Made by a program: the position numbers and the translations under genes. Of a DNA stretch of 64,000 nt, positions 1 through 64,000 are shown one piece after another (position 1 is the first letter of the stretch; the number at the start of each line of letters is the position of its first letter). The notes beneath the pieces are model-generated. The model was not told where the DNA came from. It saw only the letters and a program-made list of their open reading frames with translations, and made no database searches. The DNA comes from Egibacteraceae bacterium (GTDB lineage Bacteria; Actinomycetota; Nitriliruptoria; Euzebyales; Egibacteraceae): the NCBI GenBank assembly GCA_035540635.1, contig DATLGH010000108.1:1-64000 (forward strand). Reading direction: 5' to 3'.

Positions 1-135
1 TCCCCGCGTCAAGCGTCCACCCGGCCGCCCCCCCCGGCGGTTCCCCGGCGTCCACGAGGTCGCCTGCGTGGCTTGCGCGGGAAGTCGCGGCGGGCCGGGC
101 AGAATGGGCCTGGGAACCCCCCGACAGGAGCGTGA

Positions 136-2064
<1,929 letters not shown>

Positions 2065-2226
2065 CCTCCAGTTTGGTTCCGGGCACGATCCGATGGGTTG
2101 ATCGCCGCGCCGGCCGGGTGAGAACTCCCGCGCATCCGCAGGATCTCGAGGCGGTGGCTCCGCCGGGATTTCCAGACCGGCAACAGAAACCGTCAAAATT
2201 GAGGATGTTAGCGCTCTCCGGCAACC

Positions 2227-2240
2227 CCACAGTTGTGTGG
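2227..2240. promoter_or_regulatory. Short perfect palindrome upstream of the M48 protease gene
   Basis: CCACA-GTTG-TGTGG forms a perfect 5-bp inverted repeat about 45 nt before the proposed GTG start at 2287. The surrounding 222-nt gap between the two genes is noticeably less GC-rich. It could be a repressor operator or a weak hairpin. Only the symmetry is visible; no regulator is implied by the neighbours. Confidence 0.25.
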
Positions 2241-2286
2241 AACGCGGCACCTCTGGGCCGGTGCCGCCGCAGGATGGAGGCGGGTT

Positions 2287-4242
2287 GTGGTGGGGTCGAG
2301 GTCGGTCACGGGGCGGGCGGTGCTCTCACTTATTCTGCTCATGGGGTTCTACGTCCTGGCGGCAGGCGTGCTCACGGGGCTCTACGCGCTGAACGCGCTC
2401 GTGCTGACCGCAACTGGACGGCTGTACTTCGCGCTCGTCGCCTTCTCCATCCTCACCGCCCTCGCGGTCCTGCGGGGAGTGACCTCGGTTCTCCGCCGTG
2501 TGCCGGACGCGGAGGAGGGCGTCGCGGTCACCCGGCCGCAGCAGCCGGGCCTGTGGGCCCTCGTCGAGCAGGTCTCCGGGGAGATGGGCACCCGCGCGCC
2601 CGACGAGCTGCGGGTGACGAGCGACGTGAACGCCTACGTGTCGGAGGCGGGAGGTCTGCTCGGCCTGCGGCGCGGACGCCGGCGCATGGTCATCGGACTC
2701 GGCCTCCTCGACGTCCTGACCGTCGACGGCCTGCGATCGGTCGTCGCCCACGAGTTCGGCCACTACGCGGGAGGGGACACCCGGTTGGGCCCGCTCAACT
2801 ACCGGGCCGGCGCGTCGATGGGCCGCACCATCGCCCACCTCGGCAGCGACACCCTGCTCGGGAGGGTGTTCGCCGCCTACGCGGACCTGTACCTGCGGGT
2901 CAGCCTCGCCGTGCGACGCCGGCAGGAGCTCGGCGCGGACGCCGCGGCGGTGCGGGTGGGCGGCCGGTCCGCGCACATGCGCGCGCTCACCGACACGACC
3001 GCCGGTGGGGTCGCCTACGCCTACTTCGTCGACCGTTACCTCCGGCCGATTTGGGAGGCCGGGCGAGCTCCCCGTAACGTCCACGACGGCTTCCGACGGC
3101 TGTGGGCCGCCGTGAACGACCATCCTGAGCTGCTCGGCGCGATCGACGACGCCCTCGGGCGGGAGCCGCATCCCCTCGACTCGCATCCGCCGCTCTGCCA
3201 CCGGCTGGCCGGTGCCCGGTCGCTGCCCGACCGGCTGCGAGCACCCGAGGATGCCCCCGCACGCGCGGTGCTCGAAGGGGCGGAGCAGCTCGAGGAGGAG
3301 GTCTCCCGTGAGCTCTGCGCTCGTGCGGCAGGCGTGACCGCCGACCGTTGCCTCGAGTGGGACGAGGTCGCCGCCGTCGTCTACGGCCCCATGCTCGCCG
3401 GCCGTGCGCGCCACCTGCTCGACGCGGTCGCGCGGGTCGACGGCGGACCCGCGCCCGCGGACCTCGCCCGGCTCCTCGCCGTGCTCGAGAGCGACGCGGT
3501 CCTGCCGCTTGCGGTCGGCCTCGCCGGTGACCTCGACGGCGTGCCGGCCTGTGACCGGGGCGAGGTCCAGGCGGCGGTCCTCGCCGCCGGCGTTTATGCG
3601 GCGTTCGGGTCGGCACTCGTCGACGCGGGGGCCCGCTGGCACCTGTCCTGGTCGGGTCCCCTCACGGTGCAGGCCACCGACGCCCGCCCCCTCGACGTCG
3701 ACGGCGTGGTGCGCACCGCCCTCGACGAGCCCGAGCGGATGGCTGAGGTCCGCGCCACGCTCGCCGCTGAGGGCGTCGGGCTGTGGTGGGCGCCGCGCCA
3801 CCTCCCGCCGCAGCAGCCTCCCGCCGCGCCCGAGCTCGTCGGCGTCATCACCGACGTCGGCCACGACCGCAAGCGCGCGGACGCGCTGCTGCTCGACGAC
3901 GAGCTCGTCGTCGTGCGCGCCCGCTCGAGCGCCTGGGAGCGAATGTCGTCGGCCCTCGCGGCCAGCGCCGGGATGCGCCGCGGGGCCGCCACCGACGACC
4001 GTCTCGCGCGGCTGTTCGCGCGCCCGCTCGACGAGGCGGTCGCGGAGGACCCGCACAACCGGCGGCTGCGGTGGGACGACGTGGTCGCCGCCCGCGTGCG
4101 CCGGCGCCTGGGCGGGTGGCGCCTCGAGCTCGCGCTCGTGGACGGGCAGGGACTGCGACTCGACGCGACCTCCCTGTCGCCGCCGCGCCGGGCCGTCGCG
4201 GCGGCGCTCGGCGACCTGCTCGGCGACCGCTTCGTGCGCTGA
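2287..4242 (+). CDS. Membrane-bound M48-family zinc metalloprotease
   Basis: Predicted integral-membrane zinc endopeptidase of the M48 (HtpX/Ste24-like) family, 651 aa. Two hydrophobic segments lie near the N-terminus (about residues 10-35 and 45-65). The zinc motif HEFGH starts at His155, and a downstream ELGADAAAVR segment supplies the expected third ligand. The long C-terminal part after about residue 330 has no domain I recognise and exceeds the usual HtpX length of about 290 aa, so this is an extended family member. I chose GTG 2287 because GGAGG sits 6 nt upstream; an upstream in-frame GTG at 2233 would only add a tail without a ribosome site. It lies between the two topoisomerase genes, which is unusual; no functional link is evident. 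Confidence 0.85.
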   Translation: MVGSRSVTGRAVLSLILLMGFYVLAAGVLTGLYALNALVLTATGRLYFALVAFSILTALAVLRGVTSVLRRVPDAEEGVAVTRPQQPGLWALVEQVSGEMGTRAPDELRVTSDVNAYVSEAGGLLGLRRGRRRMVIGLGLLDVLTVDGLRSVVAHEFGHYAGGDTRLGPLNYRAGASMGRTIAHLGSDTLLGRVFAAYADLYLRVSLAVRRRQELGADAAAVRVGGRSAHMRALTDTTAGGVAYAYFVDRYLRPIWEAGRAPRNVHDGFRRLWAAVNDHPELLGAIDDALGREPHPLDSHPPLCHRLAGARSLPDRLRAPEDAPARAVLEGAEQLEEEVSRELCARAAGVTADRCLEWDEVAAVVYGPMLAGRARHLLDAVARVDGGPAPADLARLLAVLESDAVLPLAVGLAGDLDGVPACDRGEVQAAVLAAGVYAAFGSALVDAGARWHLSWSGPLTVQATDARPLDVDGVVRTALDEPERMAEVRATLAAEGVGLWWAPRHLPPQQPPAAPELVGVITDVGHDRKRADALLLDDELVVVRARSSAWERMSSALAASAGMRRGAATDDRLARLFARPLDEAVAEDPHNRRLRWDDVVAARVRRRLGGWRLELALVDGQGLRLDATSLSPPRRAVAAALGDLLGDRFVR

Positions 4243-4316
4243 AGGACCGCGCGGGGAGTGCCGTCCCGCCAGGCGCGGTAGGTTCCCGGGAGCCCCGACA
4301 CCGAAAGGACCCTCCC

Positions 4317-4748
4317 ATGCCGACCGACCGCCAGGCCACGACGATCTGGCAAGGCGACCTCGCCTCCGGGACCGGCCAGACGACGCTCGACACGACGAAC
4401 GTGGCCGGGCCCTTCGAGGTGTCGTGGCCCTCGCGCGCCGAGGAGCCGAAGGGCCGCACGAGCCCCGAGGAGCTGCTGGCCGCCGCGCACTCCGCCTGCT
4501 TCTCCATGGCCCTGTCCAAGGAGCTCGCCGACATGGGCAACCCGCCGGAGCGCCTGGAGACCTCGGCGGTCGTGACGTTTGTTCCCGGCACCGGGGTGAC
4601 GGCGAGCAGGATCACCGTCAGGGGCACCGTGCCGGGTCTCGACACGGACGGGTTCACCCGCGCGGCGGAGGCCGCGAAGACCGGCTGCCCCATCTCGGGG
4701 GCGTTGGCCGGCAACGTCGACATCACCCTCGACGCGCAGCTCGCCTGA
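4317..4748 (+). CDS. OsmC/Ohr-family peroxidase
   Basis: Thiol peroxidase of the OsmC family, 143 aa, which reduces organic or inorganic hydroperoxides in the cytoplasm. The two redox cysteines are visible: Cys61 in AAAHSACFSM and Cys124 in KTGCPIS, at the usual spacing for OsmC. SPEELLAAAHSACF is typical of the OsmC rather than the Ohr branch. ATG 4317 follows GAAAGGACC at a good distance. It sits downstream of the M48 gene with a short gap and about 60 nt before the ParC-type gene. Full length, no oddities. Confidence 0.92.
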   Translation: MPTDRQATTIWQGDLASGTGQTTLDTTNVAGPFEVSWPSRAEEPKGRTSPEELLAAAHSACFSMALSKELADMGNPPERLETSAVVTFVPGTGVTASRITVRGTVPGLDTDGFTRAAEAAKTGCPISGALAGNVDITLDAQLA

Positions 4749-4811
4749 TCCCGCCGTCGGCCGTGGGGTGACATCCGTGGAAGGCCTCCCTCGGCGATGC
4801 AGAATGCGCCC

Positions 4812-7202
4812 ATGAGCAACCAGCCGAGCCTTCTGGAGTCGGGCGGCACGGTCGTTGACGTCGACATCGCCGACCGCATGGAGGCGTCGTTCCTCGACTA
4901 CTCCATGTCGGTCATCGTCGGTCGTGCCCTGCCCGACGTGCGTGACGGACTGAAGCCGGTGCAGCGCCGCATCCTGTTCGCCATGTGGGAGGCGGGGCTG
5001 CGCCCGGAGCGGCCCTACCGCAAGTGCGCGTCCGCCGTCGGCGACGTCATGAAGAAGTACCACCCCCACGGCGACGCGTCGATCTACGAGGCGCTCGTGC
5101 GGATGGCCCAGGACTTCTCGTTCCGGGAGCCGCTCGTGGACGGGCACGGCAACTTCGGCTCCATCGACGGCGACGGTGCAGCGGCGATGCGCTACACCGA
5201 GGCGCGTCTGTCCCCGATCGCGATGGAGCTCCTCGCCGGCATCGACGAGGACACGGTCGACTTCGTACCCAACTACGACGGCTACGAGCAGGAGCCGGTC
5301 GTCCTGCCCGCCCGCTTCCCGAACCTTCTCGTCAACGGGGCGAGTGGCATCGCCGTCGGGATGGCCACCTCCATACCGCCGCACCACCTCGGCGAGACGA
5401 TCAACGCGTGCCTGCATCTGGTCAGGCGGCCTGACGCCACCGTCGACGAGCTCATGGAGATCGTGCCCGCGCCGGACTTCCCCACCGGCGCCCGCATCCT
5501 CGACACCCCCGGCATCCGCGACGCCTATCTCACCGGCCGCGGTGCCATCACGATGGAGGCCGTCGCCACGACGGAGACGCGCTCGGGCGGGCTGCCCCGC
5601 ATCGTCGTCACCGAGATCCCCTACCAGGTGAACAAGGCGGCGTTGCTCGAGCGCGTCGCCGACCTCGTCAAGGACAAGAAGCTCGAGGCCATCCGGGACC
5701 TGCGCGACGAGTCGAGCCGCGACGGCATGCGGGTCGTCATCGAGCTGAAGCGCGGCGAGCAGCCGGCCCACGTCCTCGACCGGCTCTACAAGCTCACCGA
5801 CCTGCGGACGAACTTCAACGTGAACCTCGTCGCCCTCGTCGACGGCCAGCCCCGCACCATCGGGCTGCGCGAGTGCCTGGTCGCCTACCTCGTTCACCAG
5901 CGGCAGGTGCTCACCCGCCGCACGACGCACCGCCGCGACAAGGCGGCCGCCCGCGCCCACGTGCTCGAGGGTCTGCTCGCCGCCCTCGACCACCTCGACG
6001 AGGTCATAGCCCTGATCCGCGCGGCCGACACCGTCGAGGACGCCCGCGCCCAGCTCGTCGAGCGCTACGCGCTGACCGAGACGCAGGCCAACGCGATCCT
6101 CGACATGCAGCTGCGGCGCCTGGCGGCGCTGGAACGCCGCAAGATCGCCGACGAGCACCGTGAACTCGTCGCGCTCGTCGCCGAGCTCGACGCCATCCTC
6201 GCCGACCCCGCGAAGCTCGACGGCCTGCTGACCGGCGAGCTGCGGGCTCTCCGAGACCGGCACGTCAACCCGCGGCGCAGCCGGCTCGTTGCGCCCGGCA
6301 CCGCCGAGGACGACGCGCTCGCCGACGCCGCCCTGCCCGAGCTCGCCGCGCAGGAGGTGACCGTCTACGTCACGGCCGGCGGCTACCTCAAGTCGGTCGG
6401 CCGCCGCCGCACGACCAAGCCCCACACCCACCCGAGGGACCCGCTCGCCGCGGTCGTGCGCGCGACCACCGACGACACGCTGCTGCTCGTGGACGCCGAC
6501 GGCAACGGCTACCGCGTCTCGGTCGGCGACGTGCCCGTCACCACCATGCGTCAGCGGGGCGCGACCGTGGCGCAGCTGCTTGGGGACGGCGCCGCCGCGC
6601 CCCTCGTCGGGGCGATCCGCCTCGACGACGCGGACACGGTCGTGACCGTGTCCGCCGGTGGGCTCGTCAAGCGCAGCGCGGCCGGCGAGTACGAGGGACG
6701 GACCCGGTCGATGGTCGCTGCTGGTGTCCGCGACGACGACGCGCTCGTGTGGCTCGGAGCCTGCCGGGACGACGACCACCTGCTGCTCGCCCACGACGGG
6801 GGGCAGGTGATCCGCTTCCCCGCCGCGGACGTCCGCACGACCGGGCGGGCCGCGCAGGGCGTCGCGGGCATCGCCGTGCCCGAGGACGCCCGGGTCGTGG
6901 CCGCCTCGGTCGCGCCCGACGGTGACGACGGTGACCGCGAGGTGGTGACCGTGGCAGCCGACGGCAGCGCGAAGCGAGCGCCCCTCGCCGAGTACCCCCT
7001 GCAGGGCCGGGGCGGGAAGGGGGTGCAGACGGGGGTCGTGCCGCTCGCGTGGTGCGGGGCGGCCGCCGACCTGCACGTGCTCACCGCGGCGGAGCCGGCC
7101 GTGCTGCGGCCGGCCGACGTCCAACCCGGCCGGCGCGCGGGACCGGGGTTCCCGGCGACCGGTCCCGTCACCGGTCAGGTCGTGGCCGAGCGGACCGAGT
7201 GA
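4812..7202 (+). CDS. parC: Type IIA DNA topoisomerase subunit A (ParC/GyrA type)
   Basis: DNA-cleaving and religating subunit, 796 aa, partner of the subunit at 145. The winged-helix region includes [16 protein letters not shown] and [14 protein letters not shown]. The catalytic tyrosine is Tyr128 in [12 protein letters not shown], which forms the 5'-phosphotyrosyl link to DNA. A coiled-coil/tower region follows, and the C-terminal 300 residues show the repeating beta-propeller pattern of the DNA-wrapping domain. The exact GyrA box (QRRGGKG) is not seen, but [12 protein letters not shown] near the end is similar, so GyrA and ParC cannot be fully separated by eye. ATG 4812 was chosen over ATG 4797 because the family normally starts shortly before the [14 protein letters not shown] motif; both are possible. 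Confidence 0.92.
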
Positions 7203-7261
7203 TTGCGCTCGTCGCGAAGGGGTATCCGGACCACAGGAAACCGACGACTCAGGAGGTTTGC

Positions 7262-7576
7262 GTGTCAGAGCACGAGTTCCAACCGCACGAGCACGACGCT
7301 GTCGTGCACAGCCACCCCCATTACCACGTCACCCACAACTGGAGCGATCAGGCGCAGACGTTCATGCACCTGAGCTCCCAGCACGAGCACGAGCACGACC
7401 ACGCCGCCATCGATCACGCGCACTTCCCGCACCAGGACTTCGACAAGGAGCACCCGCAGGAAGCGCACGACCACGACCACGACGAGCCGGTGAAGGAGCG
7501 AGCCCCCGCGAAGGCGGCCGCCAAGAAGGCAACCGCGAAGAAGACCGCGAAGAAGGCCGCCGCGAAGAAGGTCTGA
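7262..7576 (+). CDS. His-rich protein with a Lys/Ala-rich C-terminal tail
   Basis: Small soluble protein of 104 aa with no enzyme motif. Residues 1 to about 75 are extraordinarily rich in His, with clusters such as HSHPHYHVTHN, HEHEHDH and HDHDHDE interspersed with acidic residues and a central FMHLSSQ segment. The last about 25 residues are KAAAKKATAKKTAKKAAAKK-like, resembling the tails of bacterial histone H1-like proteins. The His clusters suggest binding of Zn, Ni, Cu or Co, and the tail suggests nucleic-acid or polyanion binding; both are inference from composition. A strong AGGAGG (7251-7256) lies 5 nt before GTG 7262, so translation is well supported. I have an impression of similar His-rich hypothetical proteins in other actinobacteria but cannot name a family. 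Confidence 0.75.
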   Translation: MSEHEFQPHEHDAVVHSHPHYHVTHNWSDQAQTFMHLSSQHEHEHDHAAIDHAHFPHQDFDKEHPQEAHDHDHDEPVKERAPAKAAAKKATAKKTAKKAAAKKV

Positions 7577-7598
7577 ACCGGCACGGGCGCGGGTCGCG

Positions 7599-7709
7599 AT
7601 GGAAGGTGAGGAGTGGGGGACCCGCGCCGGGTTCCTGCCCGCCGCGGGCATCGCCCTGTCGTTCTCGCGCTGGCCGTCCACGTTCGCCGACGCGGAGCCC
7701 CGGTCGTGA
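7599..7709 (+). pseudogene. Collapsed NSS-family transporter gene (N-terminal stub)
   Basis: A 36-codon reading frame starts with MEGEEWGTRAGFLPAAG, which matches the extreme N-terminus of sodium-dependent NSS transporters (typically xxWGTRxGFxLAAxGSAIGLGNxWRFPY). The similarity then stops and the frame ends with ADAEPRS and a TGA. That TGA overlaps the GTG start of the next small gene in a GTGA arrangement. Full-length NSS proteins have 450-600 residues, so well over 1 kb appears to have been deleted in frame while both ends of the operon survived. I base this on motif memory and on the retained small subunit. The alternative, a genuine micropeptide, is less likely. Confidence 0.55.
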
Positions 7710-7810
7710 GCCCGGCGGCCATCGTCGTCATGCTCGTCGCCATGGTGGCGATCTGGGGCGCGCTGGCGGCCAGCGTCGCTTGGGCCGTCCGCGGGGAGCG
7801 CCGCCGGTAG
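7706..7810 (+). CDS. MetS-like small subunit of an NSS transporter (orphan)
   Basis: A 34-residue single-span membrane protein: short N-terminus, hydrophobic helix with AIVVMLVAMVAIWGALAAS, basic tail RGERRR. Length and pattern (MS-P-A-A-I-V-V-M, then a W-G-x-L-x-A-S core) fit the MetS small subunit that accompanies the NSS methionine/alanine importer MetP in actinobacteria. Its GTG start overlaps the stop of the transporter stub by 4 nt, the normal coupled arrangement. Its large partner is reduced to a stub here, so the protein is probably functionless or serves a transporter encoded elsewhere. Confidence 0.6.
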   Translation: MSPAAIVVMLVAMVAIWGALAASVAWAVRGERRR

Positions 7811-7812
7811 CC

Positions 7813-8439
7813 GTGGACCTCGCCGAGGTCGTCCGCCGCCGCCGGATGGTGCGCCGCTACCGCCCCGACCCGGTCGAACCGGCCGCCCTGACAAGGATCC
7901 TCGACACCGCCCGCCGGGCGCCGAGCGCCGGCTTCTCCCAGGGCCAGCACTTCGTCGTGGTCACCGACCCCGGTGACCGCGCGCGGCTTGCGGCGGTGTG
8001 CGGCGAGCCGGCCTACGCCGCCGCGGGCTTCGAGCCGTGGTTGTCGAGCGCGCCGGTGCACGTCGTCCCGTGCGTTCGTCGGGCCGAGTACCTCGCGCGC
8101 TACCGGGCACCGGACAAGGCCTCCTCGACGCCTCCGGACGAGTGGCGGGTGCCGTTCTGGTGGGTCGACGCCGGCGCGGCGCTCATGCTCCTGCTCCTGG
8201 CTGCGGTGGACGAGGGGCTCGGCGCGGGGCTGCTCGCCGTCGACGACGTCGCGGGCGTTCGCGCCCTGCTCGCGCTCCCGGCCGACGTCGAACCCCTCGG
8301 CGTGGTCACAATCGGCCATCCCGCACCCGACCGGCGCTCCCGCTCGCTCGACCGCGGCCGCCGGCCCCTCGACGAGGTGGTGCACGACGGTCGCTGGCGC
8401 TCCGGGCGCGACGAAGACGCCGGCGGCCGAGGGTGCTAG
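7813..8439 (+). CDS. Nitroreductase-family FMN-dependent oxidoreductase
   Basis: Predicted NAD(P)H-dependent flavin oxidoreductase of the nitroreductase superfamily, 208 aa. The N-terminus has the family signature VVRRRRMVRRYRPDPV followed by RRAPSAGFSQGQHFVV, where Arg and Ser contact the FMN phosphate. Near the middle FWWVDAGAALMLLLLAAVDEGLGAG matches the segment that packs over the flavin, and LGVVTIGHP precedes the C-terminal FMN-binding basic stretch. GTG 7813 begins 2 nt after the MetS-like stop codon, so it is probably co-transcribed with it. Substrate unknown. Confidence 0.85.
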   Translation: MDLAEVVRRRRMVRRYRPDPVEPAALTRILDTARRAPSAGFSQGQHFVVVTDPGDRARLAAVCGEPAYAAAGFEPWLSSAPVHVVPCVRRAEYLARYRAPDKASSTPPDEWRVPFWWVDAGAALMLLLLAAVDEGLGAGLLAVDDVAGVRALLALPADVEPLGVVTIGHPAPDRRSRSLDRGRRPLDEVVHDGRWRSGRDEDAGGRGC

Positions 8440-8476
8440 ACAGGAAGGAGGACCCCCCGCGAGCCAGAGGAGCGCC

Positions 8477-9079
8477 ATGACGTCCGACCCGCAGGGCGTC
8501 GACTACGACGAGCGCACCGCCCTCGTCGTCGTCGACGTGCAGAACGACTTCGCCGATGCGAACGGCAGCCTCTACGTGCAGGGCGGGGAGGAGGTCGTGG
8601 CCGCGGCCAACCGCGAGATCGCACGCGCCCGGAGCGCGGGAGCGCTCGTCGTCTACACGCAGGACTGGCACCCGGAGACGACCCCGCACTTCGCGAAGGA
8701 CGGTGGGGTGTGGCCCACCCACTGCGTCCAGGACACGTGGGGGGCGGCGTTGCACCCCGGCCTCCGCGTCGAGGGCCCGGTCATCCTGAAGGGCGTCGAC
8801 GGTCAGGACGGCTACTCCGGCTTCTCCGTCCGCGACCCGCAAAGCGGCGAGCAGCAGCCGACCGCGCTCGAGCAGATCCTGCGCGACCACGGGATCGAAC
8901 GCGTCGTCGTCGTGGGGCTCGCGCAGGACGTCTGCGTCAAGGAGACCGCGCTGGACGCCCGCAGGCTCGGGTTCGACACCGTCGTGGTGCGCGACGCCAC
9001 CGCGGCGGTCAACCTCCAGCCGGACGACGAGCAGCGCGCCTACGAGGCGATGAAGGACGCGGGCGCCGCCATCCGCTGA
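8477..9079 (+). CDS. pncA: Nicotinamidase/isochorismatase-family amidohydrolase
   Basis: Cysteine hydrolase of 200 aa, most likely nicotinamidase, which converts nicotinamide to nicotinate in NAD salvage. The triad is visible: Asp20 in VVVDVQNDF, Lys in VILKGVD, and Cys in GLAQDVCVKETA. The metal-site pattern DWHPETTPHF with the following WPTHCVQDTWGA is characteristic of nicotinamidases rather than generic isochorismatases. The start ATG 8477 follows an AGAGGAG site. The preceding nitroreductase lies 37 nt upstream on the same strand. It converges with the transaldolase gene 43 nt downstream. Confidence 0.85.
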   Translation: MTSDPQGVDYDERTALVVVDVQNDFADANGSLYVQGGEEVVAAANREIARARSAGALVVYTQDWHPETTPHFAKDGGVWPTHCVQDTWGAALHPGLRVEGPVILKGVDGQDGYSGFSVRDPQSGEQQPTALEQILRDHGIERVVVVGLAQDVCVKETALDARRLGFDTVVVRDATAAVNLQPDDEQRAYEAMKDAGAAIR

Positions 9080-9122
9080 AGGCCGCCACGCCGCCCTGGG
9101 ACCCCGGTCCGCGTCCCCGACC

Positions 9123-10196
9123 TCAGGCGACGTGGCGGGCGACGGTGGCGACGGCCGACTCGAACGAGGCGACGAACTTCTCGACGCCCTCGGCCTCGAG
9201 CTCCTTCGTGATCTGCTCGAGGTCGACGCCCTGATCGGCGAGGCGATGCAGCTGGTGGCGGGCTTCCCCGCCCGCGCCGGACAGCCGGTCCTCCACGGTG
9301 CCGTGGTCGCGGAACGCGTCGAGCGTCGACTCCGGCATGGTGTTCACCGTGTCGGGTCCGGCGAGCTCGTCGACGTAGAGGGTGTCGGGCAGGTCGGGGT
9401 TCTTCGTCGACGTCGACGCCCAGAGCGGTCGCTGCACCCGGGCCCCCGCTTCGGCGAGGTCGGCGAAGTCCGCGCCGCCGAAGATGCGCTGGAACGACTC
9501 GTAGGCGACCCGGGCGTTGGCGATGCCCGCGGTGGCGAGCACGGCGTGCGTGCCCCCGAGGCGCTCGTCGACCTTCGTGTCGACGCGGCTGACGAAGAAG
9601 GACGCGACGCTCGCGACGTCGGGCGGCGCGCCGGCCTCGGCCCGGGCCCGCAGGCCGGCGAGGTAGGCCTCCGCGACGGCTTCGTAGCGGGTCACGTCGA
9701 AGAGCAGGGTGACGTTGACGTTCACCCCCTCGGCGATGAGGCGGGTGATGGCGGGCAGGGCCGGCTCGGTGCCGGGAACCTTCACCATGAGGTTGGGGCG
9801 GTCGAGCTCCCGGAAGAGCACAAGGGCCTCGCTGACGGTCTCCTCGGTGTCGAACGCCTTCGAGGGGTCGACCTCGATGGAGACGAAGCCGTGCCCGCCG
9901 TCCGACTCCCGGTAGCGCGGCAGGAACAGGTCGCAGGCCGCGACCACGTCGGCCTTGATGAGCGCCCACAGCGCCTCATGCGGGTCGCTGCCCGAAAGCT
10001 CGCGCAGCTGCGCGGCATAGGCGTCGTCGGAGGCGATCGCCTGCTCGAAGATCGTCGGGTTGCTCGTGAGGCCGTCGATGTCACCCGCCGCCACGAGCCG
10101 GCTGATGGAGCCCTGCGGACCGAGCGCCGAGCGCCGGATGGAGTCCAGCCAGACCGACTGGCCGAGCGCGCGCAGGCGGCGGAGGGTGTCGGACAC
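9123..10196 (-). CDS. tal: Transaldolase
   Basis: Transaldolase of 357 aa, which transfers a dihydroxyacetone unit between sugar phosphates in the non-oxidative pentose phosphate pathway. Recognisable segments are SVWLDSIRR and GLTSNPTIFEQAI near the N-terminus, the Schiff-base lysine in NLMVKVPGTEPALPAI, VNVTLLFDVTRYEAVAEAYLAGL, FFVSRVDTKVDE, and RPLWASTSTKNPDLPDTLYV. The length matches the long actinobacterial type. The start is GTG with its first base at 10196, only 5 nt after the transketolase stop, so the two are translated from one message. Longer upstream reading in this frame lies inside the transketolase gene and is a shadow. Confidence 0.95.
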   Translation of the reverse strand: MSDTLRRLRALGQSVWLDSIRRSALGPQGSISRLVAAGDIDGLTSNPTIFEQAIASDDAYAAQLRELSGSDPHEALWALIKADVVAACDLFLPRYRESDGGHGFVSIEVDPSKAFDTEETVSEALVLFRELDRPNLMVKVPGTEPALPAITRLIAEGVNVNVTLLFDVTRYEAVAEAYLAGLRARAEAGAPPDVASVASFFVSRVDTKVDERLGGTHAVLATAGIANARVAYESFQRIFGGADFADLAEAGARVQRPLWASTSTKNPDLPDTLYVDELAGPDTVNTMPESTLDAFRDHGTVEDRLSGAGGEARHQLHRLADQGVDLEQITKELEAEGVEKFVASFESAVATVARHVA

Positions 10197-10201
10197 CGCG
10201 A

Positions 10202-12199
<1,998 letters not shown>

Positions 12200-12275
12200 T
12201 GCGCTGTCCTTGTCGTCGGGAACTGCGGTCAGACTAGACGGCCCCGGCGGAGTTCCGGTAACCGGAGGCGTGCCC

Positions 12276-12653
12276 CTACACCGCGGGAAGCCCCTCGATC
12301 CTGCGCCGGCCCATGAAACCCAGCTCGGCCGGGTGGTACCACGCGAGTTCGGCTTCGCCCTCCAGCCAGCACAGGAGGACCTGCCGGCCCTCGGCGAGGG
12401 CCGGGAAGTCGATGAGCAACGGCGCGACCCCCTTCACCTGGATGCCTTGCTCGCGGAACCATTCGATCTCCTCATGTACCCGCGCCTCGAGGCTCTTAGC
12501 CTCGGCGATCCCACCGACGGCGGCGGGGTTGCCCGCGCGCAGGGCCGCACCCGCCTCGGCGAAGTCCGCCCGGAGCACGATGTAGGCGGCCGCGCGCCGC
12601 TGGACCTCGGGCATGAGCGCGCGCGCCTCGGTGAGGGTGAACAGCCGTCCCAT
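12276..12653 (-). CDS. DUF2203 family protein
   Basis: Protein of 125 aa of unknown function. It begins FTLTEARALMPEVQRRA, the hallmark of DUF2203, and contains VKGVAPLLIDFPA and VLLCWLEGEAELAWYHP, which match the conserved C-terminal half of that family. ATG at 12651-12653 was chosen because the family starts directly before this motif; in-frame sequence upstream is Pro/Gly-rich shadow. The gene is divergent from the heme A synthase gene and sits upstream of the tkt-tal pair on the same strand. Confidence 0.85.
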   Translation of the reverse strand: MGRLFTLTEARALMPEVQRRAAAYIVLRADFAEAGAALRAGNPAAVGGIAEAKSLEARVHEEIEWFREQGIQVKGVAPLLIDFPALAEGRQVLLCWLEGEAELAWYHPAELGFMGRRRIEGLPAV

Positions 12654-12713
12654 ACCAGCAGTATCGGCGTCGACGCCCGGCGCCACCACCGGCTTCGTCC
12701 CCCGCCGGCCGCC

Positions 12714-12722
12714 CGTTACACT
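12714..12722 (+). promoter_or_regulatory. Possible -10 element for the ctaA operon
   Basis: The divergent gap between the DUF2203 gene and ctaA contains CGTTACACT with a TACACT hexamer, one of the few A/T-rich words in the 176 nt. It would place a transcript start about 100 nt before ctaA. No convincing -35 is seen. Weak evidence. Confidence 0.25.
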
Positions 12723-12829
12723 GGCGCCCGACCGCACCGCGTCGCCCGCACCACCTCCGGGTCCGCCATGACGGGCGACCCGGGTCTTCCGGTGGCGCGG
12801 CGGCCGCCCCGCACGTGCCGAGGAGCTCA

Positions 12830-13807
12830 GTGACCGACCAGCGCTCGACGGGCTTCGGCCGCCTCGCGGTGGTCACGACCGGCCTTACCCTCGCGCTCGT
12901 CGCGCTCGGCGGGGCGGTGCGTGCCACCAACTCCGGTCTCGCATGCCCGGACTGGCCGCGCTGCTTCGGGTCGTGGATCCCGCCGGCGGACCTCAACATG
13001 TGGCTCGAGCACAGCCACCGTCTGCTCGCCGGCGTCGTCGGCATCGGCGTGCTCACCCTCACGGTGTGGGCGGTGGCGCGCTTCCGGGGACGCCCGGCAG
13101 TGCTCTGGACGTCGGTTGCCGCCCTCGTCCTCGTGGTCGCCCAGGCGGGCCTCGGCGCCCTCGTCGTCTGGCGCCTGCTGCGCGCCGAGCTCGTGACCGC
13201 CCACCTCGGCATGGCGATGGTCGTCCTCGCCTGCCTCATCGCCCTCGCCGTCGCCACCACCCATCCGGTTCCAGCCGCCGCGACCCGCGACCGGCGCCTG
13301 GCGTGGGCGAGCACCGCCGTCGCGGGGCTGTGCTTCGCGCAGATCCTCGTCGGTGGGCACGTGACCGGCATAGGCGCGGGGCTCGTCTACACCGACTTCC
13401 CACTCATGGGTGGGGCCCTCGTCCCACCGATCGGCAGCGAGCGTGAAGCCTTCCACGTCGCGCACCGCCTCCTCGCCTACCTGCTCGCGGGGGGCATCGT
13501 CGCCCTCGCCGTCGCCGCCGCGCGCCACCGCCGCAGGCTCGTGGCCGCCGGCGCCTGGACGGCCGCGCACCGGTGGCTCGTCCGGCTGCCGACGGGGGCC
13601 GTGGTGCTCGTCGTCGTGCAGATCGGCCTCGGCGTGGCGAACCTCAACAACCGCACGTCGTTCGTCACCGTCATCCCCCACCTCGCTGTGGCGAGCTGGA
13701 TCTGGTCGACGCTTGTGCTCCACGCCCTCCTCGCGCACCGGCTCCCCACCGTGGCGCCCCCACCACCAGCCGACCGGGCGGCGGTCGCTCAGGAGGCGCA
13801 CGCGTGA
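12830..13807 (+). CDS. ctaA: Heme A synthase
   Basis: Integral membrane protein of 325 aa that oxidises heme O to heme A for cytochrome c oxidase. It shows eight predicted transmembrane stretches in two four-helix halves, with heme-ligand histidines in EHSHRLLAG and VAHRLLAY. The Bacillus/actinobacterial type cysteine pair is present in the first extracytoplasmic loop, LACPDWPRC. GTG 12830 has GAGGAG upstream; GTG 12815 is a less likely alternative. Its stop overlaps the ctaB start by 4 nt, so the two are coupled. Full length. Confidence 0.93.
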   Translation: MTDQRSTGFGRLAVVTTGLTLALVALGGAVRATNSGLACPDWPRCFGSWIPPADLNMWLEHSHRLLAGVVGIGVLTLTVWAVARFRGRPAVLWTSVAALVLVVAQAGLGALVVWRLLRAELVTAHLGMAMVVLACLIALAVATTHPVPAAATRDRRLAWASTAVAGLCFAQILVGGHVTGIGAGLVYTDFPLMGGALVPPIGSEREAFHVAHRLLAYLLAGGIVALAVAAARHRRRLVAAGAWTAAHRWLVRLPTGAVVLVVVQIGLGVANLNNRTSFVTVIPHLAVASWIWSTLVLHALLAHRLPTVAPPPPADRAAVAQEAHA

Positions 13808-14703
13808 CGGTCACGGACGCCCCCCGCCGGGCCGGTGTCACCGACACGGTCAAGGCCTACGTCGGGCTCACGAAACCCCGGATCATCGAGCTCCTGCTCG
13901 TCACGACCGTCCCGACGATGGTCGTCGCGCAGCGCGGCTTCCCCGACCTGTGGCTCGTCGTCGCCACGCTGCTCGGCGGCTCGCTCGCGGCGGGCAGCGC
14001 GAACACCGTGAACAGCTATCTCGAGCGTGACATCGACGGGGTGATGGCGCGCACCTCCCGGCGACCGCTCGTGAACCACCGGGTCCCGCCCCGCAACGCC
14101 CTGCGCTTCGGGGTGGTCATCGGCGTCGCGTCGTTCGCCTGGCTCGTGACCACCGTCAACGTCCTCGCAGCCGTCCTCGCCGTCATGGCGATCCTCTTCT
14201 ACGTCTTCGTCTACACGGTCGGCCTGAAGCGCCGCAGCACGCAGAACATCGTCATCGGCGGGGCGGCCGGCTGCATGCCCGTGCTCGTCGGCTGGGCCGC
14301 CGTCACCGGGGAGGTGGGACTGCCCGCACTCGTGCTGTTCGCGATCGTCTTCTACTGGACCCCGCCGCACTTCTGGGCACTCGCGCTGCGCTACCGCGAG
14401 GACTACGCGAAGGCGGGGGTGCCCATGCTGCCGGTGGTGGCCGGCGTGGCCGAGACCGCCCGCCAGATCTTGCTGTACGCGATCGTGCTCGTCACCGTCA
14501 CCCTCATGTTCGGCCCGATCGGCGGCATGGGGACCATCTACTTCGTCGCGGCGACGGTGCTCGGCGCGGTGTTCGTCGGCTACGCCGTCCAGCTCGTGCG
14601 GGAACGCAGCGAGGAGGTCGCCATGCGCCTCTTCCGCTACTCGATCACCTACCTCGGGCTGCTCTTCACGGCCATGGCCGTCGACGCCCTCGTGCTGGGC
14701 TGA
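13804..14703 (+). CDS. ctaB: Protoheme IX farnesyltransferase (heme O synthase)
   Basis: Polytopic membrane prenyltransferase of 299 aa which adds a farnesyl group to heme B, giving heme O, the substrate of the upstream CtaA. The first aspartate motif is visible as NSYLERDIDGVMARTSRRPL. Other landmarks are TKPRIIELLLVTTVP near the N-terminus, YTVGLKRRSTQNIVIGGAAG and the conserved FYWTPPHFWALALRY with REDYAKAGVPMLPVV. GTG 13804 overlaps the ctaA stop (GTGA). Confidence 0.95.
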   Translation: MTVTDAPRRAGVTDTVKAYVGLTKPRIIELLLVTTVPTMVVAQRGFPDLWLVVATLLGGSLAAGSANTVNSYLERDIDGVMARTSRRPLVNHRVPPRNALRFGVVIGVASFAWLVTTVNVLAAVLAVMAILFYVFVYTVGLKRRSTQNIVIGGAAGCMPVLVGWAAVTGEVGLPALVLFAIVFYWTPPHFWALALRYREDYAKAGVPMLPVVAGVAETARQILLYAIVLVTVTLMFGPIGGMGTIYFVAATVLGAVFVGYAVQLVRERSEEVAMRLFRYSITYLGLLFTAMAVDALVLG

Positions 14704-14717
14704 CCCGCCGCGAGGTC

Positions 14718-15995
14718 GTGGACGCGCATCGCGCCGTCGTCGTCACCGGGGTCGGTGCGGTCACGCCGTACGGGGTCGGGGTGGCGCCCTTCTGGGCCGG
14801 ACTGCTCGCGGGACGGCCCACGGCCGGGCCGATCACCCGCTTCGACGCGAGCGGCTTCGCTGTGCGCATCGCCTGCGAGGTCCCGGCGTTCGACCCCTTC
14901 ACGCGCCTTCCCCCCAGGCTCGTCCGCCAGCTCGACCGCTTCGCCCAGTTCGCGCTGGTCGCCGGGGAGGAGGCCCTCGCCGGTGCGGGGCTGCTCGGCT
15001 CGCCTGCCGACGCCGGCCTGCACCTGCCCGTCGAGGGGGTCGACCCCGAGCGCGTGGGGGCGGTCGTCGCCTCGGGCAGCGGGGGCGTGGAGGAGATGAA
15101 CGCGCAGGCCGACCGGTTGCGTGCGGGCGGTCCCGCACGGGTCCGGCCGTACCTGCCGATCGCCATGCCGGTGAACATGGCCGGCGCGCAGCTCGCCATC
15201 CGCCACGGCCTGCGTGGCCCGTCGTACGCGGTCGCGAGCGCCTGCGCCTCGGCGGGCGACGCGATCGGGGCGGGCCTCGACCTCATCCGCTGCGGGCGCG
15301 CCGACGTCGTCGTGGCCGGCGGCGCGGAGGCCGCGATCACGCCGCTGCTCGTCGCCGGCTTCGCGGCGGCGGGCACGCTGAGCCGGCGCAACGACGAACC
15401 GGAACGGGCGAGCCGCCCCTTCGACGCGGACCGCGACGGCTTCGTCGTCGGCGAGGGGGCCGGTCTGCTCGTCCTCGAACGCGCTGAGCACGCCGCCGCC
15501 CGCGGCGCCCGCGCGCTCGCGGTGCTCGCGGGCTACGGAACCTCGAGTGACGCCTTCCACCCCACGCAGCCCTCGCCGGGCGGGCGCGGGGCCGCCCGCG
15601 CGCTCGCCCTCGCGCTCGACGACGCGGGGTTGGCGCCCACCGACGTCCACCACGTCAACGCCCATGCCACCGCCACGCGCACGGGCGACCCTGCGGAGGC
15701 CGCGGCCGTCCGCGCGGTGTTCGCCGGCCACGCCGACGCGGTCGCGGTCACGAGCACGAAGTCGGCGGTCGGCCACCTCCTCGGCGCGGCCGGCGGCGTC
15801 GAAGCCGTCGCGACGGTCGAGACGCTGCGGCGCGGGGTCGTCCCCCCCAGCCAGAACCTCGACGCGCGCGACCCCGACTGTCCGCTCGACGTCGTGCACG
15901 GCGCGCCCCGGGCGCTGCGTATGCGCGCCGCCCTGTCGAGCTCGTTCGGCTTCGGCGGCCACAACGCCGTACTCGCCTTCGCGGCGAGCGGGTAG
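14718..15995 (+). CDS. fabF: Beta-ketoacyl-ACP synthase II
   Basis: Condensing enzyme of 425 aa for fatty acid elongation. The thiolase-fold triad is intact: Cys176 in SACASAGDAIG, a His in VNAHATATRTGD and a His in TSTKSAVGHLLGAAGG; SSFGFGGHNAV closes the protein. The GTG start lies 15 nt after ctaB, with only a short GAGG next to it, so it may depend on read-through from the heme genes. It is the first gene of fabF-acp-fabD-fabG. A secondary-metabolism role is less likely because fabD and fabG follow. Confidence 0.94.
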   Translation: MDAHRAVVVTGVGAVTPYGVGVAPFWAGLLAGRPTAGPITRFDASGFAVRIACEVPAFDPFTRLPPRLVRQLDRFAQFALVAGEEALAGAGLLGSPADAGLHLPVEGVDPERVGAVVASGSGGVEEMNAQADRLRAGGPARVRPYLPIAMPVNMAGAQLAIRHGLRGPSYAVASACASAGDAIGAGLDLIRCGRADVVVAGGAEAAITPLLVAGFAAAGTLSRRNDEPERASRPFDADRDGFVVGEGAGLLVLERAEHAAARGARALAVLAGYGTSSDAFHPTQPSPGGRGAARALALALDDAGLAPTDVHHVNAHATATRTGDPAEAAAVRAVFAGHADAVAVTSTKSAVGHLLGAAGGVEAVATVETLRRGVVPPSQNLDARDPDCPLDVVHGAPRALRMRAALSSSFGFGGHNAVLAFAASG

Positions 15996-16011
15996 GCTCC
16001 CGGCCTACCCC

Positions 16012-16302
16012 ATGGAAACCCGACCGACGACACACGCCGTCGAGCCACGTCTCGTGCAGGGGCTGCAGGAGCTGTTCGGGCTGCCGAGCGCCAGCGTCAC
16101 CCCGCACGCCGAGCTGGAGGCCGACCTGCAGCTCGACTCCCTCGCGACCGCTGAGCTGGCCGTGTGGCTGGAGGACGCCCTCGCCGTCCGCCTCCCCGCC
16201 GACGCCGGCCAGCCGCGCACGCTCGGCGACCTCCAGGCGCTGCTCGACGCCGCGCGGGCCGAGCAGGACGTGTGCGCCGTGGACGACCCAGAGGCTCCGT
16301 GA
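16012..16302 (+). CDS. acpP: Acyl carrier protein
   Basis: Acyl carrier protein of 96 aa that carries growing acyl chains on a phosphopantetheine arm. The attachment serine is Ser43 in LQLDSLATAEL. The rest is a short helical bundle with FGLPSASVTPHAELEADL ahead of it. It is longer than E. coli AcpP (78 aa) because of a C-terminal extension ending CAVDDPEAP that includes a cysteine. The stop overlaps the fabD GTG by 4 nt. Its position between fabF and fabD makes it the dedicated ACP of this cluster. Confidence 0.9.
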   Translation: METRPTTHAVEPRLVQGLQELFGLPSASVTPHAELEADLQLDSLATAELAVWLEDALAVRLPADAGQPRTLGDLQALLDAARAEQDVCAVDDPEAP

Positions 16303-17210
16303 CGGGCGCAGGCGCGGTCGCGCTCGTCTTCCCCGGCCAGGGCAGCCAGCAGCCGGGCATGGCGCTGCCCTGGCGCGAGCACCCCGCGTTCTCCCGGTGG
16401 GCCGAGGCGGACTCGGTGCTCGACCGCGCCGTAACCCGGCTCGGCCTCGACGCCGACGCCGACGAGCTCCGCGAGCCCGCCACCTGCCAGGTGGCGCTGT
16501 TCGTCCACCACGCCGTCCTGCTGGCCGCGTGGCGGGCGGCGGGGGGCTCCGAGCCGGTCGCCGTCGCCGGGCACTCGCTCGGCGAGTACAACGCGCTGCT
16601 CGCGGCGGGCGTCCTCGGGTTCGCCGACGCCCTGCGCCTGGTGGACGCCCGCGCCCGTGCGACGCAGGAGGCCGCCGACGCCGCACCGGGCACCCTCGTG
16701 GCCTGCCTGGGGTTCCCCGTCGACGAGGTCACGGCCGCCTGCGCGCGCGCCGGTGCGCACGTCGCCAACGACAACGCGCCGGGCCAGGTCGTCGTCGCCG
16801 GCTCCGACGAGGCGCTCGGGCGCCTGCGCGAGGAGCTCGCCGGGTCCGACACGCGCGGCAAGGTCGTCGACCTCCCTGTCGGTGCGGCCTACCACAGCCC
16901 GCACATGGCCGCCGCGGTCGAGCCGCTCGGCGCCGCCCTCGACGCCGCGACCTTCGCCGACGCGGTCCTGCCCGTCGTGGCGAACGTCGACGCCGCCGCG
17001 CACACCGCCGCGGGGGAGTGGCCCGGCCTCCTGCGCGACCAGGTCGTCTCCCCGGTGCGCTGGCGCGAGTCCGTCGCCACGCTCGCCCGGCTCGGCGCCA
17101 CCGCCGTCGTCGAGCTCGGGGCGTCCCCGGTGCTGACCGGGCTCGTCAAGCGGACCGACCGCGGCCTCGGCCGCCAGACCGTCACGACCCCGGAGGACCT
17201 CCCCTCATGA
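16299..17210 (+). CDS. fabD: Malonyl-CoA:ACP transacylase
   Basis: Loads malonyl groups onto ACP, 303 aa. It begins with VFPGQGSQQPGM, has the nucleophile Ser93 in GHSLGEYNAL, and has the general-base His region AYHSPHMAAA. GTG 16299 overlaps the acp stop and its own stop overlaps the fabG ATG (ATGA), so acp, fabD and fabG form one translationally coupled run. Full length. Confidence 0.94.
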   Translation: MTGAGAVALVFPGQGSQQPGMALPWREHPAFSRWAEADSVLDRAVTRLGLDADADELREPATCQVALFVHHAVLLAAWRAAGGSEPVAVAGHSLGEYNALLAAGVLGFADALRLVDARARATQEAADAAPGTLVACLGFPVDEVTAACARAGAHVANDNAPGQVVVAGSDEALGRLREELAGSDTRGKVVDLPVGAAYHSPHMAAAVEPLGAALDAATFADAVLPVVANVDAAAHTAAGEWPGLLRDQVVSPVRWRESVATLARLGATAVVELGASPVLTGLVKRTDRGLGRQTVTTPEDLPS

Positions 17211-17941
17211 CCGCTGCCCGTGCGACGTCGAACTGGGCCCTCGTGACCGGCGCGTCGAAGGGCATCGGTGCGGCCACGGCCCGGGCCCTCGCGGCCACCG
17301 GTCGCGACGTGCTCGTGCACTACGGGCGCGACGCCGACGGGGCGGAGAAGACCGCCGCCGCCTGCGCGGAGCACGGCGTGCAGGCCCGCACGGTCGCCGC
17401 GGACCTGGCCGCCGGCATCGACCCGCTGGCGGCCGCCATCGACGATGCCGGGGGGGTCGGCGTGCTCGTGAACAACGCCGGCGTGACCGCCGACGGGCTC
17501 GCGCTGTCGATGAGCGACGAGGCGTTCGCCGCTGTGCTGCAGGTCAACCTCGTCGCAGCCTTCTCGCTCTGCCGCGCGGCGCTGCGGGGCATGCTCCGCG
17601 CCCGCGGCGGAAGGGTGGTCAACGTCACGAGCGTCGTGGGCCTGCACGGCAACCCGGGCCAGGCGAACTACGCGGCGAGCAAGGCCGGCCTCGTCGGTCT
17701 CACGAAGACGCTCGCCCGCGAGGTCGGCAAGCGGGGCATCACCGTCAACGCCGTCGCCCCCGGGTTCATCGACACGGCCATGACCGCCGACCTCGAGGGC
17801 GAGGGGCTGCTCGCGCGGGTCCCCGCGGCCCGCCTCGGCACGCCCGAGGAGGTCGCGGCGGTCGTGGCCTTCCTCGCCTCCGACGCCGCCGCGTACGTCA
17901 ACGGCGCCGTCGTGCAGGTCGACGGGGGGCTGTTCGCCTGA
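17207..17941 (+). CDS. fabG: 3-oxoacyl-ACP reductase
   Basis: NADPH-dependent short-chain dehydrogenase of 244 aa which reduces the beta-keto group after condensation. TGASKGIG is the nucleotide loop, NNAG the structural motif, the catalytic serine lies in VTSVVG and Tyr/Lys in NYAASKAG; VNAVAPGFIDTAMT is the typical C-terminal FabG stretch. Last gene of the coupled acp-fabD-fabG run. A small palindrome (17942-17954) follows directly. Confidence 0.94.
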   Translation: MTAARATSNWALVTGASKGIGAATARALAATGRDVLVHYGRDADGAEKTAAACAEHGVQARTVAADLAAGIDPLAAAIDDAGGVGVLVNNAGVTADGLALSMSDEAFAAVLQVNLVAAFSLCRAALRGMLRARGGRVVNVTSVVGLHGNPGQANYAASKAGLVGLTKTLAREVGKRGITVNAVAPGFIDTAMTADLEGEGLLARVPAARLGTPEEVAAVVAFLASDAAAYVNGAVVQVDGGLFA

Positions 17942-17954
17942 GCCTACGTTAGGC
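17942..17954. terminator. Small palindrome after fabG
   Basis: GCCTA-CGT-TAGGC is a perfect 5-bp inverted repeat starting right after the fabG stop codon. It is too short and lacks a T run, so it is at best a weak pause or 3'-end signal between fabG and the lipoprotein gene. Confidence 0.25.
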
Positions 17955-18019
17955 CGCACCCCCCGTACGGGAACACCGGCCAGTGATCCCCACCGCCTCC
18001 AGGGAAAGGCCAACTCGTC

Positions 18020-18241
18020 ATGACCCGTCTTCTCCGCCTGTGCGCCGCCGCCGCGTTCGTCGCCGCCCTCGCCGGCTGCACCGGTGGGCAGGGGCCCACG
18101 CTCCCCGACATCGAACGGGAGCCGGGCGGCGGCGGGGCGGGCCTCGAGGAGCAGGACCCGGGCGGCGTCGCACCTGCGCCCTCGCCCGGTCAGAGCCCCA
18201 TCGACGAGCCCGACGACTCCCAGCCGCGCACCGAAGGCTAG
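18020..18241 (+). CDS. Small Pro-rich lipoprotein
   Basis: A 73-residue secreted lipoprotein of unknown function. The signal peptide (residues 1-19: basic start, hydrophobic core) ends in a lipobox LAGC with Cys20 as the lipidation site. The mature part is disordered and rich in Gly, Pro, Asp and Glu. GGGAAAGG lies upstream of ATG 18020. It stops 3 nt before the next lipoprotein gene (PQQ-type sugar dehydrogenase), so it may be a small partner or spacer of that enzyme. Confidence 0.75.
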   Translation: MTRLLRLCAAAAFVAALAGCTGGQGPTLPDIEREPGGGGAGLEEQDPGGVAPAPSPGQSPIDEPDDSQPRTEG

Positions 18242-18244
18242 CGG

Positions 18245-19378
18245 GTGTCGGGGACACGCGCGGCCGTCGCCGCGTGCGCCGCCGGGCTGCTGCTCGCGGG
18301 TGCGTGCGACCGCGCACCCGAGACGCCCGACGAGCCCTCGGTCACGGCACCCGAGCAGCCCACGCCCGAGCCGCAACCCGGTCCCGAGCGTGGTGCCGAG
18401 GAGCCGGTCGAGGTCATAACCTCCGTCGTCGCCGCCGGTCTGGAGGTGCCGTGGGACGTCACGTTCACCGATGACGGCCGCACCTTCGTCACCGAGCGCG
18501 ACAGCGGGGTGCTGAGCGAGCTCGTCGACGGGCAACGCCGCGAGGTCGCCACCCTGACGGTCGACCCCACGGGTGAGGGCGGGCTGCTCGGCGTCGCCGC
18601 CTCCCCGGCCTTCCCCTCGGACGAGACGCTGTTCGTCTACGCGACCACGTCGCGGGACAACCGCATCCTCCGGCTGCGGCTCGGCCAGGCACCGGAGCCG
18701 CTCCTGACCGGCATCCCGAGCGGGCGCGTCCACAACGGTGGCCGGCTCGCGTTCGGTCCGGACGGGATGCTCTACGCGACCACGGGGGACGCCGGCCAGC
18801 CGGCGCTCTCACCCGACCCCGGGTCGCTCGCAGGCAAGATCCTCCGCCTCACCGCGGACGGCGACGTCCCGGACGACAACCCGACCCCTGGCTCGCCGGT
18901 GTACGCGCGCGGCCTGCGCAACGCCCAGGGGCTCGCGTGGGACGCCGAGGGGACCCTCGTCGTCACCGAGCTCGGCCCCGACGTCGACGACGCGGTGCTG
19001 CGGGTGGCGCCCGGCAGCGATCAGGGCTGGAACGCCCGGTCCGCCGGTGCCGGCGCCGGCGGGCGCGACTTCCCCGAGCCCCTGACGGTCCAGCAGCCGC
19101 CGGAGGCCTCCTGGAGCGGTGCCGGGTTCCTCCGCGACGGCGCGATCCCGCAGTGGGAGGGCGACCTGTTCGTCGCCGCCCTGCGGGGCCAGCGGCTGTG
19201 GCGCTTCCCCCCCGACACCGCCGACGCCGAGCAGCTGCTCGTCGGGGAGCTCGGGCGTCTGCGGCACGTGACCAAGGCGCCCGACGGGTCGCTGTGGATC
19301 CTCACGTCCAACCGTGACGGGCGCGGGCGCCCGGCCGCTGACGACGACCGCATCATCCGCCTCGGCCCGCCCCCCTGA
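18245..19378 (+). CDS. PQQ-dependent sugar dehydrogenase-like lipoprotein
   Basis: Secreted lipoprotein of 377 aa of the soluble glucose/sorbosone dehydrogenase family, a six-bladed beta-propeller that oxidises aldoses with PQQ. Lipobox LAGAC places the lipidated Cys at residue 21, followed by a Pro/Glu-rich linker to about residue 55. Family landmarks include GLEVPWDVTFTDDGRTFVTER, the catalytic His region RVHNGGRLAFGPDGMLYATTGDAG, SLAGKILRL, and ARGLRNAQGLAWD. GTG 18245 lies 3 nt after the preceding lipoprotein. PQQ dependence is a family property; substrate unknown. Confidence 0.85.
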   Translation: MSGTRAAVAACAAGLLLAGACDRAPETPDEPSVTAPEQPTPEPQPGPERGAEEPVEVITSVVAAGLEVPWDVTFTDDGRTFVTERDSGVLSELVDGQRREVATLTVDPTGEGGLLGVAASPAFPSDETLFVYATTSRDNRILRLRLGQAPEPLLTGIPSGRVHNGGRLAFGPDGMLYATTGDAGQPALSPDPGSLAGKILRLTADGDVPDDNPTPGSPVYARGLRNAQGLAWDAEGTLVVTELGPDVDDAVLRVAPGSDQGWNARSAGAGAGGRDFPEPLTVQQPPEASWSGAGFLRDGAIPQWEGDLFVAALRGQRLWRFPPDTADAEQLLVGELGRLRHVTKAPDGSLWILTSNRDGRGRPAADDDRIIRLGPPP

Positions 19379-19474
19379 GGCGTCCGGCTCAGGGTTCGCC
19401 GCGCAGGTCGTCGACGCGCGCTGGCATCGGGCTCGCTTTGGCACGGGGCCCGCGGGTGGGGCAGAGTGTGGCCC

Positions 19475-20590
19475 ATGCCCACCACGCTCTCGCTGCCCGC
19501 CGCGCTCCGACCCGCCGACGGGCGGTTCGGACCCGGACCTTCGAAGGTGCGCCAGGACGCGGTCGAGCGTCTCGCGGCCGCCGCGCCCCGACTCCTCGGC
19601 ACGAGCCACCGCCAGCGCGGCGTGAAGGACCAGGTGCGCCGCGTGCGGGAAGGCCTCGCCACGCTGTTCGGGCTGCCCGACGGCTACGAGGTGGCGCTCG
19701 GCAACGGCGGCGCGACGCTGTTCTGGGACGCGGCGGTGTGCTGCCTCGTCCGCCGGCGCAGCGCGCACGCCGTCTTCGGGGAGTTCTCCGGCAAGTTCGC
19801 CGCGGCCGTGGCCGCCGCCCCCTTCCTCGACGACCCCGTGGTCGTGGAGTCCGAGCCGGGCACCCACCCGAGGCTCGAGGCACACCCCGAGGTCGACCTG
19901 TACGCGCTCACCCACTGCGAGACCTCGACCGGCGTGGCTATGCCGGTCCGCCGGCCGGCACCCGGTGGTCTCGTCGCGGTCGACGCGACGAGCGCCGCGG
20001 GGGGTCTCGCGTTCGACCCGGCCGAGGCCGACGCGTACTACTTCTCACCCCAGAAGTGCTTCGGCAGCGACGGGGGGCTCTGGGTGGCGCTGCTCTCCCC
20101 GGGCGCACTCGAGCGCATCCACGAGCTGGCCGGCACCCGCTACCAGCCGGCGATGCTCGACCTCGCACTCGCCGTCGAGAACTCCAGCAAAGACCAGACC
20201 TACAACACCCCGGCGATCGCCACGCTCTACCTCATGGGCGAGCAGATCGACTGGATGAACGCCAACGGGGGGCTCGCGTGGGCGGCGAAGGACTGCGCCG
20301 CGAAGGCCGCGGTCATCTACGACTGGGCGACGGCCTCCCCCTACGCGACGCCGTTCGTGTCCGACCCGGCGATGCGCAGCGACGTCGTGTGCACCATCGA
20401 CTTCGCCGAGCCGGTGCCGGCCGGGGACGTCGCCGCGGCCCTGCGGGCGAACGGGATCGTGGACGTCGAGGCGTACCGCAAGCTCGGCCGCAACCAGCTG
20501 CGCGTCGCGGTGTTCCCGGCGATCGACCATGCCGACGTCGAGCGTCTCGTCGCGGCGGTCGACTACCTCGCGGAGCGCCTCGGGGCGTAG
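19475..20590 (+). CDS. serC: Phosphoserine aminotransferase
   Basis: PLP enzyme of 371 aa that converts 3-phosphohydroxypyruvate to phosphoserine in serine biosynthesis. It begins RPADGRFGPGPSKVR and has GTSHRQRGVKDQVRRVREGL, THCETSTGVAMPV, and the PLP lysine in YYFSPQKCFGSDGG, all features of the actinobacterial SerC type. ATG 19475 is preferred over GTG 19466. It converges with the LPATG protein gene only 4 nt away. Confidence 0.94.
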   Translation: MPTTLSLPAALRPADGRFGPGPSKVRQDAVERLAAAAPRLLGTSHRQRGVKDQVRRVREGLATLFGLPDGYEVALGNGGATLFWDAAVCCLVRRRSAHAVFGEFSGKFAAAVAAAPFLDDPVVVESEPGTHPRLEAHPEVDLYALTHCETSTGVAMPVRRPAPGGLVAVDATSAAGGLAFDPAEADAYYFSPQKCFGSDGGLWVALLSPGALERIHELAGTRYQPAMLDLALAVENSSKDQTYNTPAIATLYLMGEQIDWMNANGGLAWAAKDCAAKAAVIYDWATASPYATPFVSDPAMRSDVVCTIDFAEPVPAGDVAAALRANGIVDVEAYRKLGRNQLRVAVFPAIDHADVERLVAAVDYLAERLGA

Positions 20591-20594
20591 GGAC

Positions 20595-21374
20595 TCACCG
20601 GCCCGCGACTCCCCGCGGTCCCGCGAGCCGCCCGAGGGCGAGGCCGAGCGCCAAGGCGCCGAGTCCGGCGAGGCCCGACGTCGACCCCGTCGCCGGCAGG
20701 GGCAGCCGTGCGGGCGCCACGCCCGGCGGCTCGGCGGTCCGCACGGTGGGGAAGGGCGCCCAGTCCGCATGGAAGGCGGCCCTCTGACCGTCGCACTCGC
20801 CGACGAAGTCGAGCGCGCCGGCGTACGCCGCCCCGTCAAGGGCGTCGGCGGGGACCTCCACACCGATGAGGAGCCGCACCGCGTCGCCCGGAGCCACCGG
20901 GCCCACGTCGTCCCACGTCACCGCGAGCTCGTCGACACGTTCCGCGGTCGGGCTCGTCGTGGTGATCCGCGACCCGGGCGGGCCGGTCATGGTGTCCCGC
21001 ACGTCGGTGAGCGTGCAGCCCTCGACGCCGGCGATCACGATCGTGTAGGTGACGGTCTCACCGGGTGCCACCGGGTCGTTCGACGCCGACTTGGTGATCC
21101 GGGGGGACGCGCCGCCCTCCGCCGTCGTGTCGGTCTCGGTGCGGGCCGCGGCGGGGTCGAGGACCGCGTCGAGCACCTCGACGAGCACGTCGTTCGGGTC
21201 CCCGCCCCCGGCACCGTCACCGCCGAGCGGACCGGGAAGCGCCTCGTGGAGGCCGACGCCCGAGGCTCGTGCGGGCTCGCCGCCGTGCGTGTCGGCCGCC
21301 ACCGGCGGCGCCCCGACGGCCAGCGCCCCCGCGCAGAGCAGGACAAGGGCTGCTGTCCCTGCCCCAGCCGGCAT
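20595..21374 (-). CDS. LPATG-anchored surface protein with a DUF11-like domain
   Basis: Secreted cell-wall protein of 259 aa. The N-terminal signal peptide (about residues 1-28) ends near PPVAADT. A DUF11/conserved-repeat-like domain follows (about 90-200), starting ITKSASNDPVAPGETVTYTI. The C-terminus is a sortase signal: LPATG, then a hydrophobic stretch LAGLGALALGLALG, then basic residues. The sortase gene at 23173 is two genes away on the same strand and is the obvious enzyme. GGGAGG sits upstream of ATG (21372-21374). The function of the exposed domain is unknown; two cysteines may form a disulfide. Confidence 0.85.
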   Translation of the reverse strand: MPAGAGTAALVLLCAGALAVGAPPVAADTHGGEPARASGVGLHEALPGPLGGDGAGGGDPNDVLVEVLDAVLDPAAARTETDTTAEGGASPRITKSASNDPVAPGETVTYTIVIAGVEGCTLTDVRDTMTGPPGSRITTTSPTAERVDELAVTWDDVGPVAPGDAVRLLIGVEVPADALDGAAYAGALDFVGECDGQRAAFHADWAPFPTVRTAEPPGVAPARLPLPATGSTSGLAGLGALALGLALGRLAGPRGVAGR

Positions 21375-21467
21375 CTCGCACCTCCCGCCCCGGACCCAAC
21401 CTCACCGTTGCTTGTACCTCGGTCCGGGTCGGCGCCGACAGTGTCCGCCTGGCCCGCAGCGCGGGTT

Positions 21468-23120
21468 TCAGCGGTGACGCCGGTGGTGCTCGTCGGTGAA
21501 GAAGATGCTGATGAGCAGGCCGAAGCCGGACAGCGCGGCGGCGAGGAACAGGATCATCGCGAGGGCCGGGTAGCCGAAGATCGTCGCCGGGGTCTCGACG
21601 CGCATGAGCAGGGCGGCCCCGAGGATGAGCGCGGCGAGCACGACCCCGCTCGCGACGCGGTTGGCGACCTTCTGGAACATCACCATCAGCGCCTGCTCGT
21701 CGACGGCGTCCACCTTCACCTCGAAGCGGCCCTCCGCGACGGTGTCCATGATCTTGTTCACCCGCCCCGGCAGCTCCTGCACGAATTCCTTGAGCTCGAG
21801 AACGCTGTCGAGCACCGTCCCCGCCGACGCCTCCCGCCACAGACGTCGGGACAGGATGTCGCCCACGTGGCGGCGGATCGACGCGTTCGGGTTGAAGTCG
21901 GGGTCGAGGATGTGGCCGACCTCGTCGAGGTTCAGCATGGTCTTGCCGAGCAGCGCAAGCTCCGGAGGCGGGCGCAGACCCTCCTCCGCCGAGACCCGCG
22001 ACACCTCCATGACGAGGGTGCCGACGTGGGTCTCACCGGCGTCGAGGTCGTGGACCCGCGCGAGGAGCTCCGCGAGCCGGCGCTGGAACCGTTCCCGGTC
22101 GAAGCCGCGTCGCGGCTGCCCGAGGCGCATGGTGACCTCGGCGGTCTCCTCGACGCGCGCCTCGCCGACGGCGATGAGCAGGCGCACGAGGTGCTCCTGC
22201 ATCTGCGGCGTGATGCGGGCCACCATGCCGAGGTCCAGCAGGGCCAGGCGGTCGTCCTCGGTGAGCAGGACGTTGCCGGGGTGCGGGTCGGCGTGGAAGA
22301 ACCCGTTGACGAGGATCTGTGTGAGGTACGCGCGGAACAGCTGGTCGGCGAGCTGGACGCCGTCGAGCTCCATACGGCCGAGTGGTCCGAGCTCGGTGAC
22401 CTTGCGGGCCTTCACGAAGTCCATCGTGAGGACGCGCGTGGTGGTGTAGTCCTCGACGGGCTGGGGCACGAGCAGCCGGTCGTAGTCGCGCAGGTCCTGG
22501 CCTAGCCGCTGGAGGTTGCGGGCCTCCGTCTGGAAGTCGAGCTCGCGCAGCAGCGAGCGCCGGAACTCGTCCAGGAACGCCGAGAACCGGTAGTGGCGCC
22601 CGACGTCGGTGTGGCGGTCGAGCTGCTCGGTGACGGTCTGCAGCGCGTCCATGTCCTCCGTGATCCGCTCGCGGATCCCCGGGCGCTGGACCTTCACCGC
22701 AACGAGGCGCCCGTTGCGCAGAGCCGCCTTGTGCACCTGGGCGAGGCTCGCCGCGGCGATCGGCTCCGGATCCCAATCCGAGAAGGCCTTGGACAGCCGC
22801 ACACCGAGCTCGCTCGCGACGATCTCCTCGGCCTGCTCGACGGGGAACGGCTCGACGTCGTCCTGGAGGCGGGACAGGGCCTTCAGATAGGCCGGCGGCA
22901 GAAGGTCCGCGCGCGTGGACAGCAGCTGGCCGAGCTTGATGAAGGTGGGGCCCATCTCCTCGAGGTCGGCCGCGAGCTGCACGGCCTCGGGGGGCGTGTC
23001 GTCGGGGTCGGCGCCCTCGTCGAGGCCGCCGCCCTTGAAGGCGTCCGTCCCGGCGTGACGCAGCAGCAGCTGGACGATGTCCTTGTAGCGGCCGATATGG
23101 CTCAGCGTGACGCGACTCAT
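21468..23120 (-). CDS. UbiB/ABC1-family atypical kinase
   Basis: Membrane-anchored atypical protein-kinase-like ATPase of the UbiB/ABC1/ADCK family, 550 aa. Family signatures are MGPTFIKLGQLLSTRADLLP (the KxGQ motif), AAASLAQVH (the A-rich loop), the lysine in VAVKVQRPG, and FHADPHPGNVLL with LLDLGMVAR. Two hydrophobic helices end the protein (about residues 490-540). In other bacteria the family affects quinone and isoprenoid-lipid metabolism; the exact role in actinobacteria is unclear. It lies between the LPATG protein and the sortase on one strand, about 50 nt after the sortase start side, so co-transcription is plausible. Confidence 0.92.
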   Translation of the reverse strand: MSRVTLSHIGRYKDIVQLLLRHAGTDAFKGGGLDEGADPDDTPPEAVQLAADLEEMGPTFIKLGQLLSTRADLLPPAYLKALSRLQDDVEPFPVEQAEEIVASELGVRLSKAFSDWDPEPIAAASLAQVHKAALRNGRLVAVKVQRPGIRERITEDMDALQTVTEQLDRHTDVGRHYRFSAFLDEFRRSLLRELDFQTEARNLQRLGQDLRDYDRLLVPQPVEDYTTTRVLTMDFVKARKVTELGPLGRMELDGVQLADQLFRAYLTQILVNGFFHADPHPGNVLLTEDDRLALLDLGMVARITPQMQEHLVRLLIAVGEARVEETAEVTMRLGQPRRGFDRERFQRRLAELLARVHDLDAGETHVGTLVMEVSRVSAEEGLRPPPELALLGKTMLNLDEVGHILDPDFNPNASIRRHVGDILSRRLWREASAGTVLDSVLELKEFVQELPGRVNKIMDTVAEGRFEVKVDAVDEQALMVMFQKVANRVASGVVLAALILGAALLMRVETPATIFGYPALAMILFLAAALSGFGLLISIFFTDEHHRRHR

Positions 23121-23172
23121 GGCTCGACTTACTCTTCCCCGGGGCCTCGGACCCGACGCGCCGGCAGGGCGC

Positions 23173-23934
23173 CTACCGGGCGGAGGCGTAGACGACGACG
23201 TTGTCCCGGTGGGCGTTCTGCGAACGGTCGAACTCGCCCCCGCAGGTGATGAGGCGCAGCTCCGAACCGGCGGTCTCGCCGTACACGCGGTCGTGCGGGA
23301 AGGCCTCCTTCGGGTGGCGCTCGACGCGGGTCACGGCGAACGTCGCCGTCCGGCCGTCGGCGAAGCGGACCTCCACCAGGTCACCGGGGGACAGCTCGCT
23401 CAGCCGGTGGAACACCCCCGGCCCGGAGCGCGAGGTGACGTGGCCGGCGACGACGGCAGGGCCGGGTTCGCCCGGCACCGGGCTGTAGCGGTACCAGCCC
23501 GCCCGCGAGAAATCGCGCGGGACCTCCATCGTCCGGTCGGCGTTGAGGCCGAGGCTGAGCAGCGGCGTGGAGACGCCGATGGCCGGTATCTCGAGCCTGC
23601 TGCCGGCCACGGCCGCGTCGCCCTGCTGGGCGAGCGCCTCCGACGACGCCGCCACGGCCGCCCGCTCGGCGGTGTTCGCCTCCGGCCCCTCGGGTGCAAG
23701 AGACGGTCCGGCATCCGGCACGGGGGCCGCCGGCTCGGGTTCCTCCGGCGCCTCCGCAGGTGGCTGCGCCGGCTGCGCCGGTGCTGGGGGGCCAGCGGAC
23801 GGCTCGACCTCGGCCACCTCGGCCGGCGCCGGCCGCCCCCCGCACCCGGCCACGAGCAGCACGATCACGAGCACCGCCGCCGGCGGCACGGGGCGGCGCC
23901 GGTTCGGCGTGCGGGGGACCCGCCGCGTGCGCAT
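23173..23934 (-). CDS. Class F-like sortase lipoprotein
   Basis: Sortase transpeptidase of 253 aa that should cleave the LPATG-type signal and attach proteins to peptidoglycan. The N-terminus has a basic segment, a hydrophobic helix and a lipobox VAGC (Cys31). A long Pro/Ala/Glu-rich spacer (about 35-95) follows. The catalytic domain has RLEIPAIGVSTPLL, the His in VVAGHVTSRSGPG, the Cys in LITCGGEFD and the Arg in NAHRDNVVVYA. The last pattern is typical of class F actinobacterial sortases. In-frame sequence upstream of ATG 23934 is shadow. A lipobox on a sortase is unusual; it may simply be a membrane helix. Confidence 0.88.
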   Translation of the reverse strand: MRTRRVPRTPNRRRPVPPAAVLVIVLLVAGCGGRPAPAEVAEVEPSAGPPAPAQPAQPPAEAPEEPEPAAPVPDAGPSLAPEGPEANTAERAAVAASSEALAQQGDAAVAGSRLEIPAIGVSTPLLSLGLNADRTMEVPRDFSRAGWYRYSPVPGEPGPAVVAGHVTSRSGPGVFHRLSELSPGDLVEVRFADGRTATFAVTRVERHPKEAFPHDRVYGETAGSELRLITCGGEFDRSQNAHRDNVVVYASAR

Positions 23935-23960
23935 GCCGGACGCGGTTGCGGGCAGGACGA

Positions 23961-24362
23961 CTAGCCGTCGCTTCCTCGAGCGGCGGCGGTGGCGCGGCGT
24001 CGCGCGACGAGAGCGCCCGCGCCGGCCAGGGTCACACCCCCGAGGAGCAGGAGGGGCAGCGGGCTTGTGCCTTCCTCGAGCGGGCCCCCGCCCGCGGCGA
24101 CGGCTCCGCGTGGCGTCTCGGTGATCTGGGGGGCGCCGGGGGCGGGAGCGACACCACGGTCGTCGTTGTCGTCGCCGGGGTCGTCGGGGGCGGGAAGACC
24201 CGGAAGACCCGGCAGGCCGCCGGGGTCCGGCAGGATGCCGCCCGGGTCGGGCAGCTGGGCGTGCGCCGGCGCGCTCGCGACGGCGAAGGCAGCGACGAGG
24301 GCCAAGGTGAACAACGTCGTGAGGCAGATGGCCAGGGGACGCGACACGGAACGGTGGGTCAC
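23961..24362 (-). CDS. Secreted Pro/Gly/Asp-rich membrane-anchored protein
   Basis: A 133-residue exported protein. The signal peptide (residues about 1-35, TLFTLALVAAFAVASAPAHA) is followed by a PDPGG- and LPGL-rich repeat segment, a low-complexity acidic stretch, and a C-terminal helix PLPLLLLGGVTLAGAGALVA with an RRR tail. There is no LPxTG, so it is membrane-anchored rather than a sortase substrate. GTG at 24360-24362 has GGAGG 7 nt upstream. It is 26 nt before the sortase gene and probably in its operon. No known family recognised; repeat composition suggests a structural spacer protein. Confidence 0.7.
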   Translation of the reverse strand: MTHRSVSRPLAICLTTLFTLALVAAFAVASAPAHAQLPDPGGILPDPGGLPGLPGLPAPDDPGDDNDDRGVAPAPGAPQITETPRGAVAAGGGPLEEGTSPLPLLLLGGVTLAGAGALVARRRATAAARGSDG

Positions 24363-24557
24363 GGAAAGGCCTCCGGGAAAGGGGAGTTGTGCGGGCTTCC
24401 GCAGAACTACCAGGCGACGACGCCCCCGTAAACCCCCTTTGCGGCAGGAGATAGTCGCGGACAACCCCGACGACCCCTACCCCGGGCGTGCGGCCGCGGC
24501 GTAGCATGACGCAGCAGGTGCCTGCCGTGCGGAAGCGCGCCGTCGAAAGGGGTCCCT

Positions 24558-26570
24558 ATGGCCGAGACCGTGCCGAGCGACCGGATCCGCAACGTCGTGC
24601 TCCTCGGCCACGGTGGCGTGGGCAAGACGAGCCTCGCCGAGGCGCTGCTCGCCGCAGCCGCCGGGACCGAGAAGCGCGGAGGCGTGCTCGACGTCGAACC
24701 GGAGGAGCGCGAGCGCGGCTATTCCCTCGGCCTCGGTGTCGTGTCGTTGCGGTGGCGCGACCACAAGGTCAACCTGCTCGACGCGCCAGGGACGCCGGAC
24801 GCCATCGGCGACGCCTTCCCCGCGCTGTCGGCTGCCGACATCGCCCTTTTCGTCATCGACGCCACGGCCGGCGTGCAGCCGCAGCACGACGTCCTCTGGG
24901 ACGCCTGCGCCCGCCTCGGCCTTCCTCGGATGGTCCTGCTCAACAAGCTCGACAAGCAAAACGCCGCCTACCAGAGGAACATCGATGCGCTGCGCGAGCG
25001 CTACGGCAAGCCGCTCGCGCCGGTGCACATGCCGATCGGCGTCGGCGACGACTTCAACGGGGTCATCGACCTCCTCCACGCGACGGCCGTGGCGCGCGTC
25101 GGGGGCGAGCGCCGGGAGGTGCCGATCCCGGAGGAGCGGGCGGAGCAGGCCGCCCGCAACCGGGAGTTCCTCGTCGAGGCGATCGTCGAGCAGGACGACG
25201 ACCTGCTCCTGCGCTACCTCGAAGGCGACGAGCCCGACACGAAGGAGCTCGCCCGCTGCTTCGCCCGCGGCATCCGCTCCGGCGGTTTCTTCCCGGTGCT
25301 GTGCGCGTCCACCGAGCAGGGCATCGGCGTGCGCCTGCTCGCCGACTTCCTGATCGAGGAGTGCCCGTCGCCGGCGGACCGCGCAGGCGGCGGGGCGGCC
25401 GACGGCCCTCCGGCGGCGTACGTCGCGAAGACCCTGTCGGACCCCTACGTCGGGCGCATCACCGTCCTGCGCGTCGTGCGCGGACGCCTGTCGGGCGACG
25501 ACGCCATGACCGTCGGGCGTACGGGCGGCCGGGTCCGCCTGCGCCAGCTTTTCACCTTGCGCGGTCGGGAGCAGACGCCTGTCAGCGGGGCGCCGAGCGG
25601 TGACATCGTCGCGGTGGCGAAGCTCGAGGACGTCGCCACCGGTGACGTGCTCACCGCCGGTCCGCCCGTGAGCGTCGACACGATCGCCGCCCCCGAGCCG
25701 TTCCACCGCGTCGCGGTCGAGCCCGCCTCAGCCGGCGACGAGGACAAGCTGTCCACCGCCTTGGCCCGCGTCGCCGAGGAGGACCCGTCGCTGCGGATCG
25801 ACCGCTCGGAGGAGACCGGACAGCTCGTCGTGCGCGCGTACGGACCGCTGCACGTCGCGGTCGCTCTCGCCCGCATGGAGCGCAAGTTCGGCGTGCACGT
25901 GCGCGAGGTGCCACTGCGGGTCGCCTACCGCGAGACCCTGAAGGGGCCCGGCTCGGGGATCGGCAAGCACGTGAAGCAGTCCGGCGGCCACGGCCAGTAC
26001 GGCATCGCGCAGGTCGAGGTGGAGCCCCTGCCCCGTGGCGCCGGCTTCATCTTCGAGGACCGCATCGTCGGGGGCGTCATCCCCCGCCAGTTCATCTCCA
26101 GCGTCGAGAAGGGCGTCGTCGAGGCCATGGGGCAGGGGGTGCTCGCCGGCTACCCCGTCGTCGACGTGCTCGTGCGCCTCGTCGACGGCAAGCACCACTC
26201 GGTGGACTCCTCCGACATGGCGTTCCAGGTCGCCGGGGCCCTCGCCTTCCGCGCCGCCGCGCAGGACGCGGCCCTGGCACTGCTCGAGCCGGTCCTCGAC
26301 GTCGCCGTCACGGTCCCCGACGAGCTCACCGGTGACGTCATGGGCGACCTCTCCGCGCGCCGGGGCCGCATTCAGGGCACGGAGGCCGCGGGCCCGGGGC
26401 TCACCGTCGTGCGCGCACTCGTGCCGGAGGCGGAGGTCACGAACTTCGTTCCCGAGCTGCGCTCGCTGACGAGCGGCACCGGCCAGGTCTCGGTGCGCTA
26501 CGACCACCACGACGAGTGCCCGGAGCACCTCGCGCAGAAGGTCGTGGCCCAGGTGAGCCAGAGCGGCTGA
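24558..26570 (+). CDS. EF-G-like GTPase (EF-G2 type)
   Basis: Translational GTPase paralogue of elongation factor G, 670 aa. The G1 loop is GHGGVGKTS, the G3 region is DAPGTPD instead of the DTPGH of true EF-G, and G4 is NKLD. The switch I segment RGITI of EF-G is replaced by ERERGYSLGL. Domains III-V follow, with YRETLKGPGSGIGKHVKQSGGHGQYG recognisable as domain IV. The pattern agrees with the mycobacterial/streptomycete EF-G2 group, whose ribosomal role is unresolved and whose GTPase may differ. AAAGGGGTCCCT precedes ATG 24558. Divergent from the secreted protein gene. Confidence 0.88.
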   Translation: MAETVPSDRIRNVVLLGHGGVGKTSLAEALLAAAAGTEKRGGVLDVEPEERERGYSLGLGVVSLRWRDHKVNLLDAPGTPDAIGDAFPALSAADIALFVIDATAGVQPQHDVLWDACARLGLPRMVLLNKLDKQNAAYQRNIDALRERYGKPLAPVHMPIGVGDDFNGVIDLLHATAVARVGGERREVPIPEERAEQAARNREFLVEAIVEQDDDLLLRYLEGDEPDTKELARCFARGIRSGGFFPVLCASTEQGIGVRLLADFLIEECPSPADRAGGGAADGPPAAYVAKTLSDPYVGRITVLRVVRGRLSGDDAMTVGRTGGRVRLRQLFTLRGREQTPVSGAPSGDIVAVAKLEDVATGDVLTAGPPVSVDTIAAPEPFHRVAVEPASAGDEDKLSTALARVAEEDPSLRIDRSEETGQLVVRAYGPLHVAVALARMERKFGVHVREVPLRVAYRETLKGPGSGIGKHVKQSGGHGQYGIAQVEVEPLPRGAGFIFEDRIVGGVIPRQFISSVEKGVVEAMGQGVLAGYPVVDVLVRLVDGKHHSVDSSDMAFQVAGALAFRAAAQDAALALLEPVLDVAVTVPDELTGDVMGDLSARRGRIQGTEAAGPGLTVVRALVPEAEVTNFVPELRSLTSGTGQVSVRYDHHDECPEHLAQKVVAQVSQSG

Positions 26571-26605
26571 CCCACTGCGGGCACCGCATGCGAGACTGCG
26601 GTGCC

Positions 26606-28027
26606 ATGGCCGGCCACCACATGCCCGCGGAGGACTTCCGGGCACACGGCCACGCAGTCGTGGACTGGATCGCCGACTACCTCGAGCGGGTCGAGGACCT
26701 GCCTGTGCACGCCGCCGTCGCACCGGGCGAGGTCCTCGACCGGCTGCCGCCCTCGGCGCCTGTCCACGGGGAGCCGTTCGCCGCCATGCTTCGCGATGTC
26801 GACGCGTTCATCGTCCCGGCCCTCACCCACTGGCAGTCCCCGCGCTTCTTCGGCTACTTTCCGGCCAACTCCTCGGGCCCGTCGGTCCTCGGCGAGCTCC
26901 TCTCGGCGGGGCTCGGCGTGCAGGGCATGCTCTGGTCGACAAGCCCCGCCGCGACGGAGCTGGAGATCCGCGTCCTCGACTGGCTGCGCATGCTCCTCGA
27001 CCTGCCCGAGCGCTTCAGCCCCGACGGTGCCGGAGGAGCGGTCATCGCCGACTCCGCGTCGAGCGCCAACCTCTGTGCCCTGCTCGCCGCCCGGCACCGC
27101 GCCGGCGGGCACGATCCCCGCCTCGTCGTGTACGCCAGCCGGCACACGCACTCATCGGTCGAGAAGGCGTTGCGGGTCGCCGGTTTCGCTCCCGCGCAGC
27201 TGCGGGTGGTGGAAAGCGACGCGTCCCACGCGATGCGCCCCGATGCGCTCACGCGCCACCTCGACGAGGACCGCGCCGCGGGACGGCTGCCCTGCCTCGT
27301 CGTCGCGACGGTCGGCACGACCTCGTCGATGGCGGTCGACCCGGTCGAGGCGGTCGGCCAGGTATGCGCCGCACACGGGGTGTGGCTGCACGTCGACGCG
27401 GCCATGGCCGGGGCGGCGGCGGTGTGCCCGGAGCTGCGGTGGGTCCACGACGGCGTCTCGCACGCCGACAGCTACTGCGTCGACGCGCACAAGTGGCTGT
27501 TCACCAACTTCGACTGCACCGCCTTCTACGTCGCCGACCGCGAGGCGCTGACCGGCGCGCTCGCCGTGCACCCCGAGTACCTGCGCAACCCCGCCTCCGA
27601 CGCGGGCGAGGTCGTCGACTTCCGTGACTGGCAGATCCCTCTCGGCCGGCGCTTCCGCGCCCTGAAGCTGTGGTTCGTCCTGCGCCACTACGGGGTCGAG
27701 GGCCTGCGCCACCACCTGCGCGAGCACGTCGCCCTCGCGGGCGAGGTCGCCGAGCGCGTCCGTGCCGACGCGCGCTTCACGCTCGTCGCGCACACCCTCA
27801 ACCTCGTCTGCTTCACCCACCGCGACGGCGACGCCGCCAGCGCGGCCCTGCTCGACGGGGTCAACGCCTCCGGGCGGGCGCTGCTCACCTCCACCCGCCT
27901 CGACGGGCGGCTCGTGCTGCGGCTGTCCGTCGGCCAGACCCGCACGGAGCGCCGCCACGTCGACGCGGTGTGGGAGCTGCTCCAGGCGACCGCCGAGGGC
28001 CTGCCCGCCGGTGGCGCAGCCGGGTGA
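26606..28027 (+). CDS. Group II PLP-dependent amino acid decarboxylase
   Basis: PLP decarboxylase of 473 aa related to aromatic-L-amino-acid decarboxylases. It starts MPAEDFRAHGHAVVDWIADYLE, as in that family. The pyridine-stacking His and neighbouring residues lie in SRHTHSSVEKALRVAGF, the cofactor Asp in LHVDAAMAGAAAVCPE, and the Schiff-base Lys in VDAHKWLFTNFDC. It could act on Tyr, Trp, Phe or DOPA; the substrate cannot be read by eye. ATG 26606 was chosen because the conserved start follows it; it lies 35 nt after the EF-G-like gene. The stop overlaps the glpD GTG by 4 nt. Confidence 0.9.
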   Translation: MAGHHMPAEDFRAHGHAVVDWIADYLERVEDLPVHAAVAPGEVLDRLPPSAPVHGEPFAAMLRDVDAFIVPALTHWQSPRFFGYFPANSSGPSVLGELLSAGLGVQGMLWSTSPAATELEIRVLDWLRMLLDLPERFSPDGAGGAVIADSASSANLCALLAARHRAGGHDPRLVVYASRHTHSSVEKALRVAGFAPAQLRVVESDASHAMRPDALTRHLDEDRAAGRLPCLVVATVGTTSSMAVDPVEAVGQVCAAHGVWLHVDAAMAGAAAVCPELRWVHDGVSHADSYCVDAHKWLFTNFDCTAFYVADREALTGALAVHPEYLRNPASDAGEVVDFRDWQIPLGRRFRALKLWFVLRHYGVEGLRHHLREHVALAGEVAERVRADARFTLVAHTLNLVCFTHRDGDAASAALLDGVNASGRALLTSTRLDGRLVLRLSVGQTRTERRHVDAVWELLQATAEGLPAGGAAG

Positions 28028-29727
28028 GCGACCCCGCGCGCCTCGGCCCGGAGCATCGCCGTGCGTCGCTGGCCCGGATGGGCGGCGAGACGTTCGACCT
28101 CGTCGTCATCGGCGGGGGCGTAACGGGCGCGGGCGTCGCGCTCGACGCGGCGACGCGGGGCCTGTCGGTCGCGCTCGTCGAGGCGCGCGACTACGCCGCC
28201 GGCACGTCGAGCCGCTCGAGCAAGCTCGTCCACGGGGGCCTGCGCTACCTCGAGCAGTACAACTTCTCGCTCGTGCACGAGGCGCTCGTGGAGCGCGGGC
28301 TGCTCCTCGGACGGCTGTGCCCGCACCTCGTGCGACCCGTCCCGTTCGTCTACCCGCTCACCCGCCGCGTGTGGGAGCGCGCCTACGTCGGCGCCGGGGT
28401 GGCGCTCTACGACCTCATGGCCGGGCTCGGTGGCGGGGCGCTGCCCCGCCACCGCCACCTCACACGCCGCCAGGCGCTCGCGCTCGTGCCGGCGCTGCGT
28501 CGCGGCCTCCTCGTCGGCGGGATCCGCTACTACGACGCGCAGGTCGACGACGCCCGCCACACCCTCGAGGTGGCCCGCACCGCGGCGCGCTACGGCGCTG
28601 CGCTTGCGACGAGCACCCGGGTCGTCGGCTTCCTCCGTGAGGGGGAGCGGGTCGTCGGCGTGCGCGCGCGCGACCTCGAGGCCGACGCAGAGCTCGCCGT
28701 GCGCGCCCGCCAGGTCGTGAACGCGACCGGGGTGTGGACCGACGACCTGCAGGCCATGGTCGGGCGTGGCCGCATCAAGGTGCGGGCCTCGAAGGGCGTG
28801 CACCTCGTCGTCCCCCGTGACCGCATCCACGCCGACGCGGGCCTCATCCTCCGCACGATGCGCAGCGTGCTGTTCGTCATCCCATGGGGCCGTCACTGGA
28901 TCATCGGGACGACCGACACGGACTGGAATCTCGACAAGGCGCATCCGGCGGCCAGCCGCGCCGACATCGTCTACCTGCTCGACCACGTGAACGCGGTCCT
29001 CACCCAGCCGCTGACGAGCGCCGACGTGGAGGGTGTGTACGCGGGGCTGCGCCCGCTGCTGGCCGGTGAGTCCGAGGCGACGAGTCGGCTGTCGAGGGAG
29101 CACGCCGTGGTCCAGACCGTCGCGGGCCTCGTCACCGTCGCGGGCGGCAAGTACACGACGTACCGGATCATGGCGGCCGACGCCGTCGACATGGCGGCGC
29201 GGGGCATCGACCGTCGCGTGCCGCCCTCGTGCACGGCGGTCACCCCGCTCATCGGCGCCCCCGGCTTCGAAGCCGCGTGGAACGCCCGCTGGCGGGTCTC
29301 GGCCGGTGCAGGGCTGCACGTCGCGCGCGTCGAGCACCTCCTGCGCCGCTACGGCGCGCGCACCGAGGAGGTGCTCGCACTCATCGCCGAGCGCCCCGAG
29401 CTCGCCGAGCCGCTGCCCGGCGCCGACGACTACCTCGCTGCGGAGGTCGTCTACGCCGCCTCCCACGAGGGGGCGCTGCACCTCGACGACGTCCTCACCC
29501 GGCGCACCCGCGTGTCGATCGAGACCTTCGACCGCGGCGTGGCCGCCGCCGAGCCCGCAGCCACGCTCATGGGCGAGGTACTCGGCTGGGACGACGCACG
29601 CCGCAAGATCGAGGTCGAGCACTACCACGCGCGGGTCGCCGCCGAGCGGGAGTCCCAGCAGCAGTGGGACGACGCGACCGCCGACGCCGCACGCCTCGGC
29701 GCGCCCGACGTCCGGGGCGCCGGCTGA
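28024..29727 (+). CDS. glpD: Glycerol-3-phosphate dehydrogenase (FAD, quinone-linked)
   Basis: Membrane-associated flavoenzyme of 567 aa which oxidises glycerol 3-phosphate to dihydroxyacetone phosphate and feeds electrons to quinone. The FAD fold begins DLVVIGGGVTGAGVALDA, and SSRSSKLVHGGLRYLEQYNFSLV is the GlpD signature. TTDTDWN and VAGGKYTTYR are also characteristic; the C-terminal cap domain ends the protein. GTG 28024 overlaps the decarboxylase stop, giving coupled translation. Its stop codon marks the left edge of the lower-GC region. Confidence 0.94.
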   Translation: MSDPARLGPEHRRASLARMGGETFDLVVIGGGVTGAGVALDAATRGLSVALVEARDYAAGTSSRSSKLVHGGLRYLEQYNFSLVHEALVERGLLLGRLCPHLVRPVPFVYPLTRRVWERAYVGAGVALYDLMAGLGGGALPRHRHLTRRQALALVPALRRGLLVGGIRYYDAQVDDARHTLEVARTAARYGAALATSTRVVGFLREGERVVGVRARDLEADAELAVRARQVVNATGVWTDDLQAMVGRGRIKVRASKGVHLVVPRDRIHADAGLILRTMRSVLFVIPWGRHWIIGTTDTDWNLDKAHPAASRADIVYLLDHVNAVLTQPLTSADVEGVYAGLRPLLAGESEATSRLSREHAVVQTVAGLVTVAGGKYTTYRIMAADAVDMAARGIDRRVPPSCTAVTPLIGAPGFEAAWNARWRVSAGAGLHVARVEHLLRRYGARTEEVLALIAERPELAEPLPGADDYLAAEVVYAASHEGALHLDDVLTRRTRVSIETFDRGVAAAEPAATLMGEVLGWDDARRKIEVEHYHARVAAERESQQQWDDATADAARLGAPDVRGAG

Positions 29728-30160
29728 GGCACGCACGCTGCTGCAAAGCGGCAACGTCATCGTTGACCACGACGGCTCGGCAGCCCAGGCTCAGAGCGCG
29801 AGCGGTCAGGTTCTGGTCTCTCGCTTCGGGCTGGACGTGGCGGTCCTGGTCCGTGATGAGGCCGCGTGGCGGGGCCTCGTGGCGGACAACCCCTTGGGCG
29901 ATGTGGCCACCGACGGTAGCAAGCACTTCGTTGTCTTCTGCTCTGAACCGCACGACCCTGCGGCGCTGCCACCGGCCGTCCCGCCGGAGCAGCTGGTCGC
30001 CCGGCCGAGGGAGCTGCACGTGTGGTGCCCCCAGGGCGTGCGGGACGGCCTGCTGATGAACGCCCTGGGCCGCCGCCCGCCCGCGCCGGTGACGACCTTT
30101 CGCAACTGGAACACCGTCGCCAAACTGGGAGCGATGCTTGACGACGCAGCAAGCGGATAG
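29728..30160 (+). pseudogene. 5'-truncated DUF1697 gene
   Basis: The reading frame gives the end of a DUF1697 protein (about 135 residues): LLQSGNVIVDHDG, SRFGLDVAVLVRDEAAWRGL, PRELHVWCPQGVRDGLLMNA and a final TFRNWNTVAKLGAMLDD. Intact members begin about 45 residues earlier with an LLRGINVGG motif that is absent here. The sequence joins the family directly at the glpD stop codon, so the front was lost at that breakpoint. No start codon with a ribosome site is present. Base composition falls at the same point. The gene cannot make the usual product; I treat it as a pseudogene. Confidence 0.7.
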
Positions 30161-30408
30161 ACCCCCGAGGCTGCCGATGGGTCGCTGGAACCCTTCGTCG
30201 CTCCGCACCGCGCCGCCGGACCCGCCCGGACAAGATGGCCCGCCACCTTCACGAGCACACCACCTATACGAATACGAGGGTTGTGAGGGACACCATCGCA
30301 CCGGCTGCGGGTCGAGTACGACGCCTACAAGTCGCCACGCGCATGCGCGCCCACGTACCCAAAGTCCAGACGACACACGGTGCCAAGAGGCATGCTCACC
30401 GGTGCGGG

Positions 30409-31314
30409 TTAGTGTGCGGGGCCAATCAAGAGGATGCCGTAGTCGGCTTCGAGCCAGACGCGCCGGCAGAAGTCGAGCGATGGGTCGTGGGCGGCTTCCA
30501 CGATGAGCCAGTCGTGGTGCAGTTCGTCGCGTGCCTGCTCGGCCAGCGTCTCAGCTTGCGCGGCGGTGAGGCAGGAGTCCAGCGCGGCGGCGGTGAGCCC
30601 GATCTCGACTTCCCGTGCCCGGTTGACGGCCGCAAGCGAGGACAGCGGTCGCAATGTGACCGGCAGCGTCGTGTCCAGGGCCGTGTGGGCGCAGTCGGCC
30701 TGCCAGCCCAGCACTACAGGGAATCCCGGGCGGTCGCCGGTGATAGAGCCGTCGATCACGCGCACTGCAAACTGGGGCTCGTCAAGCAACGCCCGCACCG
30801 AGTTCGAGTCTGCCACGCCCTCGCACAGGGTGTACGTGGCGGCGCCTACCTCCAGACCTCGGACGCCGTCCGAGCCGTCGCGGCAAGCGGCGAGAAGGTC
30901 GTCTTCTGTCATCTCTGCATCCAGGGTGAATTCGTAGGAACGTCCCGAGCCGACCGTGCCGTCCTCAGCCACGCACCAGATCTCCTCGCTGCGGAGTGTG
31001 GGACGCCAGCCTTCGTTCTTGAAGGCGTACCGCCCCGCCTCCTCGGCTTCCGCGAGGATGGTCGTCACATGTTCGGGGTTTGGCTGGAACACACCCGCAG
31101 CCAGGGCGACTGCGCCGCCAAGGAGGAAAAAGGTGGCCGCCACCACCCCCGCTGGCCGCAATGGCGAGTGAGGGCGGGGCCTCACCGGAACACGGCTCAT
31201 GTGCCGTGCACGCTCGCGCAGCCGCGTCGCGGTTGGCGTGTGCGGGCTGCGGTCGATGTCCGCGGCGGGATCGGCGGCCCGGAGTAGCTCGTCGAGACGG
31301 TCGGTGTCGATCAT
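30409..31314 (-). CDS. Single-pass membrane protein paired with an ECF sigma factor
   Basis: Protein of 301 aa with a cytoplasmic N-terminus (about 1-50) that includes DTDRLDELLRAADP, one transmembrane helix (about residues 54-74, VVAATFFLLGGAVALAAGVF) and a large extracytoplasmic part with six or so cysteines. Its start overlaps the sigma factor stop by 4 nt (ATGA). This genetic arrangement is typical of an anti-sigma or sigma-associated protein, but no zinc-binding anti-sigma motif (HxxxCxxC) is seen. I do not recognise a family for the outer domain. It ends with a TAA codon before a 248-nt non-coding gap. Confidence 0.7.
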   Translation of the reverse strand: MIDTDRLDELLRAADPAADIDRSPHTPTATRLRERARHMSRVPVRPRPHSPLRPAGVVAATFFLLGGAVALAAGVFQPNPEHVTTILAEAEEAGRYAFKNEGWRPTLRSEEIWCVAEDGTVGSGRSYEFTLDAEMTEDDLLAACRDGSDGVRGLEVGAATYTLCEGVADSNSVRALLDEPQFAVRVIDGSITGDRPGFPVVLGWQADCAHTALDTTLPVTLRPLSSLAAVNRAREVEIGLTAAALDSCLTAAQAETLAEQARDELHHDWLIVEAAHDPSLDFCRRVWLEADYGILLIGPAH

Positions 31315-31901
31315 CGTTCTGCCCTCCGGATGGGTCGGGTCAAGGCGGGTGTAGGTGTCGCTTCAGGCAACGGGGGTGTCGCTTCAGGACCGTCAGCGGT
31401 GGCATCACTGAGCGCTCCGGCAAGACGATCCCGGGCACGCTGCAGCCGCTTCCACACCGCCACTGGGGAAATCTGCAAGGTGGCGGCGATCTGATCCACG
31501 CCGAGGTGCTCCCACACATGTAGCTGCAGCACCTCTCGATCGAGCGCGCTCAGCCCGCGAAGGGCTGCACCAAGGTGCTCACGTTCGACGACCTGGGTCT
31601 CGAGGCCACGCATGGCCGCCGGGCGCACTGCCCACGTCATACGCTTGAACAGGTTGTGGCGCCGCTGCATGGCGCGCGCCTGGTTGAGGCGCACTCGGTG
31701 GGCGACCCCAAACAGCCACATCCGAGCATGCCCATCCTCTGGGATCTCTCCGATGCGCCGCCACGCCACCGCAAACGTCTCCGCCACTACGTCCTCGGCG
31801 TCCTGCCTGGACGGACACCGCCGCACCGCATAGGCCAGCACATCACCGTAATGCGCGACGAACAGCTCTTCGAAGCGCTCTTCGTCTTCCGCAGTCTTCA
31901 C
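31311..31901 (-). CDS. ECF RNA polymerase sigma factor
   Basis: Sigma factor of 196 aa of the ECF group. Region 2 is FEELFVAHYGDVLAYAVRR with DAEDVVAETFAVAWRR (the -10 recognition helix), and region 4 is LDREVLQLHVWEHLGVDQIA with the helix-turn-helix ISPVAVWKRLQRAR. The C-terminus is a Pro/Thr-rich tail. GTG at 31899-31901. It overlaps the membrane-protein gene. It resembles the sigma factor at 34647 (same DVVAETF-VAWRR core), and the two modules point in opposite directions. Confidence 0.88.
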   Translation of the reverse strand: MKTAEDEERFEELFVAHYGDVLAYAVRRCPSRQDAEDVVAETFAVAWRRIGEIPEDGHARMWLFGVAHRVRLNQARAMQRRHNLFKRMTWAVRPAAMRGLETQVVEREHLGAALRGLSALDREVLQLHVWEHLGVDQIAATLQISPVAVWKRLQRARDRLAGALSDATADGPEATPPLPEATPTPALTRPIRRAER

Positions 31902-32139
31902 GCCCCTGCCTGCCTCATCCCTGTTCCGATCTGGTATGCCGCTGTTCCTTTCCCGAACATGTCCGGCACTGCAGTAATCCTGACCGGCTCGTCACCCCTG
32001 TGGCGGGCGAGTCTCGGTCTGCGCCGGCCCAGATCTACCCCGACCCGCAAGCGCAACGACCATAGCGAGCAGGTGCTGCCCCGACGCCACGACCCGATCA
32101 CACCGCGGGCGACCGCGCGAACGACGGTTTAATGCCCGC

Positions 32140-33267
32140 ATGCGTCTGCCGCCGTTCGCACTTGAGCGTTACTTCGCCCAGCATGAGTTCACCGCGCCCA
32201 TGCTGCTGTGCGCATCCGACGTGGAGCCGATGACGCTGCCCGAGCTTCTCGCACTCGCCGACGACGGTCTGCGCGCCCACTGGGAGAGCCTGAGTTTGGG
32301 CTACACCGAGAGCGGCGGACATCCCCTGCTGCGAGAAGCGATCGCGTCGTCGTCCGACTCTTTGGGTGCTGAGGATGTACTGGTCTTTGCCGGCGCCGAG
32401 GAGGCGATCTTCGCGTTCGCCAACGTCACGGTCGGCCCGGGTGATCACGTGGTGGTCGTGTGGCCCGCCTACCAGTCGCTGCACGAGGTGGCCCGCGCAG
32501 TCGGCGCAGACGTGACCCTTGTCCGCCTGGAGCATGACGCCGGCTGGGCGCTCGACGCCGAAGCTGTACGTCAGGCCATGCGACCGACCACGCGCGCGAT
32601 CATCGTGAACTTTCCGCACAATCCGACCGGCGCGCACATCGACCGGTCGACTTTTGATGCGCTCATCGGCTTGGCCGAGGAGTCCGGCGCCTGGCTGTTC
32701 TCCGACGAGGTGTACCGCTATCTCGAGCTGCCTCGGTCCTCGCGCCTTCCGGGGGCTGCTGAGTTGTCGGAGTCTGCTGTCAGCTTGGGCGTCATGTCGA
32801 AGAGCTTCGCCCTGCCAGGGCTGCGCATCGGCTGGATCGCCGCCCGCGACCGGCGGCTTCTGGACCGGTTGGCCGCGTTCAAGGACTACACCACGATCTG
32901 CAATGCGGCACCCAGCGAGGTGCTGGCCCTCATCGCCCTGCGCAACCTCGAACGTGTGGTTGATCGAAGCCGGCAGATTGTGGACGCGAATCTCTCGCTC
33001 CTAGACGACTTCTTCGAGCGATGCGCTGGGACGTTCGACTGGGTCCGGCCGCGCGGCGCTAGCATCGCCTTCCCCCGCTTGCTGGCGGAGACGCCGATCG
33101 AGCAGTTCGCCGAGCAGCTGATCACTGAGGAAGGTGTCGTGCTGCTCCCCGGCTCGGTCTACGGCCATCCGGGGAATCATTTCCGCCTCGGATTCGGCCG
33201 GCGCAACCTGCCGGAGGCGTTGGAGCGGCTGGAGGTGTTCGCGGACCGCCACCTCGGTGCAAGGTGA
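32140..33267 (+). CDS. PLP-dependent class I/II aminotransferase
   Basis: Fold-type I aminotransferase of 375 aa. The substrate-domain signature NFPHNPTG, the Asp/Tyr pair in LFSDEVYRYLEL and the PLP lysine in MSKSFALPGLRIGW are all present. The start MRLPPFALERYFAQHEF resembles the group that includes capreomycidine synthase (VioD) and related enzymes of small-molecule pathways, but such an assignment is weak. It is divergent from the sigma factor module across a 238-nt gap with less GC-rich sequence. It appears intact, unlike the truncated genes that follow. Confidence 0.8.
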   Translation: MRLPPFALERYFAQHEFTAPMLLCASDVEPMTLPELLALADDGLRAHWESLSLGYTESGGHPLLREAIASSSDSLGAEDVLVFAGAEEAIFAFANVTVGPGDHVVVVWPAYQSLHEVARAVGADVTLVRLEHDAGWALDAEAVRQAMRPTTRAIIVNFPHNPTGAHIDRSTFDALIGLAEESGAWLFSDEVYRYLELPRSSRLPGAAELSESAVSLGVMSKSFALPGLRIGWIAARDRRLLDRLAAFKDYTTICNAAPSEVLALIALRNLERVVDRSRQIVDANLSLLDDFFERCAGTFDWVRPRGASIAFPRLLAETPIEQFAEQLITEEGVVLLPGSVYGHPGNHFRLGFGRRNLPEALERLEVFADRHLGAR

Positions 33268-33280
33268 CGCCTCCGTCATC

Positions 33281-33475
33281 TCACGGCGTTGCGAGACTCC
33301 GCCATCGCAAGCCGGCGTACAGGGCTACGCCCCACGGCGCTCGCAACATGCTCTTGACCCGGCCGCCAGGGGCCGACAGCGTCTGCCATGCCGCTCGCCA
33401 TTCGGCGGCGGTGATCCCCCCCTGCAATGGGGAGCACCCAGAGGTCGGCACAGCCGTCGCCGTCCCTGGTCGGGC
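33281..33475 (-). other. Probable remnant of an unidentified coding region
   Basis: On the minus strand the frame ending at TGA 33281 reads TAAEWRAAWQTLSAPGG, RVKSMLRAPWGVALYAG and LRWRSLATP, which is protein-like. A second frame upstream reads CADLWVLPIAGG, and the two join exactly at a run of seven G. This fits one gene broken by a one-base insertion in that homopolymer. No start codon and no recognised family. Weak evidence; the rest of the 234-nt gap looks non-coding. Confidence 0.25.
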
Positions 33476-33501
33476 ATGGTCACTCTAGCCTCGGCCGACC
33501 C

Positions 33502-33650
33502 TCAGGACCGCTCGGAGTCGACCCGCCGCGGCTCGCGGTCGTCAAGCGCGTGTGCGAGACAAGCGACGATTGCTTGGGCTATCGAGCCGTCGGGGTCGAG
33601 CGTTGGATTGAAGATGGTGACCTCGAGCCCGACTAGTTCGCCGCTCTGGG
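33502..33650 (-). pseudogene. C-terminal fragment of an arginase-family gene
   Basis: The minus-strand frame ends with SGELVGLEVTIFNPTLDP followed by DGSIAQAIVACLAHALDD. In arginase/agmatinase-family proteins this is the last strand and helix after the metal site; the catalytic part (about 230 residues upstream) is missing. The fragment begins at about 33650, exactly where the plus-strand AzlD fragment starts, so both lost their front halves at one junction. Recognition is from motif memory. Confidence 0.5.
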
Positions 33651-33660
33651 CTTGATTCCT

Positions 33661-33882
33661 GCACCAACCGGGCGGCTCGCACATATGATCGAGCGGCTCC
33701 CTGCTCCGCTGTTCGCGGGCCTGGCCGTCCTCACCCTCTTGGGCGGGGAGGTCCATCTGCCCTCAATGCCGATCCTGGTGAGCGCCGGTGTGGCGCTGGC
33801 GCTCACCTGGACCCGTTCGCTGCTGATCATCCTCGCGGGGGGGTTGATCGCGTACTTGGTGGCCGCCAGCCTGGCTGCGTGA
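33661..33882 (+). pseudogene. C-terminal fragment of an AzlD-like transporter gene
   Basis: The frame from ATG 33685 gives 65 residues with two hydrophobic helices, LPAPLFAGLAVLTLLGG and TRSLLIILAGGLIAYLVAA, separated by a short loop. This resembles the last two helices of AzlD, the small subunit of the branched-chain amino acid exporter AzlCD. AzlC and the front of AzlD are absent, and the sequence starts at the same breakpoint as the arginase fragment. It could be a free-standing two-helix protein, but no ribosome site is seen. Confidence 0.45.
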
Positions 33883-34646
33883 ACGGCACGGGGTCAGGGC
33901 GCGGCACCGATGTCGCCGGCGATGGATCGATGGTGCGGGCGTGCCCACCTCGCGGCTGGACTGTCCGGCGCCGACCGGCTCCATGGTCACAAACACGGTC
34001 CGCATGGCGAAGGTGCACAGCAGCAAGCGGCGCAAGGAAAGTCGGGCGCCGCGGTGGTGCGGGGCCAGCGCTCGGGGCCCCGGACTTGGACCAGACGACG
34101 ACGAGCAGCACAGCAGCCTGAACCCAGGCCCGTCAGGATGAGGAGGACGAGGTGGCCGTCGACGGTGGCGTAGGCAGCCATCAGGTCCGGTGAGTGACAG
34201 CAAGGTAGACCGCCAGGAGCGTCCAGATAGTGAGAACCGCTCGGCGGGTCATGCGGAGCCAACGACCTGGACGTCCCACCTGCCGGAGGTGGTCGAGCTG
34301 GTCGAGGCGGTTGACCATGTCAGTCAGGTCCGCGACGTCCCACGTCCCGACCATCCAGGTCGGTACTCGACTGATTGATAGGAGGACCCACCCCTCCCTC
34401 CAGAGTTCGGCAAACAGGTGCGATGGAGTTGATTGATAACCCGCAACGCCAACCCTCATCAGCCAGGCTAACCGCGCGCCGCTGGACAACCCACGAACCG
34501 GCTCCCACGAAGGCACCGCCGCCACAATTGGCGGCGGTGCCTCGTGGTGTCCGGGACGGGCCGACTCTCGTCGCGACTCCAGCCTGGTTGGCGACAACCT
34601 GAAACGGATCGCCTCAGCCGGACACGTGTATGACGAGGAGGCCACT
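33883..34646. other. 764-nt stretch without a secure gene
   Basis: No reading frame here has a known family. The minus strand holds two short frames joined by a TGATG overlap at 34179-34183. The first (34354 to 34181, 57 codons) ends with a basic, helix-like WLRMTRRAVLTIWTLLAVYLA; the second (from 34181 downward) starts MAAYATVDGHLVLLILTG but becomes an implausible Cys/Pro-rich tail, as if frameshifted. A near-duplicate word TTGATTGATA/CTGATTGATA occurs at about 34370 and 34430, and a long hairpin lies at 34506-34547. The region lies upstream of the plus-strand sigma factor and may contain its promoter. Confidence 0.4.
34506..34547. terminator. Long near-perfect hairpin
   Basis: The arms GGCACCGCCGCC and GGCGGCGGTGCC pair perfectly around a six-base loop (ACAATT), and the stem extends outward by CACGA/TCGTG with one bulged A. 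A 17-bp stem is far above background even in GC-rich DNA. No T run follows, so it may be a factor-dependent terminator, an insulator, or the end of a lost element. It lies 100 nt before the sigma factor start. Confidence 0.5.
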
Positions 34647-35243
34647 TTGCTGACACCATCAGATCCGATTGATGGAGATCCACTATGTCTTGTCCCCGGA
34701 CAGACAAAGCGCTCGATACGTGAGGGGCGTACGCGGTTCGAGCGCATCTACGAGGAGAACTCGCACCTGATCCTGGCGTACGCGTTGCGCCGCACGGACA
34801 CAGCTGCTGATGCGAGCGACGTGGTCGCTGAGACCTTCCTGGTCGCGTGGCGAAGGCTCGAGGACGTGCCCGAAGGCGAGCGTGCACGGCTGTGGCTGTA
34901 CGCAACCGCACGGCGCGTGCTCGCCAACCACTACCGCGGCAAGCGTCGAGCACGCGAGCTCAGCGAGCGCGTGCAAGGCGAGGTTCTCCGCACCGCCGCA
35001 CAGCTCGACACGACCATCGACACCGGCCCCGACGGCGACGCGCTCCAAGCCGCGTTCTCCCGTCTCAAGGACGACGATCAGGAGGTCCTGACTCTGGTCG
35101 GTGTCGAGCAGCTCGACCGTGACCAGGTCGCCGAGGTCCTCGGAGGCAGCCGAGCGAACGTCCGTGTGCGGCTGCACCGTGCTCGCCGGCGGTTCGCGAA
35201 GGAGCTGAAGAAGGTTGGTATCGACCCGCAACGCTCGACGTGA
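34647..35243 (+). CDS. ECF RNA polymerase sigma factor
   Basis: ECF sigma factor of 198 aa. Region 2 is FERIYEENSHLILAYALRR with DVVAETFLVAWRRLEDVP, and region 4 ends with SRANVRVRLHRARRRFAKEL, the promoter -35 reading helix. It is closely similar in pattern to the sigma factor at 31311. The TTG at 34647 is preferred because GAGGAG lies 6 nt before it; GTG 34626 in the same frame has no ribosome site. It is followed after 56 nt by a membrane partner gene. Confidence 0.87.
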   Translation: MLTPSDPIDGDPLCLVPGQTKRSIREGRTRFERIYEENSHLILAYALRRTDTAADASDVVAETFLVAWRRLEDVPEGERARLWLYATARRVLANHYRGKRRARELSERVQGEVLRTAAQLDTTIDTGPDGDALQAAFSRLKDDDQEVLTLVGVEQLDRDQVAEVLGGSRANVRVRLHRARRRFAKELKKVGIDPQRST

Positions 35244-35299
35244 GCCGGACACGAAGTAGGTGAACGGGCACCTGTCCGTCCCGACCCGAAGGAAGCACT

Positions 35300-36301
35300 G
35301 TGACCCGCGACAACGAGCACCCCATCGACGACTTCGTCCGTCGGGCCGTTGGCGTGGACGAGATTGAGGTCGCCTCCGTGTGGTCGGCCAGCGTGGCCAA
35401 GCAGGCCCTCCTTCAGGAGATCACCTCGATGTCGCCCACGACGACCCGAGAACCCCAGACCAACACCCGGCCGACGCTCCGCCGCGGCTGGTTGCGTCGC
35501 CTCCCGGCACTCGCCGGCGTCGCCGCCGTGATCGCTGCCGCGCTGCTGGTCGGCCCAGCGCTTCTACTCACCCCCGATGCGCCGAGTCCGGCCGAGTTGA
35601 TGCTCAGCTACGAGTCCACCGACCGCTCGCTGTCCGACGTGCTGCTCCAGGCCGCCGCCGCAGCGGGGAGCGCACCGGCGGAGGATGCACAGGCCACGAC
35701 CTGGCGTGTGGAGACCTGGGCGATGACCGGCGGCAACGCGCCCGCGCAGATGCGGCCCGAGGTGCGCCAGTGGTGGCGGACGCCCGACGGGCTGTACTAC
35801 CGCGCGCAGAGCGGCGACCCACTGGAGGTCGGCGACGAGCTCCGTGACCTGCCCGACGACGTTGACGGCGAGCTGGTCAGTGCTGCAGACCCGTACGGTG
35901 AACTGGCGGCACGGCTTCCCAGCGACCCGCAGGAGGCTGCAGATTTCCTGGCGGCACGAGCGACCAACCCTGACATCCCCGACGACGTCGAGGTGTTCGA
36001 GTCGGTCCGTGGCCTGCTGGACTCCCACGCCCTGAGCGGTGAGCAGCGGGCCGCCCTCTACGAGGTCCTCGCCCGGCTGGAATCGACCGAGCTCGTCGGC
36101 GAGACCGTCGACCGTGCCGGACGCACCGGCACGGCGATCGGCGTGGTCAGCGACCACAGCGGCGCGACCATCCGCTACGAGCTGATCATCGACCCGGCCT
36201 GGGGCAAGGTGCTCGCTTTCCAGGAGATCCTGCTGGAGCCGATGGTCGCCTACCCGAACATGCAAACGCCTGCCGTGGTCGAGTACATGACCTACTTCTG
36301 A
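35300..36301 (+). CDS. CU044_5270-family-like membrane protein
   Basis: Protein of 333 aa in the position where actinobacteria often place a CU044_5270-family protein after an ECF sigma factor. A cytoplasmic segment (about 1-65) precedes one transmembrane helix (LAGVAAVIAAALLVGPALLL). The outer part has the family-like pattern: QATTWRVETWAMT, QWWRTPDGLYYRA, ARLPSDPQEAADFL, ALSGEQRAALYEVLARL and IIDPAWGKVLAFQEIL. Probably a sensor or anti-sigma partner of the preceding factor; the mechanism is unknown. GAAGGAAG lies before GTG 35300. It is the last gene of the lower-GC region. Confidence 0.75.
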   Translation: MTRDNEHPIDDFVRRAVGVDEIEVASVWSASVAKQALLQEITSMSPTTTREPQTNTRPTLRRGWLRRLPALAGVAAVIAAALLVGPALLLTPDAPSPAELMLSYESTDRSLSDVLLQAAAAAGSAPAEDAQATTWRVETWAMTGGNAPAQMRPEVRQWWRTPDGLYYRAQSGDPLEVGDELRDLPDDVDGELVSAADPYGELAARLPSDPQEAADFLAARATNPDIPDDVEVFESVRGLLDSHALSGEQRAALYEVLARLESTELVGETVDRAGRTGTAIGVVSDHSGATIRYELIIDPAWGKVLAFQEILLEPMVAYPNMQTPAVVEYMTYF

Positions 36302-36490
36302 AGACGGTGGCGGCAGCGAACCCACTACGCCTGCGGGCTCAGGGCGTCAGCGCAACAGCCTCGGCGTACTTCTCTGATGGTGTCATGAATGCGACCGGCG
36401 CGTGAGGCTGCGCCCAGGACGCCGGGCGGCCTGGCGCTGGCGTACGCTGCACCGCCGTGCGCTGCCAAGGGCGCCGAGGGGGTGGAGGGC

Positions 36491-38905
36491 ATGCCGTACC
36501 CGGGGTCGTGGCCGTTCCTGGTGGCGCTCGCCGTCGCCCTGGCCGTCGCCGTTCCGGTGGCCGCCCCGGCGGCCGGCGCTGGCGCCGGCTGCCTGCAGGC
36601 GGTGTCGGCGTCAGCGCCGATCGAGCGCCTCGGCGGCCCGGACCGCTACGCGACGGCCGCTTGCGCGTCGGCGGTCGCATTTCCCGACGGGGCGGCGCAC
36701 GTGCTCGTGGCGCGCGGCGACCTGGCTGGCGGGCTCTCGGACGCGCTGGCCGGCACGGTGCTCGCCCATGCCGTCGGAGGTCCGGTGCTGCTCACCGACC
36801 CCGCCAGGCTGCCGGCCGCGACCCGCGACGAGCTCGTCCGCCTCGCCCCGGGCACGGTCACGATCCTTGGGGGCCCGGCGGCCGTGTCGCCCGCCGTGAA
36901 CGCCGAGGTCGCCGGCCTCGGCGTCTCCGTCCGCCGGGTCGCAGGGTCGTCGCGGGAGGCGACCGCCGCGGCCTTGTCGCAGGAGGCCGGCGCCGCCGGC
37001 ACGGCGTTCGTGGTCAACGGCCGACGCCCCGCCGACTCGCTGGTGGCGGCTGCGCCCGCGGCCCGCGGCGGGGCCAAGCTGCTCCTGTCGGGCCAGCACG
37101 ACCTACCGGCCGTCACCGAGCAGGCCCTTGCCGGCGTGCAGCGCGTCGTCGTCGTCGGCGGGTACGGCGTGGTGGGAGAGGCCGTCGAGGCCCACCTGCG
37201 CCGGCTCGTCGGGCCGGACGGGGTGCGCCGCGTGTCGGGCGCCGACCGGGGCGGCACGGCCGCGTCGGTGGCCCGGGCGTTTCCCTCGGCCGGCCGGCGC
37301 CTGCTCGTCGGCCAGGGTGACGCGAACCTCGTCGACGCGGTCGCTGCCGGCTGGGTCGCCGCGCGGTCCGGCGGCCCGGTGCTGTACGCGGGCCGCGACG
37401 CCCCCGGTGCGGGCACGGACCGCTGGCTGCGGCTCGGCGGCTTGCGTCCCGAGGGTGCCGCGAGCGAACCGGCCACCCGTCTCGTCGGCGGCGTGAACGT
37501 GCTGTCGGGCGCGCTCGTGACCGCGCTCGAGGCCCGCTACGAGGAGGCTCGGCGCGGCGGCCCGCGGCCCGAGCTGCGCGGCGTGTGGATCCACCTTTTC
37601 GACCCCACGCTGAAGTCGCGTTCGGGCGTAAACGCCGTGCTCGACGCGGCGGTACGTGCCAACCTCAACACCGTGGTAGTGCAGGTCGCCCGCCGCCAGG
37701 ACGCCTACTACCGGTCCTCGGTCTTGCCGCGGACCCCGGACCCCGAGCTGCCGGCCGACTTCGACCTGCTCGCCCACGTCGTGCCGGCCGCCCACGACCG
37801 GGGGCTGGCCGTCCACGCGTGGATGTCGACCCTTCCGGCCTACCACAGTGTCTACGACCACCTGCCGCTGCCGCCCGACCACGTCTGGGCCCGTCACGGA
37901 CCGCACACCGCCGACCCCTGGACGACACGCAGCCACACCGGCGCGCCCAGCACCTACCTCGACCCGGGCGTGCCCGCCGTCCAGGACCACGTGGCCGCCG
38001 CCCTGGCCGAGATCGCGGCCGGCTACGACGTGGACGCCGTGCACATCGACTACCTCCGCTACGACGGCGAGCAGTGGGGCTACCACCCGACCGCCGTTCA
38101 CCGCTACGGGGTGCTGACCGGGCAGGCCGGCACCCCCGCGCCGTCCGACCCGGTGTGGGGCCAGTGGCGGCGCCGGCAGACGCGCGACCTCGCGCGGCGG
38201 GTGTTCCTCGAGGTCGCCGCCGTGGACCCCGACGTCGCCGTGTCAATCGCGGCCAGCACGATGGGCGCGGGTCCGGGGAGCAGCGGCGGCTATCCCAACA
38301 CCCGCACGTTCCGCGACGTCTTCCAGGACTGGCCGGCCTGGCTGGCCGACGGCACGATCGACGCGGCGTTCCCGATGAACTACTTCCGTGAGCACGACAC
38401 CGCCCAGCGGACCTGGTTCGACGACTGGGTGTCCTTCGAGGCGCACGTGCCGCGCCCCGGCCGCGTGCTCGCCGTCGGGCAGGCCAGCTACCTCAACTCG
38501 GTCGAGGGCTCCCTGGCACAGCTCGCCCGCGCCCGCGGTTCCAGCGACGGCGTCGTGCTCTACAGCTACCAGCAGACCACCGCGTCGGGGCACCCTGGGG
38601 CGCTGCTCGCCGCCCTCCCGCACAGGCTGTTCGTCGACCCGGCGCCGGCGCCGGCCCTCGCGCGCCACTCGTCGCCCGCCGGCCATCTGGTCGTCGTCGC
38701 CGCCGACGGCGTGCAGGTCCGCATCGCACCGGAGGGCGGGGGGCCGGCACCACCCGCCGTGCTTGCTGACGGGACGGGCCGCGCCGGCTTCCTTCACCTC
38801 GCTCCCGGCCGCTGGATCGTGACCGCTCCGGGCTTTGCCCCCGCGACCGTGACCATCACCACCCGCCAGGTCGCAACCGTCACCCTGCGGGCCGATCCGT
38901 CCTGA
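36491..38905 (+). CDS. Secreted cell-wall-binding protein with a family-10-like glycosidase domain
   Basis: Exported protein of 804 aa. A signal peptide (about 1-30) is followed by three cell-wall-binding type 2 repeats (about 38-355) with IERLGGPDRYATAA, VTILGGPAAVSPAV and VRRVSGADRGGTAASVA. From residue 361 a (beta/alpha)8 glycosidase-like domain begins ELRGVWIHLFDP, with DVDAVHIDYLRYDG and AAFPMNYFREHD as probable catalytic-site segments, as in the GHL10/DUF4015 group. A small beta domain ends the protein. It should bind the wall and act on a wall or capsule polymer. The start is uncertain: GTG 36482 is an in-frame alternative with GGGG directly upstream. High GC resumes here. Confidence 0.85.
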   Translation: MPYPGSWPFLVALAVALAVAVPVAAPAAGAGAGCLQAVSASAPIERLGGPDRYATAACASAVAFPDGAAHVLVARGDLAGGLSDALAGTVLAHAVGGPVLLTDPARLPAATRDELVRLAPGTVTILGGPAAVSPAVNAEVAGLGVSVRRVAGSSREATAAALSQEAGAAGTAFVVNGRRPADSLVAAAPAARGGAKLLLSGQHDLPAVTEQALAGVQRVVVVGGYGVVGEAVEAHLRRLVGPDGVRRVSGADRGGTAASVARAFPSAGRRLLVGQGDANLVDAVAAGWVAARSGGPVLYAGRDAPGAGTDRWLRLGGLRPEGAASEPATRLVGGVNVLSGALVTALEARYEEARRGGPRPELRGVWIHLFDPTLKSRSGVNAVLDAAVRANLNTVVVQVARRQDAYYRSSVLPRTPDPELPADFDLLAHVVPAAHDRGLAVHAWMSTLPAYHSVYDHLPLPPDHVWARHGPHTADPWTTRSHTGAPSTYLDPGVPAVQDHVAAALAEIAAGYDVDAVHIDYLRYDGEQWGYHPTAVHRYGVLTGQAGTPAPSDPVWGQWRRRQTRDLARRVFLEVAAVDPDVAVSIAASTMGAGPGSSGGYPNTRTFRDVFQDWPAWLADGTIDAAFPMNYFREHDTAQRTWFDDWVSFEAHVPRPGRVLAVGQASYLNSVEGSLAQLARARGSSDGVVLYSYQQTTASGHPGALLAALPHRLFVDPAPAPALARHSSPAGHLVVVAADGVQVRIAPEGGGPAPPAVLADGTGRAGFLHLAPGRWIVTAPGFAPATVTITTRQVATVTLRADPS

Positions 38906-39045
38906 CCCCCAACCGCTCGAGGTCACGCAGGCGGGCAGCCCCCGGTGCCGCGCTGATCTACCGCAAGAAGGCTGGCGTCGCGGTCGCACGGGATGTGCAG
39001 CCGATGCGCTATGGTCGCCCGGCCCGACGGCCGAATGGGGGGGAC

Positions 39046-41334
39046 ATGACCGGCATCTGGAGTGAACCGGCAGGGCGGCGCGGGCGCCTGCGCCGCGCCG
39101 TTGTGGTGGTCGTCGTCGCGAGCCTCGCAGCGGCGCTGGCGCCCCCGACGTCGCAGGCGCAGAGCGTGCCGGCGGTGTCGAAGGCGGTCGTCCAGGAGTC
39201 CCCGGACTACTGGACCGAGACGCTCGCCGACCCCCTCGACTACGCCAACCGCGAGGACGAGCCGCCCGACCCCGCGCACGGCAACGTGCGCCCCCGCAGG
39301 GAGGGCGGGGCGCTGCGGTGGACCAAGACCACGACGATGAACGTGGGGTTGCTGTTCGCCGGCTACGCCCCGTCGGCGTTCGCGATCGGTAGGGAGGGGC
39401 TCGCCAACCCCGTCGACGCCGCGCGGTACACGCACCTGTCGCTGCGCCTCTACGCCGAGCGGGGAGGGGCCGCCGAGATCTTCTGGGACAACTGCGGTCC
39501 CGACGCCGGCCGGTGCACGAACAGGGTGGGGTTCACCCTCCAGCCCGGGTGGCGCCACTACACCATCGACCTTCGACCGGGCGGCTGGTCGGGGCGGCCC
39601 GTGGAGATCCGGCTCGCGGTGGCCGGCGACGGCACGCCGACGACCATGGCCCTCGACTGGGCCCGCCTGTACCAGCCGGGCGAGCGGGTCACCGTCAGCT
39701 ACACCGGCGGCACGCTGCACTGGGACGCCGACGCCGACCGGGCGAACAACCGCCCGGACGAGCCAGGGTGGGGCGTCCTGCACACCGGCGGCGGCACCGC
39801 GACCTTTCCCGCCGACGCCTTCCCGGCGGGGGAGTACCGGTTCTACGCCGACAGTGGTCCCTCGAGCGCACCGCTGCTCGTGGACGCCCCCGTGCCGGTG
39901 TTCTCGGCACCCCACGAGCGGGGCGGCGCCGACTACGCCGCGACGGTCACCGGCGACGCGTGGGACTTCCGGCAGCCGACCGACATCGCGGAGATCGGCA
40001 ACGCGACGGACGTGCGGTTCGAGAACGGGACCCTCCACGCCCGCAACACGAGCGGTGACCCGTACCTCGTCCTGCGCACCGGAGCGCCGATCGACACCGC
40101 GCGCTTCCACCGGCTGACGGTGCGGACGACGCTCGAGGGGCCGTTCGACCTCAGCTTCTCGCCGGGAGGCGGCTCGCACGGGCGTTTCCTGTGGCGTCAC
40201 GTCGGCCAGGGGCCGACGCCGTTCCTTTACGACTCCCGGGAGATCGTCGTCTACCCGGGCGTGGAGACCTACACCCTCGACCTCCACACGAAGCCGCCCG
40301 AGGCGATCAGCCCCGCCGGCAGCCCGCACCGCAGCGGCTGGGTCGGAGCGGTCGAACGGTTCCGTTACGACCCGAACGAAGACCCCGGCCCGCGCCGGTG
40401 GACGGTGAGCGAGATCAGCCTCCGCGCCGATCACGAGACCGTCGACGACGCCTTCCCCGTCGTGTGGCGCGACACCTCCGCGGGCCGCGACCGCCCGACC
40501 CGGGTCTCGCTCTACTACACCCCCGTGCGCGGCGCCACGGACGGGCAGCTCATCGCCGCCGGGCTGCGCCAGGCTCCTGGCGAGAACACCTACCGCTGGG
40601 ACACCAGCGGCGTCCCGAGTGGGCGCTACTGGGTGTACGCCGTCGCGGAGCGGGACAACGGCACCGTCGGCCGGCGTTTCGCGTCGGGGCCGCTGCGGGT
40701 GACGGGGACGTACCGCGACCCGCTCATCGCGCGGGCATGCCCACCGGAAGCCATACCGCCTGCCGGGTTCACCGACGTGAGTCCCGCCAACCTTCACGCC
40801 GGCGCGATCAGCTGCACGGTCGCCTACGGCCTCGCCCGCGGGCTCGGGCCGACGACGTACGGGCCGGCCGCCGGCGTGCGCCGCGACCAGATGGCGTCGT
40901 TCGTCGGCCGTCTGCTCGAGGAGGCGGGCGTCGTCCTCGAGGCCTCCGGCAGCCACTTCACCGACACGGCGGGAAACGTCCACGCCGACCGCATCGACGC
41001 GCTCGCCCAGGCGGGCATCGTCGTCGGCGTGCGCCCCGGCGAGTACGGCCCGCGCGCGCGGGTGACGCGGGACCAGATGGCGTCGTTTCTCGTCCGCGCC
41101 TACGAGCTCGCCGCCGCCCGTGGGCTGCCCGCGCCCGCGCACGGCTTCGGCGACGTCGCGGGCAACGTGCACGAGCCCGCCATCGCGAAGGCGGCCGCCG
41201 CGGGCTTCGCCGTTGGGGTGAGCCCGAACGCCTACGGACCGCGGCGCCCCGTTCGGCGCGACCAGATGGCCTCCTTCCTCGCCCGCGTGCTCAGCCGCCT
41301 CGTCGAGGACGGGATCGTGGACGCGCGGGGCTGA
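39046..41334 (+). CDS. S-layer-homology surface protein
   Basis: Exported protein of 762 aa. A basic N-terminus and a helix VVVVVVASLAAALAPP form the signal peptide. The long middle part (about 40-560) looks like two or more carbohydrate-binding-type beta-sandwich domains with repeated phrasing (FTLQPGWRHYTIDLRPGGW, VYPGVETYTLDLHTK); no catalytic motif is seen. From about residue 575 three S-layer-homology motifs follow, each ending RRDQMASF or TRDQMASF, which attach the protein to wall polymers. ATG 39046 follows a G-rich stretch. It is next to the CWB2 glycosidase gene on the same strand. Confidence 0.85.
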   Translation: MTGIWSEPAGRRGRLRRAVVVVVVASLAAALAPPTSQAQSVPAVSKAVVQESPDYWTETLADPLDYANREDEPPDPAHGNVRPRREGGALRWTKTTTMNVGLLFAGYAPSAFAIGREGLANPVDAARYTHLSLRLYAERGGAAEIFWDNCGPDAGRCTNRVGFTLQPGWRHYTIDLRPGGWSGRPVEIRLAVAGDGTPTTMALDWARLYQPGERVTVSYTGGTLHWDADADRANNRPDEPGWGVLHTGGGTATFPADAFPAGEYRFYADSGPSSAPLLVDAPVPVFSAPHERGGADYAATVTGDAWDFRQPTDIAEIGNATDVRFENGTLHARNTSGDPYLVLRTGAPIDTARFHRLTVRTTLEGPFDLSFSPGGGSHGRFLWRHVGQGPTPFLYDSREIVVYPGVETYTLDLHTKPPEAISPAGSPHRSGWVGAVERFRYDPNEDPGPRRWTVSEISLRADHETVDDAFPVVWRDTSAGRDRPTRVSLYYTPVRGATDGQLIAAGLRQAPGENTYRWDTSGVPSGRYWVYAVAERDNGTVGRRFASGPLRVTGTYRDPLIARACPPEAIPPAGFTDVSPANLHAGAISCTVAYGLARGLGPTTYGPAAGVRRDQMASFVGRLLEEAGVVLEASGSHFTDTAGNVHADRIDALAQAGIVVGVRPGEYGPRARVTRDQMASFLVRAYELAAARGLPAPAHGFGDVAGNVHEPAIAKAAAAGFAVGVSPNAYGPRRPVRRDQMASFLARVLSRLVEDGIVDARG

Positions 41335-41386
41335 CCCGCGAGCGCTCGCTCCTCGGGTGCCCGGCGTTGGCGTAGCCTTTCGCGCC

Positions 41387-42349
41387 ATGCTCGCCGTAAC
41401 CGCCGCGCGCGCCACCCCCGACGACCCGCTCGCCGCGCTCGAGGTGGGCGAACATCCTGAGCCGAGCCCGCCCGACGGCTGGGAGGTCGTCGAGGTGCGC
41501 GCCGCCGCGCTCAACCATCACGACCTCTGGACGCTGCGCGGCGTCGGCGTCAGCGCGGACCGTCTGCCGATCGTGCTCGGTTGCGACGCGGCAGGGATCA
41601 CGACCGACGGCCGGGAGGTCATCGTCCACGCGGTGATCGCCACGCCGGGCTGGCCTGATGAGACGCTGGCCCCCGACATGTCCATCCTGTCCGAGCGTCA
41701 CGACGGCACCCACGCGGAGCGCGTGGCCGTGCCGAGCCGCAACCTCGTCGACAAGCCCCCCCAACTGTCCTTCGCCGAGGCCGCGTGCCTGCCGACCGCC
41801 TGGTTGACCGCCTACCGCATGCTCTTCGTCAAGGCCCGCGTGCGTCCCGGGAGCCGGGTCCTCGTCCAGGGCGCGGGCGGAGGGGTGTCGACAGCGGCAC
41901 TGCTCCTCGGCCGGGCGGCGGGTGTGCGCATGTACGTCACGAGCCGCGACGAGGGCAAGCGGGTGCGCGCCGAGGAGCTCGGCGCGCACGCGGCGCTCGC
42001 GCCAGGTCAACGGTTGCCAGAGCGCGTCGACGCGGTCATCGAGACGGTCGGAGAGGCGACCTTCGGCCACTCGCTGCGCAGCTTGGAGCGGGGTGGCACG
42101 GTCGTGGTCGCCGGCGCCACCACGGGCTGGAACCCGCCGGCGGAGCTCAATCGCGTCTTCGCCCGCCAGTTGCGCGTCGTCGGGTCGACGATGGGAACGC
42201 GCGCCGAGCTCGTCGACCTCGTGCGCTTCCTCACCGACTCGGACGTGCGCCCGCCCGTCGACGCGCAGGTGCCGCTGCGCGACGCCCGCGAGGCGTACAT
42301 GCGCATGGCCGAAGGCGAGCTCTTCGGCAAGCAAGTGCTCGTGCCCTGA
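41387..42349 (+). CDS. MDR-family NAD(P)H-dependent oxidoreductase
   Basis: Medium-chain dehydrogenase/reductase of 320 aa, quinone-oxidoreductase or crotonyl-CoA-reductase-like. The substrate domain has ALNHHDLWTLRG and VLGCDAAGI; the Rossmann domain has VLVQGAGGGVSTAALLLG. It lacks the four-cysteine structural zinc loop and so belongs with the zinc-independent branch. Substrate unknown. ATG 41387 is chosen because the family starts there; an upstream in-frame ATG at 41357 only adds 10 residues. Confidence 0.85.
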   Translation: MLAVTAARATPDDPLAALEVGEHPEPSPPDGWEVVEVRAAALNHHDLWTLRGVGVSADRLPIVLGCDAAGITTDGREVIVHAVIATPGWPDETLAPDMSILSERHDGTHAERVAVPSRNLVDKPPQLSFAEAACLPTAWLTAYRMLFVKARVRPGSRVLVQGAGGGVSTAALLLGRAAGVRMYVTSRDEGKRVRAEELGAHAALAPGQRLPERVDAVIETVGEATFGHSLRSLERGGTVVVAGATTGWNPPAELNRVFARQLRVVGSTMGTRAELVDLVRFLTDSDVRPPVDAQVPLRDAREAYMRMAEGELFGKQVLVP

Positions 42350-42364
42350 CGCGTGGGGCGGGCC

Positions 42365-42895
42365 CTATGGGGCGCGCGGCAGGCCGAGGGCGGCGAGCAG
42401 CGCCTTCATCCAGGGCCCGAGGTCGGAGGGCGTGCGGGCCGAGATGAGGTTGCCGTCGACGACGCAGGGCTCGTCGACCCAGTCGGCGCCGGCGTTCACC
42501 ATGTCGTCGCGGATCGCGCCGACGCTCGTCGCCCGCCGCCCCTTGATGATGCCCGCGGAGATCGGCACCCAGCCGGCGTGACAGATGAACGCGATCGGCT
42601 TCAGCGCGGCGTCGAAGTCCTCGACGAGCGCGCGGACCGCCGGGGACCTCCGCAGCTGGTCGGGAGCGAAACCCCCCGGGATGACGAGCGCGTCGAAGTC
42701 CTCGCCGTCCACCTGGTCCACGGTCGTGTCGACCTCGACGGGACCGTGGCCCCTCTTGCCCGTCACCGGGTCGGCGGTCAGCCCGGCGACGGTCACCGCG
42801 ACGTCCTCCTCGCGCAACCGGTAAACGGGATAGAGCAGCTCCATGTCCTCGAAGAGGTCCGCGGCCAGGACGAGCACGTGAGGTTGTGTGCGCAT
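42365..42895 (-). CDS. DJ-1/PfpI-family protein
   Basis: Class I glutamine-amidotransferase-like protein of 176 aa. The nucleophile elbow Cys lies in FICHAGWVPISAG, with VIPGGFAPDQLRR and LLYPVYRLREEDV as other landmarks of the PfpI/YhbO subgroup (protease or deglycase claims exist for relatives). ATG at 42893-42895. It is convergent with the MDR gene, 15 nt apart, and lies downstream of the glycogen genes on the same strand, across a 171-nt gap. Confidence 0.9.
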   Translation of the reverse strand: MRTQPHVLVLAADLFEDMELLYPVYRLREEDVAVTVAGLTADPVTGKRGHGPVEVDTTVDQVDGEDFDALVIPGGFAPDQLRRSPAVRALVEDFDAALKPIAFICHAGWVPISAGIIKGRRATSVGAIRDDMVNAGADWVDEPCVVDGNLISARTPSDLGPWMKALLAALGLPRAP

Positions 42896-43066
42896 GCGTT
42901 CGGTGTACCCGCCCGCTGCCGTCGTCACGCCGCCGCGCATGGACGTCGGCGTCGATGCCCGGTCGGGCCGGTGTCGAGCTTGAGGATGTCCGGGCGCAGG
43001 CGTTCCTCGCGCTCGTCGACGCTGCGTGCGCCGACGCGACGCAGGCCCACGCCCGGGTCCTGCCGC

Positions 43067-44263
43067 TCAGCGTGCCTCGAGGCCCTCGTAGAGCTCCACC
43101 GTGCTGCGGGCGATCGCCGTCCAGCTGAAGTGCTCGACGGCCCGCGCGCGGCCCGCCCGGCCCATGGCCCGCGCGCGGCCCGGATCATTGACGACCCTGT
43201 CGATCGCGGCCGCGAGGTCCCGGGCGAACCGCTCCGGATCCGCGGGTGAGCCGAACGCGTCGTCCCCCGGCTCGAATGCGACGAGGTGCCCGGTCTCGCC
43301 CTCGACGACCACCTCAGGGATGCCGCCCACGGCCGATGCGACGACGGGGGCCTCACACGCCATGGCCTCGACGTTGACGAGGCCGAACGGCTCGTAGATC
43401 GACGGGCAGCAGAACACCGTGGCGTGGCTGAGCAGCTGCACGACGTCGGGTCTTGGGAGCATCTCGTCGATCCACACGACCTCCCGCCCGCCGCGCAGCG
43501 CCTCGACCCGCCCACGCACCTCGTCGGCGAGCGCGGGGGTGTCCGGGGCGCCGGCGCAGAGCACCACCTGGATGTGCGGCGCGAGGCGGGCTGCGGCGTC
43601 GAGCAGGTGCACGATGCCCTTCTGGCGGGTGATCCTGCCCACGAACATGACCGACGGCCGCTCGGGGTCGACGCCGTGGCGCGCGAGGACGTCCGTGCGC
43701 GGGTCGGGGGCGTACACGTCGGTGTCGATGCCGTTGTGGATCACCGTCACCCGGTCGGGGTCGACGGCGGGGTAGCAGGCAAGGATGTCCCCTCGCATCT
43801 GCGCGCTCACGGCCACGACGGCGTCCGCGCCCTCCACGCCGGTGCGCTCGGCGAACCGCGACAGCGCGTAGCCACCCCCGAGCTGCTCGGCCTTCCAGGG
43901 GCGCAGCGGCTCGAGGCTGTGCGTCGTCACGACGTGCGGGACGTCGTGGGCGAGCTTCGCGAGGTGGCCCGCGAGGTTCGCGTACCACGTGTGGCTGTGG
44001 ACGACGTCGCAGCCGTCCACGCCGGCGACCATCGCGAGGTCGACCGAGAGGTGGCGCAGCGCCTCGACGTGCGGCGCGTCCCCGCTCAGCGCATCCCATG
44101 GTGCGTACGCTCCCGCCACGAGCGGGTCGGTGCGCGGCGCGCCGAAGCAGTGCACGGCGACGTCGACGAGCCCGGCGAGCTCGCGAGCGAGGTGCTCGAC
44201 GTGCACGCCGGCCCCCCCGTAGACCTCCGGGGGGTACTCGCGGGTCAGCAGGGCGACCCTCAT
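43067..44263 (-). CDS. glgA: Glycogen synthase, GT4 actinobacterial type
   Basis: GT-B glycosyltransferase of 398 aa of family GT4, transferring glucose from ADP-glucose (or forming maltose 1-phosphate, as GlgM in mycobacteria). Landmarks: [45 protein letters not shown] and the sugar-nucleotide region [18 protein letters not shown]. Its ATG overlaps the glgC stop by 4 nt, so substrate supply and use are coupled. Whether it works as GlgA or GlgM is not decidable from sequence by eye. Confidence 0.9.
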
Positions 44264-45495
44264 CCCGGCACGTGCTGGCCCTTGCCGATGACCACGACGC
44301 CTGCCTGCGAGACCGTGAACCGCTCGCGGTCGGCGGCCGCGTCGACGCCGATGCGCGCGCCCTCGGGGATGCGAACGTTCTTGTCGACGATCGCGTTGCG
44401 GACCACGGCGCCGCGCCCGACGTCGACGTCGTGGAGCAGCACCGACCCCTCCACCTCGGCGTGGGAGTGGACGAACACGCCGGGGGACAGCACCGAACCC
44501 CGCACCGTGCCCCCCGACACGACCGCCCCCGGGCTCACCATCGAGCTGAGCGCGACCCCGCGGCGGTCGGGCTCGTCGAAGACGAACTTCGCCGGCGGGG
44601 TCGGCGGCACCCAGGTGTGGATCGGCCAGCGGCGGTTGTAGAGGTTGAAGATCGGATGGACGGACACGAGGTCCATGTGCGCCTCGTAGTAGGAATCGAG
44701 GGTCCCGACGTCCCGCCAGTAGGCGCGGTCGCGGTCGGTGGCGCCCGGCACGTCGTTTCCGGCGAAGTCGTAGACGTGCGCCGCGCCTGCGTCGACGAGC
44801 ATGGGGATGACGCTGCCGCCGATGTCGTGCGCGCTCTGCTCGTCGCTGGCGTCGGCGGTGACCGCCTCGACGAGAACCTTCGTCGTAAAGACGTAGTTGC
44901 CCATCGAGGCGTACACGTGGTCGGGGTCACCGGGGATGGGCTCGGGGTCGTCGGGCTTCTCGCGGAACGCCGCGACGCGGGTGCCCCCGCCGCGCTCGAG
45001 CACGCCGAACTGGTTCGCCTGCTCGATCGGCATGGGGATGGCGGCGACCGTCACCCCGGCGCCGCTTGTGATGTGCTGGTCGACCATCTGCCGGGGGTCC
45101 ATCCGGTAGATGTGGTCGGCACCGAAGACGCACACGTAGTCGGGGCGTTCGTCGGCGAGGAGGTTGAAGTTCTGGTAGATCGCGTCGGCCGAACCGGCGA
45201 ACCAACGCGGGCCGCGGCGCATCTGCGCGGGGACCGGGACGACATAGTTGCCGAGCAGCGGCGACAGGCGCCAGGTGGTCGCGATGTGGCGGTCGAGGCT
45301 GTGGCTCTTGTACTGGGTGAGCACGACGACGCGCCGCAGGTCACCGTTGATGAGGTTGGACAGGGCGAAGTCGATGAGCCGGTAGACCCCGCCGAACGGC
45401 ACGGCCGGCTTGGCACGGTCAGCGGTCAGCGGGGCGAGGCGCCGGCCCTCACCGCCGGCGAGGACGATGGCGAGCACGTCGGGCTGGTCTGGCAC
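44260..45495 (-). CDS. glgC: Glucose-1-phosphate adenylyltransferase
   Basis: ADP-glucose pyrophosphorylase of 411 aa making the glucosyl donor. It begins [22 protein letters not shown], has [35 protein letters not shown] and a C-terminal left-handed beta-helix ending [10 protein letters not shown]. Usually allosterically controlled by glycolytic intermediates. It is upstream of and coupled to glgA, and 41 nt downstream of pgi. Confidence 0.96.
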
Positions 45496-45536
45496 GGCCT
45501 CACCCTAGCGAACTAGCGACCGAGCGGCGCCAGGGG

Positions 45537-47138
45537 TCACGCGAAGTTCGCGGCGAGGTCCTCGACGAGGCGTTCGAGCTCGGCGGGGCCGGTGACCGCG
45601 TGCTGGGTCACCCGCCGCCCGTGGTCGCGGAGGCTGCGAAGGTCTCCGAGCGCCTGGGCGCGCACGAGCGTGGCGAAGTCGTAGTCCCGGCCGGGGATGG
45701 CGGGCCCGGCGGGGGGCGCGTCGACGATCTGCAACGCCACCACGGTGGCGGGTCCGCCTTTGTGCAGCTGCCCGGTCGAGTGCAGGAAGCGCGGGCCCCA
45801 CCCGACGGTCGTCGCGACGCGGCGACGGTCGCGCACGATGCCCCGCAGGCGCGCGAGCGCGGCGCCGTAGTCGGCGCGGGCCGGCAGGTAGGCCTGCAGG
45901 GCGAGGTAGTCGCCGGGCTTCAGCGTGTCGAGCAGCGCAGCGACGTCACCCCTCTCGGGCTCGGGCAGTCGCCCGCCGGCGTACTCGGCGAGCACCATCC
46001 GGGTGTTCGTCTTCGACTCGGTGACGTTCGGCTCGTCGAAGGGGTTCACGCCGAGCACCGCACCAGCGAGCGCGGTGGCGATCTCCCACTGCACGAACGC
46101 CCCGCCCAGCGCCGTTCGCTCGTCGAGGTCGAGGGTGAGCACCGGCTGGCCGGCGTCGGCGAGCGCGGTCGTGTCGGGGCCGACACCGCCGAGGCGGTAG
46201 GCGACGAACGCCCGGTCTTCCCCGTAGACCTCCGGCCCGCCGGGCGGCTCACCGACGACGGGCACGATGCCGACGCCGTTCTTGCCGGTGGACTCAGCGA
46301 CGAGCTGCTCGACCCAGTCGCCGAGGGACGCGACCGGGTCGGGCAGCAGGAGGGTGAGCTTGTCCCGGCCGCGGCGGGCAAGACCGCCCATGAAGGCGGC
46401 GAGCTGCGCGGCTGGGTTGTCCTCGAGGGCCACGCCGGGTCCGCACCGTCGCGCCATCGCGCCACCCGACTCCCACACCGCGTCGATGTCCACGCCGACG
46501 AGGGCGGCCGGCAGCATCCCGAACAGCGACAGCGCCGAGTAGCGCCCGCCGATGTCGGGCCGGTTGTTCCACACCGCCCGCCACCCCTCGCCGCGCGCCT
46601 GGGCGTCGAGGTCCGAGCCGGGATCGGTGATCGCCGCGAGGTGCGCGGGCCCGGGGACCAGCGCGGCCGCGTGGGCAGCGACCGCCCGGGTCTCCTCGGT
46701 GGTCCCCGACTTGCTCGACACCACGACGAGCGTGTTCGTGAGGTCGCTGTCGTCGAGGGCGGCGGCGATCGCCTCGGGGTGCGTGGAGTCGAGGACGGTC
46801 AGCTGCGACGCGGCTGCCTCCCCCGCGAAGGTCCGGCTGAAGACCTCCGGTGCGAGGCTCGAGCCGCCCATGCCGGCGAGGACCACCCGCGCCAGCCCGT
46901 CGGCGCGCACCGCCCTGGCGAACACCGGCAGCCGCTCGCGCCACTCCGGATGGCCGCCGACGACGTCGAGCCATCCGAGGCGCTCCATGATGTCCTGCTG
47001 AACCCCCGGGCTCATCGACCACACCGCGGGGTCGCGGTGGAACAGGCGGCTGACGGCGTCGAGCTCCCCCAGCTCCCTGAGCGCCTGCCGGATGGGCTCG
47101 AGGCGCATGAGCACGGCGGTGTCGGGCGCGGCCGTCAT
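45537..47138 (-). CDS. pgi: Glucose-6-phosphate isomerase
   Basis: Sugar-phosphate isomerase of 533 aa linking glucose 6-phosphate and fructose 6-phosphate. Two SIS-type domains are visible: LAGMGGSSLAPEVF, LTVLDSTHPEAI, VVVSSKSGTTEETRA and GVNPFDEPNVTESKTNT, with a C-terminal AFVQWEIATALAGAVLG. The type is the one found fused to transaldolase in some actinobacteria, but here transaldolase is a separate gene at 9123. ATG at 47136-47138; further in-frame sequence upstream is shadow. It heads the pgi-glgC-glgA run. Confidence 0.9.
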   Translation of the reverse strand: MTAAPDTAVLMRLEPIRQALRELGELDAVSRLFHRDPAVWSMSPGVQQDIMERLGWLDVVGGHPEWRERLPVFARAVRADGLARVVLAGMGGSSLAPEVFSRTFAGEAAASQLTVLDSTHPEAIAAALDDSDLTNTLVVVSSKSGTTEETRAVAAHAAALVPGPAHLAAITDPGSDLDAQARGEGWRAVWNNRPDIGGRYSALSLFGMLPAALVGVDIDAVWESGGAMARRCGPGVALEDNPAAQLAAFMGGLARRGRDKLTLLLPDPVASLGDWVEQLVAESTGKNGVGIVPVVGEPPGGPEVYGEDRAFVAYRLGGVGPDTTALADAGQPVLTLDLDERTALGGAFVQWEIATALAGAVLGVNPFDEPNVTESKTNTRMVLAEYAGGRLPEPERGDVAALLDTLKPGDYLALQAYLPARADYGAALARLRGIVRDRRRVATTVGWGPRFLHSTGQLHKGGPATVVALQIVDAPPAGPAIPGRDYDFATLVRAQALGDLRSLRDHGRRVTQHAVTGPAELERLVEDLAANFA

Positions 47139-47307
47139 GCCGCCGTACCGCGTGGGTGGCGGATCGCCGCCGTGTCGGGGAAGTCTGGCGTTCGCTGTAG
47201 GGGATGTGGCAGCCGGGCAGCCGACCGCCATGCGCGTGAGGTAGCCATGGCCGGAGCCTAGCGGTGGCAGGCTCGGGGGGCGATCGACGGGTTTGAAGGG
47301 AGCGAGC

Positions 47308-48198
47308 ATGCGGGTGGCGCGCTGGCGCGACGGGACGGGAACGGAGTGGGTTGGCACGCTCGAGGAAGCGCGCCTGCAGCCCGTGGAGCGGGTCGAGGGA
47401 GCCCGGCAGGGCGACGCCGCGGTGGTTGCGCTGGCGAGCGCCGGCGCCCGACCGGGCCTTGCGGGTCCACCCGTCGACCCTGGCGGCGTCCGCCTCCTCG
47501 CGCCAGTGCGCCAGCCCCCTTCGGTCCGCGACTTCTCCGCCTTCGAGCAGCACGTCGCCACGGCACGCGCCGCCCGCGGCGAGGCCGTCCCCGCCGAGTG
47601 GTACGACCTGCCGGTCTTCTACTTCTCCAATCCCCACGCGGTGCACGGCCCCGACGAGGAGGTGCTGCGGCCGCAGACCACGAAGCTCGACTACGAGCTC
47701 GAGGTCGCCGCGGTGATCGGCCGGGACGGGCGCGACCTCGACGAGGCGGGCGCCCTCGCGGCCATCGCCGGCTACACGATCTTCAACGACCTGTCCGCCC
47801 GTGACGTCCAGGCCCGCGAGATGCGGGTCGGGCTCGGCCCCGCGAAGGGCAAGGACTTCGCGAGCGTGCTCGGGCCGGTGCTCGTCACCCCCGACGAGCT
47901 CGACGGCAGCCGCCTGCGCCCACGCGCGGCGATGATCGCCCGTGTGAACGGGGTGGAGTGGTCACGCGGGGAGCTCGCCGACCTGCACCACACGTTCGCC
48001 GACATGATCGTGCACGCCTCCCGCGACGCGGTCGTCCGCGCCGGCGACGTGATCGGGTCGGGCACGGTCGGGACCGGGTGCATCCTCGAGCTCGCCGCCG
48101 CGCACGGCGCGGAGCGCTACCCCTGGTTGGCCCCCGGTGACGTCGTCGAGCTCGAGGTCGCCGGCATCGGGGTGCTGCGCACGCCGATAGCCGGCTAG
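47308..48198 (+). CDS. Fumarylacetoacetate hydrolase-family protein
   Basis: Hydrolase of 296 aa of the FAH superfamily. Metal and substrate residues appear in DYELEVAAVIGRDGRDL, GYTIFNDLSARDVQ, GPAKGKDFASVLGP and SGTVGTGCILEL. Because homogentisate dioxygenase follows 79 nt later on the same strand, it probably cleaves fumarylacetoacetate (or maleylacetoacetate directly) in tyrosine/homogentisate breakdown. Other FAH enzymes act on acylpyruvates, so the exact substrate is inferred from context. ATG 47308, with GAAGGGAG upstream. Confidence 0.87.
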   Translation: MRVARWRDGTGTEWVGTLEEARLQPVERVEGARQGDAAVVALASAGARPGLAGPPVDPGGVRLLAPVRQPPSVRDFSAFEQHVATARAARGEAVPAEWYDLPVFYFSNPHAVHGPDEEVLRPQTTKLDYELEVAAVIGRDGRDLDEAGALAAIAGYTIFNDLSARDVQAREMRVGLGPAKGKDFASVLGPVLVTPDELDGSRLRPRAAMIARVNGVEWSRGELADLHHTFADMIVHASRDAVVRAGDVIGSGTVGTGCILELAAAHGAERYPWLAPGDVVELEVAGIGVLRTPIAG

Positions 48199-48277
48199 TG
48201 GGGCTCCGGCCCGGGTCGGGGCGGGCGCCCGCGGGTCGGCGCTCGTCTACCCTTGGGTCGTCGAGGGAGGCTGCGAG

Positions 48278-49483
48278 ATGCCGTACTACCGTCGCGTGGG
48301 TGAGGTTCCCCGCAAGCGCCACACGCAGTTTCGGCGGCCCGACGGGGGGCTGTACGCCGAGGAGCTCGTCGGGGCGGAGGGCTTCTCCTCCGACGCGGCG
48401 CTGCTCTACCATCAGCGGATCCCCACGGCCATCGTGGCGGCGGAGGCGCTGTCCGCCGAGCCGGACCGGCTCACGCCGAACCATCCTCTGAAGCCCCGCC
48501 ACCTGCGCACCCACGCGTTGAAGACGGGCGGCGACGCCGTGGGCGGGCGCCAGCTGCTGCTCGCGAACGACGACGTGCGGATCTCCTACGCCGCGGTCGA
48601 CACCGCGAGCCCGCTGTACCGCAACGCCGTCGGGGACGAGCTCGTCTACGTCGAGTCGGGCACGCTCACCCTCGAGAGCGTCTACGGGTCCCTGCCCGCC
48701 GGGGCCGGCGACTACGTCATCGTCCCCGCATCGGTCACGCACCGCTGGGTGCCCAACGCCGCCGGCGGCGCCCCGGCGCGCCTGCTCGTCGTCGAGGCCA
48801 CCGGCCACGTCACGACGCCCGACCGCTACCTCTCCAAGCGCGGGCAGTTCCTCGAGCACGCGCCCTACCACGAGCGCGACCTGCGCGCCCCCGGGGAGCC
48901 GCTGATCGTCGAGGACGGAGAGACCGACGTCGTCGTGCGCCACCGTGTCGGCCTGACCCGGTTCACGTACGCCGCGCACCCCTTCGACGTCGTCGGCTGG
49001 GACGGATGCCTGTACCCCTATGCGTTCAACATCGCCGACTTCGAGCCGATCACCGGCCGGATCCACCAGCCCCCGCCGGTGCACCAGACCTTCGCGGGGC
49101 CCCGGTTCGTCGTGTGCAGCTTCGTGCCGCGCATGTTCGACTACCACCCGCAGGCCGTCCCCGCGCCGTACAACCACGCGAACGTCGACTCCGACGAGGT
49201 CCTGTTCTACGTCGGGGGCAACTTCATGAGCCGGGTGGGCGCGGGCATCGAGCTCGGGTCCGCCACCCTGCACCCGGCCGGGCTCACCCACGGACCGCAG
49301 CCGGGCAGCGTGGAGGCCTCGATCGGCAAGGAGGCCACGGACGAGACCGCCGTCATGATCGACACGTTCCGCCCCCTCCACCTCGGCCCGGCGGCGCGCT
49401 CCTGCGAGGACGAGGGCTACGCCTGGTCCTGGGCGCGCGGCCTCGCGGCCGGCGAAGCCGCCCCGCCCGAGTCGATCGCCTGA
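48278..49483 (+). CDS. hmgA: Homogentisate 1,2-dioxygenase
   Basis: Non-heme iron ring-cleaving dioxygenase of 401 aa, converting homogentisate to maleylacetoacetate in phenylalanine/tyrosine catabolism. Recognisable parts are MPYYRRVGEVPRKRHTQF at the start, GELVYVESG-like DELVYVESGTLTLES, HPFDVVGWDGCLYPYAFNI, and the iron site in PYNHANVDSDEVLFYVGGNF with HPAGLTHGPQPG. It follows the FAH-family hydrolase gene; no maleylacetoacetate isomerase is next to them. Its 3' end overlaps the opposing gene at 49417 by 67 nt. Confidence 0.94.
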   Translation: MPYYRRVGEVPRKRHTQFRRPDGGLYAEELVGAEGFSSDAALLYHQRIPTAIVAAEALSAEPDRLTPNHPLKPRHLRTHALKTGGDAVGGRQLLLANDDVRISYAAVDTASPLYRNAVGDELVYVESGTLTLESVYGSLPAGAGDYVIVPASVTHRWVPNAAGGAPARLLVVEATGHVTTPDRYLSKRGQFLEHAPYHERDLRAPGEPLIVEDGETDVVVRHRVGLTRFTYAAHPFDVVGWDGCLYPYAFNIADFEPITGRIHQPPPVHQTFAGPRFVVCSFVPRMFDYHPQAVPAPYNHANVDSDEVLFYVGGNFMSRVGAGIELGSATLHPAGLTHGPQPGSVEASIGKEATDETAVMIDTFRPLHLGPAARSCEDEGYAWSWARGLAAGEAAPPESIA

Positions 49484-50160
49484 CCCGAGCCCGCCCGGGG
49501 GGCGAAGGTGCCAAGGCGCAGGCGCAGCGCCGCTGTCAGGGTGGGGGAGCGGCGGACCCGGAGCCAGCGCACAAGGTGGTCGTTCGGGAAGAACTCCTGC
49601 CAGTCGCGGCCGCGCGGGTCGCGGCCGAGCACGGGCTCGAGCGCGTCGAGGGACGGCTCCAGCGGCCCGAGCAGCGAGCCGTCGAGGCGCAGCTCGAGGT
49701 CGACCCACACGGGGTCGGCCATGGGGGGCCGTCCGGCCCAGGCGCCGTCGAGGCGCTCCCGCCACGCGCGCTTGTCCTCGCGCCGCCCCGGCTGCGGCAA
49801 ACGGTACCCGGTGGCGTCGAGCAGGACGGGCCCCGGCGCTCGGCGCCGCCGCAGCGTCGCGACGCCGAGCGGCTCGATCACCACGCCGGGGAAGGTCCCG
49901 TCCCGGCGGGTGGCAAGGACGGCGTCGAGGCCCGCGAACCCCTTGCGGCAGACGCCGGCGTCGCGCAGGCCGGCGAGCGTCTCCTCGGCGAGGGTGTCGA
50001 GGTCGACCCACCGTGCCGGCGGGAGGGTGAACGCCAGGGCGATGCCGTCCGCCGGCGGAGCACCCGCGGCTGCCGTGCTGACGCGCTCGCGCCACGCCGG
50101 CCCGGAGCCGCCCCGGCCACGGCCGGTGGGGCGCCCGGCGACGTGGATGGCGGTGCTCAC
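49417..50160 (-). CDS. Uncharacterised protein
   Basis: Protein of 247 aa on the minus strand. No secure family: DGIALAFTLPPARWVDLDTLAEETLAGLRDAG with later FAGLDAVLATRR faintly recalls RusA-like layouts, where a basic/acidic core sits beside D-x-D, but I do not assign it. The middle part has short basic runs; the end is a Gly/Ala/Pro-rich tail that overlaps hmgA by 67 nt. The reading frame has no competing gene on the other strand outside that overlap. Confidence 0.55.
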   Translation of the reverse strand: MSTAIHVAGRPTGRGRGGSGPAWRERVSTAAAGAPPADGIALAFTLPPARWVDLDTLAEETLAGLRDAGVCRKGFAGLDAVLATRRDGTFPGVVIEPLGVATLRRRRAPGPVLLDATGYRLPQPGRREDKRAWRERLDGAWAGRPPMADPVWVDLELRLDGSLLGPLEPSLDALEPVLGRDPRGRDWQEFFPNDHLVRWLRVRRSPTLTAALRLRLGTFAPRAGSGQAIDSGGAASPAARPRAQDQA

Positions 50161-50219
50161 ACCGGCGTCTCCGTCGCGGCCGCGCGGTCGGGGGGACGAA
50201 CGCCGCGGCGAACCACGCC

Positions 50220-50465
50220 TCAGTCGGTGCGGTCGGTGCCCTCGGCCGCCGCGTCGAGGACGGCGATGAGCATGGGGTCGACGACGAGCTCTCCGTCGTC
50301 TCGGCCCGGCTCCCGCCGCAGGCGCCAGCCCACCGCGGTGGCGATGTACACCCGCAGCAGCCCGTCGCCGTCCCGGCCGATGACGACCGTGCGCGTGGCG
50401 TGCGCGACACGCAGCGGGAGCGATCTCGCGGAGGTGTAGACGGTCATCACCCGACTCTTCGACAC
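50220..50465 (-). CDS. Small uncharacterised protein
   Basis: An 81-residue protein. Its sequence looks like a compact beta-rich fold (VYTSARSLPLRVAHATRTVVIGRD, then GLLRVYIATAVGWRLRR) with an acidic tail. ATG 50447 (seventh codon) is an alternative start. It precedes the uncharacterised gene at 49417 on the same strand, 59 nt away, so the two may be co-transcribed. No family recognised. Confidence 0.5.
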   Translation of the reverse strand: MSKSRVMTVYTSARSLPLRVAHATRTVVIGRDGDGLLRVYIATAVGWRLRREPGRDDGELVVDPMLIAVLDAAAEGTDRTD

Positions 50466-50523
50466 GCAGCGGTCTCCGATTGAGTAACGAGCGGGACGCC
50501 TTGACGGTTCGGGTCGCTTCGGC

Positions 50524-51015
50524 TCAGCGGCCGAGGAGGACCCAGGCGATCCAGCACCCGATCATCATGACGCCGACGCCGAGCTCGACGAGCGCGCCGA
50601 GGCCGAACCCGATGACGACGCCCACGGTGACCTGCCAGGCGGCGCGCGGGTCGCGGAGGCGGGCGGTCTCGGCCAGCCACACACCACCGACCGCCCCGAC
50701 GGGCAGGCCGAGGACGGGTATGACGACGAAGCCGACGACCGCACCGACCAGGCCCGCCAGCAGGCTCGTGGTGGGCGCACCACGGCGTGTGCCGCCCCGG
50801 TGGGGCAGCACGAGCTTCGCGACCGTGCCGACCAGGGCGAGCACGCTCATGGCGGCGAACGCGACCCTACCCACGGTGCCGAACCCCGCGATCAACCCGT
50901 ACACGAGCCCGGCCGCCCACACCAACGCGAGACCGGGCCACACGGGGACGACCGTGCCGGCCAGTCCGGTGAGCATGACAAGGCCGACGAGGACGACACC
51001 GAGGAGGCTCACCAC
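50524..51015 (-). CDS. DUF456-family membrane protein
   Basis: Integral membrane protein of 163 aa with four to five hydrophobic helices: SLLGVVLVGLVMLTGLAGTVVPVWPGLALVWAAGLVYGL, LVGAVVGFVVIPVLGLPVGA and a final VTVGVVIGFGLGALVELGVGV. The VPVWPGLALVWA segment and the G-rich middle are typical of DUF456. GTG at 51013-51015; extra in-frame sequence upstream is shadow. Function unknown. Confidence 0.8.
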   Translation of the reverse strand: MVSLLGVVLVGLVMLTGLAGTVVPVWPGLALVWAAGLVYGLIAGFGTVGRVAFAAMSVLALVGTVAKLVLPHRGGTRRGAPTTSLLAGLVGAVVGFVVIPVLGLPVGAVGGVWLAETARLRDPRAAWQVTVGVVIGFGLGALVELGVGVMMIGCWIAWVLLGR

Positions 51016-51254
51016 CGCCCCCGGCCCCAGGTGGTCATGCCGCGCAGGATGCCAGACCGCCGGTGCGCCCGCGCGCCGCAGCATCGACGTCGCCGAGCCG
51101 GCGCCATCGTTCGGCGGCGACTGCGCCACGGCCCTGCGCGAACTCGCCGGCACCTACGATCGACGGATCATCGAGATCGTCGAGCAGGGCCGCGCCGGCG
51201 TCGACACGCTCGTCGAGCCGGGCCGCGGCTGCCCGACCCCATAGGAGGAGCAGC

Positions 51255-51857
51255 ATGTTCCTGCGCATCGTGCAGGCCCGATGCACCGACGAGCAGGCGG
51301 TGCGCCGGCTGTGGAAGGAATGGGCCGACGCCGCCGCGACGATCTCCGGATGGCTGGGCTCCACCGGTGGGGTCACCCGCGAGGGGACCTTGTTCCTGCT
51401 GTCGCGCTACGACTCCGCGCAGGCCGCCCGCGCACACGCCGACAGCGCGCAACACGCCGCGTGGCTCGAGGCGGCGGGCGCCGGCCTCGACGGGGCCCCG
51501 ACCGTCCGGGAGACCGCCGACGTGCACGCCGTCGGCGACCCCGAACCGGCCGAGGCCGGCTTCCTCCAGATCATGGAGGCCCGGGTGGCCGACCGCCGAC
51601 GGTGGGAGGAGATCGAGGAGGGTCTGGCCGACGCGTTCACCGCACACCGGCCGGACTTCGTCGGGGGCTACCGGGCATGGGTCTCCGCCGATCGGGTCTG
51701 CGCGGTGGACTACTTCACGTCCGAAGCCGAAGCCCGCGCAGGCGAGGCCAAGCCCCCGCCGCCGGATCTTCAGGCGGGGTTCGAGCAGTGGATCGCCATG
51801 CTCGACGAGATCGTCTGGCACAACATCGCCGACCCCTGGATCGCCACCGTCCCGTGA
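51255..51857 (+). CDS. Uncharacterised dimeric alpha/beta-barrel-like protein
   Basis: Protein of 200 aa. It starts FLRIVQARCTDEQAVRRLWKEW, and TLFLLSRYDSAQAARAHADS fits the short ferredoxin-like (ABM/monooxygenase-like) layout; a second similar half FLQIMEARVADRRRWEEI suggests an internal duplication of this unit. No catalytic residues recognisable. A strong AGGAGGAG lies 4 nt before ATG 51255. Divergent from the DUF456 gene. Confidence 0.65.
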   Translation: MFLRIVQARCTDEQAVRRLWKEWADAAATISGWLGSTGGVTREGTLFLLSRYDSAQAARAHADSAQHAAWLEAAGAGLDGAPTVRETADVHAVGDPEPAEAGFLQIMEARVADRRRWEEIEEGLADAFTAHRPDFVGGYRAWVSADRVCAVDYFTSEAEARAGEAKPPPPDLQAGFEQWIAMLDEIVWHNIADPWIATVP

Positions 51858-51930
51858 CCCCGGGCGCCGGCCTCGGCCTGTTGTGCCCGGACCGGCCAGA
51901 CGTGCGCGGTGCGGTGCCAGCCGCGAGCGT

Positions 51931-53007
51931 TCACGGGGCGATGGAAGCCGTCTCGGCGCAGATGAAGTCGACGACGTCGGTCAGCCGTTGGCGTCGCGCG
52001 AATGTGCGGCGCTGGCGCCGCGCGCCGGTTCCCCGCGCGAACGCCGCTCCGACGAGCTCCGCCACCTCCGCGTCGTCGCCTGCCTCCTCCAGGGCGGGGC
52101 GCACGTAGTCGACGAAGGACGCGATGAGGCCAGCCGCCGGCACGGCCCGGACCGCCACGACGTCGGCGAGGTCGTCTTCGAGGCCGTAGCGGGCGGCGCG
52201 CCACTTCGCCCCCCGGATGACCTCCGTGCGCACAGGCGGGGGAGGATCCCCACGCACGACCTGCTCCTGGCAGGTGCGCGCGAGCGCACGGGTGAGGGCG
52301 GCCTGGAGGACCGCCTCGTCGACGGTCGTGCAGGCGTCGGCGACGCGGAACTCGAGCGTCGCCTGGTGGGCCGACGGGCGCACGTCGTAGTAGATCTGGC
52401 CGGCGTCGAGGATGGCGCCGGTCACCACGAGCGCCTCGGTCACCGCGTCGTACTCGGCCGCCGACGAGAAACACTCAGGCACGTCGGTCGTCGGCCAGTG
52501 CCTCCAAAGGATGGAGCGGTAGCTCGCGTACCCCGTGTCGATGCGCGACCAGTACGGTGAGCTCGCCGAGAGCGCGAGCAGCGCGGGAAGCCACAACCGG
52601 GCGTGGTTGCCGACGGCGACGGCGAGATCCCGGTCGGGGATGCCGACGTGGACGTGCAGGCCGCACGTCGACTGCTCGCGGGCGACCTGCTGATGGAGCT
52701 GCCCGATCGCCTCGTAGCGCGGCGTGGCGGTGATCTTCGCGGTTCGCCAGTCGGACAGCGGGAGGGTGCCGGCAGCGGCGATCCGGCTGCCCGCGGCGGC
52801 GGCGGCACGAGCCGCCGACGCCCGCAAGCGCTCGAGCTCGGCACGGACCTCTTCGAGGGTCGTGCACACCGCCGTGGTCGTCTCCACCATGTCACGGTGG
52901 AGCTCAGGCTCGACGTCGGCGTCGTCGAGCCCCTCGGTCGCGGGGCCGCGGGTTACCGCGTCGACGACGTGGAACTCCTCTTCGACGCCGATGGTCAGGG
53001 CAGCCAT
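51931..53007 (-). CDS. YbdK-type carboxylate-amine ligase (glutamate-cysteine ligase 2 family)
   Basis: ATP-dependent carboxylate-amine ligase of 358 aa of the GCS2/YbdK family. The N-terminal GVEEEFHVVD is the ATP/metal motif; ETTTAVCTTLEEVRAELERLR, STCGLHVHVGIPD and IRGAKWRAARYGL are further hallmarks. Members have weak gamma-glutamylcysteine ligase activity and probably act on other substrates. The ATG (53005-53007) overlaps the M20 amidohydrolase stop by 1 nt (TGATG), so ligase and hydrolase are made together; they might act on opposite directions of an amide bond. Confidence 0.88.
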   Translation of the reverse strand: MAALTIGVEEEFHVVDAVTRGPATEGLDDADVEPELHRDMVETTTAVCTTLEEVRAELERLRASAARAAAAAGSRIAAAGTLPLSDWRTAKITATPRYEAIGQLHQQVAREQSTCGLHVHVGIPDRDLAVAVGNHARLWLPALLALSASSPYWSRIDTGYASYRSILWRHWPTTDVPECFSSAAEYDAVTEALVVTGAILDAGQIYYDVRPSAHQATLEFRVADACTTVDEAVLQAALTRALARTCQEQVVRGDPPPPVRTEVIRGAKWRAARYGLEDDLADVVAVRAVPAAGLIASFVDYVRPALEEAGDDAEVAELVGAAFARGTGARRQRRTFARRQRLTDVVDFICAETASIAP

Positions 53008-54194
53008 CAGTGGTCCAGCAGCCGCCGGATGGTCTCGGCGAACACCGCGACGCCCGCCGGCAGGGCGTCCTCGTCCAGATCGAAGTCGGGGCTGTGGTGG
53101 GGCGCGACGAAGCCTTTTGCGTCGTTGCGCACCCCGAGGCGGAACATGCACACCGGCGCCCCGCGCTCCCTGAAGGCGAAGAAGTCCTCCGCCCCGAGGG
53201 ACGGGTCGGGGTCGAGGACGACGCGCTCGTCGCCGAGCACCGCACGTGCGGCACGCTCGACGATGGTGGTGAGCGCCGGATCGTTGAAGCCGGCCGGGTA
53301 GCCGCGCTCGACGCTGACCGTCGCCGTGGCGCGATGGGTCGCGCACACGGCGCGCGCGACCTCATCGACGCGCCGCAGCAGCAGGTCACGGATCTCTGGG
53401 TGCGACGCGCGCATCGTCGCCCCGAGCACGACCGACGGAGCGATGACGTTGGGTTTCGTGCCGCCGTGGATCGTGCCGAACGTCACGACGGCCGGCTTGA
53501 CGGGGTCGACTTCCCGGGTGACGACGTGGGCCACGGCCATGACGATCTGGGCGGCGATCGGCACGGGATCCACCGCGGTGTCCGGATGAGCCGCGTGCCC
53601 ACCGACCCCCCGCACGGTGATCGCCACGTTGTCCGTCGAGCCGCTCACCGCGCCGCTGCGCAGCCCCACGACCCCGGCGGGATGGTGGCTCGACACGTGC
53701 AGGGCGACGATCGCCTGGGGCTCGGGGTCGTCGAGTGCGCCGGCGGCGACCATCGGGGCCGCGCCGCCACTGCCTTCCTCCGCGGGCTGGAAGTACAGGG
53801 CGACGGTGCCCGGCAGGGCCTCGACCGACACGAGCAGCTCGGCCAGTCCGAGCAGGACCGCGACGTGGGCGTCGTGGCCGCACGCGTGGGACACGCCGTC
53901 GACCTCCGACCGGTAGCCCTCGCGCCCCGCGGCCTCGGGGATCGGCAGGGCATCCATGTCGGCGCGCACGCCCACGCACCCGCCCTCCGCGCCACGGATC
54001 ACTCCGACGACCCCGGTGGAGGCGATCCTCCTGTGCGGCACGCCGAGGTCTGTCAGCACCGACTCCACGTAGGCGGCCGTGCGGTGCTCCTCGAAGGCGA
54101 GCTCGGGGCAGCGGTGCAACGCTCGGCGATGCGCGCGTAGCCGTCCCCGCAGGTCGTCCGCCGCAGCGGACACGGCAGCGGTGTCGAAACGCAA
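53007..54194 (-). CDS. M20-family amidohydrolase (hippurate-hydrolase-like)
   Basis: Di-metal amidohydrolase of 395 aa. Metal-site motifs are HACGHDAHVAVLLGLAELL, PAEEGSGGAAPMVAAGAL, HVSSHHPAGVVGL and a final HHSPDFDLDEDALPAGV. Relatives hydrolyse N-acyl amino acids, indole-acetyl-amino acids or hippurate. The TTG at 54192-54194 is the chosen start: GAGGAGGAG lies 7 nt upstream, and the family begins FDTAAVSAAADDLRGRLRAHRRALHRCPELAFEE soon after. Longer in-frame upstream sequence lacks a ribosome site. Coupled to the YbdK-type gene. Confidence 0.88.
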   Translation of the reverse strand: MRFDTAAVSAAADDLRGRLRAHRRALHRCPELAFEEHRTAAYVESVLTDLGVPHRRIASTGVVGVIRGAEGGCVGVRADMDALPIPEAAGREGYRSEVDGVSHACGHDAHVAVLLGLAELLVSVEALPGTVALYFQPAEEGSGGAAPMVAAGALDDPEPQAIVALHVSSHHPAGVVGLRSGAVSGSTDNVAITVRGVGGHAAHPDTAVDPVPIAAQIVMAVAHVVTREVDPVKPAVVTFGTIHGGTKPNVIAPSVVLGATMRASHPEIRDLLLRRVDEVARAVCATHRATATVSVERGYPAGFNDPALTTIVERAARAVLGDERVVLDPDPSLGAEDFFAFRERGAPVCMFRLGVRNDAKGFVAPHHSPDFDLDEDALPAGVAVFAETIRRLLDH

Positions 54195-54283
54195 CGTCGT
54201 GCTCCTCCTCTTACCGCTGTCGCAGATCACCGTGACCACGCGGGAGTGCCCCGTCGGAGGTCCTTGCAATCCAACGGGTTTGG

Positions 54284-55225
54284 ATGGGTGCGCGGATGGC
54301 GACACAAATGGGCATGGACATGCCCGAGGATCTCCTGGACCTCTACTTCGCCGACCTGGGCGACCAGCCCCTTCTCTCGCGGGAGGAGGAGACGCTCCTT
54401 GCGCAGCAGATCGAAGCGGGCCGCGAAGCCGACGAGCGGCTCGCCACGGACCGTGACATCGATGACGCCACCCGGGCGGGACTCGAGAGGGAGGCCGAGC
54501 GCGGACGCCGGGCCTTCGACCGCTTCGTGTCCGCCAACCTGCGGCTGGTCGTCGCGGAGGCGAGCAAGTTCGGCCGCCGCTCCCACCTCGGGCTCGACGA
54601 GCTCATCCAGGAGGGCAACCTCGGGCTCATCCGCGCCGTGGAGAAGTTCGACTGGCGGCGCGGGTTCAAGTTCTCGACCTACGCGACGTGGTGGATCCGC
54701 CAGGCCCTGCAGCGGGGCACCGCCGACAAGGAACGCACCATCCGCCTGCCCACCGCGGTGCACGCCAACCTCATGAAGGTGCGGGCCGCGCAGTCCCGGC
54801 TGCGGGCCGAGCTGGGCCGCCCGCCGTGCCTCGACGAGCTGTCCGACGCCACGCACCTCACCGAGGGCCAGATCCGCCAGGTGCTCGCGGCGGACTTCGC
54901 CGTGCTGTCCCTCGACAAGCCGATCTCCGAGGAGGACGACGCCGCCGAGCTCGGCGCCCTCGTGGCCCGCACGTGCGACACGCCCGCCGAAGAGGTCATC
55001 GACCGCCTGTTCATCGCGGGGGTCCTCGACACGGCGAAGCGTGAGCTGCCGCAGCGCAACTGGTACGTGCTCTGCCGCCGGTACGGGCTGGAGGGGCAGG
55101 AGCCGTCGACGCTGCAGGAGGTCGCTCAGGAGCTGGGCGTCTCCCGTGAGACCGTCCGCAAGATCGAGCAGCAGGCCCTCGGGCAGCTGCAACGCGCCAT
55201 CGAACAGCCGCTCAGCCCCGTGTAG
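54284..55225 (+). CDS. Sigma-70 family primary-like sigma factor (group 2)
   Basis: RNA polymerase sigma factor of 313 aa. Region 1.2 is DLYFADLGDQPLLSREEE, region 2 is NLRLVVAEASKFGRRS with HLGLDELIQEGNLGLIRAVE and FKFSTYATWWIRQALQR, region 3 is ERTIRLPTAVHANL, and region 4.2 is STLQEVAQELGVSRETVRKIEQQALGQL. It lacks the long acidic N-terminus of principal sigma factors, so it is a group 2 factor for stress or stationary phase, not SigA itself. Several ATGs near 54284-54314 are possible starts. A GC hairpin follows its stop. Confidence 0.93.
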   Translation: MGARMATQMGMDMPEDLLDLYFADLGDQPLLSREEETLLAQQIEAGREADERLATDRDIDDATRAGLEREAERGRRAFDRFVSANLRLVVAEASKFGRRSHLGLDELIQEGNLGLIRAVEKFDWRRGFKFSTYATWWIRQALQRGTADKERTIRLPTAVHANLMKVRAAQSRLRAELGRPPCLDELSDATHLTEGQIRQVLAADFAVLSLDKPISEEDDAAELGALVARTCDTPAEEVIDRLFIAGVLDTAKRELPQRNWYVLCRRYGLEGQEPSTLQEVAQELGVSRETVRKIEQQALGQLQRAIEQPLSPV

Positions 55226-55237
55226 GCGGAGCGCAGC

Positions 55238-55257
55238 GCCCCCGTCACCGCGGGGGC
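55238..55257 (+). terminator. GC-rich hairpin after the sigma factor gene
   Basis: GCCCCCG-TCACCG-CGGGGGC forms a perfect 7-bp stem with a six-base loop 12 nt after the stop codon. No T run follows. It is positioned as a transcription end or mRNA 3'-stabilising hairpin between the sigma factor and PAP2 genes. Confidence 0.45.
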
Positions 55258-55321
55258 ATGTCCCGAGAAGCGCACCTGAGGACCCGTCCAGCACGCTTCG
55301 GGAAGCGGTGAGAGGCCCAAA

Positions 55322-55900
55322 GTGACCAGCCCCCTCGTGCAGCTGCGGACAAGTCGGATGCAGTCGGGCGAGGACGCTCTCGTCACGCGCCTGCTCGGCA
55401 AGGGCTCGCGGAAGGGGTCCACTCTGCCCGGCAGGGCGGGCGACGTCATCCAGCACCCTCCGGTGTGGGCGAGCTTCGCGGGCATCCTCGCGATGACCGG
55501 GCCGGGGGGGCGGCGTGCGGCGCTCAGGGGAGCAGTGGGCTACGCAGCGGCGACGCTGCTGCATCTCCCGCTCAAGGGCGTCACGGGAAGAAGCCGACCA
55601 CGGGGGGCCGGGCTGTTCCACCTCGGCCCGGTGACGTCGTCGTTCCCCTCCGGGCACGCAGGCAGCGACCTCGCTTTCGTCCTCGCCGCCGCGCAGGAGG
55701 CCCCCCTTCTCGCCCTGCCCCTGACCGCGGCGACCATGGTCGTGCACTGGTCGCTGGTGCGCAGCCGGTCGCATTACCCGAGCGACGTCTTCTTCGGCGG
55801 CGTGCTCGGCATCGCGGTGGTGGTGGCCATGGCGAGGGTGTGGCCGCCGGTGCGCGGGCGTTCGGGCTCCACCTCCGTGTCCCTCAGCCCCAACCACTGA
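55322..55900 (+). CDS. PAP2-family phosphatase
   Basis: Membrane acid phosphatase of 192 aa. The three PAP2 motifs are visible: KGVTGRSRPR, SSFPSGHAGSDL, and SRSHYPSDVFFGGVLG with the catalytic His. Hydrophobic helices surround them. Relatives dephosphorylate undecaprenyl pyrophosphate or phosphatidic acid/phospholipids. GTG 55322. It overlaps the convergent DUF421 gene by 17 nt. Confidence 0.88.
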   Translation: MTSPLVQLRTSRMQSGEDALVTRLLGKGSRKGSTLPGRAGDVIQHPPVWASFAGILAMTGPGGRRAALRGAVGYAAATLLHLPLKGVTGRSRPRGAGLFHLGPVTSSFPSGHAGSDLAFVLAAAQEAPLLALPLTAATMVVHWSLVRSRSHYPSDVFFGGVLGIAVVVAMARVWPPVRGRSGSTSVSLSPNH

Positions 55901-56399
55901 CGTCCGTGAGGGTCGACCGGCGCCCGTCGGCGGGCGTTTGCGTGATGACGCTCAGCGTGCCGTCGGTCTCGAGGACGACGGCTGCGACGTCGTCGATGGA
56001 AGCGACGCCCTTCTGGCGCAGCACCTGCAGGACCTCTGCGCGGGTGACCCGCTGGTGACCCAGGGCCGCGTCGAGCAGCCGGCCCTCACGGACGAGGAGG
56101 GTGGGGCGCGCCTTCACGAGCCGCTGGAAGGCCCCCATGCGCACCGACAGGAACGCGATGGCGTACTGGAGTCCAGCAAGCAGCCCGAACGCGGCGGCAC
56201 CGCTCGCCAACGAGACGTTCGGCGACACCGCGACGCTGGCAAGCACCGACCCCAACGCGACGGTCACCACGAGGTCGAAGGCGTTGAGCTTCGCGAGGGC
56301 GCGCTTGCCCGACACGCGGACCACGAGGAGCAGGATGAGATAGGCGAGGGGCGCGACGACAAGGGTGCGGGCGAGGGCGGGCCAGTCTTGGAACACCAT
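55884..56399 (-). CDS. DUF421 (YetF-like) membrane protein
   Basis: Membrane protein of 171 aa with three N-terminal helices and a cytoplasmic C-terminal domain. Landmarks are RVSGKRALAKLNAFDLVVTVALGSVLA and RPTLLVREGRLLDAALGHQRVTRAEVLQVLRQKGV, the DUF421 pattern. Function not established; related proteins occur in sporulation and stress contexts. Opposed to PAP2, with 17 nt overlap. Confidence 0.9.
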   Translation of the reverse strand: MVFQDWPALARTLVVAPLAYLILLLVVRVSGKRALAKLNAFDLVVTVALGSVLASVAVSPNVSLASGAAAFGLLAGLQYAIAFLSVRMGAFQRLVKARPTLLVREGRLLDAALGHQRVTRAEVLQVLRQKGVASIDDVAAVVLETDGTLSVITQTPADGRRSTLTDVSGWG

Positions 56400-56532
56400 G
56401 GACGCTGCGTACCCGTCGGGGGAGCGCGTGCACCACTGCTCGGCTCTTTCTGCGTCACGTCAGCCCGTGTGTCAACCTGTCCGGTCGGGTAGGTCCCACG
56501 TATGGATGGCTCTGCTCCGTCACGAGGTGAAG

Positions 56533-56835
56533 ATGAGCCCCGAGACGGCTCGCTCGCTTCTGCAGCTGCCCGTCACCGCAACGTCCGCCGACGTCGAGCG
56601 CTCGTTCCGGCGCTTGGCACACGCGCTCCATCCCGACCGCGGAGGGGAACACGGAGCAGCAGGCCGAGCAGCATCCCGAGGAGCCGGTTGGAACGCTCGT
56701 CGGCCTCGTGATCGGGGCGGTCTGGGTGCCAGTCGCGCGTCGAGTAGCGCAGCTGCCGGGCTGCTCGCCAGGGAGGCGGTGCACGTGGACACGGTCGTCC
56801 GCCCGACGGACGCAGAACCCGCACGAGTGGAATGA
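56533..56835 (+). CDS. Short J-domain-like protein coupled to a penicillin-binding protein gene
   Basis: A 100-residue frame from ATG 56533. Residues about 5-40 form the start of a J-domain: ARSLLQLPVTATSADVERSF then RRLAHALHPDRGG with the HPD motif needed to stimulate Hsp70 ATPase. After that the expected last helix of the J-domain is absent; the remainder is an Arg/Ala/Gly-rich tail and a short acidic end. The stop overlaps the next ATG (ATGA), so translation is probably real and coupled. It could be a truncated or frame-altered DnaJ-like protein; no clear frame continues the J-domain. Upstream in-frame sequence to 56365 is doubtful. Confidence 0.55.
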   Translation: MSPETARSLLQLPVTATSADVERSFRRLAHALHPDRGGEHGAAGRAASRGAGWNARRPRDRGGLGASRASSSAAAGLLAREAVHVDTVVRPTDAEPARVE

Positions 56836-58781
56836 GCACGAGCAAGCGAGTCGGAGGTTTGATGCTTCACCGTTCGGACGGTTCCGCCGCGTTGGCCTGG
56901 ATGGTGGTGGGCCTGGCCATTCCCGTCGTGCTGATCCTGGTGCTCGTGACCGTGATGTTCTCGCGCATCCCCACGGCAAGCGATCGGTACGCAGAGCAGG
57001 ACCGTATCGCGGAGGCGGAGGCGGAGGCGGACCGCGACGAGTCAACGGCCGCCGGGGACGGGGAGCTCGCGTTCGCGCCCCTCGAGGAGCGGTCGACCAT
57101 AGTGGCGCGCGACGGGCGGCCGCTCGCCGACCTGCACGGGGTCTTCAACCGACGGGTCGTGCCGCTCGAGACGGTGCCCGACCATGTCTGGCAGGCGGTG
57201 GTGGCCGCCGAAGATCGCCGCTTCTTCGACCACGGGGGCTACGACGTCCGCGCCATCGGACGTGCCGCCATGAGGAACCTCATGGCGTTCGCGGTGGTCG
57301 AGGGGGGGTCGACGCTGACCCAGCAGCTCGCGAAGACGCTCGTGGGCTCCGACGTCAGCCTCCGACGCAAGATCGCCGAGCTGCGGGCGGCCAGAGCGCT
57401 CGAGCAGCGCTACGACAAGGAGGAGCTCCTCGAGCGCTATCTCAACGAGGTGTACTTCGGCTCTGGTGCCTACGGCGTGGCCGCAGCCGCCGAGGAGTAC
57501 TTCAACGTCCCCGTGCACGAGCTCCGCGTCGACCAGGCCGCGTTGCTCGCCGGGCTCATTCGGGCGCCCGCGAGCCTGAACCCTCGGCGCCAACCCGCCG
57601 CCGCCGAGGAGCGGCGCAACCAGGTCCTCGCCGACATGGTCGCGGTGGGCTACCTCGAGGATGAGGCCGCCGCAGGGGCGAGGGGCGCGCCGGTGGAGAT
57701 CTTCCCGGCCCGCGACGGGCGTCACCGTGACCCCTACCTCGTCAAGGCGGTCCGGCGCGAGTTCCTCGACAACCCCGCCTTCGGTGCCGACCGCGAGGAA
57801 CGCGCCCGTGCGCTGCTCACAGGGGGACTGCGCATCACCACCACCATCGACGTCGACCTGCAGCGGCAGGCCACCGCCCTGATCCGCGAGCGGTTCCCCG
57901 AGGCGCAGGGCCCGACGGCCGCCATCGCCGCGGTCGACCCGGTCAGCGGAGCGGTGCGCGCGGCCGCCTACGGGCGCCACTTCCAGGAGGCGAGGTTCAA
58001 CCCGGCGACGCAGGGCCGTCGCCAGCCGGGCAGCGCGTTCAAGACGTTCGTCCTCGCTGCGGCGCTCGAACGCGGCTACCCGCTTGGCACCTCGTTGGAG
58101 GGAACGAGCGGCAGCCGCTTCGGCGTGCCGGCGACCACGGGTGACTGGGCCAGCCGGGGGGTCCGCAACTTCGCAGACGCGAGCTTCGGCACCGTCAGCG
58201 CGCGAGAGGCCCTCGTGCGCAGCGTCAACACCGCCTTCGCCGACCTCGTCCTGCGCGTCGGCCCTGAAGCGGTGCTCGACCTGACCGACCGGCTCGGCAT
58301 CTCGCGCGAGGCCTACGGTGACCAGGTGAACCCGGGGATCGCGCTGGGTGGGCTGCACCGCGGCGTCAGTCCGCTGGAGATGGCGTCGGCATACGCGGTC
58401 TTCGCGAACAACGGCATCGTCACCCGTCCGCACGTCATCGCCCAGGTGGTCGACCGTCACGGGCAGGAGATCTACCGGGCCGACCCGCACGCCCGCCAGG
58501 CGCTCGAACCGCAGGTCAACGCCGCCGTGCTCGACGTGCTCACCGAGGCGGTCAGCCGGGGCACCGGCGCCCGCGCGAACGTCCCCGGCCTACAGGTCGC
58601 CGGCAAGACCGGCACGACGCAGGACAACGAGGACGTGTGGTTCGCCGGCACCACGCCCGTCCTGTCCTCCGCCGTGTGGGTCGGCCACCCCGACCGGCGC
58701 GAGCCACTCATGGGCATGAGCTCGAGCGGTACGGCCGCTCCTCTCTGGCGAGACTTCATGCAGCTCGCGCTGGGCAGGTGA
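56832..58781 (+). CDS. Class A penicillin-binding protein
   Basis: Bifunctional peptidoglycan synthase of 649 aa. A transmembrane helix (about 20-45) leads to a GT51 glycosyltransferase domain with its catalytic Glu127 in AAEDRRFFDHGG and GGSTLTQQLAKTL. The transpeptidase domain has Ser401 in PGSAFKTF (SxxK), RSVNTAF (SxN), and KTGTTQDNEDVWFAG (KTG). It lacks a long C-terminal extension. ATG 56832 overlaps the J-domain gene stop. It should act in cell wall elongation or repair. Confidence 0.95.
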   Translation: MSTSKRVGGLMLHRSDGSAALAWMVVGLAIPVVLILVLVTVMFSRIPTASDRYAEQDRIAEAEAEADRDESTAAGDGELAFAPLEERSTIVARDGRPLADLHGVFNRRVVPLETVPDHVWQAVVAAEDRRFFDHGGYDVRAIGRAAMRNLMAFAVVEGGSTLTQQLAKTLVGSDVSLRRKIAELRAARALEQRYDKEELLERYLNEVYFGSGAYGVAAAAEEYFNVPVHELRVDQAALLAGLIRAPASLNPRRQPAAAEERRNQVLADMVAVGYLEDEAAAGARGAPVEIFPARDGRHRDPYLVKAVRREFLDNPAFGADREERARALLTGGLRITTTIDVDLQRQATALIRERFPEAQGPTAAIAAVDPVSGAVRAAAYGRHFQEARFNPATQGRRQPGSAFKTFVLAAALERGYPLGTSLEGTSGSRFGVPATTGDWASRGVRNFADASFGTVSAREALVRSVNTAFADLVLRVGPEAVLDLTDRLGISREAYGDQVNPGIALGGLHRGVSPLEMASAYAVFANNGIVTRPHVIAQVVDRHGQEIYRADPHARQALEPQVNAAVLDVLTEAVSRGTGARANVPGLQVAGKTGTTQDNEDVWFAGTTPVLSSAVWVGHPDRREPLMGMSSSGTAAPLWRDFMQLALGR

Positions 58782-58837
58782 CCGTCGCAGCACGGCGCGC
58801 GCGACGGGGCCCGGCGGCGCAGGCGGCCGGGCGCTCT

Positions 58838-59209
58838 CTAGGCGCGCTGCTCACCGGTGCGAACCGAGCCCAGCTGCTTCTGGAAGCGGATGGCCGCCTG
58901 CGGGCGAGCATGGCGGGACAGGCCCCACTCGACGAGCTGGTCGAACCACCGCTGCCGGCCGGCGAGGTGCCCTGTGAGGGCGTGCAGCCGCTCGGCGTCG
59001 GGCAGCTCCGCCTCGGCGACGTCCCGGTCGTGGGGCAGCCCGTCGATGGTCGCCAGGACGTCGAGCAACGTACGGTGGACGTGCTCAGGAGCGCCGAGGG
59101 CCGGGTTGATGTGACCGTCGCGCATGCCCTCCGCGATGTCGGCCCTCACGCCGCGTATCCACGCCGCCCACGCGCGCGCGTCGGCGACCACCACCGTTTC
59201 GGTCACCAT
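58838..59209 (-). CDS. Uncharacterised protein
   Basis: Protein of 123 aa, largely helical, with VVVADARAWAAWIRGVRADIAEGM and HGHLAGRQRWF-like LTGHLAGRQRWFDQLVEWGLS. ATG at 59207-59209 is chosen; upstream in-frame sequence is weak. No family recognised. Convergent with the penicillin-binding protein gene. Confidence 0.5.
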   Translation of the reverse strand: MVTETVVVADARAWAAWIRGVRADIAEGMRDGHINPALGAPEHVHRTLLDVLATIDGLPHDRDVAEAELPDAERLHALTGHLAGRQRWFDQLVEWGLSRHARPQAAIRFQKQLGSVRTGEQRA

Positions 59210-59413
59210 GCGGTCGCCTTGGGCTCTCCGGGGAGGCGCACACCTCTTCAACGAGGCGGGCTGGACGAACGTGACGATACGTCCCGGCCGACGCGCGGCC
59301 GATCGCGGGCGGCCACCGCTCCCGCCGGTCTCCCTCGCCAGGGTCGCCTGGGGGACCTGGGGGAGGGGAGGGGCTTCAGGCGACGAGGTAGCCGGCCGGC
59401 GTGCAACGACGTC

Positions 59414-61162
59414 TCACCCGCCCCCGTCATAGCCTCCGGCCGCGTGGCCGAGCACCGCCACGGCCGCGAGGAGCCCGGCGCGGGGGCTCTGCGGTTCGTC
59501 GGTGAAGAACTCGACCACGCCGACCACCGCGCGGTCGGCGATGACCGGAAAGGCGAACCCTGCACGCAACCCTTCCTCGATCGCGGCGCCGAGCCGCGGG
59601 AAGTTGGCATCCGCGACGACATCGGCGATCCACAGCGGGCGGCGCGCCTCCCACACACGTCCCGGCAGTCCCACTCCGAGGCGGAACCGCTGCCGGCAGG
59701 TGATTCTCGTGAAGGTGGGCGCACGTGACGGGCGGTCCTGCCAGACCGACGCGCATTCCAATGCCTCTCCCGACGCCAGGGGGCGCCAGAAGGCCCCGAA
59801 GCGGTAGCCGAGCGAGGCACCGAGCACCGGGAGGAGCCGCTCCGCAGCTTCGCTCGCCGACGTCACCGGCGGGTCGCGCAGGACGCCGAGCGCCTCGGCA
59901 ACCGCGTCGATGTCCGCAGCGTCGGGGGCCGGCTGCGGCTGCTCCGCCGCGGGTCGAACAGCCCCCACGAGCAGTCGGCGTCCATCGTCGAGCCGCACGG
60001 AGCTCAGCATCAGCTCGACGGGCCGCTCGGTGCCGTCACGGCAACGTCCGGGAACGCGGACCGGCTGCCCGATCAGACGCTCCTCACCGGTCAGCAGGTA
60101 CCGGCTGAAGCCGGCGATGTGCGCCTCCCGCAGCCGGTCGGGGATGATGGTCGTGAGACGCCGGCCGGCAAGGGCCCCCGGGTCCCAGCCGAAGAGCCGC
60201 TCCGCGGCGGGATTGGCGTGGACGATGCGGTTCGCCGGGTCCGCGACGATGATGCCCTCGGCGAGTTGATCGAGGATGGCGCCGCCTATGACCTCGTGCC
60301 CGCCGACCGGCATCTCCTCGTCCACGGTCGCAGACGAGGCCCACGCCGTCGGCTGTCCGCCGCCGAGCTGGGTCACGACCTCGCGAAGCAGCCACAACCG
60401 ACACTCGACGATCTCCGGCAGCGCCGGCGGGGACAGCAGCCGTCCCTGGCGGGCGAGCTCGTCGGCGCGCTCCAGCGTCGCGAGGAGGGCCGCGATTGCC
60501 TCCGCCGAGGTCGTCGGCGGGGTCAGCACGAGGTCGTGCACGGCGGTGTCGACCGCCAGCTCCCGGTCGAGCTGCACATGCAGGGCCGCCATGAGCCCCA
60601 GGTGTTCGGAGACTCCCGCGGTAACGCCCTGCGCGAAGGCCTCCAGGGCGAACTCGCGCAGCAGCGCGTCGTTGTGGCGCTGCACCGCGCGGCACAGACG
60701 CACCGGTGCACCCAGGAACCACACGGTCGCACCGGTGGGGTCCTGGCTCTCGGTGGCCTGATGAGACGGCGGCTCCTCGCCCGACGCCGGCGAGGCAGGC
60801 TCGCCGATCTCGAACCACACGACCTTGCCGTCAGGCTGGCGGTCTGCCCCCCAGCGGGATGCGAGCAGCTCGACGAGGCCGAGTCCACGCCCCGTCATGT
60901 CGTCCTGTGCGGATTCGTGCACGACCGGGACCACGGAGCTGCCGTCGTGCACCTCGACGCGCACGAGGCGGTCGTGGACGACGACGCGCAGTTGGATGTC
61001 CGACCCGGCGTGGAGGATCGAGTTGGTGACGATCTCGCTAACGAGGAGGCTGACCTCCTCGGCCAGGTCCTCCGGGTGGCGGCGGCGCACCGCATCCGCC
61101 GCGAGCAAGCGCCCACGCCGGGCGCTCGCGGGGTGCGCGGGCAGAACCGCGTGCACCTCCAT
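59414..61162 (-). CDS. RsbW-type ATPase-PAS-GAF regulator
   Basis: Signal protein of 582 aa. Residues about 1-120 are a HATPase_c_2 (RsbW/anti-sigma) domain with LVSEIVTNSILHAGSDIQL (N box) and GRGLGLVELLASRWGA (G box). A spacer (about 130-300) is followed by a PAS domain (about 305-420) with EGIIVADPANRIVHANPAAERLFGW, and a C-terminal GAF domain (about 430-582) with ARRPLWIADVVADANFPR. No histidine kinase dimerisation region and no SpoIIE-type phosphatase are present. This order, ATPase first then sensors, is uncommon. GGAGG precedes the ATG (61160-61162). A likely role is serine phosphorylation of an anti-sigma antagonist under redox, light or ligand control. Confidence 0.82.
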   Translation of the reverse strand: MEVHAVLPAHPASARRGRLLAADAVRRRHPEDLAEEVSLLVSEIVTNSILHAGSDIQLRVVVHDRLVRVEVHDGSSVVPVVHESAQDDMTGRGLGLVELLASRWGADRQPDGKVVWFEIGEPASPASGEEPPSHQATESQDPTGATVWFLGAPVRLCRAVQRHNDALLREFALEAFAQGVTAGVSEHLGLMAALHVQLDRELAVDTAVHDLVLTPPTTSAEAIAALLATLERADELARQGRLLSPPALPEIVECRLWLLREVVTQLGGGQPTAWASSATVDEEMPVGGHEVIGGAILDQLAEGIIVADPANRIVHANPAAERLFGWDPGALAGRRLTTIIPDRLREAHIAGFSRYLLTGEERLIGQPVRVPGRCRDGTERPVELMLSSVRLDDGRRLLVGAVRPAAEQPQPAPDAADIDAVAEALGVLRDPPVTSASEAAERLLPVLGASLGYRFGAFWRPLASGEALECASVWQDRPSRAPTFTRITCRQRFRLGVGLPGRVWEARRPLWIADVVADANFPRLGAAIEEGLRAGFAFPVIADRAVVGVVEFFTDEPQSPRAGLLAAVAVLGHAAGGYDGGG

Positions 61163-61330
61163 GGAGACCTCCGCTCATCACACACCGCCCGCAACACACG
61201 CGCGACGCAGCGTTTCTACCCGTGCCCGAGCTTGGCAACGCGCGGGGGGTCCGCTGGCCCGACGCAACGGTAGAGTCGCCCCGTGGCCGGTCGGGAGGGG
61301 GGCGTATGATGCACGAGGGCGAACCGCCGT

Positions 61331-61498
61331 TCACCCGTGAGGTCGGTACGGTGCGTTGCCGGCCCTCACCGCAACTTCGGGGGAGAGTAGCCGGGGGGAG
61401 TCGCACCTTGACCAGCCGCCCGGCGGTCGACCACTGGCCAGCACGGAGATGAGGATCGACCCGGCGCAGCCGAGGCGGTTGGAGAAGAACAGGAACAC
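61331..61498 (-). CDS. Possible small membrane protein
   Basis: A 55-codon frame that starts GTG (61496-61498) with GGAAGGA about 9 nt upstream, a good site. The N-terminus FLFFSNRLGCAGSILISVLASG is a hydrophobic helix like those of short actinobacterial membrane proteins; the rest is a polar tail. No family can be named. It lies in a 504-nt gap, 168 nt before the RsbW-PAS-GAF gene. The part between 61163 and 61330 shows nothing beyond a likely promoter, and 61499-61666 shows nothing that I recognise. Confidence 0.4.
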   Translation of the reverse strand: MFLFFSNRLGCAGSILISVLASGRPPGGWSRCDSPRLLSPEVAVRAGNAPYRPHG

Positions 61499-61666
61499 GC
61501 GGGGGTTCCTTCCGGACTATGGTTCTTGGTTCCGAAGGCCGCAGGCGGCAGCTTCCGTCGGCGCAAGGACCCTGAGCCCTCTGTGCAGTTCGCCGGCGAT
61601 CCCGTGCGGCGCGCCTGGGCGGGGCCTTCGTCAGGCGCGGCGGAGCCAGGCCAATGCCGGGCGGTC

Positions 61667-62521
61667 TCAGCGACGCGGGTGGTGCAGGTTGTCGAGACCG
61701 CCCTGGAGCACCAGGTCGACCTCGGCGAGCTTCCGCGCATACGAGCTCCGGGCGCCGAGGAGACCTCCTGCGGCTGCGGCCCCCAGCACGGGCACTCCCA
61801 GCAGCGGCAACGGGTCACCGGTGGCGATGGCGGCGCCAGCCGCGGCGATGGAGCCGCCGCCGCCCAGCACGATGCCGCTGACCGCTGCGCTCATCAGCCC
61901 CTGCCGCAGGGCGCGGCACTCCACCTCGAGGCGCACCCGCACGCTCGGCGGCCGTCCCCCCTCCGAGGGGAGCTCGACCAGCGCGAGGCCGACTTGGGTC
62001 ACGTCCTCGAGCAGGCGGAGGCGGCTCAGTTTCCGACCTGCGCGCTGCAGGGAGGCCACGAGCCCCGGACGCGGACGCCACACCGAGCGGTTGCCGTCCT
62101 GCCGGCAGCGCTCGAGCAGCTTGTCCTCGAGCAGCCGGTGCACGGCCCGCTCGACCTGCGCCAGCGAACCCGGCACCGTGCGGTCGATGACGAGGTGGCG
62201 AGGCCCGACGAGGGTGCGCTGCTCGGCCCCCGCGCCGTCCAGCAAGCCCGCATGGTACTCGTCCAGCGCCTCCCGCATCAGCGCCGGCTCAAGACCGACC
62301 TCCCGGCCGATTTCGAGCAGCACCTGCTCGTCCAGCAGTTCGGACTCGCCAACCCCGCGGGTCTGCTCGAGCTCGGCCGCGCGGCGGATCACGTCAGCGG
62401 CGGCGTCGGCGGGGATGGCGGGGCGCGGCGGGCGCGCGGCGGGGCGAGGTGCGGGGGCACCGGGCGCGCGGACGGGCTCCGACGCGCCGTCGGGGGGCAT
62501 CGCCTTCTGCTGGCTCTCCAC
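61667..62521 (-). CDS. Uncharacterised membrane-associated protein
   Basis: Protein of 284 aa. An N-terminal Pro/Ala-rich disordered part (about 1-45) precedes a helical segment with DVIRRAAELEQ, LLDEQVLLEIGREVGLEPALMREALDEYHA. A beta-rich central region follows, then a hydrophobic stretch GSIAAAGAAIATGDPLPLLGVPVLGAAAAGGLLG, and a short end with SYARKLAEVDLVLQGGLDNLH. The start GTG (62519-62521) is uncertain; ATG near residue 7 of this frame is an alternative. No family recognised. Confidence 0.6.
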   Translation of the reverse strand: MESQQKAMPPDGASEPVRAPGAPAPRPAARPPRPAIPADAAADVIRRAAELEQTRGVGESELLDEQVLLEIGREVGLEPALMREALDEYHAGLLDGAGAEQRTLVGPRHLVIDRTVPGSLAQVERAVHRLLEDKLLERCRQDGNRSVWRPRPGLVASLQRAGRKLSRLRLLEDVTQVGLALVELPSEGGRPPSVRVRLEVECRALRQGLMSAAVSGIVLGGGGSIAAAGAAIATGDPLPLLGVPVLGAAAAGGLLGARSSYARKLAEVDLVLQGGLDNLHHPRR

Positions 62522-62973
62522 GTCCTCAGCGTAGCGAGGCGCTCGCAGCCCAGTGCGGACGGGCACGGTCCGGTGGGTTTGTTTCGATCGGACCCCGCGA
62601 CGGGATGGTGGCCGCTCCCATTCCGGCGTTCCGCAGTTCGTAGGCATTCTTGACGGTACGGCGTCGCGTTTGTGCTGGTCAGCTACCTGCCAGTCTTGCG
62701 TGAGCGTCGGAATCCTGTGACGTGAATGGCTCCGGATGTGCGCGCGGAGGTCAGGACGAGTGACCCGGGGTCGGTCCGGGCAGTGAGGCGACCGGGGGTG
62801 AAATCAACCCGATGAGTGGCCGGAGGGCATCGTCCCCGCAGTCACGCCGGCCTGGGGGTCGAGGACTGGCTGTGCCTGGTATGCGGCTTAGTTTTAGTGC
62901 TTGCTTCCATAATTACACTCACGTAAGTTGCGAGGTGGGCTACCGTATGGCCTCTCCCCAGGGAGGGGAGGCC
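62522..62973. other. 452-nt stretch without a gene, A/T-richer in its right half
   Basis: No protein-like frame. From about 62880 the sequence is markedly A/T-richer (AGTTTTAGTGCTTGCTTCC and CATAATTACACTCACGTAAG), unlike the genome average, and it leads into the IS630-like stub. The start of the stretch holds the probable promoter of the minus-strand gene at 61667. An imperfect inverted G/C run at 62948-62973 contains the ribosome site of the stub. Confidence 0.4.
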
Positions 62974-63105
62974 ATGCCGCGCACGAGCCCATACGACATC
63001 GAACTCTCCGCCGACGAGCGCGCCGAGCTCGCTCACCAAGCCCCCAGTAGAGCCCCACACACTTTGGCACCCGACCGAAGGAAGGGGAAATCCCTTGTCC
63101 AATGA
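62974..63105 (+). mobile_element. N-terminal stub of an IS630-like transposase
   Basis: The frame opens MPRTSPYDIELSADERAELA, which matches the beginning of IS630-family transposases (before the RNA-binding/helix-turn-helix region). After about 22 residues the homology stops and the frame ends within 43 codons, so only the start of the element remains. GGGAGGGGAGG precedes the ATG. A/T-rich flanking sequence to the left supports a former insertion point. No terminal inverted repeats could be matched. Confidence 0.5.
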
Positions 63106-63154
63106 AGCCGCGGTGATCGCCGCAACGGCACCAACCTTCTAGGAGATCGTGGTC

Positions 63155-63283
63155 ATGCTTCTCATCACAGGTTTGCAGGCCTTGGTGATCGGCGTCATCG
63201 TCGGGCTCATTGTCCGCTCCGTAATGCGCGCAGAACTGCGGCGCCACGTCGGCGCTGGCGAGCGGATGTCGCGAAGCTCCTAG
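63155..63283 (+). CDS. Small membrane protein (42 aa)
   Basis: Single-helix protein: MLLITGLQALVIGVIVGLIV, then RSVMRAELRRH and a short polar end. AGGAG at 63141-63145 is 9 nt before ATG 63155, a suitable site. No family recognised. It sits between two decayed genes and may be a remnant, or a small membrane peptide that came with the mobile DNA. Confidence 0.45.
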   Translation: MLLITGLQALVIGVIVGLIVRSVMRAELRRHVGAGERMSRSS

Positions 63284-63397
63284 CCCGGCTCGCCGCAGCG
63301 CGCGGATCAGATCGGGGATCCTGACGCGCAGCCGGCCGCGTGCCAGGTCGGCCGGGCGCAGTGGGTCTGAAGGGGACTCTGGTTTACATAATGGATC

Positions 63398-64000
63398 TTA
63401 TCGGCGTTGCCGGCACAGTGGGGGGTCGACGATCCAGTCGGCGTGCGCCATGACCGCCTGGTGATGCTCGATGACGATGACCGACTTGCCGGAGTCGACG
63501 AGCCGGTCGAGCAGGCCGAGCAGCTGCTCGACGTCGGCGAGGTGCAGGCCGGTGGTCGGCTCGTCGAGGACATAGACGCCGCCCTTGGCCGCCATGTGGG
63601 TGGCGAGCTTGAGCCGCTGCCGCTCGCCGCCGGACAACGTGGTGAGGGGCTGGCCGAGGCTGAGGTAGCCGAGCCCGACGCCGGCGAGCCGCTGGAGGAT
63701 CTTGTGCTGGCCTTCGCGAACGCCTTGCGGATCGGGTCGAGCAACCCGACCGGCCCCGGGGCCGAGGTCGACGACGTGGTCGGCGATCGCGATCGTCTCC
63801 GGCACGTGCTCCACGACCAATACGGTGTTGCCCTTGTCCCGCAGCTGCAGCAGCAGGTCGTTCATCCGCTGGACGTCGTGCGGGTGCAGCCCCACGGTCG
63901 GCTCGTCGAAGACGTAGGTGACGGTCAGCGACGATCCGAGGTGGCGGATCATCTTCGTGCGCTGTTGCCTCGCCGCCTGACAGCCTGCCCGCCGGCCGGT
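63398..64000 (-). pseudogene. UvrA-like ABC ATPase pseudogene (runs off the right edge)
   Basis: The minus strand encodes parts of a UvrA-like protein of the about 750-800-residue type. Near the edge the ABC signature of the first ATPase is broken by an extra A: LSGGEA is in one frame and QRTKM in another (about 63963-63968). [26 protein letters not shown] and the first D-loop VVDLGPGAG follow. Then comes a short out-of-frame piece [12 protein letters not shown], and the second ATPase resumes at [20 protein letters not shown] with [16 protein letters not shown] and [19 protein letters not shown]. The segment with the second Walker A loop and zinc region is missing, and the end after HADWIVD is replaced by eight unrelated residues. 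It cannot be functional. Confidence 0.85.

Follow-up and report, generated by a model that had tools for sequence, protein, structure and literature searches.

Genes and gene remnants downstream of glpD

We analysed a window of 64,000 nucleotides (the whole stretch of DNA under study) from contig DATLGH010000108.1 of an Egibacteraceae bacterium, in which positions 29728-36390 separate the stop codon of glpD from the gene for a large surface protein. The features of this interval are as follows.

29732-30160, + strand: DUF1697 gene without its 5' part (PF08002, E 1.1e-13, profile positions 40-117 of 137)
30090-36390, no strand: maximal-scoring segment of low G+C (score 62.1)
30161-30335, + strand: downstream remainder of a duplicated segment, broken by small insertions and deletions (matches contig C54 of the same genome to 30262, then at 30297-30329)
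30409-31314, - strand: partner gene of sigma module 1, a putative anti-sigma factor or sensor (weak CU044_5270 match, E 0.0038, below cut-off)
31311-31901, - strand: ECF sigma factor of module 1 (Sigma70_r2, Sigma70_r4_2 and TIGR02937 above cut-off)
32140-33267, + strand: intact class I/II PLP aminotransferase (PF00155, E 6.4e-44)
33502-33654, - strand: C-terminal remnant of an arginase-family gene (best match a G012 reading frame that is PF00491 arginase)
33679-33882, + strand: C-terminal remnant of azlD, last 67 residues (50% identical to a G036 reading frame that is PF05437 AzlD)
34626-35243, + strand: ECF sigma factor of module 2 (Sigma70_r2 and Sigma70_r4_2 above cut-off)
35300-36301, + strand: CU044_5270-family partner gene of sigma module 2 (NF038083, E 1.1e-31, 110.7 bits against a cut-off of 100)
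36332-36389, - strand: IS30-family insertion sequence (IS) end, comprising the last codons of the transposase (FMTPSEKYAEAVALTP-stop) and a probable terminal inverted repeat at 36332-36357

An earlier note on this DNA had described two sigma modules, one intact aminotransferase and at least three truncated genes; all were recovered, both sigma genes with a partner gene, and the truncated genes proved to be those for DUF1697, arginase and AzlD. About 1 kb of the interval (33268-33500 and 33883-34620) gave no match to anything found. The window contains no structured RNA.

As in known pairs of ECF sigma factors with CU044_5270 (NF038083) proteins, the sigma and partner genes of each module are adjacent and on the same strand, those of module 1 overlapping by 4 bp. 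Only the partner of module 2 scores above the cut-off of this family; that of module 1, unlike the known pairs, lies far below it (17.1 against 100). Both partners are sparsely distributed, with distant matches to that of module 1 in 3 of the 65 other genomes of the class and distant relatives of that of module 2 in five. The sigma factor of module 2 has relatives at 53-58% identity in two genomes (G003 and G020), at other loci. Just upstream of its gene (34505-34547) lies a strong GC-rich inverted repeat, GGCACCGCCGCC...GGCGGCGGTGCC, which lacks a T run and is perhaps a transcription terminator.

Relatives of the aminotransferase are scattered over many phyla, among them one in a Chloroflexi metagenome-assembled genome (61% identity) and others in Chlamydiae, Gemmatimonadetes and Actinomycetota assemblies (54-59%). 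Within the class, one of the 65 other genomes (G048) holds a close relative (58%), the next best match being at ~30%. The protein shows full-length similarity to the PRK07324/GntC/VioD group, with 3op7 and 8fft as solved relatives, but it falls below every curated cut-off, including those of the GntC and VioD equivalogs (276.5 against 415 bits and 240.4 against 390.9 bits, respectively), and no specific reaction can therefore be assigned to it.

Since Pfam searches made directly on the short remnants returned nothing, we first looked for their homologues and then assigned these to families. The arginase remnant aligned with a score of 73, compared with at most 52 in 1000 shuffles; solved structures gave only chance matches to it. 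The azlD remnant, corresponding to the C-terminal two thirds of AzlD, scored 149, compared with at most 63 in the shuffle control. The two stubs are divergent, ~25 bp apart, and both lack their 5' ends, so that one deletion can explain both; a single loss of the DNA between them would be the simplest account. We also considered, and rejected, arginase and AzlD as members of a cluster linked to the aminotransferase: when the surroundings of related aminotransferases (81 loci) were searched with full-length queries, nothing matched at E 1e-2.

Base composition and edges of the stretch

The G+C content of positions 29728-36390 was 67.6%, compared with 73.3% around them. All 1-kb bins from 30 to 36 kb lay at 65.5-69.5%, while the mean elsewhere in the window was 73.3% (sd 2.1). 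The maximal-scoring segment far exceeded both the highest value in 300 shuffles of 300-bp blocks (24.8) and that in the rest of the window (19.3). Third codon positions told the same story: GC3 was 0.80, 0.72, 0.82, 0.75 and 0.87 in the five intact genes of the stretch and 0.89-0.95 in 15 genes outside it. G+C was thus not uniform along the window, and the shift in base composition after glpD that had been noticed by eye was borne out by the bins, the segment score and GC3 alike; as is typical of an accessory patch, the composition is unlike that of the flanks. The stretch is clear, yet it is not unique in the genome, where low G+C also occurs at the start of contig C51 and at the end of C54 (~68%).

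Such values could also arise in native genes of relaxed composition, their G+C lowered by weak selection or poor expression. In favour of this reading, 19% of 313 1-kb bins sampled from contigs elsewhere in the genome fall below 70% G+C, and relatives of sigma module 2 occur in the family. We nevertheless consider it unlikely, since the aminotransferase has its best matches in other phyla and a close relative in only one other genome of the class, and since no gene of the patch was seen at the same place in relatives.

At the left edge, the DUF1697 frame is joined 4 bp past the glpD stop codon (29727). Positions 29732-30262 are 92% identical to positions 23147-23672 of contig C54, and beyond 30262 a further 33 bp (30297-30329) match the same contig at 94%. 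The C54 copy of DUF1697 (L026 6043-6600) keeps its 5' end and has its frame broken further on; a complete gene can therefore be read from neither copy, unless a sequencing error accounts for the frameshift in C54. The C54 copy sits in another contig end of low G+C, beside a partial match to a PLP decarboxylase.

At the right edge, positions 36332-36389 match the 3' ends of IS30 transposase genes in four other genomes (G034, G035, G003 and G013) and on contig C96 of the same genome, at up to 95% over 38 bp (a value reached in two of them) and up to 84% over 58 bp. When the window was cut into 2205 overlapping 58-bp pieces, this one gave the five best matches to IS30 loci. The match ends at 36389, coinciding with the end of the low-G+C segment at 36390, where G+C jumps back. 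Copies of the IS30 family (NF033563) in the related genomes and on C96, where the transposase gene scores above the family cut-off, share the same transposase tail and end sequence; unlike them, the window holds a 58-bp end with no open reading frame and no second end, whereas the 3' ends elsewhere, including that on C96, belong to a complete gene or to a longer part of one. No intact DDE transposase gene was found at the right edge, where the last codons only are left. The inverted ends of the G034 element lie ~1.2 kb apart, and the one diverged end in the window resembles them; to the right of 36390, no match to a second end rose above the window background. Judged by these alignments, the window appears to retain one diverged IS30 terminal repeat (36332-36357) with the transposase tail. 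The earlier note, which had reported no terminal repeat, needs correcting in that an IS30-family end, probably with such a repeat, lies at this edge. On C96 (L035 4811-6564), the IS30 transposase remnant adjoins frames that by eye resemble OrfA and OrfB of an IS3-type element, which might point to insertion of one of the two elements into the other.

A contiguous block of low G+C with a sharp right edge might be the decayed remainder of a genomic island or integrative element acquired all at once. Here, however, the left part copies C54 DNA and the parts differ in distribution, no conjugation gene was found, plasmid records match no further than the aminotransferase, and phage records gave no match. 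An integrase or other site-specific recombinase was absent from the reading frames scanned (small unassigned stretches remain), the window contains no tRNA, and we found no edge-to-edge repeat of note. A single entry is therefore very unlikely, and the earlier description of the region as something other than a clean island, lacking integrase and tRNA, holds.

The glpD-glgA interval in related genomes

When the region downstream of glpD was compared among relatives, a near-empty site was found in three of them (G003, G005 and G014), in which a cation-efflux gene (PF01545) comes next after glpD, ahead of convergent glgA and glgC. In the window, glpD and glgA are oriented to each other in the same way, yet 13.3 kb separates them, the interval holding the patch of low G+C, two surface-type proteins, an oxidoreductase and a DJ-1 family gene. 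The patch is thus absent at the orthologous site of the three relatives. The efflux gene is missing between glpD and glgA in the window; a relative with 52% identity to the G005 gene lies on another contig of the same genome (C33; L160 15337-16080). In a genome of the same genus (G001), glpD is convergent with glpK and the homologue of the surface protein is on another contig, an arrangement which indicates repeated rearrangement of this neighbourhood.

When 40 relatives were searched at the DNA level, the matches listed inside the stretch were short or confined to a single gene (sigma module 2, azlD, an aminotransferase motif and the IS30 tail), and none of them adjoined glpD; among them, the same genes were nowhere found intact and syntenic. 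The relatives are distant (glpD ~72-79% identical at the protein level), and the order of events cannot therefore be read from them.

An assembly artefact, by which a contig piece from another organism was joined into this metagenome-assembled contig, would suit a genome in 110 contigs and two abrupt edges, the right one at an IS end, where misjoins are common, but it is very unlikely, because the flanking glpD and glgA-glgC are linked and oriented as in three relatives, so that the contig is coherent from one side of the patch to the other, and because the edge repeats (92% identical on the left, 58 bp on the right) would be poor causes of a misjoin.

Proposed formation of the patch

Taken together, the stretch is very probably a mosaic accessory patch, formed by several gains and losses in a variable interval of the chromosome. 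Ancestrally, glpD was probably followed by the cation-efflux gene and the convergent glgA-glgC pair; in the present lineage the efflux gene is gone from this place and glpD and glgA are separated by 13.3 kb of other DNA. Within it, positions 29728-36390, foreign in composition, were probably assembled by several events. One piece is a partial copy of the DUF1697 locus also present on C54; others are the two ECF sigma/partner modules and an aminotransferase presumably acquired horizontally. Of the arginase and azlD genes, both facing 5' ends were probably removed by one deletion. An IS30-family element probably inserted and later lost its inner part, and it may have set the right edge rather than lying there as a bystander. 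The differently sourced parts and the three separate truncations fit the 'repeated insertion and deletion' that had been proposed from the sequence by eye. Against the mosaic account count the lack of direct repeats or a target-site duplication that would mark an insertion, the shortness of the IS30 stub (58 bp, without a partner end), the distance of the relatives, and the fact that bins of low G+C are fairly common in the genome.

The patch resembles other regions of genomic plasticity, or accessory patches, with IS remnants at their borders in its composition step, patchy genes, gene stubs, IS end at the edge and near-empty site in relatives; nothing essential differs, and no site-specific integration is visible. 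The 6.6-kb patch reflects ordinary genome turnover and represents neither a new system nor a new mechanism; it presents an interval filling and emptying between metabolic genes in a little-studied lineage, and its right edge could be placed to the exact base. It is most doubtful that both ECF sigma modules have been kept by selection and regulate the aminotransferase or the neighbouring surface-protein genes; if they did, the patch would be a working regulatory acquisition, not debris.

In annotating the region, neither the IS30 end nor any of the three gene stubs should be recorded as a working gene. The adjacent long frame (36389-38905), which encodes a CWB2/GHL10 surface protein, has its listed start inside the IS30 junction; homology to the G001 protein begins at ~36523, and the true start is probably near 36491.
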